From the NCBI GenBank assembly GCA_031291635.1, contig JARLIR010000088.1, positions 1 through 41,310 of the forward strand: a DNA stretch of 41,310 nucleotides. The letters are read 5' to 3'. This DNA is from Rhizomicrobium sp. Lineage in GTDB: Bacteria > Pseudomonadota > Alphaproteobacteria > Micropepsales > Micropepsaceae. The notes beneath the pieces are model-generated. The model saw only the letters and a list, made by a program, of their open reading frames with translations. It made no database searches and was not told the origin of the DNA. Of this stretch, positions 1 to 41,310 are shown piece by piece. Made by a program: the position numbers and the translations under genes. Position 1 is the first letter of the stretch; every line of letters starts with the position of its first letter.

Positions 1-268
1 GGGAGCAGAAACGTCCTCTTGCAGGGCCTCGCTTGGCGCAATCATTATTCTATTTGTCCGTCGGACATTTTCTTCTCCGACCACATTACCCGCGATCACT
101 CTGCGTTCCGGTGGTGAAGAAAGTGTTGTCTAAATAGTCGAGTCAATAATTCGGTAAACAATTCCGCTAACGGTCGTGTCGCGTTTGAGACAACGAACGG
201 GGAGTTAAGTATTCTCGGCTAGTCTCACGCCACGCTATTCGAGCAATGCGGCCTTCGGAGTCATCTTC
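1..268. other. Left-edge intergenic/promoter region
   Basis: No convincing ORF is seen before the first pentapeptide gene, so this is its leader and promoter region. A ribosome-binding site (CGGAG) lies 8-9 bases before the ATG at 269. The word ACGGTCGTGT at 170-179 recurs at 4789-4798, upstream of the response regulator. The left neighbour lies outside the window. Confidence 0.5.
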
Positions 269-1369
269 ATGTCGTCACCCGCCGCAACTACGGTTAATGC
301 AATCAACGTCAACACGCATGCGCGCCGGGAAATCGAAAGCATCCTCGCCGCGCATCAGGCGTTTGTGGACAACCGCCTTAACGGTCGGCGTGCGCAGCTG
401 ATGTCGCGCGATCTTTCGCGCTGGGATCTGTCGAGCCGCGTGCTCGCTGGCGCCGATCTTTCCGGCACAACTTTTTCCAATGCCAATCTCAAATTCGCCA
501 ATCTGTCGGGTGCTACGCTTTACTGCTGCGAGATGATCCGGGTCGATGCGCGCTGCGCCAATTTCTCCAACGCCGATATGCGCGGTGTTACCCTGCAAGG
601 CAGCAATCTGTCTCAATCACGCCTCGATAAGGCCGATTTCCGCGCCGGGCGTCTGATGAAGACGACCCCTGCGGGCAAGGAATCCATTGTTGACCGCAAC
701 AGCGTCGCGATGGGTGTCGATTTTTCCTATTGCTCCTTGAACGGCGCGACTTTTGAGGGCGCTGACCTCAATCAGGCCGATTTCACCGGTGCTGTGATCA
801 TCGGCACCAAATTCAAAGGCGCGCGCATGGCTGGCGCTGTGTTTGAAGGCGCCATCCTCAGTGATGTCGATCTCACTGAGATCAATTTGCCGCCAGAGGC
901 ATTGAAAGGCTGCATGTTGCCGCCAGGCGAAGCCGCGCTCAATCAACGCGGCGCTGTGCTCTTCCAGCTCAAATCGCATAACAGCTGGGTGGAGTCCGAT
1001 GGACGGCTGGGCACCGTTGCCGTTCTCGACGGAATGGATTTGCGTCCCGTGGGCCGGGCGATCGGACGCTTCAAGTTGACCGCCATATCGGCGCGCCGCG
1101 TGATTGCCGCGGGGATCGATTTTTCCTGTACCGAACTGCAAGGCGCCAATTTCGAAGGCGCCAATTTCGAAGGCGCCGATTTGCGTGGCGCAAGCTTTGA
1201 AGGCGCCGACCTGCGCGGCGTGCGCTTCAAAGGCGCCAAGCTGCATCATGCGCGCTTTCTCGGTGCCGACATGCGCCCCCTGGCGCTCAAGACCGGCGAA
1301 GTGCTGGCCTGCGATCTAACAGAGACAGGCTTTACCCCCGAGCAGCGCGCCGAAGCGGTGTTCGTCTAA
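269..1369 (+). CDS. Two-module pentapeptide-repeat protein (copy 1)
   Basis: This 366-aa protein is built mostly of pentapeptide repeats of the A(D/N)LxG type, the family that folds into a right-handed quadrilateral beta-helix. Two repeat blocks are visible, about residues 45-210 and 255-350. Each is preceded by a header of the form H-x2-F/W...G-x(2-3)-A.L...DL (HQAFVDNRLNGRRAQL near residue 29; HNSWVESDGRLGTVAVL near 237). No signal peptide or membrane segment is seen, so it is probably cytoplasmic. It is a full-length paralogue of the protein at 5538-6650, including the non-repeat linker with FKLTA(I/V)SARR. Pentapeptide proteins can act as DNA mimics or protein-interaction scaffolds. The function here is unknown; the neighbouring PAS and response-regulator genes suggest signalling, which is inference. 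The start is supported by CGGAG upstream. Confidence 0.9.
   Translation: MSSPAATTVNAINVNTHARREIESILAAHQAFVDNRLNGRRAQLMSRDLSRWDLSSRVLAGADLSGTTFSNANLKFANLSGATLYCCEMIRVDARCANFSNADMRGVTLQGSNLSQSRLDKADFRAGRLMKTTPAGKESIVDRNSVAMGVDFSYCSLNGATFEGADLNQADFTGAVIIGTKFKGARMAGAVFEGAILSDVDLTEINLPPEALKGCMLPPGEAALNQRGAVLFQLKSHNSWVESDGRLGTVAVLDGMDLRPVGRAIGRFKLTAISARRVIAAGIDFSCTELQGANFEGANFEGADLRGASFEGADLRGVRFKGAKLHHARFLGADMRPLALKTGEVLACDLTETGFTPEQRAEAVFV
1140..1245 (+). repeat. 15-bp coding tandem repeats in pentapeptide gene
   Basis: Nearly identical 15-bp units (AAGGCGCCAATTTCG and variants) are repeated in tandem. They encode consecutive GANFE/GADLR pentapeptides. They are part of the coding sequence, and their near identity suggests recent expansion or slippage. 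The paralogue has a shorter array at the same place (about 6418-6500). Confidence 0.7.
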
Positions 1370-1774
1370 CACCACCCCGTTCTGGGCCTGCGATGTGAAG
1401 ACTTGCCGCGGTTAGCCTGGGCTTTTTACCGCATCCTGTGGAAACTACGGACTTTCCTGCGGCGGAACATCCGTACGCGGAAGTCCCAGCTATCGATTCG
1501 GTAACCTTAAGGACATTCTCCTCCTGTGCTCAATCGAGGGGATCGGATGAAAAACGAAACGGCCATGGTGTTCGCACCGCCAGTACGTTTTTCGCCCTCG
1601 ACCGGGGCGCGCGCAGCCCCTCTCACGCTGCAATACGTCTTATAGCGCGTTAGCTTTTCGCGCCCTGCGCCGGACAGCCAATTCGCAACAATCGCTACTA
1701 TCGCCGCCCTCGGGCGGGAGTGCCAACACTGTCGCGTCGGCGGGCTGCGGTCCGCTGGCTTAAGGGATTGCGTC
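1370..1774. other. Intergenic region with one possible 32-codon ORF
   Basis: This is a 405-base gap between the first pentapeptide gene and the PAS gene. The ORF-track entries here (1438-1653, 1507-1776) look random. The only candidate worth noting is a 32-codon ORF at 1547-1645 with GAGGGG six bases before its ATG. AAGGGA at about 1762-1767 is the ribosome-binding site of the PAS gene. No clear terminator follows the pentapeptide gene. Confidence 0.4.
1547..1645 (+). CDS. Possible 32-aa small ORF (unconfirmed)
   Basis: An ATG with a good Shine-Dalgarno (GAGGGG, 6-base spacing) opens a 32-codon frame ending in TAG. The product is MKNETAMVFAPPVRF... with no recognisable domain or membrane segment. 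It could be a small protein or a leader peptide ahead of the PAS gene, or a chance ORF in GC-rich DNA. The ribosome-binding site is the only support. Confidence 0.15.
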   Translation: MKNETAMVFAPPVRFSPSTGARAAPLTLQYVL

Positions 1775-3430
1775 ATGCATAAAGCATTCGAGATCGCGAT
1801 GGGTGCCTATATCTACCTTCTGGGCGCCGTTTCTGGTTTGGGTCACTGGCTTGGTACGGATTCCGACCAATCCTACACCACCGCAGCGCTCGTGGTCTCC
1901 AGTGTGCTACTGGGCCTGTTCTGCTGCGTCTGGGCGATCATCACCCAGCTGCGCCACAAATCCTATCGCCAGGCGATGCGCGGCGCTCTGGCCCGTGCCC
2001 AAGCCGATATCCGCTTTCGCGAAACCATGATCTCGGCCTGCCCCGAAGCCATCGCGGTGCTCGGCACCGATATGAATGCCCCGCTCAGCTATCGCGGCGG
2101 TTCGGGTTTGCTGCAAGCCTGCCTGGAAGGCCCGGATGCGCCGGTATTGGCAGCCAAACTCGAAACCCTGCTCGCCAACGGCATGGCCTTCTCTCTTTTG
2201 GTCCGTACCTCTAGCTTTCCGCAAGTGGCCGTGCGCGGTGCCGCCGTGGGGTCCCGTGCGGCCGTCTTCTTTCGCATCGATAAAGATGCTGCCGAGCCGG
2301 AAGGCGATTTCTCCGCCGTGCTCGATGCCCTGCCCATCCCCGTGTGGATCCGCAATCGTCATCTGGTGCTGACTTGGGCCAACCGCGCCTTTCTGGCCGC
2401 TACCGGTTCGGCGACACTGCGCGAAGCCCTGTTGTCGGATGCGCATCTGGATCGTTCGGAACGTGATCTGGCCCGCGGCACCACAGAGGGTGGCGAAGTC
2501 GTGGCCGTGCGCCGCTTCGCCGTCATTCAAGGCGAGCGCCGGGCGCTCTCCATCGACATGCGCCGCCTGCGCGACAAATCCGTAGCGAGCTTTGCTCTCG
2601 ATCACACCGACATAGCCAAGGCGGAAGCCAAGCTGCAACTCGGCGTCGACGCCTTTGGTGCCGTTCTCAACACGCTGGATACGGCCGTGGCGATTTTTGG
2701 GACCGATCAGCGCCTGGCCACCTACAACAGCGCCTATGCACGGATGTGGAATCTGCCCGAACAATGGCTTGAGACCCACCCCAGCTTGAGCGATGTGCTC
2801 GACCGCTTGCGCGAAACGCGTCGCCTTCCCGAACAGCGCAACTTCGCCGCCTGGAAGCAAGAACACTTGGCGCAGTTCGATGCCGCCAATCACAATGTCA
2901 CCGAGACTTGGCACCTGCCGATGGGCATCAGCGTCGACGTCCGCTCCGTACCCTACCAGCTCGGCGGCGTGGTCTACCTGTTCCGCGACATCAGCGAGCG
3001 CCTGCGTAAAGAAGAGACCTATCAACTGCTGGTCAATTCGCAGCGCGCCGTGCTCGAGACCATTGCCGACGCCACCGCCATGTTTGGGCCGGATGGCCGT
3101 CTCAAGATCCACAACGAAGCTTTTGCCAAACTGTGGCAGCTTGAAGAAAATGAACTGAGCGGCGAGCCGCATTTATCCAAGGTCGCCGACCTCTGCGCCG
3201 ATCGCACCGGACGCGATGGCATCTGGAGCATGATCGCCGCTGGCGTCAACGCCCCAGATCCGGAACGCTTCGGCGAGTGGGGCCAGATCCGTCGCGCCGA
3301 TGGCCGCTGCCTGACCCTGTCGCTGGTGCGCCTGCCCGATGGCGCCACGTTGGTATCGTTCACCGATATGACTGACGTGCAGCGCTTCCAAAGCGTGCTG
3401 GCGGAAACCAAAGTGATCGCGGCGGCATAA
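1775..3430 (+). CDS. Membrane-anchored PAS-domain protein lacking a kinase domain
   Basis: This 551-aa protein has two N-terminal hydrophobic segments (about residues 8-25 and 37-60). At least three PAS-like regions follow, near 175-285, 290-410 and 415-540; signatures include LDTAVAIFGTDQRLATYNSAY and VLETIADATAMFGPDGRL. The PAS series resembles the sensor half of alphaproteobacterial hybrid or DivL-like kinases. The chain stops about 14 residues after the last PAS (DMTDVQRF...), where a HisKA dimerisation helix would normally begin, and a terminator hairpin follows at once. No kinase remnant is visible downstream. It may be a sensory partner or scaffold for a kinase encoded elsewhere. The start is supported by AAGGGA upstream. 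PAS assignment is firm; the signal and partner are unknown. Confidence 0.85.
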   Translation: MHKAFEIAMGAYIYLLGAVSGLGHWLGTDSDQSYTTAALVVSSVLLGLFCCVWAIITQLRHKSYRQAMRGALARAQADIRFRETMISACPEAIAVLGTDMNAPLSYRGGSGLLQACLEGPDAPVLAAKLETLLANGMAFSLLVRTSSFPQVAVRGAAVGSRAAVFFRIDKDAAEPEGDFSAVLDALPIPVWIRNRHLVLTWANRAFLAATGSATLREALLSDAHLDRSERDLARGTTEGGEVVAVRRFAVIQGERRALSIDMRRLRDKSVASFALDHTDIAKAEAKLQLGVDAFGAVLNTLDTAVAIFGTDQRLATYNSAYARMWNLPEQWLETHPSLSDVLDRLRETRRLPEQRNFAAWKQEHLAQFDAANHNVTETWHLPMGISVDVRSVPYQLGGVVYLFRDISERLRKEETYQLLVNSQRAVLETIADATAMFGPDGRLKIHNEAFAKLWQLEENELSGEPHLSKVADLCADRTGRDGIWSMIAAGVNAPDPERFGEWGQIRRADGRCLTLSLVRLPDGATLVSFTDMTDVQRFQSVLAETKVIAAA

Positions 3431-3463
3431 GGCCGGTTAGAACCTTTACAGCACCCCCTCTTC

Positions 3464-3493
3464 ATGGCCGGGCTCACCCCCGGCCATTTTTTT
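3464..3493 (+). terminator. Rho-independent terminator after the PAS gene
   Basis: A 9-bp perfect stem, ATGGCCGGG/CCCGGCCAT, with a short loop is followed by seven T residues. It lies about 35 bases beyond the PAS stop. Its stem resembles the longer palindromic repeat at 37213-37293 (shared TCATGGCCGGGCT). Confidence 0.8.
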
Positions 3494-3584
3494 GTGCCGT
3501 GCGTTAAAGCGTCAGAAGGAGGAAAACGCGGCGCGAGCCCGGCGCGGACGCGTCAGGGCTTCAACGACAGTGTGATTTGGGAAA

Positions 3585-4184
3585 TTAGTGGGCGCCCCAC
3601 CATTGCGCTACTTTGCGGTCGATGATCGACCCCAGGGACGCGGAGCGGAGCGGAACAGTGCTCGAGCCCAGCGTGGTGCGCAGACCGTAGTCGCGCATGG
3701 ACGCCAGCCAGCGCTGACGCTGCTCGAGCGGAAGCGACGAGACGCAACCGATCAGAACAGGTTCTTCAGCAATCAAGCCCGGCAGCTCCAGCATCAGCAT
3801 CTCTTTGCCACCAGGCCGCAGCATGCTGCGATAGGCGAAAGCCGGCATGTCCATGGTGACAATGACATGCGCCTTGCGGCTGGCGCCGGGCTGCGCCAAA
3901 TAAGAAAACAGCAGGTGCAAACCTTCCGGCGGCTGACCGAACCACAACGGATAGACGACTGCGAGCCGGTCGGCCCAAGCCATGTCGTCGACCATCGCCT
4001 TCGCGCTGTCGCCGCAACCGTGCTTGAGATCTTCCAGGGTGGTTTGCGAACAGGCGCCAACATCGAGGCGGCGTACTTGCCAGCCACCAGCCTCAGCGCC
4101 ACTTTGGTAGGCGGCGCTCAAACCTGCACAAAAACGTTCCATCCGAGGATCTGGATGACCGTTGATGATGAGCAATGTCTTCAT
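3585..4184 (-). CDS. Flavodoxin-fold NAD(P)H dehydrogenase (quinone)-like protein
   Basis: This is a 199-aa flavodoxin_2-family protein (NQO1/KefF/MdaB type). The N-terminal strand and FMN/FAD phosphate loop read MKTLLIINGHPDPRMERFC, and the flavin-contact segment YPLWFGQPPEGLHLLF is typical of the family. It probably uses NAD(P)H to reduce quinones or related electrophiles in the cytosol. The ORF track starts at 4346, but homology begins at the ATG at 4184, so I use that. Its stop lies close to the 3' end of the PAS gene (convergent). Upstream on the same strand, 29 bases away, is the degenerate receiver gene, so the two are probably co-transcribed. A redox link to the adjacent signalling genes is plausible but not shown. 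Confidence 0.85.
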   Translation of the reverse strand: MKTLLIINGHPDPRMERFCAGLSAAYQSGAEAGGWQVRRLDVGACSQTTLEDLKHGCGDSAKAMVDDMAWADRLAVVYPLWFGQPPEGLHLLFSYLAQPGASRKAHVIVTMDMPAFAYRSMLRPGGKEMLMLELPGLIAEEPVLIGCVSSLPLEQRQRWLASMRDYGLRTTLGSSTVPLRSASLGSIIDRKVAQWWGAH

Positions 4185-4213
4185 CCACAACCTTTCAGAT
4201 CGCCGCGCGAACG

Positions 4214-4609
4214 CTAGGCGGTCATTTTCTCCATCGGATAATTGTGGCGCTTCAACACTTTTCCTGCCGCGCAAAGCGATTGCACCCAGCGTAAAATGCG
4301 CAAGGGACTGCTTGTGCGCACGATGACGTCCATCACGCCTTCGCAATCCAGCGTGACGGGATCCACTTCGCGACCAGGATCGACGATCAAAAGTGCCGGT
4401 GTGGTGATGCCATAGCTACGAAAAAGACGCAGGGTGCGAAATCCGGCACCTTGCGGCATGTCGATGACCAAACAAACGGCGTGATCATAGATGTAGCCGT
4501 TGCTCGCATCGGGCGATTGCGGCGTCCACACTTGCAAGCCGCAACGCTCCAAGATCGAGCGCAACACATTTTCCGGGTTGCCCGAAATTAAACAAATTCC
4601 GAGAGCCAT
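4214..4609 (-). CDS. Degenerate receiver-like protein
   Basis: This 131-aa protein (start ATG 4609; the track's 4711 start adds non-homologous sequence) has the alternating strand/helix pattern of a response-regulator receiver. The segment CLVIDMPQGAGF resembles the phospho-acceptor strand with Asp, PALLIVD resembles strand 4, and DVIVRT sits where the conserved Lys strand is expected. The N-terminal acidic pair that binds magnesium is absent (LISGNPEN), and Lys appears replaced by Arg. It is therefore probably a non-phosphorylated pseudo-receiver, or an unrelated Rossmann-like small protein. It is divergent from the FixJ-type regulator across a 241-base spacer and lies directly upstream of the flavodoxin-like gene. 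Function unknown; the receiver similarity is my reading of motifs. Confidence 0.6.
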   Translation of the reverse strand: MALGICLISGNPENVLRSILERCGLQVWTPQSPDASNGYIYDHAVCLVIDMPQGAGFRTLRLFRSYGITTPALLIVDPGREVDPVTLDCEGVMDVIVRTSSPLRILRWVQSLCAAGKVLKRHNYPMEKMTA

Positions 4610-4774
4610 CAACGCCCCCTGTTCGCTCCGCGCCGTCATGCTAGGGGATGCGCTACAGCCCAGTAAGATGGGGTTTTTGCCTATCTGCTGTTGTTGCAAT
4701 CTGCCACACACTCGCCACGCATTCGCCGCAGTGCACGGGTAAACCCCGCGCCATACACCTTCCCGTGTGTTTTA

Positions 4775-4802
4775 CATACGGTCAATTACGGTCGTGTATG
4801 TT
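4775..4802 (+). promoter_or_regulatory. Inverted/direct repeat operator candidate before response regulator
   Basis: ACATAC and GTATGT form a perfect 6-bp inverted repeat around two direct copies of TACGGTC spaced 10 bases apart. An outer pair, ATACACC (4754-4760) and GGTGTAT (about 4812-4818), is also inverted. The site lies in the divergent spacer, 50-75 bases before the regulator ATG. It could be an operator or autoregulatory site. No family consensus was recognised. Confidence 0.35.
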
Positions 4803-4850
4803 TTCGCCTGCCGGTGTATTCCAAAGCACATCATCCGTCGAAGGACGTTC

Positions 4851-5468
4851 ATGAACAGCAACGCACCCATATGCATCGTCGATGACGATGACGATGTTAG
4901 AAATTCGCTACGCGTTCTTTTGGAAGCCGCGGATTTCCCCGTGAAAGATTATCCGTCCGCTGATGCGTTTCTCAGCGACGATGTTTTTTCCGCCTCGTGT
5001 TTGATTGCCGATGTTTGCATGCCCGGTATGGACGGCCTTGCGCTTCAACATGAAGTGTCGCGCCGCCGCCGGGACCTTCCGGTGGTGTTTTTGTCGGGCT
5101 TAGGCGAAGTGGGCGCTGCGGTACAGGCGATGAAGGCCGGTGCAGTCGACTTCCTCGAAAAGCCGCTCGACGGCGATGCTTTTCTGGCCTGCATCCGGCG
5201 CGCCCTGGCAAGAGGCGCTCACGATCGCACAGTGATCGCGCAAACCAAAACCGCGCGCCGCCTTATCGCCAGTCTCACACCACGTGAAGCCGATGTGATG
5301 GAGAAACTGGTGGACGGCCTGTCGAACAAAGCGGTCGCCCAGGACCTCGGCATTTCGCCGCGCACGGTGGAAGTCTATCGCGCCCAAATTATGAATAAGC
5401 TGAAAGCTGGAAACCTGTCCGACATCGTGCGCATCGCCATCGCTGCCAAAGCCGAAATCGCCCTATAA
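4851..5468 (+). CDS. FixJ/NarL-family response regulator
   Basis: This 205-aa protein has an N-terminal receiver (about 1-120) and a C-terminal LuxR-type HTH (about 140-200). Receiver residues are intact: acidic cluster DDDDD, phospho-acceptor Asp in IADVCMPGMDG, Ser in FLSG, Lys in FLEKP. The HTH motif is SLTPREADVMEKLVDGLSNKAVAQDLGISPRTVEVY. Such proteins bind DNA as phosphorylated dimers and activate transcription. The track begins at 4767, but the ATG at 4851, with GAAGGACG upstream, starts right at the receiver fold. No histidine kinase lies nearby, so the phosphodonor is unknown. It sits 69 bases upstream of the second pentapeptide gene on the same strand, so they may share a transcript or a regulatory link. 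Confidence 0.92.
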   Translation: MNSNAPICIVDDDDDVRNSLRVLLEAADFPVKDYPSADAFLSDDVFSASCLIADVCMPGMDGLALQHEVSRRRRDLPVVFLSGLGEVGAAVQAMKAGAVDFLEKPLDGDAFLACIRRALARGAHDRTVIAQTKTARRLIASLTPREADVMEKLVDGLSNKAVAQDLGISPRTVEVYRAQIMNKLKAGNLSDIVRIAIAAKAEIAL

Positions 5469-5537
5469 GTATAAATCGCAATGGGCGCGGAAACCGTTCC
5501 TTAGAGTGCCCACCGGATACTGTCCCAAACTCGGGGC

Positions 5538-6650
5538 ATGACCATGGCAGCAACGGTCGCACATGACGGGGTAAAGGGCGCCCGCGCCTTTTCACCGGAA
5601 GAGCTAGCAGACGTTCTGCGGGACCATGCGACCTATATGTCCCATTTGCAGGGTGGCAAGCGTGCGAATTTGCGCTTCGCCGACCTTCGACTCGCGAAAC
5701 TGGCCCATCGCGAGCTCTCGGACGCAGATCTTTCCGGCATCAATCTGCAAGGCGCGGATCTGAGCTATGCCGAATTCATCAGCGCCGACATCCAATGTTC
5801 CGATATCCGTCATGTCCAGGCGCGTTGCAGCAACTTTTCCCATGCCGATATGCGCGGCACGATTCTGAACGGCAGCAATTTCAATCGAGCAAAACTAGAC
5901 TACACCGATTTGCGACCAGGCCGCCTTCTCAAGATGAATCCAAGCGGCGTTGTCAAAGAAGTTCTCGAACGCTGCGGTTCTGCCGAGCACACTGATTTCA
6001 GCGAGTGCTCGCTCTTCGGTGCCTCTTTCGAAGGTGCCAAATTGCAAGGAGCCAGTTTTCGTGGCGCCATCATCCACGCCACGCGCTTTAAAAATGCAGT
6101 TCTTACAGGGACCGATTTCGAAGGGACCCTCTTAAGTTACGTAGTGCTGGACGATTTGCATCTCTCGGAAGCCGTACTCAAGACCTGTATCCTGGCACCG
6201 CCCACCGGCGATCCTGCCGCCGCACGGGTGCGCCTCACGCGTCTGCTCCAAGAGCACCAGCGTTGGATTGAGAGCGACTCACGTGCCGGACACTGCGCCG
6301 TTCTCGATGGCGAGGATTTGCGCTCATTGGGACAAAGCCTTAGCGGCTTTAAGCTCACTGCTGTTTCAGCGCGCCGTTGCATCGCCGTCGCAGCCAGCTT
6401 CGCTGGTGCAGAGCTGCAAGGCGCCAATTTCGAAGAGGCCGATCTGCGCGGTGCGAATTTCGAAGGCGCCGATCTGCGCGGTGTCCGTTTGCGCGGCGCC
6501 AAGCTGTCCCATGCCCGCTTCCGCAATGCCAATATCGGCAGTCTCCTGCTGCGCTCCGGAGAGCGTCTCGATTTCGATATCTTCCGCGCAGAGATCAATG
6601 AGGACCAGCTTTCCGAGGTCCGCGGCGCCAACACCACGCTTCACGGTTGA
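5538..6650 (+). CDS. Two-module pentapeptide-repeat protein (copy 2)
   Basis: This 370-aa protein is a paralogue of the one at 269-1369, aligning over its whole length. It has a header with HATYMSHLQGGKRANL near residue 35, a first repeat block (about 45-215), a second header HQRWIESDSRAGHCAVL near 240, then FKLTAVSARR and a second block (about 285-350). Repeats are of the A(D/N)LxG type. It appears cytoplasmic. ATG codons at 5538 and 5544 are both possible starts, and neither has a strong ribosome-binding site. It lies just downstream of the FixJ-type regulator. A scaffold or DNA-mimic role is only what is known of the fold; nothing in the sequence identifies the partner. Confidence 0.9.
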   Translation: MTMAATVAHDGVKGARAFSPEELADVLRDHATYMSHLQGGKRANLRFADLRLAKLAHRELSDADLSGINLQGADLSYAEFISADIQCSDIRHVQARCSNFSHADMRGTILNGSNFNRAKLDYTDLRPGRLLKMNPSGVVKEVLERCGSAEHTDFSECSLFGASFEGAKLQGASFRGAIIHATRFKNAVLTGTDFEGTLLSYVVLDDLHLSEAVLKTCILAPPTGDPAAARVRLTRLLQEHQRWIESDSRAGHCAVLDGEDLRSLGQSLSGFKLTAVSARRCIAVAASFAGAELQGANFEEADLRGANFEGADLRGVRLRGAKLSHARFRNANIGSLLLRSGERLDFDIFRAEINEDQLSEVRGANTTLHG

Positions 6651-6914
6651 TCGCCAAACGCGACGCGTCTGCTCCACTTACAAACGCGGTGCGGAGCTTT
6701 GGTCCGCCGAGTCGATTATGGCTCGCGAATAACACCGGGAGTTGAGCCTCAAGAAAGAGCTCCGTATACGGGATATTGTGCCTACCGCGCCAGCGCAGCC
6801 TCAACCTGCAGTTTAAGCCCCCGACATTCGAAATCACTGCGCCGTTGCGCGACTCTCTGGCACGCGCTCTTTTCTACTCGGGCTCCGTAACGACAAGCGG
6901 AGGGGGAGAACACG
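6651..6914. other. Intergenic region before the XRE regulator
   Basis: A 264-base spacer with no credible ORF. It ends in a strong purine-rich ribosome-binding site (GGAGGGGGAGA) five bases before the ATG at 6915. No T-tailed hairpin follows the pentapeptide gene. Confidence 0.4.
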
Positions 6915-7304
6915 ATGTCGCCGAAAGCTGCCAACTCGATCGACGCCCATGTCGCGGGAAGGCTACGTACGTTTCGCCGTCAATTGGGCCTGTCCCAAGC
7001 CGACGTTGCCGCCAAACTTGGTGTCACCTTCCAACAGGTTCAAAAATACGAAGCCGGTATCAACCGGGTCGGCGCCGGCCGCCTGTTCCAGCTCGCCTGC
7101 CTCTACGGCATGCCGGTGCAGGAGTTCTTCCCGCGCGGGCTGGTAGCTGCCGACGCCGCCAAGCGCACCGCCAAATCCGAAGAGATCGCGGCCTTTGCTG
7201 TCAGCGCCGATGGTCTCAGGTTATGTGAGGCCTTCGTTAAAATCACAAACCCCAAGCAGCGCCGCGTCGTGCTCTCGCTGATCGAGGACATGACCGAGCG
7301 CTAA
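6915..7304 (+). CDS. PraR-like XRE-family transcriptional regulator
   Basis: This 129-aa protein has an N-terminal Cro/C1 helix-turn-helix (about residues 8-66): GRLRTFRRQLGLSQADVAAKLGVTFQQVQKYEAG. The VTFQQVQKYEAGxNRVGAxRL signature followed by P(V)xEFF is typical of the PraR/RlxR-type regulators widespread in Alphaproteobacteria, several of which repress biofilm or quorum-sensing genes. The C-terminal part (LRLCEAFVKITNPKQRRVVLSLIEDM) matches the helical tail of that family. The ribosome-binding site is very strong. It is monocistronic and convergent with the esterase. The target here is unknown. Confidence 0.9.
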   Translation: MSPKAANSIDAHVAGRLRTFRRQLGLSQADVAAKLGVTFQQVQKYEAGINRVGAGRLFQLACLYGMPVQEFFPRGLVAADAAKRTAKSEEIAAFAVSADGLRLCEAFVKITNPKQRRVVLSLIEDMTER

Positions 7305-7311
7305 TGCAAAG

Positions 7312-7332
7312 AGGGCCCGCATGACGGGCCCT
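7312..7332. terminator. Possible bidirectional terminator hairpin
   Basis: AGGGCCCG and CGGGCCCT form a perfect 8-bp stem with a 5-base loop between the convergent XRE and esterase genes. The T-tract is poor on both strands (CTTTG on the minus side), so efficiency is doubtful. Confidence 0.45.
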
Positions 7333-7343
7333 GCTCCGATCCA

Positions 7344-9281
7344 CTATTTTGCGCTCTGTATGGGCGGAAAAGTCCCAGCCCAAACGCTGTAGACGGCATT
7401 GGGATCGATAGCCCCCGTCGTCCAACTGGTGTTGCTGGCGTTCAACACGACCGCGGCTGCGCCCGTCTGATTGGTCGTGTAGGGCGTTTTCCAGATCGAA
7501 CCCGGATTGGTCGGGTTGGTGGCAAAAGCCGCCCAGGCCGCATTCACCGATGCCGCAAAGTTCTTGAGCTGTGGCGTCACCCGGCTGCTGAATTGCGACG
7601 GCACCACGATGCTCAGAGTATCGAACACATAAGGCAGCTCGCTGCCGTGACAGACGAAATTGCCGATATTGGGATCGCAGGCGCCGTTATCGATGTCGAC
7701 CCAGGTTCCGTTGACCTCACTGCCGTAGATGTCCATGACCGGCGCTTGATTGAAGTAATAGGCATAGGTCGCCGACACGCCGCCACTAGCGAGGGCGCTG
7801 TTCGCCATCACGACATTGCCGATCGAAAAGTCGTAATCGAGCACGACGTTGGATGCCACTTGGCCATAGCGGTTGTAGTAGGGCGCGTTAGGCTGATAAT
7901 CCGGCGGCGTGGTCTTCGACACTTTGTAGCGCGAATTCTGCTTGGCCAGGCTGCTGGCGGTGCCAAGCTTCTGGAAGCCACCATCGACCACCGCGCCGTA
8001 GACGAGCGCGGACGGGCTGTTGGCCGGTTTTTTGCCGACCTTAGCCGCCACCAGCGCCGCAAACACGGCCCCCTCGTCCTGATTGATGCCGAAGACGAAT
8101 GGCTTGGGCACCGTGCCGCTGGCATAGCCCTGATAAGGCTGCCCCGTGATGAAGCTGCCATCGATCACAGGCTGAAATGGCAACCCTCGCAGCCCCATAT
8201 ACCCAAGGGCGACGTCCGCCTTGCCGTTATTGCCGAGAAGAAAACTATTCTCGGCGCTAATGATGTCCGCCACCGGCGCGGTGAGCGGATTGAATTTGGG
8301 TTTGATAAGACAGGACTGTCCCGACAGCTTGCACAATGTGGTAAGATATTGGTTGCCGATCGCGCTCGGCCCCTTGTCGCCCACTTTGCTGTAGAGAAGC
8401 CCAACCGGGTTGCTCTCCATGATCGCGGCGTTGAAGAGCGTGGTGCTCGAGGGTATGGCGAAAAGGTGCAGGCCGACCGACATGGCCCCGGCACTCTCGC
8501 CAAAGATCGTAATCTTGCTCGGGTCGCCGCCGAAGGCGCTGATGTTGTCATGGACCCAATTGAGGGCCATCTGTTGATCGAGGATGCCGTAATTGCCGGT
8601 GGCCTTGGCACCGAATTTGTTGCCGACCAAAAAACCCAGCGCACCCAAACGATAGTTGAGTGTCACCAGGATGACTTTTTGGGAGGCAAAGGCGGCGCCG
8701 TTATAGACCGGCAGCGAACCAGCCCCGTCGAGGAAGGCGCCACCGTGGATGAACACCATCACCGGATAGGTATTGGCAGCGGGCGGCTGATTGTTCGGCG
8801 TGGGCGGAATCCAGACATTGAGGAATTGGCAGGTCTCCGCCATGTCCAAAATAGAGCCTTCGGGCGCTTTGGCTTGCGGGCAAATTGGCTTGAAGTTTGT
8901 CAGCGTCGTCTGCGCCGGAAGCTTGAACGCTTGAGGCGGTTGCCAACGCTCGGCGCTCGCATACTGAATGCCGGGATAAGCAACTCCGCTTGGTCCATTG
9001 GCACCATTGGCGATCACACCGCAAAGCTGCGCATTGCCGCCTGCAGTCCATTTCGGATTGGTTAGGCTGATGCAGATTGGTTGTGCGGGCGGTGAAAACG
9101 GATTGAACGCAGTCGGCGCAGCCGCGCGAAACAGATGCGAGCCCACTGGCTCGGCAAATTGCGCGGCTTGCACTGCTGTGGTGGATTTGGCGGATTTAAC
9201 GGCAGGCGTTGATTTTGCAGAGGCGGGAACAAGCAAGAGTAAACAGGCGGCAACTGCCGCCCTGAACCGGTGCGCTCTCAT
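7344..9281 (-). CDS. Secreted type-B carboxylesterase
   Basis: This 645-aa protein has an N-terminal signal peptide (RFRAAVAACLLLLVPASA) and an alpha/beta-hydrolase domain of the carboxylesterase type B/cholinesterase family. The oxyanion-hole motif (VMVFIHGGAF), nucleophile elbow (FGESAGAMSVGLHLF), an acidic member near NQDEGAVFA and the catalytic His in CHGSELPYVF are all present. It probably hydrolyses carboxylic esters in the periplasm or outside the cell; the substrate cannot be read from sequence. The start is an ATG with a G-rich stretch upstream. A motif shared with the region before cyoA (TAGTAYAGCTCTAAA) lies 54 bases upstream. Its neighbours are unrelated. Confidence 0.92.
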   Translation of the reverse strand: MRAHRFRAAVAACLLLLVPASAKSTPAVKSAKSTTAVQAAQFAEPVGSHLFRAAAPTAFNPFSPPAQPICISLTNPKWTAGGNAQLCGVIANGANGPSGVAYPGIQYASAERWQPPQAFKLPAQTTLTNFKPICPQAKAPEGSILDMAETCQFLNVWIPPTPNNQPPAANTYPVMVFIHGGAFLDGAGSLPVYNGAAFASQKVILVTLNYRLGALGFLVGNKFGAKATGNYGILDQQMALNWVHDNISAFGGDPSKITIFGESAGAMSVGLHLFAIPSSTTLFNAAIMESNPVGLLYSKVGDKGPSAIGNQYLTTLCKLSGQSCLIKPKFNPLTAPVADIISAENSFLLGNNGKADVALGYMGLRGLPFQPVIDGSFITGQPYQGYASGTVPKPFVFGINQDEGAVFAALVAAKVGKKPANSPSALVYGAVVDGGFQKLGTASSLAKQNSRYKVSKTTPPDYQPNAPYYNRYGQVASNVVLDYDFSIGNVVMANSALASGGVSATYAYYFNQAPVMDIYGSEVNGTWVDIDNGACDPNIGNFVCHGSELPYVFDTLSIVVPSQFSSRVTPQLKNFAASVNAAWAAFATNPTNPGSIWKTPYTTNQTGAAAVVLNASNTSWTTGAIDPNAVYSVWAGTFPPIQSAK

Positions 9282-9334
9282 GAATAACCCCCAGGATGCG
9301 TTCTACAAAGTCGTCAGAAACGCACGACGCGAGC

Positions 9335-9349
9335 TAGTATAGCTCTAAA
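9335..9349 (-). promoter_or_regulatory. TTTAGAGCTATACTA motif upstream of esterase
   Basis: On the minus strand this reads TTTAGAGCTATACTA and contains TATACT, a good -10-like hexamer, 54 bases before the esterase ATG. The same 15-mer with one change lies at 13635-13649 upstream of cyoA. It may be a promoter element or an operator shared by the two units. Confidence 0.35.
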
Positions 9350-9454
9350 GTAGACAAGTGTATACCTTGGGTTGTTTTTGGACTCACCCACCCAGAGAGA
9401 CAACGCATAGTTGTTCGCAGGCCTCTGGCACTAATCGGCACTGGCTGCGTGATG

Positions 9455-9500
9455 CCAAAAATGGAAACGGCGCGCCTGTTAGGACGCGCCGCTTCCTTTT
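9455..9500 (-). terminator. Terminator of the cyo operon
   Basis: Just past cyoD, the minus strand forms GGAAGCGGCGCG/CGCGCCGTTTCC with a small loop and one mismatch, followed by ATTTTT. The plus strand also has a T-run (CCTTTTT), so it may act in both directions. Confidence 0.7.
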
Positions 9501-9515
9501 TCGATGCGCTCGGGT

Positions 9516-9875
9516 TTAGTCCGACGGCATCATCCCGGGCATCATGTTCATGTTGAGATGATACATGATCCACAGCGAGCCCAGCAGCAGTATGCCGACG
9601 ATCACCAAGGTGAAGACAAAGGCGGCGTTGTTCCAGAGCTGACCGGAGCTGGCGTTCATGTGCAGGAAGAACACCAGATGCACGACGATCTGCACCAGCC
9701 CTAAGCCGACCACCACGGGGATGACAGCGGCGGCGGGCATAACATGGCTCATCACCAGGCCGAAGGGGATCGCCGTCAGGATCACGGCCAGCGCGAAACC
9801 GATGAGATAGGACTTCACCGAGCCATGACCGGCGCTGGCGTCGTCATGCGGGGGATGTTGCACAGGCGCGTTCAT
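9516..9875 (-). CDS. cyoD: Cytochrome bo3 quinol oxidase subunit IV
   Basis: This 119-aa protein has three hydrophobic segments (about 25-48, 55-75, 85-110). The order and sequence (SYLIGFALAVILTAIPF; QIVVHLVFFLHMN) match CyoD, the small subunit that helps assemble the oxidase core in the inner membrane. Its ATG overlaps the cyoC stop (ATGA), indicating translational coupling. It is the last gene of cyoABCD here. No cyoE (haem O synthase) follows, since a terminator comes next. Confidence 0.93.
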   Translation of the reverse strand: MNAPVQHPPHDDASAGHGSVKSYLIGFALAVILTAIPFGLVMSHVMPAAAVIPVVVGLGLVQIVVHLVFFLHMNASSGQLWNNAAFVFTLVIVGILLLGSLWIMYHLNMNMMPGMMPSD

Positions 9876-10501
9876 CAGGCGGCTCCCATCAGATAGACGA
9901 TGCTGAAAACCCCGATCCAGATGATGTCGAGGAAATGCCAGAACAGGCTGAGCAACAAAAGCCGCGTCTGATTGATTTCATTCAGGCCGCGCCGGGCCAG
10001 ATGGGCGAACATCACGCCCATCCAGATCAGGCCCGCGGTGACGTGCAAGCCGTGCGTTCCCACCAAGGTGAAGAAACCGGAGAGGAAAGCGGACCGGCCC
10101 GGCCCTGCCCCTTCGGCGATCAGCTTGGCAAACTCGTTGATTTCCATGCCGATGAAGCCGAGGCCGAGCAGAAAGGTCAGCGCCAACCAGCCATAGACAC
10201 TTTGCAGCTTGTTCTGGCTGACGGCGATCATGGCGAGACCATAGGTCAGGCTTGAGATCAGCAGCAGCGCAGTTTCGATGGCGACGTAGTTCAGCTCGAA
10301 GAGCTCGCGCCCATTCGGTCCGCCCGCCAGATTGCCGCGCAGCACGGCAAAACCCGCGAACACGGACGCGAACAGAATGCAGTCGCTCATCAGATAGATC
10401 CAGAAACCGAGCGGCGCTTTGCCGGCTTCCGAATGGGCTTCACCGTGACTGTCGCCGTGACCGACGAGGGTGCCGTCAAGCGGCGCGGTGTGTATGTTCA
10501 T
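9875..10501 (-). CDS. cyoC: Cytochrome bo3 quinol oxidase subunit III
   Basis: This 208-aa protein has five transmembrane helices and belongs to the haem-copper oxidase subunit III family. Recognisable segments are [35 protein letters not shown] and [20 protein letters not shown]. It stabilises the CyoB core. The start codon lies 26 bases inside the end of cyoB in another frame. A His/Asp/Glu-rich N-terminus precedes the first helix. Confidence 0.95.
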
Positions 10502-12503
10502 CGGTCTTCTCCGGCAGTTGCAGGAAATGTTCGCTTTCTAGACGCGCGATTTCGCCCGGCGGCACGTAGTAATCGCGCTCCTCATTGAAGCTGTGCCAGA
10601 TGGCCAGCCCCAACATGACGAGAAGGGTTGCAATCACCAGCCACCAAATATGCCAGGTGAGCGCAAAGCCCAGCCCAATGGACAGCACGCCGAGGATAAC
10701 GCCAGTGCCGGTATTCCGCGGCATGTGGATGCGCTGATATTGCGGCTGCAGCGTCGGCACCGTGCCGGACTGTTTCATCTCCCAGAAGGCATCGATGGTG
10801 TGCACGTGCGGCACGCGGGCGAAATTGTAGAAAGGCGGCGGTGACGAGGTCGCCCATTCCAAGGTGCGCCCGCCCCAGGGATCGCCAGTACGGTCGCGCA
10901 GCTTCTCGCGATTGACGATGCTGACGATGATCTGCGCCACGGTCGATAGAATGCCGATACAAACCAGCCCGGCGCCGATAGCGGCCACGATCAGATAGAT
11001 GTGCCAGACCGGATTGTTCACATGGTCGAGGCGGCGGGTCATGCCCATCAGGCCGAGCGCGTAGAGTGGCATGAAGGCGAGATAGAAGCCCACCAGCCAG
11101 CACCAGAACGAGACCTTGCCAAGGCGGGGTTCGAGCTTGATGCCGGTCGCCTTGGGGAACCAATAGGTGAAGCCCGCCATGACGCCGAAGACCACGCCGC
11201 CGATGATGGTGTTGTGGAAATGAGCGACCAGGAAGAGCGAATTGTGCAGCACGAAATCGGCACCCGGAACGGCCAGCAAGACGCCGGTCATACCGCCGAT
11301 GGCGAAGGTGACAATGAAGCCCAGCGTCCACATCACCGGCACGTCTATCCGCACGCGGCCGCGATACATCGTGAACAGCCAATTGAAGATCTTCACGCCC
11401 GTCGGGATGGAGATGATCATGGTGGTGATGCCGAAGAAGGCATTCACATTGGCGCCCGAGCCCATGGTGAAGAAGTGATGCAGCCAGACGACGAAGCTGA
11501 GCACCGTGATGCAGACCGTGGCGTAGACCATCGAGGTGTAGCCGAACAACGGCTTGCCCGAGAAGGTGGCCGTTATCTCGGAATAAATCCCAAAGCACGG
11601 CAGGATGAGAATGTACACCTCGGGATGGCCCCAAGCCCAGATGAGGTTGACGTACATCATCGGGTTGCCGCCGCCGTCATGCGTGAAGAAATGCATGCCG
11701 AGATAACGATCGAGACCCAGCATCGCCAGCGTCACGGTGAGGATCGGAAAGGCGGCGACAATCAGCATGTTGGCGCAGAGCGTGGTCCAGGTGAAGACCG
11801 GCATCTGCATCAAGCCCATACCGGGGGCACGCATTTTCAGGATGGTGACGATCAGATTGACGCCGGAGAGTAAGGTGCCAACGCCGGATATCTGGATCGC
11901 CCAAATATAGTAATCGACACCGACGCCCGGCGAGAAGGCCAGTTCTGACAGCGGCGGATAAGCCAGCCAACCGACATGGGCGAACTCGCCCACGGCCAGC
12001 GAGATATTGACCAGCATGGCGCCGGCCACCGTCAGCCAGAAGCTGAGCGAATTCAGATAGGGAAAGGCGACGTCACGCGCGCCGATCTGCAGCGGCATGG
12101 CGATGTTCATCAAGCCGATGACAAAGGGCATGGCCATGAAGAAAATCATGATCACGCCATGGGCCGTGAAGATTTGGTCGAAATGATCGGGCGGCAGATA
12201 GCCCGCGGCGCCCGCCGAGGCCATCGCCTGCTGGCCGCGCATCAACAACGCATCCGAGAAGCCGCGCAGCAGCATCACCAGCGCCAAGATGATGTACATC
12301 ATGCCGATCTTCTTGTGATCGACACTGGTCAGCCATTCATCCCACAACCATTTCCAGCGGCCGAGATAGGTCAAAACCACCAAAACGCTCAGGCCCGCCA
12401 CCACCATGCCAGCGACGGCGCCCATGATGATGGGTTCGTTGAGCGGCAGGGCGTCCATGGTCAATCGGCCGACCATCATTGTTTGTATATCGCCTGCGGT
12501 CAT
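10476..12503 (-). CDS. cyoB: Cytochrome bo3 quinol oxidase subunit I
   Basis: This 675-aa catalytic subunit oxidises ubiquinol, reduces oxygen at the haem-CuB centre and pumps protons across the inner membrane. The family length is about 660. Key segments are visible: [15 protein letters not shown] (low-spin haem His), [14 protein letters not shown] (CuB His and cross-linked Tyr), WLHHFFTMG (two CuB His) and [13 protein letters not shown] (high- and low-spin haem His). The C-terminal extension beyond helix 12 is typical of CyoB. It starts 4 bases after the cyoA stop and overlaps cyoC by 26 bases. Confidence 0.97.
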
Positions 12504-12507
12504 GGCG

Positions 12508-13470
12508 TCAACCTTTGGTGTTTGGATTGATGGTTTTAGCGGGATCGAGGCAGAGCGGCTTGCCGGGCGATTGATCTTTCATCGCGGCCATGGTGACCGC
12601 ATCGTCCGTACACACACCACCTTCGGCGCAGCGATTGAGGATGCGGTAATACAGGCCATCCCCGACTTTGCCATATTGGGTGACGGCGTGGGTGCCGCGC
12701 GTCATCAGCTTGATATAAGCGGGCTGATCCAGCACCCCGCCTTGCTTGGCTGTCGCCACCCAGGCTTTGAAGGCGGCGCCGTCCATCGCCTTGGCGACGA
12801 AATGCATATCGGCAAAGCCGTGACCGGAATAATTCGCCGACATGCCTTCAAATTCGCCGGCGTGGTCGGCTTTCAGATTCAGCACCGATTGCATCCCCGG
12901 CATGGTGTAAACCTGCGTGCCGAGCTGGGGGATGAAGAAGGCATTCATCACACCCGAAGAGGTCAACTTGAAATGCACGGTGCGGCCCGCCGGGATCACC
13001 AACTCATTGACCGAAGCGACGCCGTATTCGGGATAGATAAAGAGCCACTTCCAATCCAGCGAGACGACCTGGACTTCCAGCGGCTTACCGTTCGAGGCGA
13101 TGGGCTGGCGCGGATCGAGCGTGTGGGTGGTGATCCACGTCACCGTGCCGAGAATGAGAATGATAATACAGGGGATTGTCCACACCACGACTTCGATGGC
13201 AGTAGAATGGCTCCAATTGGGGGCATAGACAGCCTTGGTGTTGGAAGCGCGATAGCGCCAAGCAAAAGCCAGCGTCATCACAATGACCGGCACCACCACC
13301 AGCAGCATGAGGCCGACAGCGAGCAGGATAAGATTCTTCTCGCCCTCGCCGACCGGACCTTTGGGGTCCATCACGGCCCATTCACAACCGCTGAGGAAAA
13401 CCGAGGCGAGCGCCAAAAGCCCAACGCGAGAAACCAGCTTGGCCTTACCGGCCCAATCAAAACACTGCAC
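12508..13470 (-). CDS. cyoA: Cytochrome bo3 quinol oxidase subunit II (lipoprotein)
   Basis: This is a subunit II of quinol-oxidase type. It has a lipoprotein signal with lipobox LSGC, two transmembrane helices ([43 protein letters not shown]), a cupredoxin domain lacking the CuA ligands ([15 protein letters not shown]) and a COX_ARM-like tail. The track start at 13578 is a TTG, and no in-frame ATG lies before the signal peptide. I choose the GTG at 13470 because GGAG sits 8 bases upstream and the signal then has a normal length (about 29 residues before Cys), giving 320 aa. It is the first gene of cyoABCD. Confidence 0.93.
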
Positions 13471-13916
13471 GCACAAAGCTCCCAACCCATGACTGGCCAA
13501 CGCAACCACCGGCCATGAACGTGACCGCGTGAATATCGAACAGGCAAAACCATCCCAAGCTATAGGCACGCTGCCCAAATTATTTGCGCCAAATTCTCAG
13601 AACGACTCTCTGCGAGACGATAAACATGGTTCCTTAGTACAGCTCTAAACAGCGACACCAAATTCATGCAAACAATCGGCCATTTCGTCGCAGCACAGCG
13701 TCGTGATGCGAGCGAGACGAAACTGCAACAGGAATTGGGGCGAGATCGTGGCGAGAAAATTCGCAGCGCGTGAAGCGTGCTCCTACAAGCAAAGCGGCAG
13801 ACACAAGTCAGAGTGGTGGGAGACTGTTCGCCAAAATCGGGGAAAGTCTGGAGAAGGGGGCGGTGGCTGTCGAGGGCACAGCGCGTGTCCCCTGGCCGAA
13901 TTGTCCAAGACAGACA
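13471..13916. other. Upstream region of cyo operon and end of radical SAM gene
   Basis: This 446-base gap must hold the cyo promoter. Visible elements on the minus strand are the TTTAGAGCTGTACTA motif (13635-13649) and a short inverted repeat ATTTG-CGC-CAAAT (13582-13594). Short ORFs exist on both strands (for example 35 codons at 13666-13773 plus), but none has a convincing ribosome-binding site or recognisable product. Confidence 0.4.
13635..13649 (-). promoter_or_regulatory. TTTAGAGCTGTACTA motif upstream of cyoA
   Basis: It differs at one position from the 15-mer before the esterase (9335-9349). Both have TGTC three to four bases upstream, and both face minus-strand genes. It is a candidate promoter or regulator-binding site of the cyo operon. 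Confidence 0.35.
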
Positions 13917-15737
13917 CTAGACTGCAGGAGCCACCAAGGCGCGGGCCGGCTTCGGCGCGGTTGCTACCTGTTGAACCACGACGCTCAGAAGCAAGTTTTC
14001 GTGGTCGACCACATAACGTCGCTGAAGAAGGAAATCGAGATGCTGTGCGGCCGCTTCGGGTAATCCCTCGCGCGCACGCGGACGCTCCAAATGCGCCACC
14101 GCGTTGACCGCTTCCGGAGACAGCACGACGAGCGGTTCGCGTGCGATGGGCCTTGTGTCGATGACGACTGCGGCGCCGTTTGCCCCCGTCTCCAGGTGCA
14201 GGAGCGGCCGAGACCGCGTGCCCTGCCACAGAGCTTTCCAGTGGTTCACGCTGTCGCAAAATTCTCTCACCAGCACTGCGTCGTCCAGAAACTCCGTCGT
14301 GTAGATACCGTCGAAGTGATAAGCGATCTCGTCGAGCGGTGCGTCTGACGGATAGAGACCGCGGTAGATATCGAACGGCTTGATCGCGGGAATACCCATG
14401 CGCTCGTGATCATTAAAATTCGGACTGAAGCGATCCATCATGATTTCGGAGAGGCCGTCCGGCGGACGCAGATGCATGATGGCGGGGAAAAGCGCGAGCA
14501 TGTCGCGATAGTTCTGCTGCGTCTCGCCCGGAAAGCCGTAGATCAGGTTCCAACCAGCACGCATGCCAAGTTTGGCGCTGCTGCGTAACAACATGATATT
14601 CTGGTGCGCGGAAATGCCCTTACGCATCAGCCTTAGGACCGGCGTCGACAAGGATTCGACGCCCGGCTGGATGCTGTATATGCCAGCCTTTTGCATCAAG
14701 GCTACCTGCTCTTCCTTGAGATTTGCCTTCGTCTCGTAGAAGAGTTTGGGCTGGCGCGGCAGGGCCGCTAAATGCGGCAGCACCGTTGAAAAGTAAGAGA
14801 GCGGGATGATGTTGTCGGCTGTGCGAATTGGCCGACCGCCCCATTGCTCGTCGAGGGCGACAAGCTCCCGCACCACCCGCTCCGGCCTCTTTTCACGGAA
14901 GTTCATGCTTGCCTGGTTGAGGCCGCAAAACGTGCAGTGATGCTTGGCGCCCCACCAACAGCCGCGCGACGACTCATAGGTTATGTAGCCCGGCAGATCC
15001 GGCGGTAGCCGTCCTGCATCTTGCTGTTCGCGCATTGCGGCGATGAAGTCGGAGAAATCGGCATCTGGCGAATCGTCCATGTTCTGTATCGGCGCGCACC
15101 CGACAATGCGATCACTAGGACGCAGGCCGCGGTGCAGGTAGGCTTCGCAGAAATCGGGAAACGCGGTGTCCGCCTCGCCGTCGAAAAAATAATCGACGCA
15201 ATCGAAAACCTGTGCGAGCCCCTTTGCCATCACGCCGGTGACGTTGGCACCGCCCATGACAATCAACGCCTCAGGCAGAACCGCGCGTACCCGGCGCGCA
15301 ATGGCGAACGCCGACATATTCTGCTGAAACATGTTGGTGATGCCGACGATACGCGGCTTCCTGGCGGCAATCGCTTGCGCGACCTCATCCAGGTGCGGTC
15401 CGACAGCAGGCGCGACGGTCGCGATCAATTCGCGCACTTTGGCATGCTCAATGCCCTCGGGAATCCGCGCCAGGACCTCTGGCGGATAAGCGTGCGGCTT
15501 GAATATGTACTCGCCCGGCTGCTTGCGCACCAACGTCTTGCAAACCGTTTCGTAGGTGTCATAGCCAATGCGTGCCGCCATCAGTACGCTGGCATAAAGC
15601 GCGCCGACCTGCAGGCCCCGCTGGCGACAGGCGGCAAGCAGAACAGACGTGCCGAGCGGCGTCAAATTCAGTGTATCGAACGCAGGTATGACGAGACAGA
15701 TGTCGGTAGCTGTCTCCAATTCCCTTGGTTTTTCCAT
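13917..15737 (-). CDS. B12-binding radical SAM enzyme, RiPP-maturation C-methyltransferase type
   Basis: This 606-aa protein has an N-terminal cobalamin-binding Rossmann-like region (about 10-215; VGITNMFQQN, LIVMGGANVTG, DYFFDGEAD). A radical SAM domain follows (about 245-480) with a CX7CX2C cluster motif (C260, C268, C271 in GCWWGAKHHCTFCGLN). The GCWWGxxxxCxFCGLN signature and the length match the family called RiPP maturation radical SAM protein 1 / radical SAM C-methyltransferase, which modifies ribosomally made peptides. The C-terminal roughly 120 residues are variable. It stands alone: no precursor, transporter or protease is recognisable next to it, so substrate and even RiPP function are uncertain. 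The ribosome-binding site is GAGG, 11 bases upstream. Confidence 0.85.
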   Translation of the reverse strand: MEKPRELETATDICLVIPAFDTLNLTPLGTSVLLAACRQRGLQVGALYASVLMAARIGYDTYETVCKTLVRKQPGEYIFKPHAYPPEVLARIPEGIEHAKVRELIATVAPAVGPHLDEVAQAIAARKPRIVGITNMFQQNMSAFAIARRVRAVLPEALIVMGGANVTGVMAKGLAQVFDCVDYFFDGEADTAFPDFCEAYLHRGLRPSDRIVGCAPIQNMDDSPDADFSDFIAAMREQQDAGRLPPDLPGYITYESSRGCWWGAKHHCTFCGLNQASMNFREKRPERVVRELVALDEQWGGRPIRTADNIIPLSYFSTVLPHLAALPRQPKLFYETKANLKEEQVALMQKAGIYSIQPGVESLSTPVLRLMRKGISAHQNIMLLRSSAKLGMRAGWNLIYGFPGETQQNYRDMLALFPAIMHLRPPDGLSEIMMDRFSPNFNDHERMGIPAIKPFDIYRGLYPSDAPLDEIAYHFDGIYTTEFLDDAVLVREFCDSVNHWKALWQGTRSRPLLHLETGANGAAVVIDTRPIAREPLVVLSPEAVNAVAHLERPRAREGLPEAAAQHLDFLLQRRYVVDHENLLLSVVVQQVATAPKPARALVAPAV

Positions 15738-16086
15738 AGAACGGCTGCCTCGCCACGAGGGAAGTCGGACTGTGTACTGTTCCGCGCCTTACAGCAACCG
15801 TTGCTCGTATTGGGCCACTGCTATTCCAATAGGTTGGTATAAACTAGGCGATGACTACCAATGACGTCGACGCGTTGGCCCAGCGAAATACTGTTCTGAC
15901 CTCCGCGTCGTGGGCTTTCTGTCCGGAGGGCAGGCAGCAGCGACCGGGATGGTGAGCCTTGCCGAAGACGGCCGGCATAGCCCCCTTCGTCCGAAGGAAT
16001 TTGATGATGCACAAGGGATGCCGGGCACCTTGGGGCGGGCGACGGAAGCTGTGTGCGTTCCAAGGCTGGTGAAAATTGGTGAATAG
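15738..16086. other. Intergenic region upstream of the radical SAM gene
   Basis: This 349-base gap contains the radical SAM promoter and the 3' region of rpsI. ORF-track entries on the minus strand (15821-16063, 15844-16089) have no recognisable product. A plus-strand frame opens at 15865 and ends with TAG at 16084-16086, just before the hairpin. Its first ATG is at 15949, without a good ribosome-binding site. Confidence 0.35.
15949..16086 (+). CDS. Possible 45-aa small ORF (unconfirmed)
   Basis: The frame reads MVSLAEDGRHSPLRPKEF... to ...LVKIGE and stops at the foot of a hairpin with a T-run on the plus strand. In-frame sequence without a stop continues upstream to 15865, so it could be the end of a larger, decayed gene. 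No Shine-Dalgarno and no family were recognised. It could equally be chance. Confidence 0.15.
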   Translation: MVSLAEDGRHSPLRPKEFDDAQGMPGTLGRATEAVCVPRLVKIGE

Positions 16087-16124
16087 CAAAACAGCGGCCT
16101 ACATTTCTGCAGGCCGCTGTTTTT
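16087..16124 (-). terminator. Terminator of rplM-rpsI
   Basis: ACAGCGGCCT and AGGCCGCTGT form a perfect 10-bp stem with a 10-base loop. TTTTGC follows on the minus strand and TTTTTAT on the plus strand. It lies about 25 bases past the rpsI stop. Confidence 0.85.
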
Positions 16125-16148
16125 ATCGGATAAACTGAAGCAGTAAGA

Positions 16149-16646
16149 TCAGCGCTTGCTGAACTGGAAGCTACGACGGGCTTTCGGGCGACCGTATTTC
16201 TTACGTTCCACGGTACGCGGATCGCGGGTCAGGAAGCCACCGGGCTTCAAGGCGACGCGCAAAGCGGGCTCGTAGTTCACGAGAGCGCGGGAAATGCCAT
16301 GGCGCACGGCGCCGGCTTGACCGGAGAGACCGCCGCCACACACCGTGACGACGACATCGAACTGGCCATCGCGATTGGCAGCGATCAGCGGCTGACGCAA
16401 CACCATGCGCAGCACGGGACGGGCGAAGTACACCTTCTCGTCCTTGCCATTGATAGTGATCTTGCCAGTGCCGGGCTTCACCCAAACGCGGGCGACGGCA
16501 TCTTTACGACGACCGGTGGCATAGGCGCGGCCCTTGGAGTCGCGCTTGCCGATGCCGTCCGGCGAAGCCTGGCCGGAGGGAGTTACCACCTTGGCCTTGA
16601 TCAGCGTCGTCTTCAGATCGCCGAAGCTCTTCACATCTTCCGACAT
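16149..16646 (-). CDS. rpsI: 30S ribosomal protein uS9
   Basis: This 165-aa protein has an N-terminal extension of about 37 residues, common in Alphaproteobacteria, before the uS9 core ([17 protein letters not shown]...). The conserved centre ([19 protein letters not shown]) and C-terminal tail ([24 protein letters not shown]) are intact; the tail reaches the P-site tRNA in the small subunit. It starts one base after the rplM stop, the usual rplM-rpsI pair, and is followed by a strong terminator. Confidence 0.98.
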
Positions 16647-16647
16647 C

Positions 16648-17124
16648 TTAGGCTGCCTTCACGTGATAATTGGTGTTCTTGGGATTGAGCTTGGCGACAT
16701 CCAGCACTTCCGGCTGCTGGGCGCTATGGGGATGCTCGGCGCCAACATAGACGCGCAGATTGCCCATCTGGCGGCGGCCCAACGGACCACGCGGCAGCAT
16801 ACGCTCAATGGCCTTTTCGACGATGCGCTCGGGATGCTTGCCGCGCAGAATGTCTTCCGCCCAACGCTCCTTGATGCCGCCGATATAGCCGGTGTGGTGA
16901 TAGTAGACCTTCTTCTTCACCTTCTGGCCGGTGAGAAGGATCTTCTCAGCGTTGATGATGATGACGTTATCGCCGCAATCCATATGGGCGGTGAAGGTGG
17001 GCTTATGCTTGCCACGAAGGCGCAGCGCGACGAGAGCAGCGAGCCGGCCGACGACCAAACCAGTGGCGTCGATCAGGATCCATTTCTTCTCGATCTCGGA
17101 GGCTTTGGCCGAGTAAGTTGTCAT
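16648..17124 (-). CDS. rplM: 50S ribosomal protein uL13
   Basis: This 158-aa early-assembly protein of the large subunit carries the uL13 signatures [34 protein letters not shown] and [18 protein letters not shown]. The track extends to 17373, but the family begins at [15 protein letters not shown], so I use the ATG at 17124. An in-frame ATG 15 bases upstream (17139) is possible; neither has a strong Shine-Dalgarno. It is the first gene of the rplM-rpsI operon. Confidence 0.97.
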
Positions 17125-17433
17125 GGGTATGAAATCCATTAGAGCGGCGCGTCCTATACGAAGGACGTTGCACGCCGTCAAGCGCAATGGGCTGGATTTG
17201 CGGTGTTTTTTTGCGTGCGGTATGATGATACCGCACCTCTGCAGGCCTCTGTGGGAAGCTCTGCGAACCACCCCGCCGCCACCACGCTGTATCGCAGAAG
17301 GTGCCCGATCGCGCGGGAATAGCCCACATTTTCGGGCAAAACACCACCTTGACGCAGGCACAGACAAACTCAACTATCGCGCGCAATTTCGCACCACACC
17401 AACATGGCGTGGTTCGCAACCAAGGGGGCTACA
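17125..17433. other. Divergent spacer between rplM and DUF805 gene
   Basis: This 309-base region should hold the promoters of rplM-rpsI (minus) and the DUF805 gene (plus). It contains a perfect 8-bp hairpin TGCGGTAT-GATG-ATACCGCA at 17216-17235 and a T7 run at 17206-17212. No ORF of credible sequence is seen. Confidence 0.4.
17216..17235. promoter_or_regulatory. Hairpin about 90 bases upstream of rplM
   Basis: TGCGGTAT and ATACCGCA form a perfect 8-bp stem with a 4-base loop. In the rplM transcript it could be a 5'-leader hairpin; as DNA it could be an operator. It is not followed by a T-run in the rplM direction. L13 leaders are known in other phyla, but I recognise no consensus here. Confidence 0.3.
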
Positions 17434-17853
17434 ATGGACATGGTGACGGCTGTAAAAACGTGCCTGGGCAAATATGCTGACTTCCAGGGCCGCGCGAGGC
17501 GCTCGGAATATTGGTTCTTCGTGCTGTTTGAGGCCCTGGTGATGCTTGCCGCCATCATCATCGGTGCCGTCATCGGAGTCTCGGGCGGCCAAGATACCAT
17601 GACCGTCACGATGTTCGCCATCGCCGGGCTCGCCGGGCTGGCCTTGTTCCTGCCGTCGCTGGCGGTTGACGTCCGCCGCTTTCACGATCTTGGGCAAACG
17701 GGCTGGCTGGTTCTGGTTTTCGCCATCGTCGGGGCCATCCCCTTCGTCGGGGTCGTTACCAGCCTCGGCAACCTGATCTGGTTCTGCATGCGCGGGACGG
17801 TCGGGGCCAACAATTATGGCACTGATCCCTACGACACGGCGCCTAGCTTCTGA
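17434..17853 (+). CDS. DUF805 membrane protein
   Basis: This 139-aa inner-membrane protein of the DUF805 (YhaH/YhaI-like) family has the conserved start CLGKYADFQGRARRSEYWFF, three to four hydrophobic segments, and the signature VRRFHDLGQTGWLVL. The track start at 17404 adds ten residues before the ATG at 17434, which has AGGGGG seven bases upstream. Function of the family is unknown. Its end overlaps the convergent gene on the minus strand by 11 bases. Confidence 0.9.
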   Translation: MDMVTAVKTCLGKYADFQGRARRSEYWFFVLFEALVMLAAIIIGAVIGVSGGQDTMTVTMFAIAGLAGLALFLPSLAVDVRRFHDLGQTGWLVLVFAIVGAIPFVGVVTSLGNLIWFCMRGTVGANNYGTDPYDTAPSF

Positions 17854-18406
17854 TCCAATCCAGCAGCCGCCCCAGCCACGTGCGGTAACGGACTCGCCGC
17901 CGCGGCGGGGCCGTGTTTGGCGCTGCCGCCGCGATCACCGGTGCAGGGCGGGGCGACCATGCGCAACGGACGGCACCGGTATCGACCGTGAAAGGCACTT
18001 CCGCCAGGGTTTGCTCCAAGCTGCGATCTCTGGCGGCGCGGTAATCGAGATTGACCTTGAGGCAAAACTGCGCGTCATGCAGGAAATGCAGCGACGAAGC
18101 GTTGGCGAGCTCGGTCTTGTAAAAATTGTAGTCGTCAAATGCGGTTTGCGGGCTCACGCGGGTGAAATAGGCCAGCAAAGCGGCATCGGCCTGCTGCAGG
18201 GCGGTTTGATGCGAGAGCACAAAATTGTTGTAGGAGGCGACGTCGTGGCACTCAAAGGCGGCCACCATCATCTCTTGCTGAAGCGCCGCGGTCTGCATCG
18301 CCACCGCATCTTGCGGCAGCGCGCAGATGCCTGCCGCCCCGGCTTGACCAGCCAAGAGCGCGAGGGCAACCACACAGGGAATTTGTTTGCGCAACCCGGC
18401 CCCCAA
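17843..18406 (-). CDS. Secreted hypothetical protein
   Basis: This 187-aa protein has a Sec signal peptide (LRKQIPCVVALALLAGQAGAAG) and a helical body with several Cys residues (CALP, FECHD, QFCLK, VRCAW). An Arg-rich C-terminus (PPRRRVRYRTWLGRLLDWIRS) follows. No family was recognised. The start is a TTG with GGAG seven bases upstream; a second in-frame TTG lies 12 bases later. It is probably periplasmic. It overlaps the DUF805 stop tail to tail. Confidence 0.65.
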   Translation of the reverse strand: MGAGLRKQIPCVVALALLAGQAGAAGICALPQDAVAMQTAALQQEMMVAAFECHDVASYNNFVLSHQTALQQADAALLAYFTRVSPQTAFDDYNFYKTELANASSLHFLHDAQFCLKVNLDYRAARDRSLEQTLAEVPFTVDTGAVRCAWSPRPAPVIAAAAPNTAPPRRRVRYRTWLGRLLDWIRS

Positions 18407-18456
18407 AAGCTGGCTCCAGCTTAAGGAGGGGCCGCGGTGGCGGCAAGAATGTGCGC

Positions 18457-19158
18457 TTAGCTTCGCGGTGGAATATTCAATCCGCGTTCAACAGCAGGGC
18501 GCTGCAAGCATTCGCCTAGCCAGCGCGCGACATTGCTGAAGCGGTCGTAGCCGACAAGCTCGCCTGCCCCATAAAAGCCGACCAGATTGCGCACCCAGCC
18601 GACGGTGGCGATGTCGGCGATGGTGTACTCGTCCATGATAAAACTGCGCTCGGACAGACGTTGTTCCAGCACGCCGAGCAGCCTCACCGATTCATCGACG
18701 TAACGCTGGAGCGGACGCTTGTCCTCGATCTCCTTGCCAGCGAATTTGTGGAAATAGCCGACTTGGCCGAACATCGGGCCGATAGCCGCCATCTGGAAAA
18801 ACACCCACGCGATGGTCTCGTAGCGAGAAGCGGGCGCGGCGGGCAGGAATTTTCCGGTTTTTTCGGCGAGGTAAAGCAGGATGGCGCCGGATTCGAACAG
18901 CGCCAGCGGTTTTCCCTCGGGACCGTTGGGATCGAGAATGGCGGGAATCTTGCCGTTGGGATTGAGAGAAAGAAATTCGGGCGTCCAGGTCTCATTGGCG
19001 CCGATGTCGATTTTGTGCACCTCATACGGCAGCCCGATTTCCTCCAGCATGATCGAAACCTTCACACCATTGGGCGTGGGCAGCGAATAGAGCTGCAGAA
19101 TCTCCGGATTTTTGGCGGGCCATTTGCTGGTGATGGGAAATTGGGAAAGATCGGCCAT
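18457..19158 (-). CDS. YfcG/YghU-type glutathione S-transferase
   Basis: This 233-aa protein has a thioredoxin-like N-terminal GST domain (about 25-110; LYSLPTPNGVKVSIMLEEIGLPYEV, NPNGKIPAILDP, LFESGAILLYLAEK) and an all-helical C-terminal domain (about 115-215; MDEYTIADIATVGWVRN). The N-terminal lead KWPAKNPE and the TPNG motif are typical of the nu-class YfcG/YghU disulfide-bond oxidoreductases, which use glutathione in the cytosol to reduce disulfides or peroxides. The start at 19158 has AGAGGTG upstream; the track's 19182 start adds eight residues. It is divergent from the CoA-binding gene. Confidence 0.9.
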   Translation of the reverse strand: MADLSQFPITSKWPAKNPEILQLYSLPTPNGVKVSIMLEEIGLPYEVHKIDIGANETWTPEFLSLNPNGKIPAILDPNGPEGKPLALFESGAILLYLAEKTGKFLPAAPASRYETIAWVFFQMAAIGPMFGQVGYFHKFAGKEIEDKRPLQRYVDESVRLLGVLEQRLSERSFIMDEYTIADIATVGWVRNLVGFYGAGELVGYDRFSNVARWLGECLQRPAVERGLNIPPRS

Positions 19159-19316
19159 GGGGGCACCTCTGGGTCTGAACACTGGATGTAAGTCCGCGTC
19201 AGCGCTTCTTCAAGGATAGAGCGCTGGGTCAAGGACAGTGCCAAAGCGCCCCCTTGGGCTTTGCCGCCACATCCCCTACATAACAGCTTGCATTCCCGCG
19301 GCAGAACGGACGAGCC

Positions 19317-19874
19317 ATGCCCACCTATTCCGACGACCTGATCAAGAGCATCCTGCGCTCCAACCGTTTCATTGCCATGGTGGGGGCCAGCGGCAATGAG
19401 ATGCGGCCCAGCTACTTCGCCATGAAGTACATGCTGGACAAAGGCTTCCGTGTCCGCCCGGTCAATCCCGGTATGGTGGGCAAGACCATTCTCAACCAAG
19501 AGGTTTATGGCTCGCTGAAGGATGTGCCCGCCCCTATCGAGATCGTGGACATTTTCCGCAGCGCCGAATTTGCCCCCAAGATCGTGGCCGAAGCCATCGC
19601 GGAAAAAGACCGACTCGGCATCAAGGTGATTTGGATGCAGCTTGGCGTCATTAACGAGGAAGCCGCCAGGACGGCGGAGGATGCGGGCTTTACCGTCATC
19701 ATGGATCGCTGCCCCAAGATCGAATACGGCCGCCTCTCCGGAGAGATCAGCTGGATGGGGATCAATCGCAAAACCATCGACAACCGCAAGCCCAAGCTGT
19801 TCCAAAAAGGCGGCGCGCTGATGCTGGATGACAAGCCGCGGTTAAACGCGGCGCCCGCGAAGACCGCGGATTGA
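19317..19874 (+). CDS. CoA-binding domain protein (YccU type)
   Basis: This 185-aa protein is a single Rossmann-fold CoA_binding_2 domain (IAMVGASGNEMRPSYFAMKYMLDKGFRVRPVNP, IEIVDIFRSAEFAP, IWMQLGVINEEAARTAEDAGF, VIMDRCPKIEY). Proteins of this type are presumed to bind CoA or a related nucleotide; no reaction is established. Its position 141 bases upstream of metY on the same strand suggests a link with sulfur amino-acid metabolism, which is inference. Confidence 0.9.
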   Translation: MPTYSDDLIKSILRSNRFIAMVGASGNEMRPSYFAMKYMLDKGFRVRPVNPGMVGKTILNQEVYGSLKDVPAPIEIVDIFRSAEFAPKIVAEAIAEKDRLGIKVIWMQLGVINEEAARTAEDAGFTVIMDRCPKIEYGRLSGEISWMGINRKTIDNRKPKLFQKGGALMLDDKPRLNAAPAKTAD

Positions 19875-20015
19875 CCACCATTCTGTTGTGGAACCGGCGT
19901 CATTTTCGGACGCGGATGAGAAGACGGCTTGTCCCCCCTCCCCCCGGGCGGTACAGCATATTTCGACCAACACTGATCAAAAGGTTTCGCGTGAAGCGAC
20001 CACTAGGAGCGGACC

Positions 20016-21287
20016 ATGGCTGAATTCGGCTTCGATACTCTCAGCGTCCACGCGGGCGCGCAGCCCGATCCGGCGACCGGCGCGCGGGCAACGCCGATCT
20101 ATCAGACCACGGCCTTCGTCTTCGAGGATTCCGATCACGCCGCAGCGCTTTTCAATCTGCAGGTCTTCGGCAACATCTATACGCGCTTGATGAACCCGAC
20201 CAATGCGGTGCTAGAAGAACGCATCGCGGCGCTGGAAGGCGGCCGGGCCGGTCTCTCGGTGGCCTCGGGCCATGCGGCGCAGCTGGTCGCCCTCTACACT
20301 CTTATGGCGCCGGGTAAAAACATCGTGTCGGCGCGCCAGCTTTATGGCGGCTCGATCAACCAATTCAGCCAGGGTTTCGCCAAATTCGATTGGCATGTGA
20401 AGTGGGCCGATGGCACCAAGCCGGAAACCTTTGCCGAGCTGATCGACGAGAACACCCGCGCAGTCTACATCGAGAGCCTAGCCAATCCGGGCGGCATTAT
20501 TTGCGACATCGAAGCTATCGCCAAGATCGCCCACGCGGCTGGCGTGCCGCTGGTGGTCGACAACACCCTGGCCTCGCCTTACCTCATTCGCCCCATCGAA
20601 TACGGCGCCGACATCGTGCTGCATTCGGCCACCAAATTCCTTGGCGGCCATGGCAACTCCATGGCTGGTGTGATCGTCGATAGCGGCAAGTTCGATTGGG
20701 GCAGCGGCAAGTTCCCCACCATCTCCGAGCCCTGCCCGTCCTATCACGGCATGCGCATGTGGGAGACCTTTGGCGACATGGCCTTTGCCATTGCTTGCCG
20801 CGTTCTGGCCTTGCGCGATCTGGGTCCGGCGCTGTCGCCGCAAAACGCTTTCTATATCTTGCAAGGCGTCGAGACGCTGGGTCTGCGCATGCAGCGCCAT
20901 TGCGACAATGCTTTGGCGGTGGCGCGCTGGCTGAAGGCCAATCCGAAAGTGGCTTGGGTCAATTACGCGGGCCTCGAAGACAATCCCTGCTACGAACTTC
21001 ACAAGAAGTATTGCCCGCTGGGTGCCGGCTCGGTCTTCACCTTTGGCGTCAAAGGTGGCTATGAGGCGGGCATGAAGATCGTCAATTCCGTGCGCCTCTT
21101 CAGCCATCTCGCCAATATCGGTGACACCCGCAGCCTGATCATCCATCCGGCCTCCACCACCCATCGCCAGCTCGAATCCGAAGACCGCGCCAAGGCCGGT
21201 GCAGGCGACGACGTGGTGCGCCTCTCCATCGGCATCGAGAACGTGGCCGACATTATTGCCGATTTGGATCAGGCGATGGCCGACTAA
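20016..21287 (+). CDS. metY: O-acetylhomoserine sulfhydrylase
   Basis: This 423-aa PLP enzyme of the Cys/Met metabolism family makes homocysteine from O-acetylhomoserine and sulfide. It has the typical N-terminus ([29 protein letters not shown]), the phosphate-binding segment ([11 protein letters not shown]), the PLP Asp ([11 protein letters not shown]), the Schiff-base Lys in [12 protein letters not shown], and the MetY C-terminal signature ([13 protein letters not shown]...). The ATG has AGGAG seven bases upstream. It overlaps the ctaA stop by four bases tail to tail. No riboswitch could be recognised in the 141-base leader. Confidence 0.96.
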
Positions 21288-22333
21288 GCCGCCTTGTGGC
21301 GGAGCTCAAACACCAACCAGATCGCGGCGCTGAATAAAAGCGCCGCGATCACTTGGTGCGTTGCCGCGAGCACGACCGGCACTTGAAAGAGCAGCGTCTC
21401 GATCCCAATGACGATCTGCACCGCAGTGACGGCGACGACGGCGGTGGAAGCCCGCCTTGCCATGACGGGAAGCGGGGATTTGTTGCGGGTCCGCAGCCAG
21501 CTCCACAACACCCAAGCAAAAACCGCTACCGCATAAGCAATCATGCGATGATCGAATTGGGCTAGGCCCGGATTTTCGAAGGCACTCAGCCAGCCATCCG
21601 AGAAGGGATTTTCGGGTAAGAAATTGCCATCCATCGACGGCCAGCTGTTGTATTTCAGCCCGGCATGCAGCCCCGCCACCAAGGCGCCGAGCATCATCTG
21701 CAGGAAGACCAAAGCAGCAAAGACTGAGGCCCAGCGGCTGGCGGGGGTCGGCGCAATGCGTTCCCGTCCGCGCAGATATTCCAGCGCCACCCACAGCAGC
21801 GCGCCGAGCAAAAGCACCGCGAAGCCGAGATGAATGGCGAGACGATATTGCGACACGGCTACGCGCACCTCCAGCCCGCTCTGAACCATCCACCAGCCGA
21901 CGAAACCTTGCAGGCCGCCGAGTACGAACAGAAGCAGCATGCGCGGCCAGTCTTCACGCTTGATGGCGCCGGTAACCGCGAACCAGGCGAAGGGCACGAG
22001 AAAGACAAAGCCGATGGCGCGGCCGAGAAAGCGATGCGCCCATTCCCACCAGAAGATCGCCTTGAAGCCCTCGAGAGTCATTCCGACATGTTCGTGGAAT
22101 TGCGGAATGCGCTGGTATTTGTGGAAGGCATCCATCCAGGCGTCGTGGCTCAGCGGCGGAATGGTGCCGAGGATGGGTTTCCACTCAGTGATGGAAAGGC
22201 CTGAGCCGGTCAGCCGCGTCAGTCCGCCAAGGGCCAGCATGGCGATGACCAACGCCGCAAGGCTCAGCAGCCAAACCCCGACGGCGTTGCGTCCAGGCCG
22301 TTCGAGAGAGATCGTTGACGTCGCGGGCATCAT
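21284..22333 (-). CDS. ctaA: Haem A synthase (COX15/CtaA)
   Basis: This 349-aa inner-membrane protein has about eight transmembrane helices. Conserved motifs of alphaproteobacterial COX15-type CtaA are present: GGLTRLTGSGLSITEWKP, FWWEWAHRFLGRAIG, a central GLQGFVGWWMVQSGL, HLGFAVLL and FDHRMIAYAVAV. It converts haem O to haem A for aa3-type oxidases. Since the local cyo oxidase uses haem O, a haem-A oxidase is expected elsewhere in the genome. Two in-frame ATGs (22333 and 22330) are equivalent starts. Confidence 0.96.
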   Translation of the reverse strand: MMPATSTISLERPGRNAVGVWLLSLAALVIAMLALGGLTRLTGSGLSITEWKPILGTIPPLSHDAWMDAFHKYQRIPQFHEHVGMTLEGFKAIFWWEWAHRFLGRAIGFVFLVPFAWFAVTGAIKREDWPRMLLLFVLGGLQGFVGWWMVQSGLEVRVAVSQYRLAIHLGFAVLLLGALLWVALEYLRGRERIAPTPASRWASVFAALVFLQMMLGALVAGLHAGLKYNSWPSMDGNFLPENPFSDGWLSAFENPGLAQFDHRMIAYAVAVFAWVLWSWLRTRNKSPLPVMARRASTAVVAVTAVQIVIGIETLLFQVPVVLAATHQVIAALLFSAAIWLVFELRHKAA

Positions 22334-22386
22334 GCTTTTGATTGATAGGTGATCCGGAGCCCGGGGGTCAATTCTCGAATAGGCCG

Positions 22387-22605
22387 ATGATGAGCCCGCA
22401 TCTCAAAAAGCTGATCGGAACGATTGTCACCCTCGTCTGGCTCGTCGTCTACAGCCTGATCGCGATGGGTGTGGGGGCGCATCTGCTGCCTCACGCTGGG
22501 GCGCTAGTGACCTTCCTCTACTATCTTGTGGCGGGCACCATCTGGATCATCCCCGTGGGTTTGATGCTGCCTTGGATGTATCGCGAGCCGCCCAGGAAGG
22601 GCTAA
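22387..22605 (+). CDS. DUF2842 small membrane protein
   Basis: This 72-aa protein has two transmembrane segments (about 9-28 and 37-58), with the pattern KLIGTIVTLVWLVVYSL...YLVAGTIWIIPVGLMLPWM that marks DUF2842, a family largely confined to Alphaproteobacteria and of unknown function. I start at the ATG at 22387 (a second follows at once) rather than the track's 22342. It is divergent from ctaA, which makes a role near oxidase assembly tempting but unproven. A terminator follows. Confidence 0.8.
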   Translation: MMSPHLKKLIGTIVTLVWLVVYSLIAMGVGAHLLPHAGALVTFLYYLVAGTIWIIPVGLMLPWMYREPPRKG

Positions 22606-22669
22606 GCCCTGCGGCATATCGGTTGAAAACGTTAACAAGACGAGCCAAATCTTAACGCACCAGCTTCCT

Positions 22670-22691
22670 GGCGGGCTTTGCCTGCCTTTTT
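22670..22691 (+). terminator. Terminator after DUF2842 gene
   Basis: GGCGGG-CTTTG-CCTGCC (one G-U pair) is followed by TTTTT, about 65 bases after the stop. Confidence 0.65.
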
Positions 22692-22789
22692 CTCGGGCAA
22701 ATAGTAATCTTACTGACCAGAGAATTTGGCAGTTTTACAACACGTTAAGCTAATCCCCCCAATATGGCTGGCCGCAAGGGAGTTTGGCG

Positions 22790-23593
22790 ATGAGTGCGGT
22801 GGGAAAGCCCAAGATCGTTCTGCTCGGTCAGAAAGATCCCTATAAAGAAGTTGAACTCACGGCCGATGAAGGCGCGTTTGAGTCGTGGTTGGCTGTTGCC
22901 CAGGATATGTGGGGCCTCGCCAATCTTTCGCCTTTTGACAGCATTTTTGCCTCGCGCGCCATCGGCACCATCGTGCCGACCCAAGGCGGTAATTTTGGCG
23001 TTCTGACCTATCAGCTCGGCTATCGCCTCTTCACCTTTAGCCGCGAAGGCGGCATCTGGATCGATGCCTTTGAAGCGGAATCCGCCCTCTCGAAACTGGA
23101 AAAACGTCCGAAGGACAAGGTTAAACTCGCCACCTGGAAGCCCGGCAGCAAGCAACTCGCTGGTAAGCGCATGACCCATATGGCGATCCTGTCGCCATCA
23201 CGGATGCCCGGCACGCTCGGCGAAATGGTAAGAGAAGCTGCTGGCGCCCTCAAGAAAGATGCCCAGGTCTTTGTCGCCGACATGATGTGCGGCCCCAAAG
23301 GTAAACCCTGCATCCTGTGGAAGCACCGGCCGGAGGAATACCGCGCCAATCTCGAAGCTGCCGGTCTCAAATTCTATTCGGAAATGGATATTACTGGCGA
23401 TGTGCGCGTTGCGTTGCTGCGCGGTCTGCACAATTCGCTGAATATGGTGGCCAATATCCGCAAGCTGCGTGAGCCCTGGAAGGGCCAGCGCTTCAAGGCT
23501 TTCGAGAAGGAATTGGAAACGGTCATCGCCTTGCACATGGCGATCGAACGCGGCGAGGCCGTCGCGATGGGCATGTATTACACCAAAGTATAG
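22790..23593 (+). CDS. Unrecognised 267-aa protein
   Basis: The ATG at 22790 has AAGGGAG seven bases upstream; the track's 22784 start is a TTG. No signal peptide or membrane segment is seen. The second half (MVREAAGALKKDAQVFVADMMCG... then RANLEAAGLKFYSEMDITGDVRVALLRGL) resembles the end of class I SAM-dependent methyltransferases, where a lid helix and a GFEvv-like segment follow the core. The N-terminal half lacks the GxGxG motif, so it may be a degenerate or partial methyltransferase-like fold. The N-terminal stretch (QDMWGLANLSPFDSIFASRAIGTIVPTQGGNFGVL) looks conserved and structured. Function unknown. Confidence 0.7.
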   Translation: MSAVGKPKIVLLGQKDPYKEVELTADEGAFESWLAVAQDMWGLANLSPFDSIFASRAIGTIVPTQGGNFGVLTYQLGYRLFTFSREGGIWIDAFEAESALSKLEKRPKDKVKLATWKPGSKQLAGKRMTHMAILSPSRMPGTLGEMVREAAGALKKDAQVFVADMMCGPKGKPCILWKHRPEEYRANLEAAGLKFYSEMDITGDVRVALLRGLHNSLNMVANIRKLREPWKGQRFKAFEKELETVIALHMAIERGEAVAMGMYYTKV

Positions 23594-23625
23594 CCCAATC
23601 GCGCCGGCTCTTCGTCGCTCGTGAT

Positions 23626-24228
23626 TTACTTCGCGGACTTCAGATTCGCGTTGGCGAAATTCCAGTTCACGAGATTGGACAGGAACGTCTTGACGTAATC
23701 CGGGCGACGGTTCTGGTAATCGAGATAATAGGCGTGTTCCCAGACATCGCAGGTCAGCAGCGGCACCTTGCCGTGCACCAGTGGCGTGTCGGCGTTGGCG
23801 GTGCCCACAATCTTCAGGGCATCACCATCGAGGACGAGCCAAGCCCAGCCGCTGCCGAACTGACCGACTGCAGCTGCCGAAAAGGCTTCCGCAAAGGCGT
23901 CATAACCCTTGAAGTCCTGTTCGATACGTTCGGCGAGTTCACCGGTCGGCTTGCCGCCACCATTGGGCGTCATCGAGTTCCAAAGGAACGTGTGATTCCA
24001 CACCTGGGCGGCATTGTTGAACAGCGCCTTTTTGTCGGGGGCTGCCGCAGCGGCGCGCACGATCTCTTCCAGAGACTTGTCCGCCAGCTCTGTGCCCGCG
24101 ATGAACTTGTTGGTGTTCGTCACATAGGCGGCGTGATGTTTGTCGTGATGGAACTCTAGCGTCTGAGCGCTGACGTAAGGGGCAAGCGCCTCTTTGGCAT
24201 AGGGCAGAGCGGGAAGTTCAATGGTCAT
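23626..24228 (-). CDS. sodB: Iron/manganese superoxide dismutase
   Basis: This 200-aa cytosolic enzyme converts superoxide to peroxide and oxygen. Metal ligands lie in LEFHHDKHHAAYV, AAQVWNHTFLWNSM and DVWEHAYYLDYQNRRPDYV, and the helix-hairpin core is intact. AAQVWNHTFLWNSM and GSGWAWLV are typical of the iron-type SodB. The start at 24228 has GGAG six bases upstream; the track's 24240 start is four residues longer. A monocistronic minus-strand gene. Confidence 0.96.
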   Translation of the reverse strand: MTIELPALPYAKEALAPYVSAQTLEFHHDKHHAAYVTNTNKFIAGTELADKSLEEIVRAAAAAPDKKALFNNAAQVWNHTFLWNSMTPNGGGKPTGELAERIEQDFKGYDAFAEAFSAAAVGQFGSGWAWLVLDGDALKIVGTANADTPLVHGKVPLLTCDVWEHAYYLDYQNRRPDYVKTFLSNLVNWNFANANLKSAK

Positions 24229-24358
24229 GTCATTCTCCAATGCGTACGGCGGGTTCCACCAGCGGCACGAACTGCCGCGACTTCGACATTAGAGTTATTA
24301 CAAGCAAGGCGCCGAATTTTCAACGAAATTGGGCACTTTGATGGCAGAGCCTGAAACG

Positions 24359-24383
24359 AAAAACGACGCAGTGGTTGCGCCGC
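24359..24383 (-). terminator. Terminator after the 62-aa ORF
   Basis: On the minus strand GGCGCA-ACCAC-TGCGTC (one G-U pair) is followed by GTTTTTCG, about 20 bases beyond the stop of the small ORF at 24405. A 12-base palindrome CTGTCATGACAG lies between them. Confidence 0.6.
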
Positions 24384-24404
24384 TTTCCTGACTGTCATGA
24401 CAGA

Positions 24405-24593
24405 TCAGTCGGTCTCGGTAGGGCCCGGTGCAACGCAAGCGGCTGGCGCCAGCGATCCGAGCTCCTGGCAGAGCTTCTCGGCATCATGATCCATCCCGGC
24501 CCACCGCAGCTTGGCGATGAGTCCCTTCAGCCCGTCCACATCTTCGGACGTCGCCGCACTTTGATTACGCTCTTGATCAGACCCGTGAAACAT
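24405..24593 (-). CDS. Probable 62-aa cytosolic small protein
   Basis: An ATG with a strong Shine-Dalgarno (GGAGG, five-base spacing) opens a 62-codon frame that ends about 20 bases before a terminator-like hairpin. The central part (DVDGLKGLIAKLRWAGMDHDAEKLCQEL) is predicted to form two amphipathic helices. Both tails are low in structure, and the last residues are Pro/Ala-rich. No membrane segment or known family was recognised. Position between a strong ribosome-binding site and a terminator argues that it is real. It is upstream of sodB by 176 bases with the terminator between, so probably separate. Confidence 0.6.
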   Translation of the reverse strand: MFHGSDQERNQSAATSEDVDGLKGLIAKLRWAGMDHDAEKLCQELGSLAPAACVAPGPTETD

Positions 24594-24617
24594 AAATGCC
24601 TCCAGATACGCTCTATT

Positions 24618-24643
24618 TGCTCGTTGTTGCGAGCATGTTTTTT
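24618..24643 (+). terminator. Orphan rho-independent terminator on the plus strand
   Basis: TGCTCG-TTGTTG-CGAGCA is followed by TGTTTTTT, a near-ideal terminator. No plus-strand gene lies upstream within about 1 kb, since sodB and the 62-aa ORF are both on the minus strand. It may end a small RNA or an antisense transcript, or act as an attenuator ahead of the gene at 24862. Confidence 0.6.
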
Positions 24644-24861
24644 CGTTCGTTACCGCGCCAAACAGGCCAGTCCGCCCTTTTACAACAGATCAGGCCATGA
24701 CAAACAGCCGGGGCTGTGCTTGCGTTGACGCATCCCGTTTTCAAGCAAGATCAAGCCGAATTGAAGACCAGCCCGTGGCCGTTCGGTGAATTCGCTCGAA
24801 CACCCCCGGGGGCTATGGCATAAGGCTGAGGGGGCGGCCACAGCGCCGGGCGGGGGACAGC

Positions 24862-25596
24862 ATGGCCCGTAAGAAGGACAAATTCGTTCTGGACGACGCT
24901 ATGATCGTCCGGACCATCGAACGCTTGCACGAACGCATCGAAGCGCGCTTTGCCGGCTCGGGTTTGGGGCGGGTTTGCGCCGAGCTGATTGAGGTTGGAC
25001 GGCAAACCGCCAAGCGCGCGCCGGCGCTCCATCACGTCTTCCTCAGCACACGGCTGATTAGTGTGGTTTTGGTGGGCGTTTGGCTGTGTGTGCTGGTCTA
25101 TCTCGGCAGCTTCGTGAATTGGCGCGACGTCTTGCATCGAGTCGATGTCGTCAGCCTCGCCCAAGCTCTTGAATCCGTCGTTAATTTGTCGATCTTGATG
25201 GGGGGCGCCATCTGGTTCATCTGGACGCGCGAAACCGCGCTCAAGCGTCGCCGTGTGTTCCGCGCCCTTTATCAACTGCGCGCGCTGGCCCATATCATCG
25301 ATATGCATCAGCTCACCAAGGATCCCTCGGTTGAGTTCGGCACTCACACCGTGACCTCGGTGTCGCCCAACCGCGTTCTGACGGATTTCGAATTGTCGCG
25401 CTATCTCGACTACTGCACCGAGATGCTGGCGCTAATTGCCAAGCTGGCCGCGCTCTATGCAGGACAAACCGAGGATAGTGAAATCCTCGCCGCAGCCAAC
25501 GATGTCGAAAACCTTACCACCAATCTCGGCCGCAAAATTTGGCAGAAGATCATGATCATCAGCCAGCTCGCCGATACCGCAACAGCCAAGCCATAA
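24862..25596 (+). CDS. Two-helix membrane protein of unknown function
   Basis: This 244-aa protein has two transmembrane segments (about 62-85 and 103-122; LISVVLVGVWLCVLVYLGSF and VVNLSILMGGAIWFIWT), flanked by Arg/Lys-rich cytosolic regions. A helical C-terminal domain of about 115 residues ends in the cytosol (YLDYCTEMLALIAKLAALYAGQ). No family name was recognised. A G-rich ribosome-binding site precedes the ATG. It is 16 bases upstream of the alginate-lyase-like gene, so the pair is likely an operon. Confidence 0.75.
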   Translation: MARKKDKFVLDDAMIVRTIERLHERIEARFAGSGLGRVCAELIEVGRQTAKRAPALHHVFLSTRLISVVLVGVWLCVLVYLGSFVNWRDVLHRVDVVSLAQALESVVNLSILMGGAIWFIWTRETALKRRRVFRALYQLRALAHIIDMHQLTKDPSVEFGTHTVTSVSPNRVLTDFELSRYLDYCTEMLALIAKLAALYAGQTEDSEILAAANDVENLTTNLGRKIWQKIMIISQLADTATAKP

Positions 25597-25612
25597 GTAT
25601 CGGAGCCTCCCA

Positions 25613-26530
25613 ATGCGCTATGTGCTCGCCTTTGTATTGCTGTCCACCGGCGCTTTTGCCGAGTGTCCTGCTCCCATACCGGCGCAGCGGGACATCATTG
25701 CCGACAGCTATTACGACGATCCGCCGGTCTATTCTCATATCGACCCGGTGAAACATGCCGCTTATGAAGCGGCGGTAAAGCCGTTGGACAACTATCTTCG
25801 CACCGTCGCCAAGCTGGCGAGCGAAGGCCAGAAGACTTGCGCGGTGCGCTGGCTGGTGAGCTGGTCCGAAGGCGATGCCATGCTGGGCCGCATCGAGAAA
25901 GAGCAAGCCCACTACGAGCGCAAATGGATTCTCTCGGGCTTAGCGCTCAGTTACGCTAAGGTGCGCGACGCGGCATCGAACGATCAGCGGGCCGCCATCG
26001 ACACTTGGCTGCAAGCGGTTGCCGACGGCGTGCGTAGCCATTCGGATGCATTCAAGGGCGTGCGCAACAACCATTATTATTGGGAAGGCTTAGCGGTCGC
26101 AGCCACCGGTGCGGTGACGGGCAATGCTAAGGATGTCGCCTGGGGCCATAAGGTCTTCAACGACGCCATGGCCGACATCGCGCCTGATGGCACGCTACCA
26201 CCCGAGATGCGCCGCGGCGGACGCGCCCTGCACTATCACCTGTTCTCGGCGGCGCCTTTGGCGATGCTGGAATCGATCTTGGACCTCAACGACCCGAAGT
26301 TTGTGAAGCTGGCAGATTTTTGTCGCGCCGCGGTGGCCAATACCGATCTTGCGGCCAAACAGGCTGGTGTTCCCCAAATCGGAATCTTGGATGACGATTC
26401 GGATTGGGTTGCGGTTTATCTGCGGCGCCATCCCTCTGCGCTGCCGCTCAAGGAGACGCGCATACCTTACGTCGACCGGTTGGGCGGTGATGTGAGCTCG
26501 GCAAACCCGTTGGAACACCCTGTTAAGTAG
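25613..26530 (+). CDS. Secreted alginate-lyase-like protein (PL5/AlgL type)
   Basis: This 305-aa protein has a short signal peptide (MRYVLAFVLLSTGAFA) and an alpha/alpha-toroid domain of the alginate lyase family. Two diagnostic motifs are present: NNHYYWEGLAVAATGAV (compare NNHSYW of AlgL) and PPEMRRGGRALHYHLFSAAPLAML (compare the ELxRGxRALxYH region holding catalytic residues). Classical AlgL degrades polymannuronate in the periplasm; this one is somewhat shorter. No alginate biosynthesis genes are in the window, so the true polysaccharide is unknown. GGAG lies eight bases upstream. It overlaps the MscS gene by eight bases, tail to tail. Confidence 0.85.
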   Translation: MRYVLAFVLLSTGAFAECPAPIPAQRDIIADSYYDDPPVYSHIDPVKHAAYEAAVKPLDNYLRTVAKLASEGQKTCAVRWLVSWSEGDAMLGRIEKEQAHYERKWILSGLALSYAKVRDAASNDQRAAIDTWLQAVADGVRSHSDAFKGVRNNHYYWEGLAVAATGAVTGNAKDVAWGHKVFNDAMADIAPDGTLPPEMRRGGRALHYHLFSAAPLAMLESILDLNDPKFVKLADFCRAAVANTDLAAKQAGVPQIGILDDDSDWVAVYLRRHPSALPLKETRIPYVDRLGGDVSSANPLEHPVK

Positions 26531-27830
26531 GCGTATCCGGCATAGAGATGACGCGTACGTCGCGGTGCGGATAAGGCATCGCGATGTTCGCCGCCTTGAA
26601 GCGGTCCCAGACAGCCAGAAGCACGTCGCTTTTGACGGAGGCGATGCCGGAGCGGGGATCGGCAATCCAGAAATACATTTCGAGTGTGATGGCGCTGTCG
26701 CCGAACTCTTTGAGTACCACCAGCGGTTTGGGATCACTAAGCACGCCCGAAACAGACTGGATGGCTTGGGTGCAAACGCTCATCGCCTGATGCGGATCGC
26801 AGTCATAAGAAATTCCCACCGAGACGCTGAGCGCCAGCTTGGCGTCGGAATAGCTCCAATTCTCGACCCCGTTTTCGAGAAAATGATCGTTGGGGATGAG
26901 GTGCTCGACGCCGCCCAGCGTACGCAAAGTGACGTAGCGGGCGCCCATGCCGGTGACCAAGCCATAGGTCTCTTTGTAGGCCAAGACGTCGCCGGGCTTG
27001 ATGGTCTTGCCGATCAGCAAACTGAGACCAGCCACGAGGTTGGCGACGATACGCTGCAAGCCGAGACCAACACCAAGACCGATGGCGCCGAAGGCCACCG
27101 TCAAGGTCGTGAGATCAACACCGACCGTCTGTAATGCGATGACCACCGCCAAGGACGGCAACAGGATTTGCAGAAGCTGGCTGAGCAAGACCTGCAGGGA
27201 AGGTGTCAGCGATTGCGCGTTGACGATCTGGCGCTGCAGGAAGGAATAGAGAAGCCGCGTCAACCACAGCAGCAATACCAGCAAACACATCGCAGTCGCG
27301 GCGTCGAGCAGCGTCACGTGATGCAGCTTGCTGTCATAGACCAGGACGCCGCTCATCCAGGCCGTGATGGGACGGTAGAGGTCCAAAATGTTGAGTGCGG
27401 CAATGCTCCAAGCGGCCAGCGAAATGGCGATGGAAGCAGCGTGGCTGCTCACTGTGAACGACAACAGGCGGATACAAATCCAGGCGAAAACGAGATCGAT
27501 GGCCGCGCCAGCAATATGCGGCGTGACATCAAGGGCGAGCGCCGTCCCCGCGCCCAGCCATAACAAAACGAGCCAGATGACCGGCATGGCGACGTATTGG
27601 CTGAGGCGGACAAAATGGGCTGCCCAGCTTCCGGGCAAGCTCTTGGCAGCGAAGCGTTCTAAGGCGGCCTGCGCCCGCTTGGAAAGCCAATAAGCCACGA
27701 CACCGCTGAGCGCGATGCCGCCCAACTGCCCGAGGAACAGCGGCGTCTGCACTTGTTGCAGCAGTTTGTGCGGCGTCTCCGAGAGCAGCCGGGCCAGATC
27801 AATGGATTGCAGATATCCCGCCATGGCCAT
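26523..27830 (-). CDS. MscS-family mechanosensitive channel
   Basis: This 435-aa membrane protein has about four to six transmembrane helices before the MscS pore helix (about residues 245-275; FGAIGLGVGLGLQRIVANLVAGLSLLIG). The beta domain follows (KPGDVLAYKETYGLVTGMGARYVTLRTLGGVEHLIPNDHFLENGVENWSY) and then a C-terminal alpha/beta domain. It should release solutes on hypo-osmotic stress. It begins two bases after the stop of the decarboxylase gene on the same strand, so the two are co-transcribed. A second in-frame ATG lies six bases downstream; neither start has a clear Shine-Dalgarno. Confidence 0.93.
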   Translation of the reverse strand: MAMAGYLQSIDLARLLSETPHKLLQQVQTPLFLGQLGGIALSGVVAYWLSKRAQAALERFAAKSLPGSWAAHFVRLSQYVAMPVIWLVLLWLGAGTALALDVTPHIAGAAIDLVFAWICIRLLSFTVSSHAASIAISLAAWSIAALNILDLYRPITAWMSGVLVYDSKLHHVTLLDAATAMCLLVLLLWLTRLLYSFLQRQIVNAQSLTPSLQVLLSQLLQILLPSLAVVIALQTVGVDLTTLTVAFGAIGLGVGLGLQRIVANLVAGLSLLIGKTIKPGDVLAYKETYGLVTGMGARYVTLRTLGGVEHLIPNDHFLENGVENWSYSDAKLALSVSVGISYDCDPHQAMSVCTQAIQSVSGVLSDPKPLVVLKEFGDSAITLEMYFWIADPRSGIASVKSDVLLAVWDRFKAANIAMPYPHRDVRVISMPDTPT

Positions 27831-27832
27831 TT

Positions 27833-29290
27833 TTAAGAGGAGGCCCCCAGCTTTAAGACGGCATCGACCATGGCATCGACATCACGAAACTTGGTGCGGT
27901 GATTGACGAAAGCGGCACGGATAGCGAGCTTGCCAGCGATGGTGGTGGTCGAGGGCGCGGCGATACCGGACTCGTGCAAATCGACCACGATCTTGGCATT
28001 GGTGGCGTCATCGTTGCCATAGCGGAAACAGACGATGTTGAGCTGGGCGGGAGTCAGCAGCTCCAATTGGGGCTCGGCCCGTACACGCGCTTCCAGATGG
28101 CGGGCCAAGGCGCAGCTATGGGCCACGACCTCGCCCATCTTGGTGATGCCGAAGGTTTTCAGTGTGAACCAAGTCTTGAGGGCACGAAACCCGCGCGACA
28201 GATCGGGCCCGAAATCGGAGAACCACGGCGCCCCCGCCGCCAAGCCTTTGGCATTGGGCCGCAGATAGGCTGCAGGGCTGGCAAAGGTGTCACGGTGGAG
28301 CTGGCCATTGCGCACCAGCACAAAGCCCGCGTCGTAAGGCACTTGCCCCCATTTGTGAAAATCGAAAGCGACGGAATCGGCAAGTTCGATGCCCTTTACC
28401 AGCGGCTTGAGTTCTGGCGACAGCACCGCCATGGCACCAAAGGCACCGTCGATATGGAAGTGCATATCCTCGGCAGCGCAGATGGCAGCGATGGTTTCGA
28501 GTTCGTCGATGGCGCCGGTATCGACGGTTCCAGCGGTGCCGACGATGAGAAAAGGCTTCAGCCCAGCCGCGCGGTCCTCGGCAATGGCCGCCCGCAGTTT
28601 GCTCAAATCCATCCGGCCATGCGCATCGGTGGGGATCGGGCGCAAGGCATCAGTGCCCAGGCCGCTCAAATCCATGCCGAGCGGAATGCAGCGATGGGCC
28701 GCGACCGAAGCATAGGCTCGAAGCGTGGCGCCAGCTTCGCCAAGACCTTTGGCCCGCACGCCTTTGCCCAAAGCGCGTGTGCGCGCCACCAGGATGCCAA
28801 TCAAATTGGCAAGCGAACTGCCGGTGACGAAAAGACCGGTGGCGCCTTCCGGAAAGCCCAAAAGCGTGCGTGACCATTCGACGATCTGGCGTTCCACTTC
28901 GACCGGCATGTGATCGCGTCCGCCGAGATTGGCGTTGAGCCCGCCAGCCAGCATTTCCGCCAGCATGCCGACGGCGGTCCCGCCCCCTTGCACCCAGCCC
29001 ATGAAACCGGGATGCACGTTACCGGCGGCGTAAGGCAGCACTTCTTCGGCGAATTGCGCATAGACCTCGGCGAGTTCCGTGGGCTGCTGGGGCAACGCGG
29101 CGCGAAAATGGGCGCGGATTTCATCAGGGATCGGCTGCCATACCGGGCGCTGGCGGATTTGCGCGATGTAATCCAGCATATCGTCGAGCATGACGTGCGC
29201 GTTCGCCCGCAGCTCATCCCAGTTCTGGGGATCGAGGTTCGGCTCAGTTTCTGTCACGGGCGTTTCGGGCGGCAAAGCGGGAGTGTCCAT
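27833..29290 (-). CDS. PLP-dependent amino-acid decarboxylase (group II)
   Basis: This 485-aa enzyme of the aromatic-L-amino-acid/glutamate decarboxylase family has the N-terminal arm (HVMLDDMLDYIAQIRQRPVW), a PLP-binding stretch (GLFVTGSSLANLIGI), the His/Asp segment (HFHIDGAFGAMAV), and the Schiff-base Lys in DFHKWGQVPYDAGFVLVR. The C-terminal domain ends with FRDVDAMVDAVLKLG. Substrate (aromatic amino acid or aspartate) cannot be told from sequence. It is the first gene of a two-gene operon with the MscS channel and is divergent from the dehydrogenase at 29389. Confidence 0.92.
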   Translation of the reverse strand: MDTPALPPETPVTETEPNLDPQNWDELRANAHVMLDDMLDYIAQIRQRPVWQPIPDEIRAHFRAALPQQPTELAEVYAQFAEEVLPYAAGNVHPGFMGWVQGGGTAVGMLAEMLAGGLNANLGGRDHMPVEVERQIVEWSRTLLGFPEGATGLFVTGSSLANLIGILVARTRALGKGVRAKGLGEAGATLRAYASVAAHRCIPLGMDLSGLGTDALRPIPTDAHGRMDLSKLRAAIAEDRAAGLKPFLIVGTAGTVDTGAIDELETIAAICAAEDMHFHIDGAFGAMAVLSPELKPLVKGIELADSVAFDFHKWGQVPYDAGFVLVRNGQLHRDTFASPAAYLRPNAKGLAAGAPWFSDFGPDLSRGFRALKTWFTLKTFGITKMGEVVAHSCALARHLEARVRAEPQLELLTPAQLNIVCFRYGNDDATNAKIVVDLHESGIAAPSTTTIAGKLAIRAAFVNHRTKFRDVDAMVDAVLKLGASS

Positions 29291-29388
29291 AGGGGCGCTT
29301 TATATAACATCATGACCCTGGGTCGAGGGTTTTGCCGCCGCCCCCCCGCGCGATACAACGGCAACGCAGCAGCAGCTTGGAGAATACC

Positions 29389-30267
29389 ATGAAGATCGGA
29401 TTCATCGGTTTGGGCGGTATGGGCGCCGGTATTGCGGCCAATATCCTGCGCGGCGGCCACGAAGTGGTAGCCTGGAACCGCTCGCCTGGGCCGCTGGCAG
29501 CCCTGGTGGCGCAAGGCGCGATTGCGGCACCCACAGCACAAGAAACCCTCGAAACCGACATTGTTTTTTCGATGCTCGCCAATGACGGCGCTTTGCAGGA
29601 TGTGGGCCTTGACGGTCCCTTGCTGGCGAAAGCGTCTCGCGGTCTCGTGCATGTGAACATGGCGACGGTCTCGATCGCCTTCGCCCGAACGTTGCAGAAG
29701 ACGCACAAGGCGTTCGGCATTGGCTACGTCGCCGCGCCAGTATTCGGGCGGCCCGACGCGGCGGCGGCCGGTAAACTGACCGTGATCGCCGCGGGAGCGC
29801 CCGCCGATATTGCTCGCGTTGAGCCCATTTTGGTGATGTTAGGTGCTAAATATGCCTGCGTCGGCCCTGATCCGGTGCAGGCCAATCTGTTCAAGATTAC
29901 CGGAAATTTCATGATCGCGGCAGCGATCGAAAGCATGGGAGAAGCGGCGGCCTTGCTGCGCAAAGGCGGGGTCGATCCAGTGCTATTTTTTGACGTCATG
30001 ACCAACGCCAATTTCTCGGCGCCGGTCTACAAGATCTACGGCAAGATCATCGCCGATCAGGCTTACGACAAAGCCGGATTCAAACTCAGCCTGGGCTATA
30101 AAGACGCCGGTCTGACGCTGGCGGCGGCCAAAGAATTGGAAGCCCCGATGCCACTGGCCAGCATGGTGCATGACCATTTCATCGAAGCGATGGCGGTGGG
30201 CTGGAGCGAGAAGGATTGGGCGGCACTGGCGCGGCTGGCGGCGGAGCGTGCGGGGCTGAAGGACTGA
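29389..30267 (+). CDS. 3-hydroxyisobutyrate dehydrogenase-family oxidoreductase
   Basis: This 292-aa protein of the beta-hydroxyacid dehydrogenase family starts with the NAD(P) Rossmann motif IGFIGLGGMGAGIAANILRGGHEV. It contains the substrate loop (YVAAPVFGRPDAAAAGKL) and the catalytic Lys region (NLFKITGNFMIAAAIESMGEA). The C-terminal helical domain ends with KDWAALARLAAERAG. It oxidises or reduces a small beta-hydroxyacid or succinic-semialdehyde-like substrate; the exact one is unknown. The start at 29389 has GGAG seven to eight bases upstream; the track's 29332 start adds 19 residues. Confidence 0.92.
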   Translation: MKIGFIGLGGMGAGIAANILRGGHEVVAWNRSPGPLAALVAQGAIAAPTAQETLETDIVFSMLANDGALQDVGLDGPLLAKASRGLVHVNMATVSIAFARTLQKTHKAFGIGYVAAPVFGRPDAAAAGKLTVIAAGAPADIARVEPILVMLGAKYACVGPDPVQANLFKITGNFMIAAAIESMGEAAALLRKGGVDPVLFFDVMTNANFSAPVYKIYGKIIADQAYDKAGFKLSLGYKDAGLTLAAAKELEAPMPLASMVHDHFIEAMAVGWSEKDWAALARLAAERAGLKD

Positions 30268-30347
30268 GGCGTCATAACCCTTCATCTGGCGTGCATAATT
30301 GCGTATGAGGGGGCTGGCGCGATCCTGGCGCCGAGATTGAGCGTGCG

Positions 30348-31202
30348 ATGACGAAAGAAAACTTCATTCTGACGGTTTCCTGCCCCGACAAGCGCGGGAT
30401 TGTGGCAAGCGTCAGCCGTTACCTTTTCGACATGGGTTGCAACATTCTCGATAGCGCCCAGTTCGGCGATCTCGACAATGGCCGCTTCTTCCTGCGCATC
30501 TCCTTCGCTTCGGATATGGGGGCACGCCTCGCCCAACTGCAGGAGGGCTTTGCGCCCATCGCCGCCGAATTTGACATGACCGCCGCAATCCATGACGGCG
30601 CGGTCAAGACGCGCACGCTGATCATGGTCTCCAAATTTGGCCATTGCCTGGTGGATTTACTTTATCGCCACCGTATCGGCGCCTTGCCAATCGAGATTCC
30701 GGTGATCGTCTCCAACCATCGCGAATTCGCCGACATCGCCGCGGCGCATGGCATTCCCTTTCGCTATCTGCCGGTCAGCAAGGACAATCGCAAAGCACAG
30801 GAAAACACCTTGGCCGAGATCATCGCTGAAGAGCGCATCGATCTGGTTGTGCTGGCGCGCTACATGCAAATCCTGTCGCCGGAGTTGTGCGCGGAGATGC
30901 CGGGGCGGATCATCAATATCCACCATTCCTTCCTACCGAGCTTCAAGGGCGCCCGCCCCTATCACCAAGCCTATGAGCGCGGCGTCAAGTTGATCGGGGC
31001 GACGGCGCATTACGTGACGGGCGATCTCGACGAAGGTCCGATCATCGAACAATCGGTCGAGCGCGCCACTCATGCCATGTCGGGCGATGATCTGGCAGCG
31101 CTCGGCCGTGATATCGAGAACAAGGTGCTGTCCCGCGCCGTGCAATGGCACGCCGAGCATCGCATCCTGGTCAACGGCCGCAAGACCGTCGCCTTCACCT
31201 GA
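30348..31202 (+). CDS. purU: Formyltetrahydrofolate deformylase
   Basis: This 284-aa enzyme hydrolyses 10-formyl-THF to THF and formate, balancing one-carbon pools for purine and glycine metabolism. It has an N-terminal ACT domain (about 6-80; FILTVSCPDKRGIVASVSRYLFDMGCNI) and a formyltransferase-like catalytic domain (about 90-280). Catalytic residues are expected in NIHHSFLPSFKGARPYHQAYERGVKLIGATAHYVTGDLDEGPIIEQ (Asn, His, Asp). Its stop abuts that of asnS with no gap. Confidence 0.96.
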   Translation: MTKENFILTVSCPDKRGIVASVSRYLFDMGCNILDSAQFGDLDNGRFFLRISFASDMGARLAQLQEGFAPIAAEFDMTAAIHDGAVKTRTLIMVSKFGHCLVDLLYRHRIGALPIEIPVIVSNHREFADIAAAHGIPFRYLPVSKDNRKAQENTLAEIIAEERIDLVVLARYMQILSPELCAEMPGRIINIHHSFLPSFKGARPYHQAYERGVKLIGATAHYVTGDLDEGPIIEQSVERATHAMSGDDLAALGRDIENKVLSRAVQWHAEHRILVNGRKTVAFT

Positions 31203-32603
<1,401 letters not shown>

Positions 32604-32954
32604 AGGATACCTTTGGGGAAAGCCCCGTAAAATGCGCTGGCGGATGTACAAGAGCCCAGGCACCACTGTCCAGCGATTCGAAACATTCGTCAGCGGCTAC
32701 TCGGTGTGCCGAAACGCCCTGCGAATCAATCAATACTTACTTGCACAACTCTTACGGGCGGCCGGGACCACTGGTCTTGATTTGATTTGTTCCCGCGTGC
32801 AACAGGTCTTATCACAGCTTTACCGCGCTTGCGCCTCCATATGTCGCGTGACCAACTGTACGGAATCGACCAGTTTGCGTTGCTTAGGGTTATCGGCGTG
32901 GATACGATCACACCTTCGGCGAAAAGTACCCCGCAGCAGGATTTTCTCACAGAA
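32604..32954. other. Divergent spacer between asnS and MarR gene
   Basis: This 351-base region must contain both promoters. I see no clear palindromic MarR-type operator, no T-box or other leader RNA motif, and no credible ORF. The frame of the MarR ORF stays open back to 32787, but the product there has no MarR homology. Confidence 0.35.
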
Positions 32955-33446
32955 ATGCTTATGGAACAAACCTCGACGCGGCGCGAGCGAAAGTCTGCGC
33001 CCACTACGACATCCGAAAAACCGGCGCTCCGTCACAACAAGCTTGTTGACAATGTCGGCTATCAACTCCGCACGGCCTATGTTGCCGTTCGCCGGCACTT
33101 CGAAGCCGCGATGGAAAAGCTCGATCTCACGCAGAAGCAGACTGGCGTGCTGTGGCTGATCGAAGCCAACCCGGCCGTCTCGCAGATCGCGCTGGCCAAC
33201 GAGCTCGGCATGGACCGCGCTTCGATGATGGCGATCGTTGACCGTCTCGAAGAGCGCGGCCTCATTGTGCGCAAGCGCTCGACCGAAGACGGCCGCCGTC
33301 AGGAACTTTACACGACCGCTAAGGGCCGCAAGGTTCTGACCCAGGCCAAGGCAGCGATCCACGAACACGAAAAATGGATCTCTTCCAAATTCACCAAAAG
33401 CGAACTCGCCGCTTTTGTCGACGGTCTGAAGCGCTTCACGCGCTAA
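32955..33446 (+). CDS. MarR-family transcriptional regulator
   Basis: This is a winged-helix regulator of about 163 aa. The core (about 30-155) reads VGYQLRTAYVAVRRHFEAAMEKLDLTQKQTGVLWLIEANPAVSQIALANELGMDRASMMAIVDRLEERGLIVRKRSTEDGRRQELYTTAKGRKVL, with the DRASMMAIVDRLEERGL recognition region and the DGRRQ wing. It should bind a palindromic operator as a dimer. The start is uncertain: ATGs at 32955 and 32961 both lack a strong Shine-Dalgarno, and the track's 32787 is too far upstream. A strong hairpin follows the gene. The ligand and targets are unknown. Confidence 0.88.
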   Translation: MLMEQTSTRRERKSAPTTTSEKPALRHNKLVDNVGYQLRTAYVAVRRHFEAAMEKLDLTQKQTGVLWLIEANPAVSQIALANELGMDRASMMAIVDRLEERGLIVRKRSTEDGRRQELYTTAKGRKVLTQAKAAIHEHEKWISSKFTKSELAAFVDGLKRFTR

Positions 33447-33467
33447 TCCGTATTGTCCTATGTGAAC

Positions 33468-33499
33468 ACAGAACGAAGCAGCACGCTGCTTCGTTCTGT
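33468..33499 (+). terminator. Hairpin terminator after MarR gene
   Basis: ACAGAACGAAGCAG-CACG-CTGCTTCGTTCTGT is a perfect 14-bp stem 21 bases after the stop. The following T-run is weak (TCGCATGTTT), so it may be a terminator or a 3' stabilising hairpin. Confidence 0.6.
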
Positions 33500-33718
33500 T
33501 CGCATGTTTGGCCAAACCCAAAAAGAGCCCCAGCTTAACAAGGGTGCTCCAACATATCTTGGGCATGGTTGGCAGGCTTCAGGTGCGTTGCGCGCCTGCC
33601 CTTCGGTATCGCCAGGCGCAGATAAACATCGGTTGCGCACAATATTTTATCCCGTACTGGTTGCGTTTTTATATTTGTAGGTGTCGAATACGGCCTCGCG
33701 GCTCATCATGGAGTTTCC

Positions 33719-35032
33719 ATGTTCGGCAAGACCTATAGCGGCCCCGGCTTGATCCCTTGGATTCGCCAGTTGTTGTTTGGGCCCCCCGCGAAACCCTCTG
33801 GCCGCGAAAAACCAGGTGATGCCCTTCAGAGCGATGTGACACAGATGAACCGCGCGACGCTGAACACGCCACGCCGGATTCTGCTAGTGGGTTTCCTCGT
33901 TCCCCTGGTGGCGTTGTGGCATCTTTCCAACCCCCTCAAAGATGCGAAGGGCGCGTCGAAGGCGTTTGCGCTGGTCCCGGGCTGGGAAGCCTACATTTCC
34001 GCGGTCGGTGTTGCGCTTCTGATAGCCGCCGCCGCAGCGCTGGTTGGTATCTTCGCCGGTTTCCTGCTCGGCCTGCCGCGCCATGCCCCAACAGCTTCCG
34101 ATGCAAAGGCGGTGGCGCAGGACAATTCCTACGGCACCAACCTCGAACAGATATCGGATTGGCTCACCAAAATTTTGCTGGGTGCCGGTCTGACGCAAAT
34201 TACCTCGATTTCCGAATTCATATGGAAAACCAGCGATGGTGCCGCCAAGGCCCTGAACGGGATCCCTGGCGTGACGCAAATTTTCGCGGCAGAGATGATT
34301 TTTTTCTCGGTTGCCGGCCTTTGGTATTCCTATCTCTGGACGCGTTTCTATGTCGGGCCCGCCTTCGCGGAAGCGGAGCGCATCAGCAGCTTGAAACAGA
34401 TTCTCAGCCAGCGGGAAAAGGAAAGCCGTGCCGATTCCGAAGCTCTGAGCACAGTGGGCGCCCAACTTACGGGACAGCCGGACGAAATACCGACGCAGGA
34501 TCAGCTCAACGCGGCCATTGTGGCGGCTTCGACCGACACAAGGGCACTTATCTATTTCCGCGCTCAGCGAACGCGGATTCAGAGTCTTGTCGGCGGTGAC
34601 GACGCCTCCAAGCGGCAGATGGAACGGACCATTCCGGTTTTTCGCGCCTTGATCGCAAGCGACAGCGACAGACTCTATGCCTCCAATCACGCCCAATTGG
34701 CCTGCGCGCTCAAAGATTCTACCCCACCAAAGTGGGAGGAAGCCGAAGCCGAATTCAGCGAAGCCATCTTGATCCGGGACAAATGCCAGCGCCCCGCGGA
34801 AGGAGAGCAATGGCTGAGCTACGAGGCCAACCGCGCCATCTGTCGCATCAATCTGGACCAAAAATTCAAGACCGGCGCCAAAGCCGATCCGTCGTGGAAA
34901 CAGAAGATCGTTGACGATCTTAAAGTCGCCAAGGCGGATGCCAGTTGGCCAAGCATCAGCAAAGAGGCCGCCAAATGGGCCGCCGTCAATGAGGTCGATC
35001 TCAACGCCCTCGACAAGCCTGCCGCGAATTGA
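33719..35032 (+). CDS. Membrane protein with GxPR / NLEQISDWLTK module
   Basis: This 437-aa protein has an N-terminal cytosolic stretch, then transmembrane segments at about 53-70 and 93-120 (VGVALLIAAAAALVGIFAGFLLGLPR). A conserved amphipathic segment YGTNLEQISDWLTKILLGAGLTQI (about 137-160) and a third hydrophobic stretch (about 190-212; FAAEMIFFSVAGLWYSYLW) follow. The cytosolic C-terminal half (about 220-437) is helical and TPR-like (EEAEAEFSEAILIRDK). The combination of a G(F/L)xxGxPR helix and NTNLEQISDWLTKxxxG is, to my knowledge, a recurrent membrane module joined to varied effector or sensor domains, including predicted conflict-system proteins. That role here is inference. GGAG lies six bases before the ATG. 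Confidence 0.75.
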   Translation: MFGKTYSGPGLIPWIRQLLFGPPAKPSGREKPGDALQSDVTQMNRATLNTPRRILLVGFLVPLVALWHLSNPLKDAKGASKAFALVPGWEAYISAVGVALLIAAAAALVGIFAGFLLGLPRHAPTASDAKAVAQDNSYGTNLEQISDWLTKILLGAGLTQITSISEFIWKTSDGAAKALNGIPGVTQIFAAEMIFFSVAGLWYSYLWTRFYVGPAFAEAERISSLKQILSQREKESRADSEALSTVGAQLTGQPDEIPTQDQLNAAIVAASTDTRALIYFRAQRTRIQSLVGGDDASKRQMERTIPVFRALIASDSDRLYASNHAQLACALKDSTPPKWEEAEAEFSEAILIRDKCQRPAEGEQWLSYEANRAICRINLDQKFKTGAKADPSWKQKIVDDLKVAKADASWPSISKEAAKWAAVNEVDLNALDKPAAN

Positions 35033-35149
35033 GCCGATCACAACGACGTGATCTTTCCGCCCAGATGGAGCAATGGCCCAGAGCGGAAGCTCTCGCGCCA
35101 AAGGAAAAACGCCGGTAAGGTTCGGCGCGTCACAATTTCGAGTTGCTCT

Positions 35150-37201
35150 ATGCTCACCTTGCGTTCTGCCGTGCTCGCCGCGGCCGCTTTCATTGCGATC
35201 CCCCTGCCCGCTGGCGCCGAACCGTTCACGGCCAAGCTGATGGCGACCTTGGACCGGATCGATGATCCGCGCGTTTCGCCGGATGGGCACTATGTTCTCT
35301 ATGATCTGCGCACGGTCGATTATGACGCCAACAAATCAGCGCATGCGCTGTGGCTGGTCGATTTGAAGAGCCACGCCGGGCGGCGGTTGGCGGCGTCGGA
35401 TGGCGGCACCTCGAGCGGGCGGTGGGCACCGGACGGCAGCATATATTTTATCTCCAGCCGTAACAAAGACGGCATTGGCCAAGTCTTCCGCACCGATGTG
35501 AAGGGTGACAAGGCGGTGCAGGTAACACAGGCCGAACTCGATGTCGGCGCCTTCAAGCTGTCGCCCGATGGCAAGACGCTGGTGATCGCCCAAGCCGTCT
35601 TCCCGGATTGCCCCGACATCGCTTGCACGGTGGCGCGGACCAAAGCCAAAGAGGCTTCCAAGCAGAGCGGCGTCGTCTATGACCGCGTCTTCATCCGTCA
35701 TTGGGACACATGGGCCGACGGCACGCGCAATCATCTTTATGCACTGGCTTTGAATGGCGATGGTGTGGCCGCTGGCAAAGCGGTGGCGCTGATGGCGGGC
35801 TTCGATGGCGATGCCCCGACCAAGCCCTTCGGCGGCGATGGCGATTTTGATTTTTCGCGCGACGGCAAGACCATCGTGTTCTCGGCCAAGCTGGCGGGCA
35901 AAACCGAACCCTGGTCGACCAATTACGATTTGTGGGCGGTACCTGTAGATGGCTCCAAAGCGCCGCAGGATTTGACGGCGAGCAATCCGGCTTGGGATGG
36001 CGCACCCGCGTTTTCGCCCGACGGCAAATGGCTCGCCTATTCCGCCATGAAACGCCCGGGCTTCGAGGCTGACCGCTTCGGCTTGATGTTGCGCAATGTG
36101 GCGACGGGCGAAACCCATGAAGTGGCGCCGCAATGGGACCGCTCGGCCGATGCTGCGGTGTGGTCGCGCGATGGCAAGCGCTTGCTGGTGGCCAGCGATG
36201 ACGTCGGCCAGCACCGCGTTTTCTCGATTGATCCTGCTACCGGCAAGGTCACGGCCTTGACCGGCCAAGGCCATGTCGGCGCTTTCGATGTGGGCCCGAA
36301 AGGCATCGTCTTCGCGCAAGACAGCATCACCAGCCCGGCACAGCTTTTTGCGGAAAGCTATGGCGGCAAAGCGGTGAAGTTGACGAACGTCAATGCCGAC
36401 AAACTGAAAGGCGTAGCGATGGGCGCGGCGGAGCAGTTCAGCTTCACCGGCTGGAATGGCGAGACCGTGCATGGCTATGTCATCAAGCCCGCGAATTATG
36501 AGAAGGGCAAAAAATATCCGGTGGCCTTGTTGATCCATGGCGGGCCGCAAGGCTCGATGGCCAATGATTTCCATTACCGCTGGAATCCGGAAGTCTATGC
36601 CGGTGCGGGTTATGCGGCGGTGATGATCGACTTCCACGGCTCGACCGGATACGGCCAAGCTTTCACCGATAGTATCAGCCAGCATTGGGGTGATCGCCCG
36701 CTGGAAGATCTGCAAAAGGGCTGGGCGGCGGCGCTTGGCAAATACGACTTCCTCAATGGCGACCGCGCCTGCGCGCTGGGCGGTTCCTATGGCGGCTTCA
36801 TGGTCGATTGGATCGCCGGCAATTGGAACGCGCCGTTCAAATGCCTGGTCAGCCATGACGGCGTCTTCGACAGCCGCGGCATGGGCTACGCCACCGAAGA
36901 ACTGTGGTTTGACGAATGGGAGCATGGCGGCGCGGTCTATGATGTGCCGCAGAATTTCGAGACCTTTAATCCGCTCAACCACGTCAAGGAATGGTCGAAG
37001 CCGATCTTGTTCGTGCAGGGCGGACGCGATTATCGCATTCCGCTGGATCAAGCGATTGGTGGCTTCACCATGGCGCAGCGGCGCGGGGTGGAGAGCAAGC
37101 TGCTCTACTTCCCGGATGAGAACCATTGGGTGCTGAAACCGCAAAACTCGGTCGAATGGCACGACACGGTGCTGGGTTGGCTGGATCAGTGGACGAAGTA
37201 A
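35150..37201 (+). CDS. S9-family prolyl-oligopeptidase-like peptidase
   Basis: This 683-aa protein has a signal peptide (RSAVLAAAAFIAIPLPAGA), an N-terminal WD40-like beta-propeller (about 30-400; repeated SPDG/SRDGK motifs) and a C-terminal alpha/beta hydrolase of the dipeptidyl-peptidase IV/acylaminoacyl-peptidase type. The catalytic triad is visible: Ser in LGGSYGGFMVDW, Asp in QGGRDYRIPLDQ, His in DENHWVLKP. It probably trims peptides in the periplasm. I start at the ATG at 35150 because it begins the signal peptide; the track's 35048 would add 34 residues. It is 117 bases downstream of the membrane protein gene. Confidence 0.94.
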   Translation: MLTLRSAVLAAAAFIAIPLPAGAEPFTAKLMATLDRIDDPRVSPDGHYVLYDLRTVDYDANKSAHALWLVDLKSHAGRRLAASDGGTSSGRWAPDGSIYFISSRNKDGIGQVFRTDVKGDKAVQVTQAELDVGAFKLSPDGKTLVIAQAVFPDCPDIACTVARTKAKEASKQSGVVYDRVFIRHWDTWADGTRNHLYALALNGDGVAAGKAVALMAGFDGDAPTKPFGGDGDFDFSRDGKTIVFSAKLAGKTEPWSTNYDLWAVPVDGSKAPQDLTASNPAWDGAPAFSPDGKWLAYSAMKRPGFEADRFGLMLRNVATGETHEVAPQWDRSADAAVWSRDGKRLLVASDDVGQHRVFSIDPATGKVTALTGQGHVGAFDVGPKGIVFAQDSITSPAQLFAESYGGKAVKLTNVNADKLKGVAMGAAEQFSFTGWNGETVHGYVIKPANYEKGKKYPVALLIHGGPQGSMANDFHYRWNPEVYAGAGYAAVMIDFHGSTGYGQAFTDSISQHWGDRPLEDLQKGWAAALGKYDFLNGDRACALGGSYGGFMVDWIAGNWNAPFKCLVSHDGVFDSRGMGYATEELWFDEWEHGGAVYDVPQNFETFNPLNHVKEWSKPILFVQGGRDYRIPLDQAIGGFTMAQRRGVESKLLYFPDENHWVLKPQNSVEWHDTVLGWLDQWTK

Positions 37202-37212
37202 TCTATCTCATT

Positions 37213-37293
37213 CGTCATGGCCGGGCTTGACCCGGCCATCCATCTTTACACTGGCATCCGCCTGGATGGCCGGCTCGGAGGCCGGCCATGACG
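37213..37293. repeat. REP-like palindromic intergenic repeat
   Basis: The ends CGTCATGGCCGG and CCGGCCATGACG are a perfect 12-bp inverted repeat enclosing further nested pairs (CCGGGCTTGACCCGG; GGATGG/CCATCC). It fills the gap between the convergent peptidase and ABC-F genes. Part of it (TCATGGCCGGGCT) also occurs in the terminator at 3464. Such elements are commonly dispersed in alphaproteobacterial genomes; it may also terminate both transcripts. Confidence 0.7.
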
Positions 37294-37298
37294 GCTTG

Positions 37299-39110
37299 TC
37301 ACTTCCCTTCGATCTCCTCCCGTAACGCTTCCAGTTCCAGCCAGCGGTCTTCGCAGGCGGCGCGGTCGGTTTCGGCTTTGGCGACTTTGGCGTTGAGCTC
37401 GGTGACCTTTTTGGGATCGCGGGCGTAGAGCGCGGGGTCGGCGAGTTCGGTGTGCAATTTGGCGATCAGGGCCGTCAGCTTTTCGATTTCGCCCGGCAGC
37501 TTTTCCAGCGCGTGCTTGTCGTTGAAGGAGAGCTTTTTGCGCGGCGCTTCGGCTTTGGCGCGTTCGCGCGCGGCGGCTTTGTCTTTCTTCTCCGCGCTCT
37601 TATCGGCTTTGGTGGTTTCGACACCGCCGCCGCGCTGGGCGACCATGTCGGAATAGCCGCCAGCGTAATCGGTGAACTGCCCATCGCCTTCGGCAAAGAT
37701 GATCGCCGTCACGGTGCGATCCAAGAAATCGCGATCATGGCTGACCAGCAAAACTGTGCCGGGGTATTCGTCGATCATCTCTTCCAAAAGATCGAGCGTC
37801 TCCAGATCCAGATCGTTGGTGGGTTCGTCCAGCACCAGCAAATTGCCCGGCTTGGCGAGCGCTTTGGCTAGGAGCAACCGCGCCCGCTCGCCACCCGACA
37901 AGACATTGACCGGCGTGCGCGCCTGCTCCGGCGTGAAGAGAAAGTCCTTCATGTAGGAGATGACGTGACGGGTCTCGCCGCCGACTTCGACCTTGTCGCC
38001 GCCACCGGTCAGCACGTCTTGCAGGCTGGCGCTGCCATCGAGCAGCTTGCGGGTTTGATCCAGCGTCACCAGCGCCAGATTGGTGCCCAAAATGATGCTG
38101 CCGGAATCCTGCGCCAAGCGCCCGGTGAGGAGATTGAGCAAAGTGGTTTTGCCCGCGCCATTGGCGCCGATCAGGCCGATGCGGTCGCCGCGCAAGATGC
38201 GGGTGGAAAAGCCCGAGACCACGACCTTGTCGCCATAGCTTTTGGAGATGTTGCGGGCTTCGATCACCTTGGTGCCGGCATTGCCTGCTTCGCTGGAGGA
38301 GAAATTCACCTGGCCCAATTGGCCCTGGGCTTCGCGATGCTCTTTACGCAGAGCACCCAGCTCGGCCATGCGGCGGACGTTGCGCTTGCGCCGCGCGGTG
38401 ACGCCATAGCGTACCCAATGCTCTTCGGCCGCGATCTTGCGGCTGAGCTTTTGGCGGTCGCGCTCTTCTTCTTCCAGCAGCTGATCACGCCAAGCCTCGA
38501 AACCGGCAAAACCGCGATCGAGCCGCCGCGTCTTGCCGCGATCGAGCCATACGGTGGCGCGCGACAGATCGGTGAGGAAGCGGCGGTCATGGCTGATGAG
38601 AACCAGAGCGCCGCTCATGGTTTGCAGCTCCTCATCCAGCCATTCGATGGCAGGCAGATCGAGATGGTTGGTCGGCTCGTCCAGCAGCAGGATGTCGGGC
38701 TTGGGCGCCAGCACCCGGGCCAGCGCGGCACGGCGTGCTTGCCCTCCGGACAGCGTCTCCACACCCTCGGTGCCCATCAGCCCCAGCTTGCCGAGCAGAT
38801 AATGCGCCCGGGCCGGATCGTCGCCATGGTTCAGCCCCGAAGCCACATAGGCGAAGGTGTCGGGATAGCCCGACAGGTCCGGCTCTTGCGGCAGATAGCG
38901 GATCGTGGCGCCCGGCTGGGCAAAGCGGCGGCCGCCATCGGGCTCCAGCATCCCCGCGGCGATCTTGAGAAGGGTCGACTTGCCGGAGCCGTTGCGGCCC
39001 ACCAAGCAAAGCCGCTCCCCGGCTTCGACGAAAAGCTCGGCCCCATCCAGGAGGTCCGAGGTGCCAATGGTCAGGCGGATGTCTTGTAGCGTCAGTAAAG
39101 GTGCGGGCAT
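37299..39110 (-). CDS. uup: Uup-type ABC-F ATPase
   Basis: This 603-aa soluble protein has two ABC domains joined by a linker and no membrane part. Domain 1 has GRNGSGKST, LSGGQARRAAL and DILLLDEPTNHLD; domain 2 has GANGAGKTT, LSGGERARLLL and LLVLDEPTNDLD. The C-terminal roughly 100 residues form a charged coiled coil (KADKSAEKKDKAAARERAKAEAPRKK... and KAETDRAACEDRWLELEALREEIEGK), as in Uup. ABC-F proteins act on ribosomes; Uup is linked to ribosome rescue and transposon excision in E. coli. The start is the ATG at 39110; the track's 39173 adds 21 unrelated residues. Confidence 0.93.
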   Translation of the reverse strand: MPAPLLTLQDIRLTIGTSDLLDGAELFVEAGERLCLVGRNGSGKSTLLKIAAGMLEPDGGRRFAQPGATIRYLPQEPDLSGYPDTFAYVASGLNHGDDPARAHYLLGKLGLMGTEGVETLSGGQARRAALARVLAPKPDILLLDEPTNHLDLPAIEWLDEELQTMSGALVLISHDRRFLTDLSRATVWLDRGKTRRLDRGFAGFEAWRDQLLEEEERDRQKLSRKIAAEEHWVRYGVTARRKRNVRRMAELGALRKEHREAQGQLGQVNFSSSEAGNAGTKVIEARNISKSYGDKVVVSGFSTRILRGDRIGLIGANGAGKTTLLNLLTGRLAQDSGSIILGTNLALVTLDQTRKLLDGSASLQDVLTGGGDKVEVGGETRHVISYMKDFLFTPEQARTPVNVLSGGERARLLLAKALAKPGNLLVLDEPTNDLDLETLDLLEEMIDEYPGTVLLVSHDRDFLDRTVTAIIFAEGDGQFTDYAGGYSDMVAQRGGGVETTKADKSAEKKDKAAARERAKAEAPRKKLSFNDKHALEKLPGEIEKLTALIAKLHTELADPALYARDPKKVTELNAKVAKAETDRAACEDRWLELEALREEIEGK

Positions 39111-39150
39111 GGGGCTCGAATAGCCGATTGCGCGCGCAATGGCACGCTGA

Positions 39151-39570
39151 ATACGCCTGTTTTGGCTGGACAAATTCGGGTGGGGCGACGGCGGCCAGGG
39201 CGCGGGCGGCGATTTCGGCGTTTACCCGGGCGATGACGGCCTCAGCATGGGCCATGAGGGCGGCACAGCGGGCCTCGTAATCCAGCACATCAGGATGGGG
39301 CGGACGCTTGGCGGCATTGCGATTGCCCAAAGGGGCACCGACGCGGCGCGGGGACGCGCCGGAGGGCTGATGGGGCTTGGGTTGGCACGGTTTGGGCCGG
39401 GACTGGCGCTCGGGTTGGGGCGCAAGATAATTGCTATAGGAGGCAGACAGGGGGGAGAGGGGGGTACCCTCGCCCGCTGCGAGGATCAAAGGCAGCCGCA
39501 CGCGCGACCGCCGCCGCCTGACGGGACGCGCCCTCGCCTCCAACAAAATCTCCGGCACCTGCGACCGCAT
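39151..39570 (-). pseudogene. Decayed ORF with a GAPLGNRNA motif
   Basis: The minus-strand frame of the track ORF 38632-39900 contains RRVGAPLGNRNAAKRPPHPDVL followed by a helical stretch (EARCAALMAHAEAVIARVNAEIAARAL). GAPxGNxNAxKHG-like motifs occur in small alphaproteobacterial hypotheticals. The frame lacks a natural stop and runs on into the uup coding region, and its upstream part is Arg/Pro-rich noise. I read it as a gene remnant that has lost its ends. Boundaries are approximate. Confidence 0.25.
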
Positions 39571-39770
39571 CACCCTGCACCTCGCCCGATAAATCCACCG
39601 CAGCGATATGGGAAGCGCGGCAGCGCGGTTCAAGCGAAGTGAGATGCGGGTGCAAAGATAGATCGGCGGAAAGGAGGCGGACAGGAAAGGGACATGGATG
39701 GGGTCATAGCAATCCCCTCGCCCGGCGCGCTGACGGTTCCTGCGACGGAGCGTGTTCGAACACATTCTCC

Positions 39771-39942
39771 CTCGCCCCCTCTTCCGGGGGAGAGGGTTGG
39801 GGTGAGGGGTGGTGGGCGTGCAAACACACTCTCGAAAGAAAAGCGCTGACGATATCGGCATCATGCTTCTCGCGCGAAAGCAGTTGTTTGATACTGGCAC
39901 CCCCTCACCCTAACCCTCTCCCCCGAAGTGGGGGCGAGGGAA
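39771..39942. repeat. Inverted pair of GC-rich CCCTCGCCCC/GGGTGAGGG repeats
   Basis: The left copy, TCCCTCGCCCC...GGGGGAGAGGGTTGGGGTGAGGGG (39770-39808), is matched by the reverse complement at 39900-39942 (CCCTCACCCTAACCCTCTCCCCC...GGGGGCGAGGGA). About 90 bases of non-repeat DNA lie between. A third, partial copy lies at 40850-40927. This is a dispersed intergenic family in many alphaproteobacteria, each unit itself a short stem. Confidence 0.65.
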
Positions 39943-39951
39943 TGTTTGCGT

Positions 39952-40629
39952 CTACGCGCCGACGCGGATGGTGTCGGCGTGCCAGGGATAAGGCGCGACC
40001 GTGGTTGCGGCGGCGGCACCGGCGATTTCGCCGGCGAAGCCGTGATTGACATCGCGGTGATGGGCTTCGTCGGCGCGCACTACCAGCACGACATCACGCA
40101 GCGTGGCGTTTTCGGCCAGACCCCAATAATGGCGGGCGATGGCGGGCGCGGGCAGATTGGCGCTGCGGCCTTCGTCGATTTCCTTCAGATACAGCGTGTA
40201 GCTGATGACCGCCTCTTCCTCGAAATAGCCCACCACGCGATGGGCGGTTTTGCTGCTGATCAGATAGAGCGCGAAGAAGAAGAGATAAAAGACCCATTGC
40301 ACGCTGACGATCATGAAGCGCTCGAAACCGGTGGGCTGTGCCACTTCGATGAAGGTCATCAGATGCATGCGCTCATTCTCGGCCTCTTCGAGCAGAGTGC
40401 GGATCCATCCCCTGTCGTCCTTCATGCGGCGCAGGCAGCTCAGATGCGTCAGCGTTGCACCCACCATGCCCGGCACCGCCGCCACCGTCTCGAGCACGAT
40501 GGCGCGATGGCCATAGCGCTTGGCAAAGAAAAGATCGGCGGAGAAGCGGAGCACCTTGGTGATGGCGAGGGCGCAGCGGTCGGAAAAATCGCGCGGCGTG
40601 TGATGAACGGTTGTGTCAATCTGAGTCAT
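39952..40629 (-). CDS. aox: Alternative (cyanide-insensitive) quinol oxidase
   Basis: This 225-aa di-iron ubiquinol oxidase of the AOX family reduces oxygen to water without pumping protons. Its four-helix bundle carries the expected ligands: E47 in LETVA, E86 and H89 in ENERMHLM, E138 in FEEEA, and E188/H191 in [12 protein letters not shown]. Membrane-associated hydrophobic segments lie near 45-62 and 105-125. The start at 40629 has CGGAG five to six bases upstream; the track's 40815 start adds 62 non-homologous residues. Bacterial AOX genes are uncommon and often nitric-oxide induced. It stands alone between repeats, with an imperfect palindrome 80 bases upstream. Confidence 0.95.
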
Positions 40630-40707
40630 GATAGCTCCGGTGCAGTGGGCGCAGCGTGAAATTCCTGCCGGTGTCGCTTCCGGCATGGCCACCGCTATAA
40701 CATGTGC

Positions 40708-40726
40708 GTAAAATACCTGTTTATAC
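40708..40726 (-). promoter_or_regulatory. Imperfect palindrome upstream of AOX
   Basis: GTAAAATACCTGTTTATAC has half-sites GTAnAA...TTnTAC and lies 80 bases before the AOX ATG. The AT-rich character in a GC-rich background suggests an operator or promoter. Nitric-oxide-responsive regulators often control AOX genes, but I cannot match a specific consensus. Confidence 0.3.
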
Positions 40727-40849
40727 GGAGTACCCCTAAGGGCCCGTGGCAAATCGTCTATTTGAGACGTAGCGGGTTCGGGAAGGCCGAAAGCCCCTCC
40801 CCGGTTTGTGCGCATTGCCAGAGTGCGTACAGGATCAGAGGGACACTTA

Positions 40850-40927
40850 TCCCTCGCCCGGTGCGCTGACAGCTCCCGCGAGGAACCCTACATCTCCTTC
40901 GCTCCCACTTCGGGGGCGAGGAGATGG
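40850..40927. repeat. Third copy of the GC-rich intergenic repeat
   Basis: CCCTCGCCCGGTGCGCTGACAG matches CCCTCGCCCGGCGCGCTGACGG near 39714 with two changes, and a CTCCCACTTCGGGGGCGAGGAG stem follows as in the other copies. Confidence 0.6.
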
Positions 40928-41002
40928 CTTCAGCAATGGCGGGCACGTTGAAGCAGCCGAAGCGGCGATCATCGCTCCGCTTCAGCCGCCTCTTGTTTTG
41001 CG

Positions 41003-41173
41003 CTATTTGTGCTCGTTCTTGGCCACGTCCACCAGGGTACCCAGCCGCGTGTTGATCGAGAAAATCACCACCCAGATCTCGCACACCACGCGCCAAAAAA
41101 GCGCGCCAACAACGCCATACAGCAATCCAACAATGACGGAGACGACTCCGAAACTAGAGCCGCCATAGCCGCC
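41003..41173 (-). pseudogene. DUF4282 membrane protein, 5' end cut by IS element
   Basis: The minus-strand frame reads GGYGGSSFGVVSVIVGLLYG, then one hydrophobic helix, then RVVCEIWVVIFSINTRLGTLVDVAKNEHK and a TAG stop (56 codons). The R-x3-E-x4-IFxINxxL pattern is the C-terminal signature of DUF4282 proteins, small two-helix membrane proteins of unknown function. The expected N-terminal half is missing: immediately upstream is TTA (TAA on this strand), followed by the end of an IS5-type element. The gene is therefore interrupted here, with the rest presumably beyond the right edge of the window. Confidence 0.7.
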
Positions 41174-41176
41174 TTA

Positions 41177-41310
41177 GAGCCGATCCAAGAAGTTGTTGTG
41201 TCCCGAGAATCGGATGTGATTCTGTAGTTGGCGGTGATTCTTTTGGGAGTGCCGCCAATGTGGAAGCCTGAGCATCGCAAAGCCGCGTGCCGGAAGGGAC
41301 TTCGTTACGA
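41177..41310 (+). mobile_element. IS5-family insertion sequence, left end (partial)
   Basis: The element appears to begin with GAGCCGATCCAAGAAGTTG next to a TTA trinucleotide that could be the target duplication (IS5 groups such as IS1031/IS427 use TNA-type sites). About 80 bases of leader, including the inverted repeat AGAATC-N6-GATTCT (about 41206-41223), precede the transposase start. The right end, second terminal repeat and second TTA lie outside the window, so the boundary is inferred. Confidence 0.65.
41258..41310 (+). CDS. IS5-family transposase, N-terminal fragment
   Basis: The ATG at 41258, with GGGAG upstream, opens a frame reading MWKPEHRKAACRKGLRY that runs off the window. This is the characteristic N-terminus of IS5-family (DDE, DUF4096-containing) transposases, usually MWT/KPEHRxxxxRKGLRYPSDLTD. 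Only 17 residues are visible, so intactness cannot be judged. Confidence 0.75.
   Translation, partial: MWKPEHRKAACRKGLRY

Follow-up and report, generated by a model that had tools for sequence, protein, structure and literature searches.

PoyC carries the unusual cluster motif CX7CX2C, which has also been described in methylases of bottromycin and polytheonamide biosynthesis (PMC5682303). PoyC methylates the beta carbons of Val and Ile, and one peptide is shared by PoyB and PoyC (PMC5682303, PMC11285071). Such C-methylation of unactivated carbons is a rare, sought-after peptide modification. Among lasso peptides, kinases of the paeninodin type, marked by a His-Lys-Asp-Asp set, phosphorylate an invariant C-terminal Ser (PMC9266682). 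The lasso modifications listed in PMC9266682 and PMC11285071 include O-methylation, but not C-methylation by B12/radical-SAM enzymes, and titles and abstracts, which cover the literature incompletely, yielded no lasso peptide linked to cobalamin-dependent radical SAM enzymes or to C-methylation.

The enzyme gene and its surroundings

We analysed a stretch of 41,310 nucleotides of Rhizomicrobium sp. DNA (the window), in which a complete ORF encoding 606 residues, with an ATG start, lies between rpsI and cyoA (Table 1). The product matches NCBIfam model TIGR03975 (rSAM_ocin_1, 'RiPP maturation radical SAM C-methyltransferase') over residues 1-604 of 606 with 525.7 bits, above the cut-off of 281.85, whilst the next-best models (ApyD, HpnJ, PhpK, HpnR, BchE) reach 39-52 bits, far below their cut-offs. 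It combines B12-binding and radical-SAM domains with the cluster motif RGCWWGAKHHCTFCGLN, in which C260, C268 and C271 form the CX7CX2C pattern and are invariant across ten aligned sequences. A preliminary description had placed the enzyme among the RiPP-maturation C-methyltransferases from this motif and the B12 domain, an assignment that the family score and Pfam domains bear out: judged by its sequence, the gene codes for a RiPP-type B12/radical-SAM C-methyltransferase, with methylation as the predicted activity.

The structure predicted from ten aligned relatives has a mean pLDDT of 79.9, with low values in the motif loop, and matches the solved folds of OxsB, TokK, TsrM, CysS and MgmA; no close solved homologue was found by sequence. 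This overall fold is common to non-peptide enzymes, and the gene sits beside housekeeping genes, as might be expected if the substrate were a lipid, cofactor or other metabolite, like those of HpnR, BchE and OxsB. We consider such a substrate highly improbable: the models for HpnJ, HpnR and BchE score 39-45 bits against the 525.7 bits of TIGR03975, CX7CX2C is the motif reported for PoyC- and bottromycin-type peptide methylases (PMC5682303), and the tree described below ties the enzyme to cluster-borne RiPP enzymes.

Comparison with orthologues of 91% identity (in genome G010) and 83% identity gave dN/dS values of 0.127 and 0.113. A value of about 0.13 shows purifying selection on the gene and, together with the intact motifs, rules out a pseudogene. 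Its G+C content equals that of the window.

Upstream of the gene lies rplM-rpsI and downstream cyoABCD; in agreement with the preliminary description, no precursor, exporter or protease stands beside it in the window. The flanking gaps, given there as 446 and 349 bases, measure 411 bases on the rpsI side and 338 on the cyoA side (longest ORF), sizes that shift with the choice of start codon. Their small ORFs had been described as weak. None is conserved between orthologues, because DNA homology with the G010 locus extends only 75 bases upstream of the ATG and 23 bases past the stop codon, and none matches the precursor profile introduced below, which rules out a cis precursor in the flanks. 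Searched over its whole length, the window gave no match to that profile and held no lasso cluster of precursor, PqqD-type B1, B2 and cyclase; likewise, no precursor with a nitrile-hydratase-like leader, as in the PoyB/PoyC proteusin system, lies beside the gene. The conserved bases upstream of the ATG probably comprise the promoter and ribosome-binding site, and no B12 riboswitch or other known RNA was detected upstream in the window and five related loci. The gene is separated from the rplM-rpsI operon by a terminator-like hairpin. Elsewhere in the window, the ORF at 7344-9281(-), which lies immediately downstream of cyoABCD, encodes a large carboxylesterase-like protein that has a signal peptide.

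Table 1. Features of the window, of the lasso loci in the window's genome (G000) and of loci carrying clade-B enzymes.
Feature	Location	Strand	Basis or remark
Predicted cobalamin-dependent radical-SAM RiPP C-methyltransferase gene, clade A, 606 aa	window 13917..15737	-	ORF call, TIGR03975 and Pfam matches, tree
B12-binding domain PF02310	window 15153..15398	-	Pfam, residues 114-195
Radical_SAM domain PF04055	window 14490..14972	-	Pfam, residues 256-416
C260-x7-C268-x2-C271 [4Fe-4S]-cluster motif, PoyC type	window 14925..14960	-	Sequence and alignment; compared with PMC5682303
75-base stretch conserved with the orthologue in G010, unrelated beyond	window 15738..15812	-	DNA comparison
Terminator-like hairpin behind rpsI, rich in G+C and with T following	window 16090..16124		Read from sequence
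Precursor-like ORF, ordinary lasso locus of G000	L197 8865-9119		Ends ...VWQTPMVILGSITQDTATNQNIVIHDTIHNSGS, Ser last
Precursor-like ORF, ordinary lasso locus of G000	L198 8141-8476		Ends ...VWSPPTMAVDMIVDQTLSKSSPVAETTISTCHVS, Ser last
Precursor near clade-B enzyme	L038 4766-4918		Genome G028
Precursor near clade-B enzyme	L039 4215-4364		
Precursor near clade-B enzyme	L040 11802-11987		
Precursors near clade-B enzyme, two copies	L041		Locus holds precursors and enzyme only
Precursor near clade-B enzyme	L093 16539-16775		
Precursor near clade-B enzyme	L298 5161-5397		
Precursor near clade-B enzyme	L307 4820-5068		No B2 or kinase detectable

Clade A and its genomic sites

The window enzyme belongs to a group of nine (clade A), found in the window's own genome (G000), G002, G010, G022, G027, G028, G071, G061 (Sphingomonas sp. 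QA11) and G180. These nine rows form a single clade in the tree (SH-aLRT 100), sister to a clade with enzymes borne in lasso clusters (support 95), and the two together are set apart from 30 other TIGR03975 proteins (support 100).

The sites of the clade-A genes vary. In G010, the sister genome (support 100 on an rplM-rpsI tree), the closest orthologue sits among arabinose genes; in the rpsI region of that genome, similarity to the window stops about 85 bases after rpsI and the enzyme gene is missing there. Five other genomes of the genus have orthologues of 58-60% identity that adjoin or lie near rnr, whilst the gene adjoins glmS in Sphingomonas sp. QA11 and in a relative, G180 (83%). A lasso gene adjoins none of the nine clade-A genes, those of the single-contig genomes G027, G071 and Sphingomonas sp. 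QA11 included, which makes an assembly or binning artefact an unlikely cause. Isolation is the normal state of clade A and not an accident of G000, and the orphan status noticed in the preliminary description extends to the clade as a whole. At two loci, genes for a BlaI-type repressor and an M56 (BlaR1-type) peptidase adjoin the clade-A gene (L034 7620-9723, L037 6448-8366); they are absent from the others.

One might suspect the window gene to be the relic of a cluster that has moved, kept for a while without a substrate, as its site differs between the sister genomes G000 and G010 and no substrate was found in G000. We regard this as very unlikely, since the dN/dS of 0.13 against G010 and the intact motifs argue for selection in use, and the isolated site at rnr is stable in five genomes of the genus.

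Lasso clusters and the PEILILLS precursor family

Paralogues at 43-49% identity sit mostly in clusters. Scoring AsnB-type cyclase, PqqD RRE, HprK-type kinase and B2 as lasso genes revealed such genes within reach at 16 of the 20 non-A loci of the subclade, judged from tables, as against 0 of 66 TIGR03975 loci of lower identity (p = 5e-14). One set of these paralogues, clade B, is present in seven genomes and lies near a precursor in all seven (Table 1). At the G028 locus, an HprK-like kinase (3137-4087) is followed by a B2-like protein, the peptide, a PqqD protein (4947-5282) and an AsnB-type cyclase (5285-7225), and then, on the opposite strand, by a methyltransferase and the radical-SAM enzyme. 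Its lasso proteins were recognised by PF05402 (63.3 bits, PqqD-type B1), PF13471 (53.8 bits, above the cut-off, B2) and PF00733 (84.7 bits, cyclase), whilst the lasso-specific NCBIfam models NF033536 and NF033535 match below their own cut-offs (67.9 against 80 and 303.9 against 525). The kinase carries LHAN, GKST and SDD, which are compatible with the His-Lys-Asp-Asp set of paeninodin-type kinases.

In Sphingomonas pruni, two lasso-clade radical-SAM genes lie tail to tail (L100/L310 144-3742), with no lasso genes within the stretch examined. In G002, the parts are scattered over the genome (L199 7256-12475 and L200 7513-8961): two side-by-side cyclase genes, with about 50% identity to the G028 cyclase, share one contig, PqqD and the kinase lie on another, and the precursor is far away. 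Beside more distant lasso-clade enzymes, precursors were sought by regular expressions and by all-against-all BLAST, which returned only noise.

The precursors align as [YW]xxPxF...A...E-[TS]-[GN]-x-x-x-G-[PA]-E-I-[LIV]-[LI]-[LI]-[LI]-S (hereafter PEILILLS): a leader like [WY]xxPxF...A...E-[TS] precedes a putative core of about 13 residues, [GN] to Ser. Lasso macrolactams close at an acidic residue and have rings of 7-9 residues; the Glu here is invariant in 8 aligned sequences and would give a 7-residue ring were the core to begin directly behind T/S. The Ile after this Glu occurs in all precursors from clade-A genomes. No leader family in NCBIfam or Pfam was matched by four of the relatives' precursors (50-72 aa).

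Some PEILILLS-type precursors are themselves isolated (L079 8053-8211; L086 about 8029-8115, at G002:C8:659029-659115; L309 7905-8063): their genomes carry clade A, no lasso or radical-SAM gene was detected nearby, and they are candidates for purely trans processing. A second precursor copy in G010 (C67; L078 8160-8501(-)) lies beside a PqqD gene with its leader replaced by transposase-like sequence, and looks to have been disrupted by an insertion element.

We compared the occurrence of the enzyme and of the precursor profile across two sets, 60 genomes from the genus of the window and 295 from Sphingomonas. The PEILILLS precursor was present in eight of the nine clade-A genomes and, at comparable strength, in none of the 346 others; the one clade-A genome with no match is G000, which is 82% complete (267 contigs). 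Fisher's test returned p = 1.4e-7 for the window's genus, 2.3e-5 for Sphingomonas and 1.6e-15 for the pooled set, values that overstate independence because the clade-A genomes amount to four lineages on the rplM-rpsI tree (29 genomes; G180 left out). A phylogeny-aware sign test over four pairs gave a median p of 0.125 and cannot reach 0.05 with only four independent lineages. A held-out prediction came true in G071, the sole clade-A match among 23 new genomes, where the precursor was found first and clade A afterwards. Eight Sphingomonas genomes with other lasso-clade enzymes and without clade A have no such precursor. G002 combines clade A with an isolated precursor and has no clade B; its precursor match is weaker (1.6e-7), yet it keeps the full GPEILILIS ending.

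Weaker profile matches in G106 (E 2e-6), G114 (9e-5) and G012 (0.05) were left out of the count. Those of the Sphingomonas genomes G106 and G114 were rejected as the same precursor, since they lie beside phage-type structural genes and have Ala where the others have Ile. They are short lasso-precursor-like ORFs (L311 8683-8883 and L312 7978-8109, ending ENGSLLGQEALVLLS and ENGSLVGAEAVLLLS) situated between a portal-like gene behind which they lie and a phage-capsid gene that follows at once (PF05065; L311 scores 283 bits), perhaps a gene-transfer-agent cluster. Both genomes are without clade A, and the replacement of Ile by Ala rests on these two sequences.

The substrate could also be a different, unrecognised peptide, perhaps very short or of its own family, with clade A simply accompanying lasso loci; clade A is never beside a lasso gene, and precursors can be too short for profile detection. 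We hold this to be unlikely, as it leaves the co-occurrence with one precursor type unexplained, and as no cis candidate exists for another peptide: the flanks are not conserved, and the sites (rnr, glmS, cyo/rpsI, arabinose genes) bear no relation to one another from lineage to lineage.

Proposed function and comparison with described systems

Because clade-A relatives occur almost only with it, the PEILILLS precursor is the likely target. We therefore lean towards the view that the clade-A enzyme is a trans-acting C-methyltransferase whose normal substrate is the PEILILLS lasso-type precursor, encoded elsewhere in the genome. The preliminary description had offered either a distant or very short peptide or some other substrate; the co-occurrence favours the distant peptide, whilst the precursor expected in the window's own genome was not found (none at E below 2 in the profile search).

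For G000 itself, the substrate may lie in the missing part of the genome, or may be one of two ordinary lasso peptides. The genome holds two lasso loci (contigs C256 and C151) with AsnB-type cyclase, PqqD, kinase and precursor-like ORFs, both ending in Ser (Table 1), and the clade of the enzyme is lasso-associated. That the enzyme modifies one of these precursors in place of a PEILILLS peptide nevertheless seems distinctly unlikely to us: neither cluster has a TIGR03975 enzyme beside it, the feature common to the other clade-A genomes is the PEILILLS precursor, and the sister genome G010 carries both clade A and PEILILLS. A PF13471 match on contig C230 was discarded as a lasso cluster, being a lone gene between corrinoid-protein-like and ppx-like genes.

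From the co-occurrence we infer that the clade-A enzyme acts on the PEILILLS peptide, and we posit the following course for methylation, its site and timing, and a lasso topology of the product. The enzyme would bind SAM and methylcobalamin and remove a hydrogen from one of the precursor's aliphatic side chains; methylcobalamin would then supply the methyl group to unactivated carbons in the aliphatic tail. The simplest site would be the beta carbon of the invariant Ile after Glu, the residue that is Ala in the two weak homologues from genomes without clade A. By analogy with the timing of paeninodin phosphorylation, methylation may precede leader cleavage and ring closure by the lasso proteins. 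In genomes with clade B, a single peptide is probably modified by two methyltransferases, like PoyB and PoyC, since G027, QA11 and G180 each have a single strong precursor match and both paralogues.

Counting against this proposal, no clade-A gene adjoins the precursor, no PEILILLS precursor was found in G000, and with 304 bits the lasso cyclase falls short of the NCBIfam cut-off of 525. The precursor and clade B moreover share most of the co-occurrence, so that some other cause might tie clade A to clade B. As a tentative generalisation, and with less confidence than in the substrate itself, we suggest that Alphaproteobacteria could have a family of C-methylated lasso peptides, served by a cluster-borne B12/radical-SAM enzyme and by a second, conserved one that acts in trans from an unrelated site, on isolated precursors as well.

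Presence and absence across hundreds of genomes links an orphan RiPP enzyme to a likely substrate, where cluster-based mining would miss both the trans enzyme and isolated precursors. The precursor and the region of its modification can be tested in Sphingomonas sp. QA11, an organism whose genome is complete.

Compared with described systems, the window enzyme shares with TIGR03975 the whole-length match, the domains and the CX7CX2C motif, but belongs to a lasso-associated subclade and to a branch never found beside its precursor. Like PoyC and PoyB of the polytheonamide pathway, it has the CX7CX2C motif and a B12 domain, and two enzymes would act on one peptide; PoyB and PoyC, however, lie in one proteusin cluster, whereas here the precursor is of the lasso type and one paralogue of the pair is encoded elsewhere. 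With paeninodin-type clusters containing an HprK-related kinase (PadeK, SyanK), the lasso loci have in common PqqD-type B1, B2, cyclase, kinase and the invariant C-terminal Ser (PMC9266682); they differ in the additional B12/radical-SAM enzyme, encoded within the cluster (clade B), in trans (clade A) or both, and in the missing kinase of some clusters (L307). Methylation of lasso precursors also has a parallel in LasF and StspM (PMC9266682), which are ordinary SAM methyltransferases that O-methylate the C-terminal carboxylate, whereas C-methylation by a B12/radical-SAM enzyme is predicted here. The enzyme belongs to a known family, of which the lasso-associated, trans-acting branch with its matched precursor family appears to be new.
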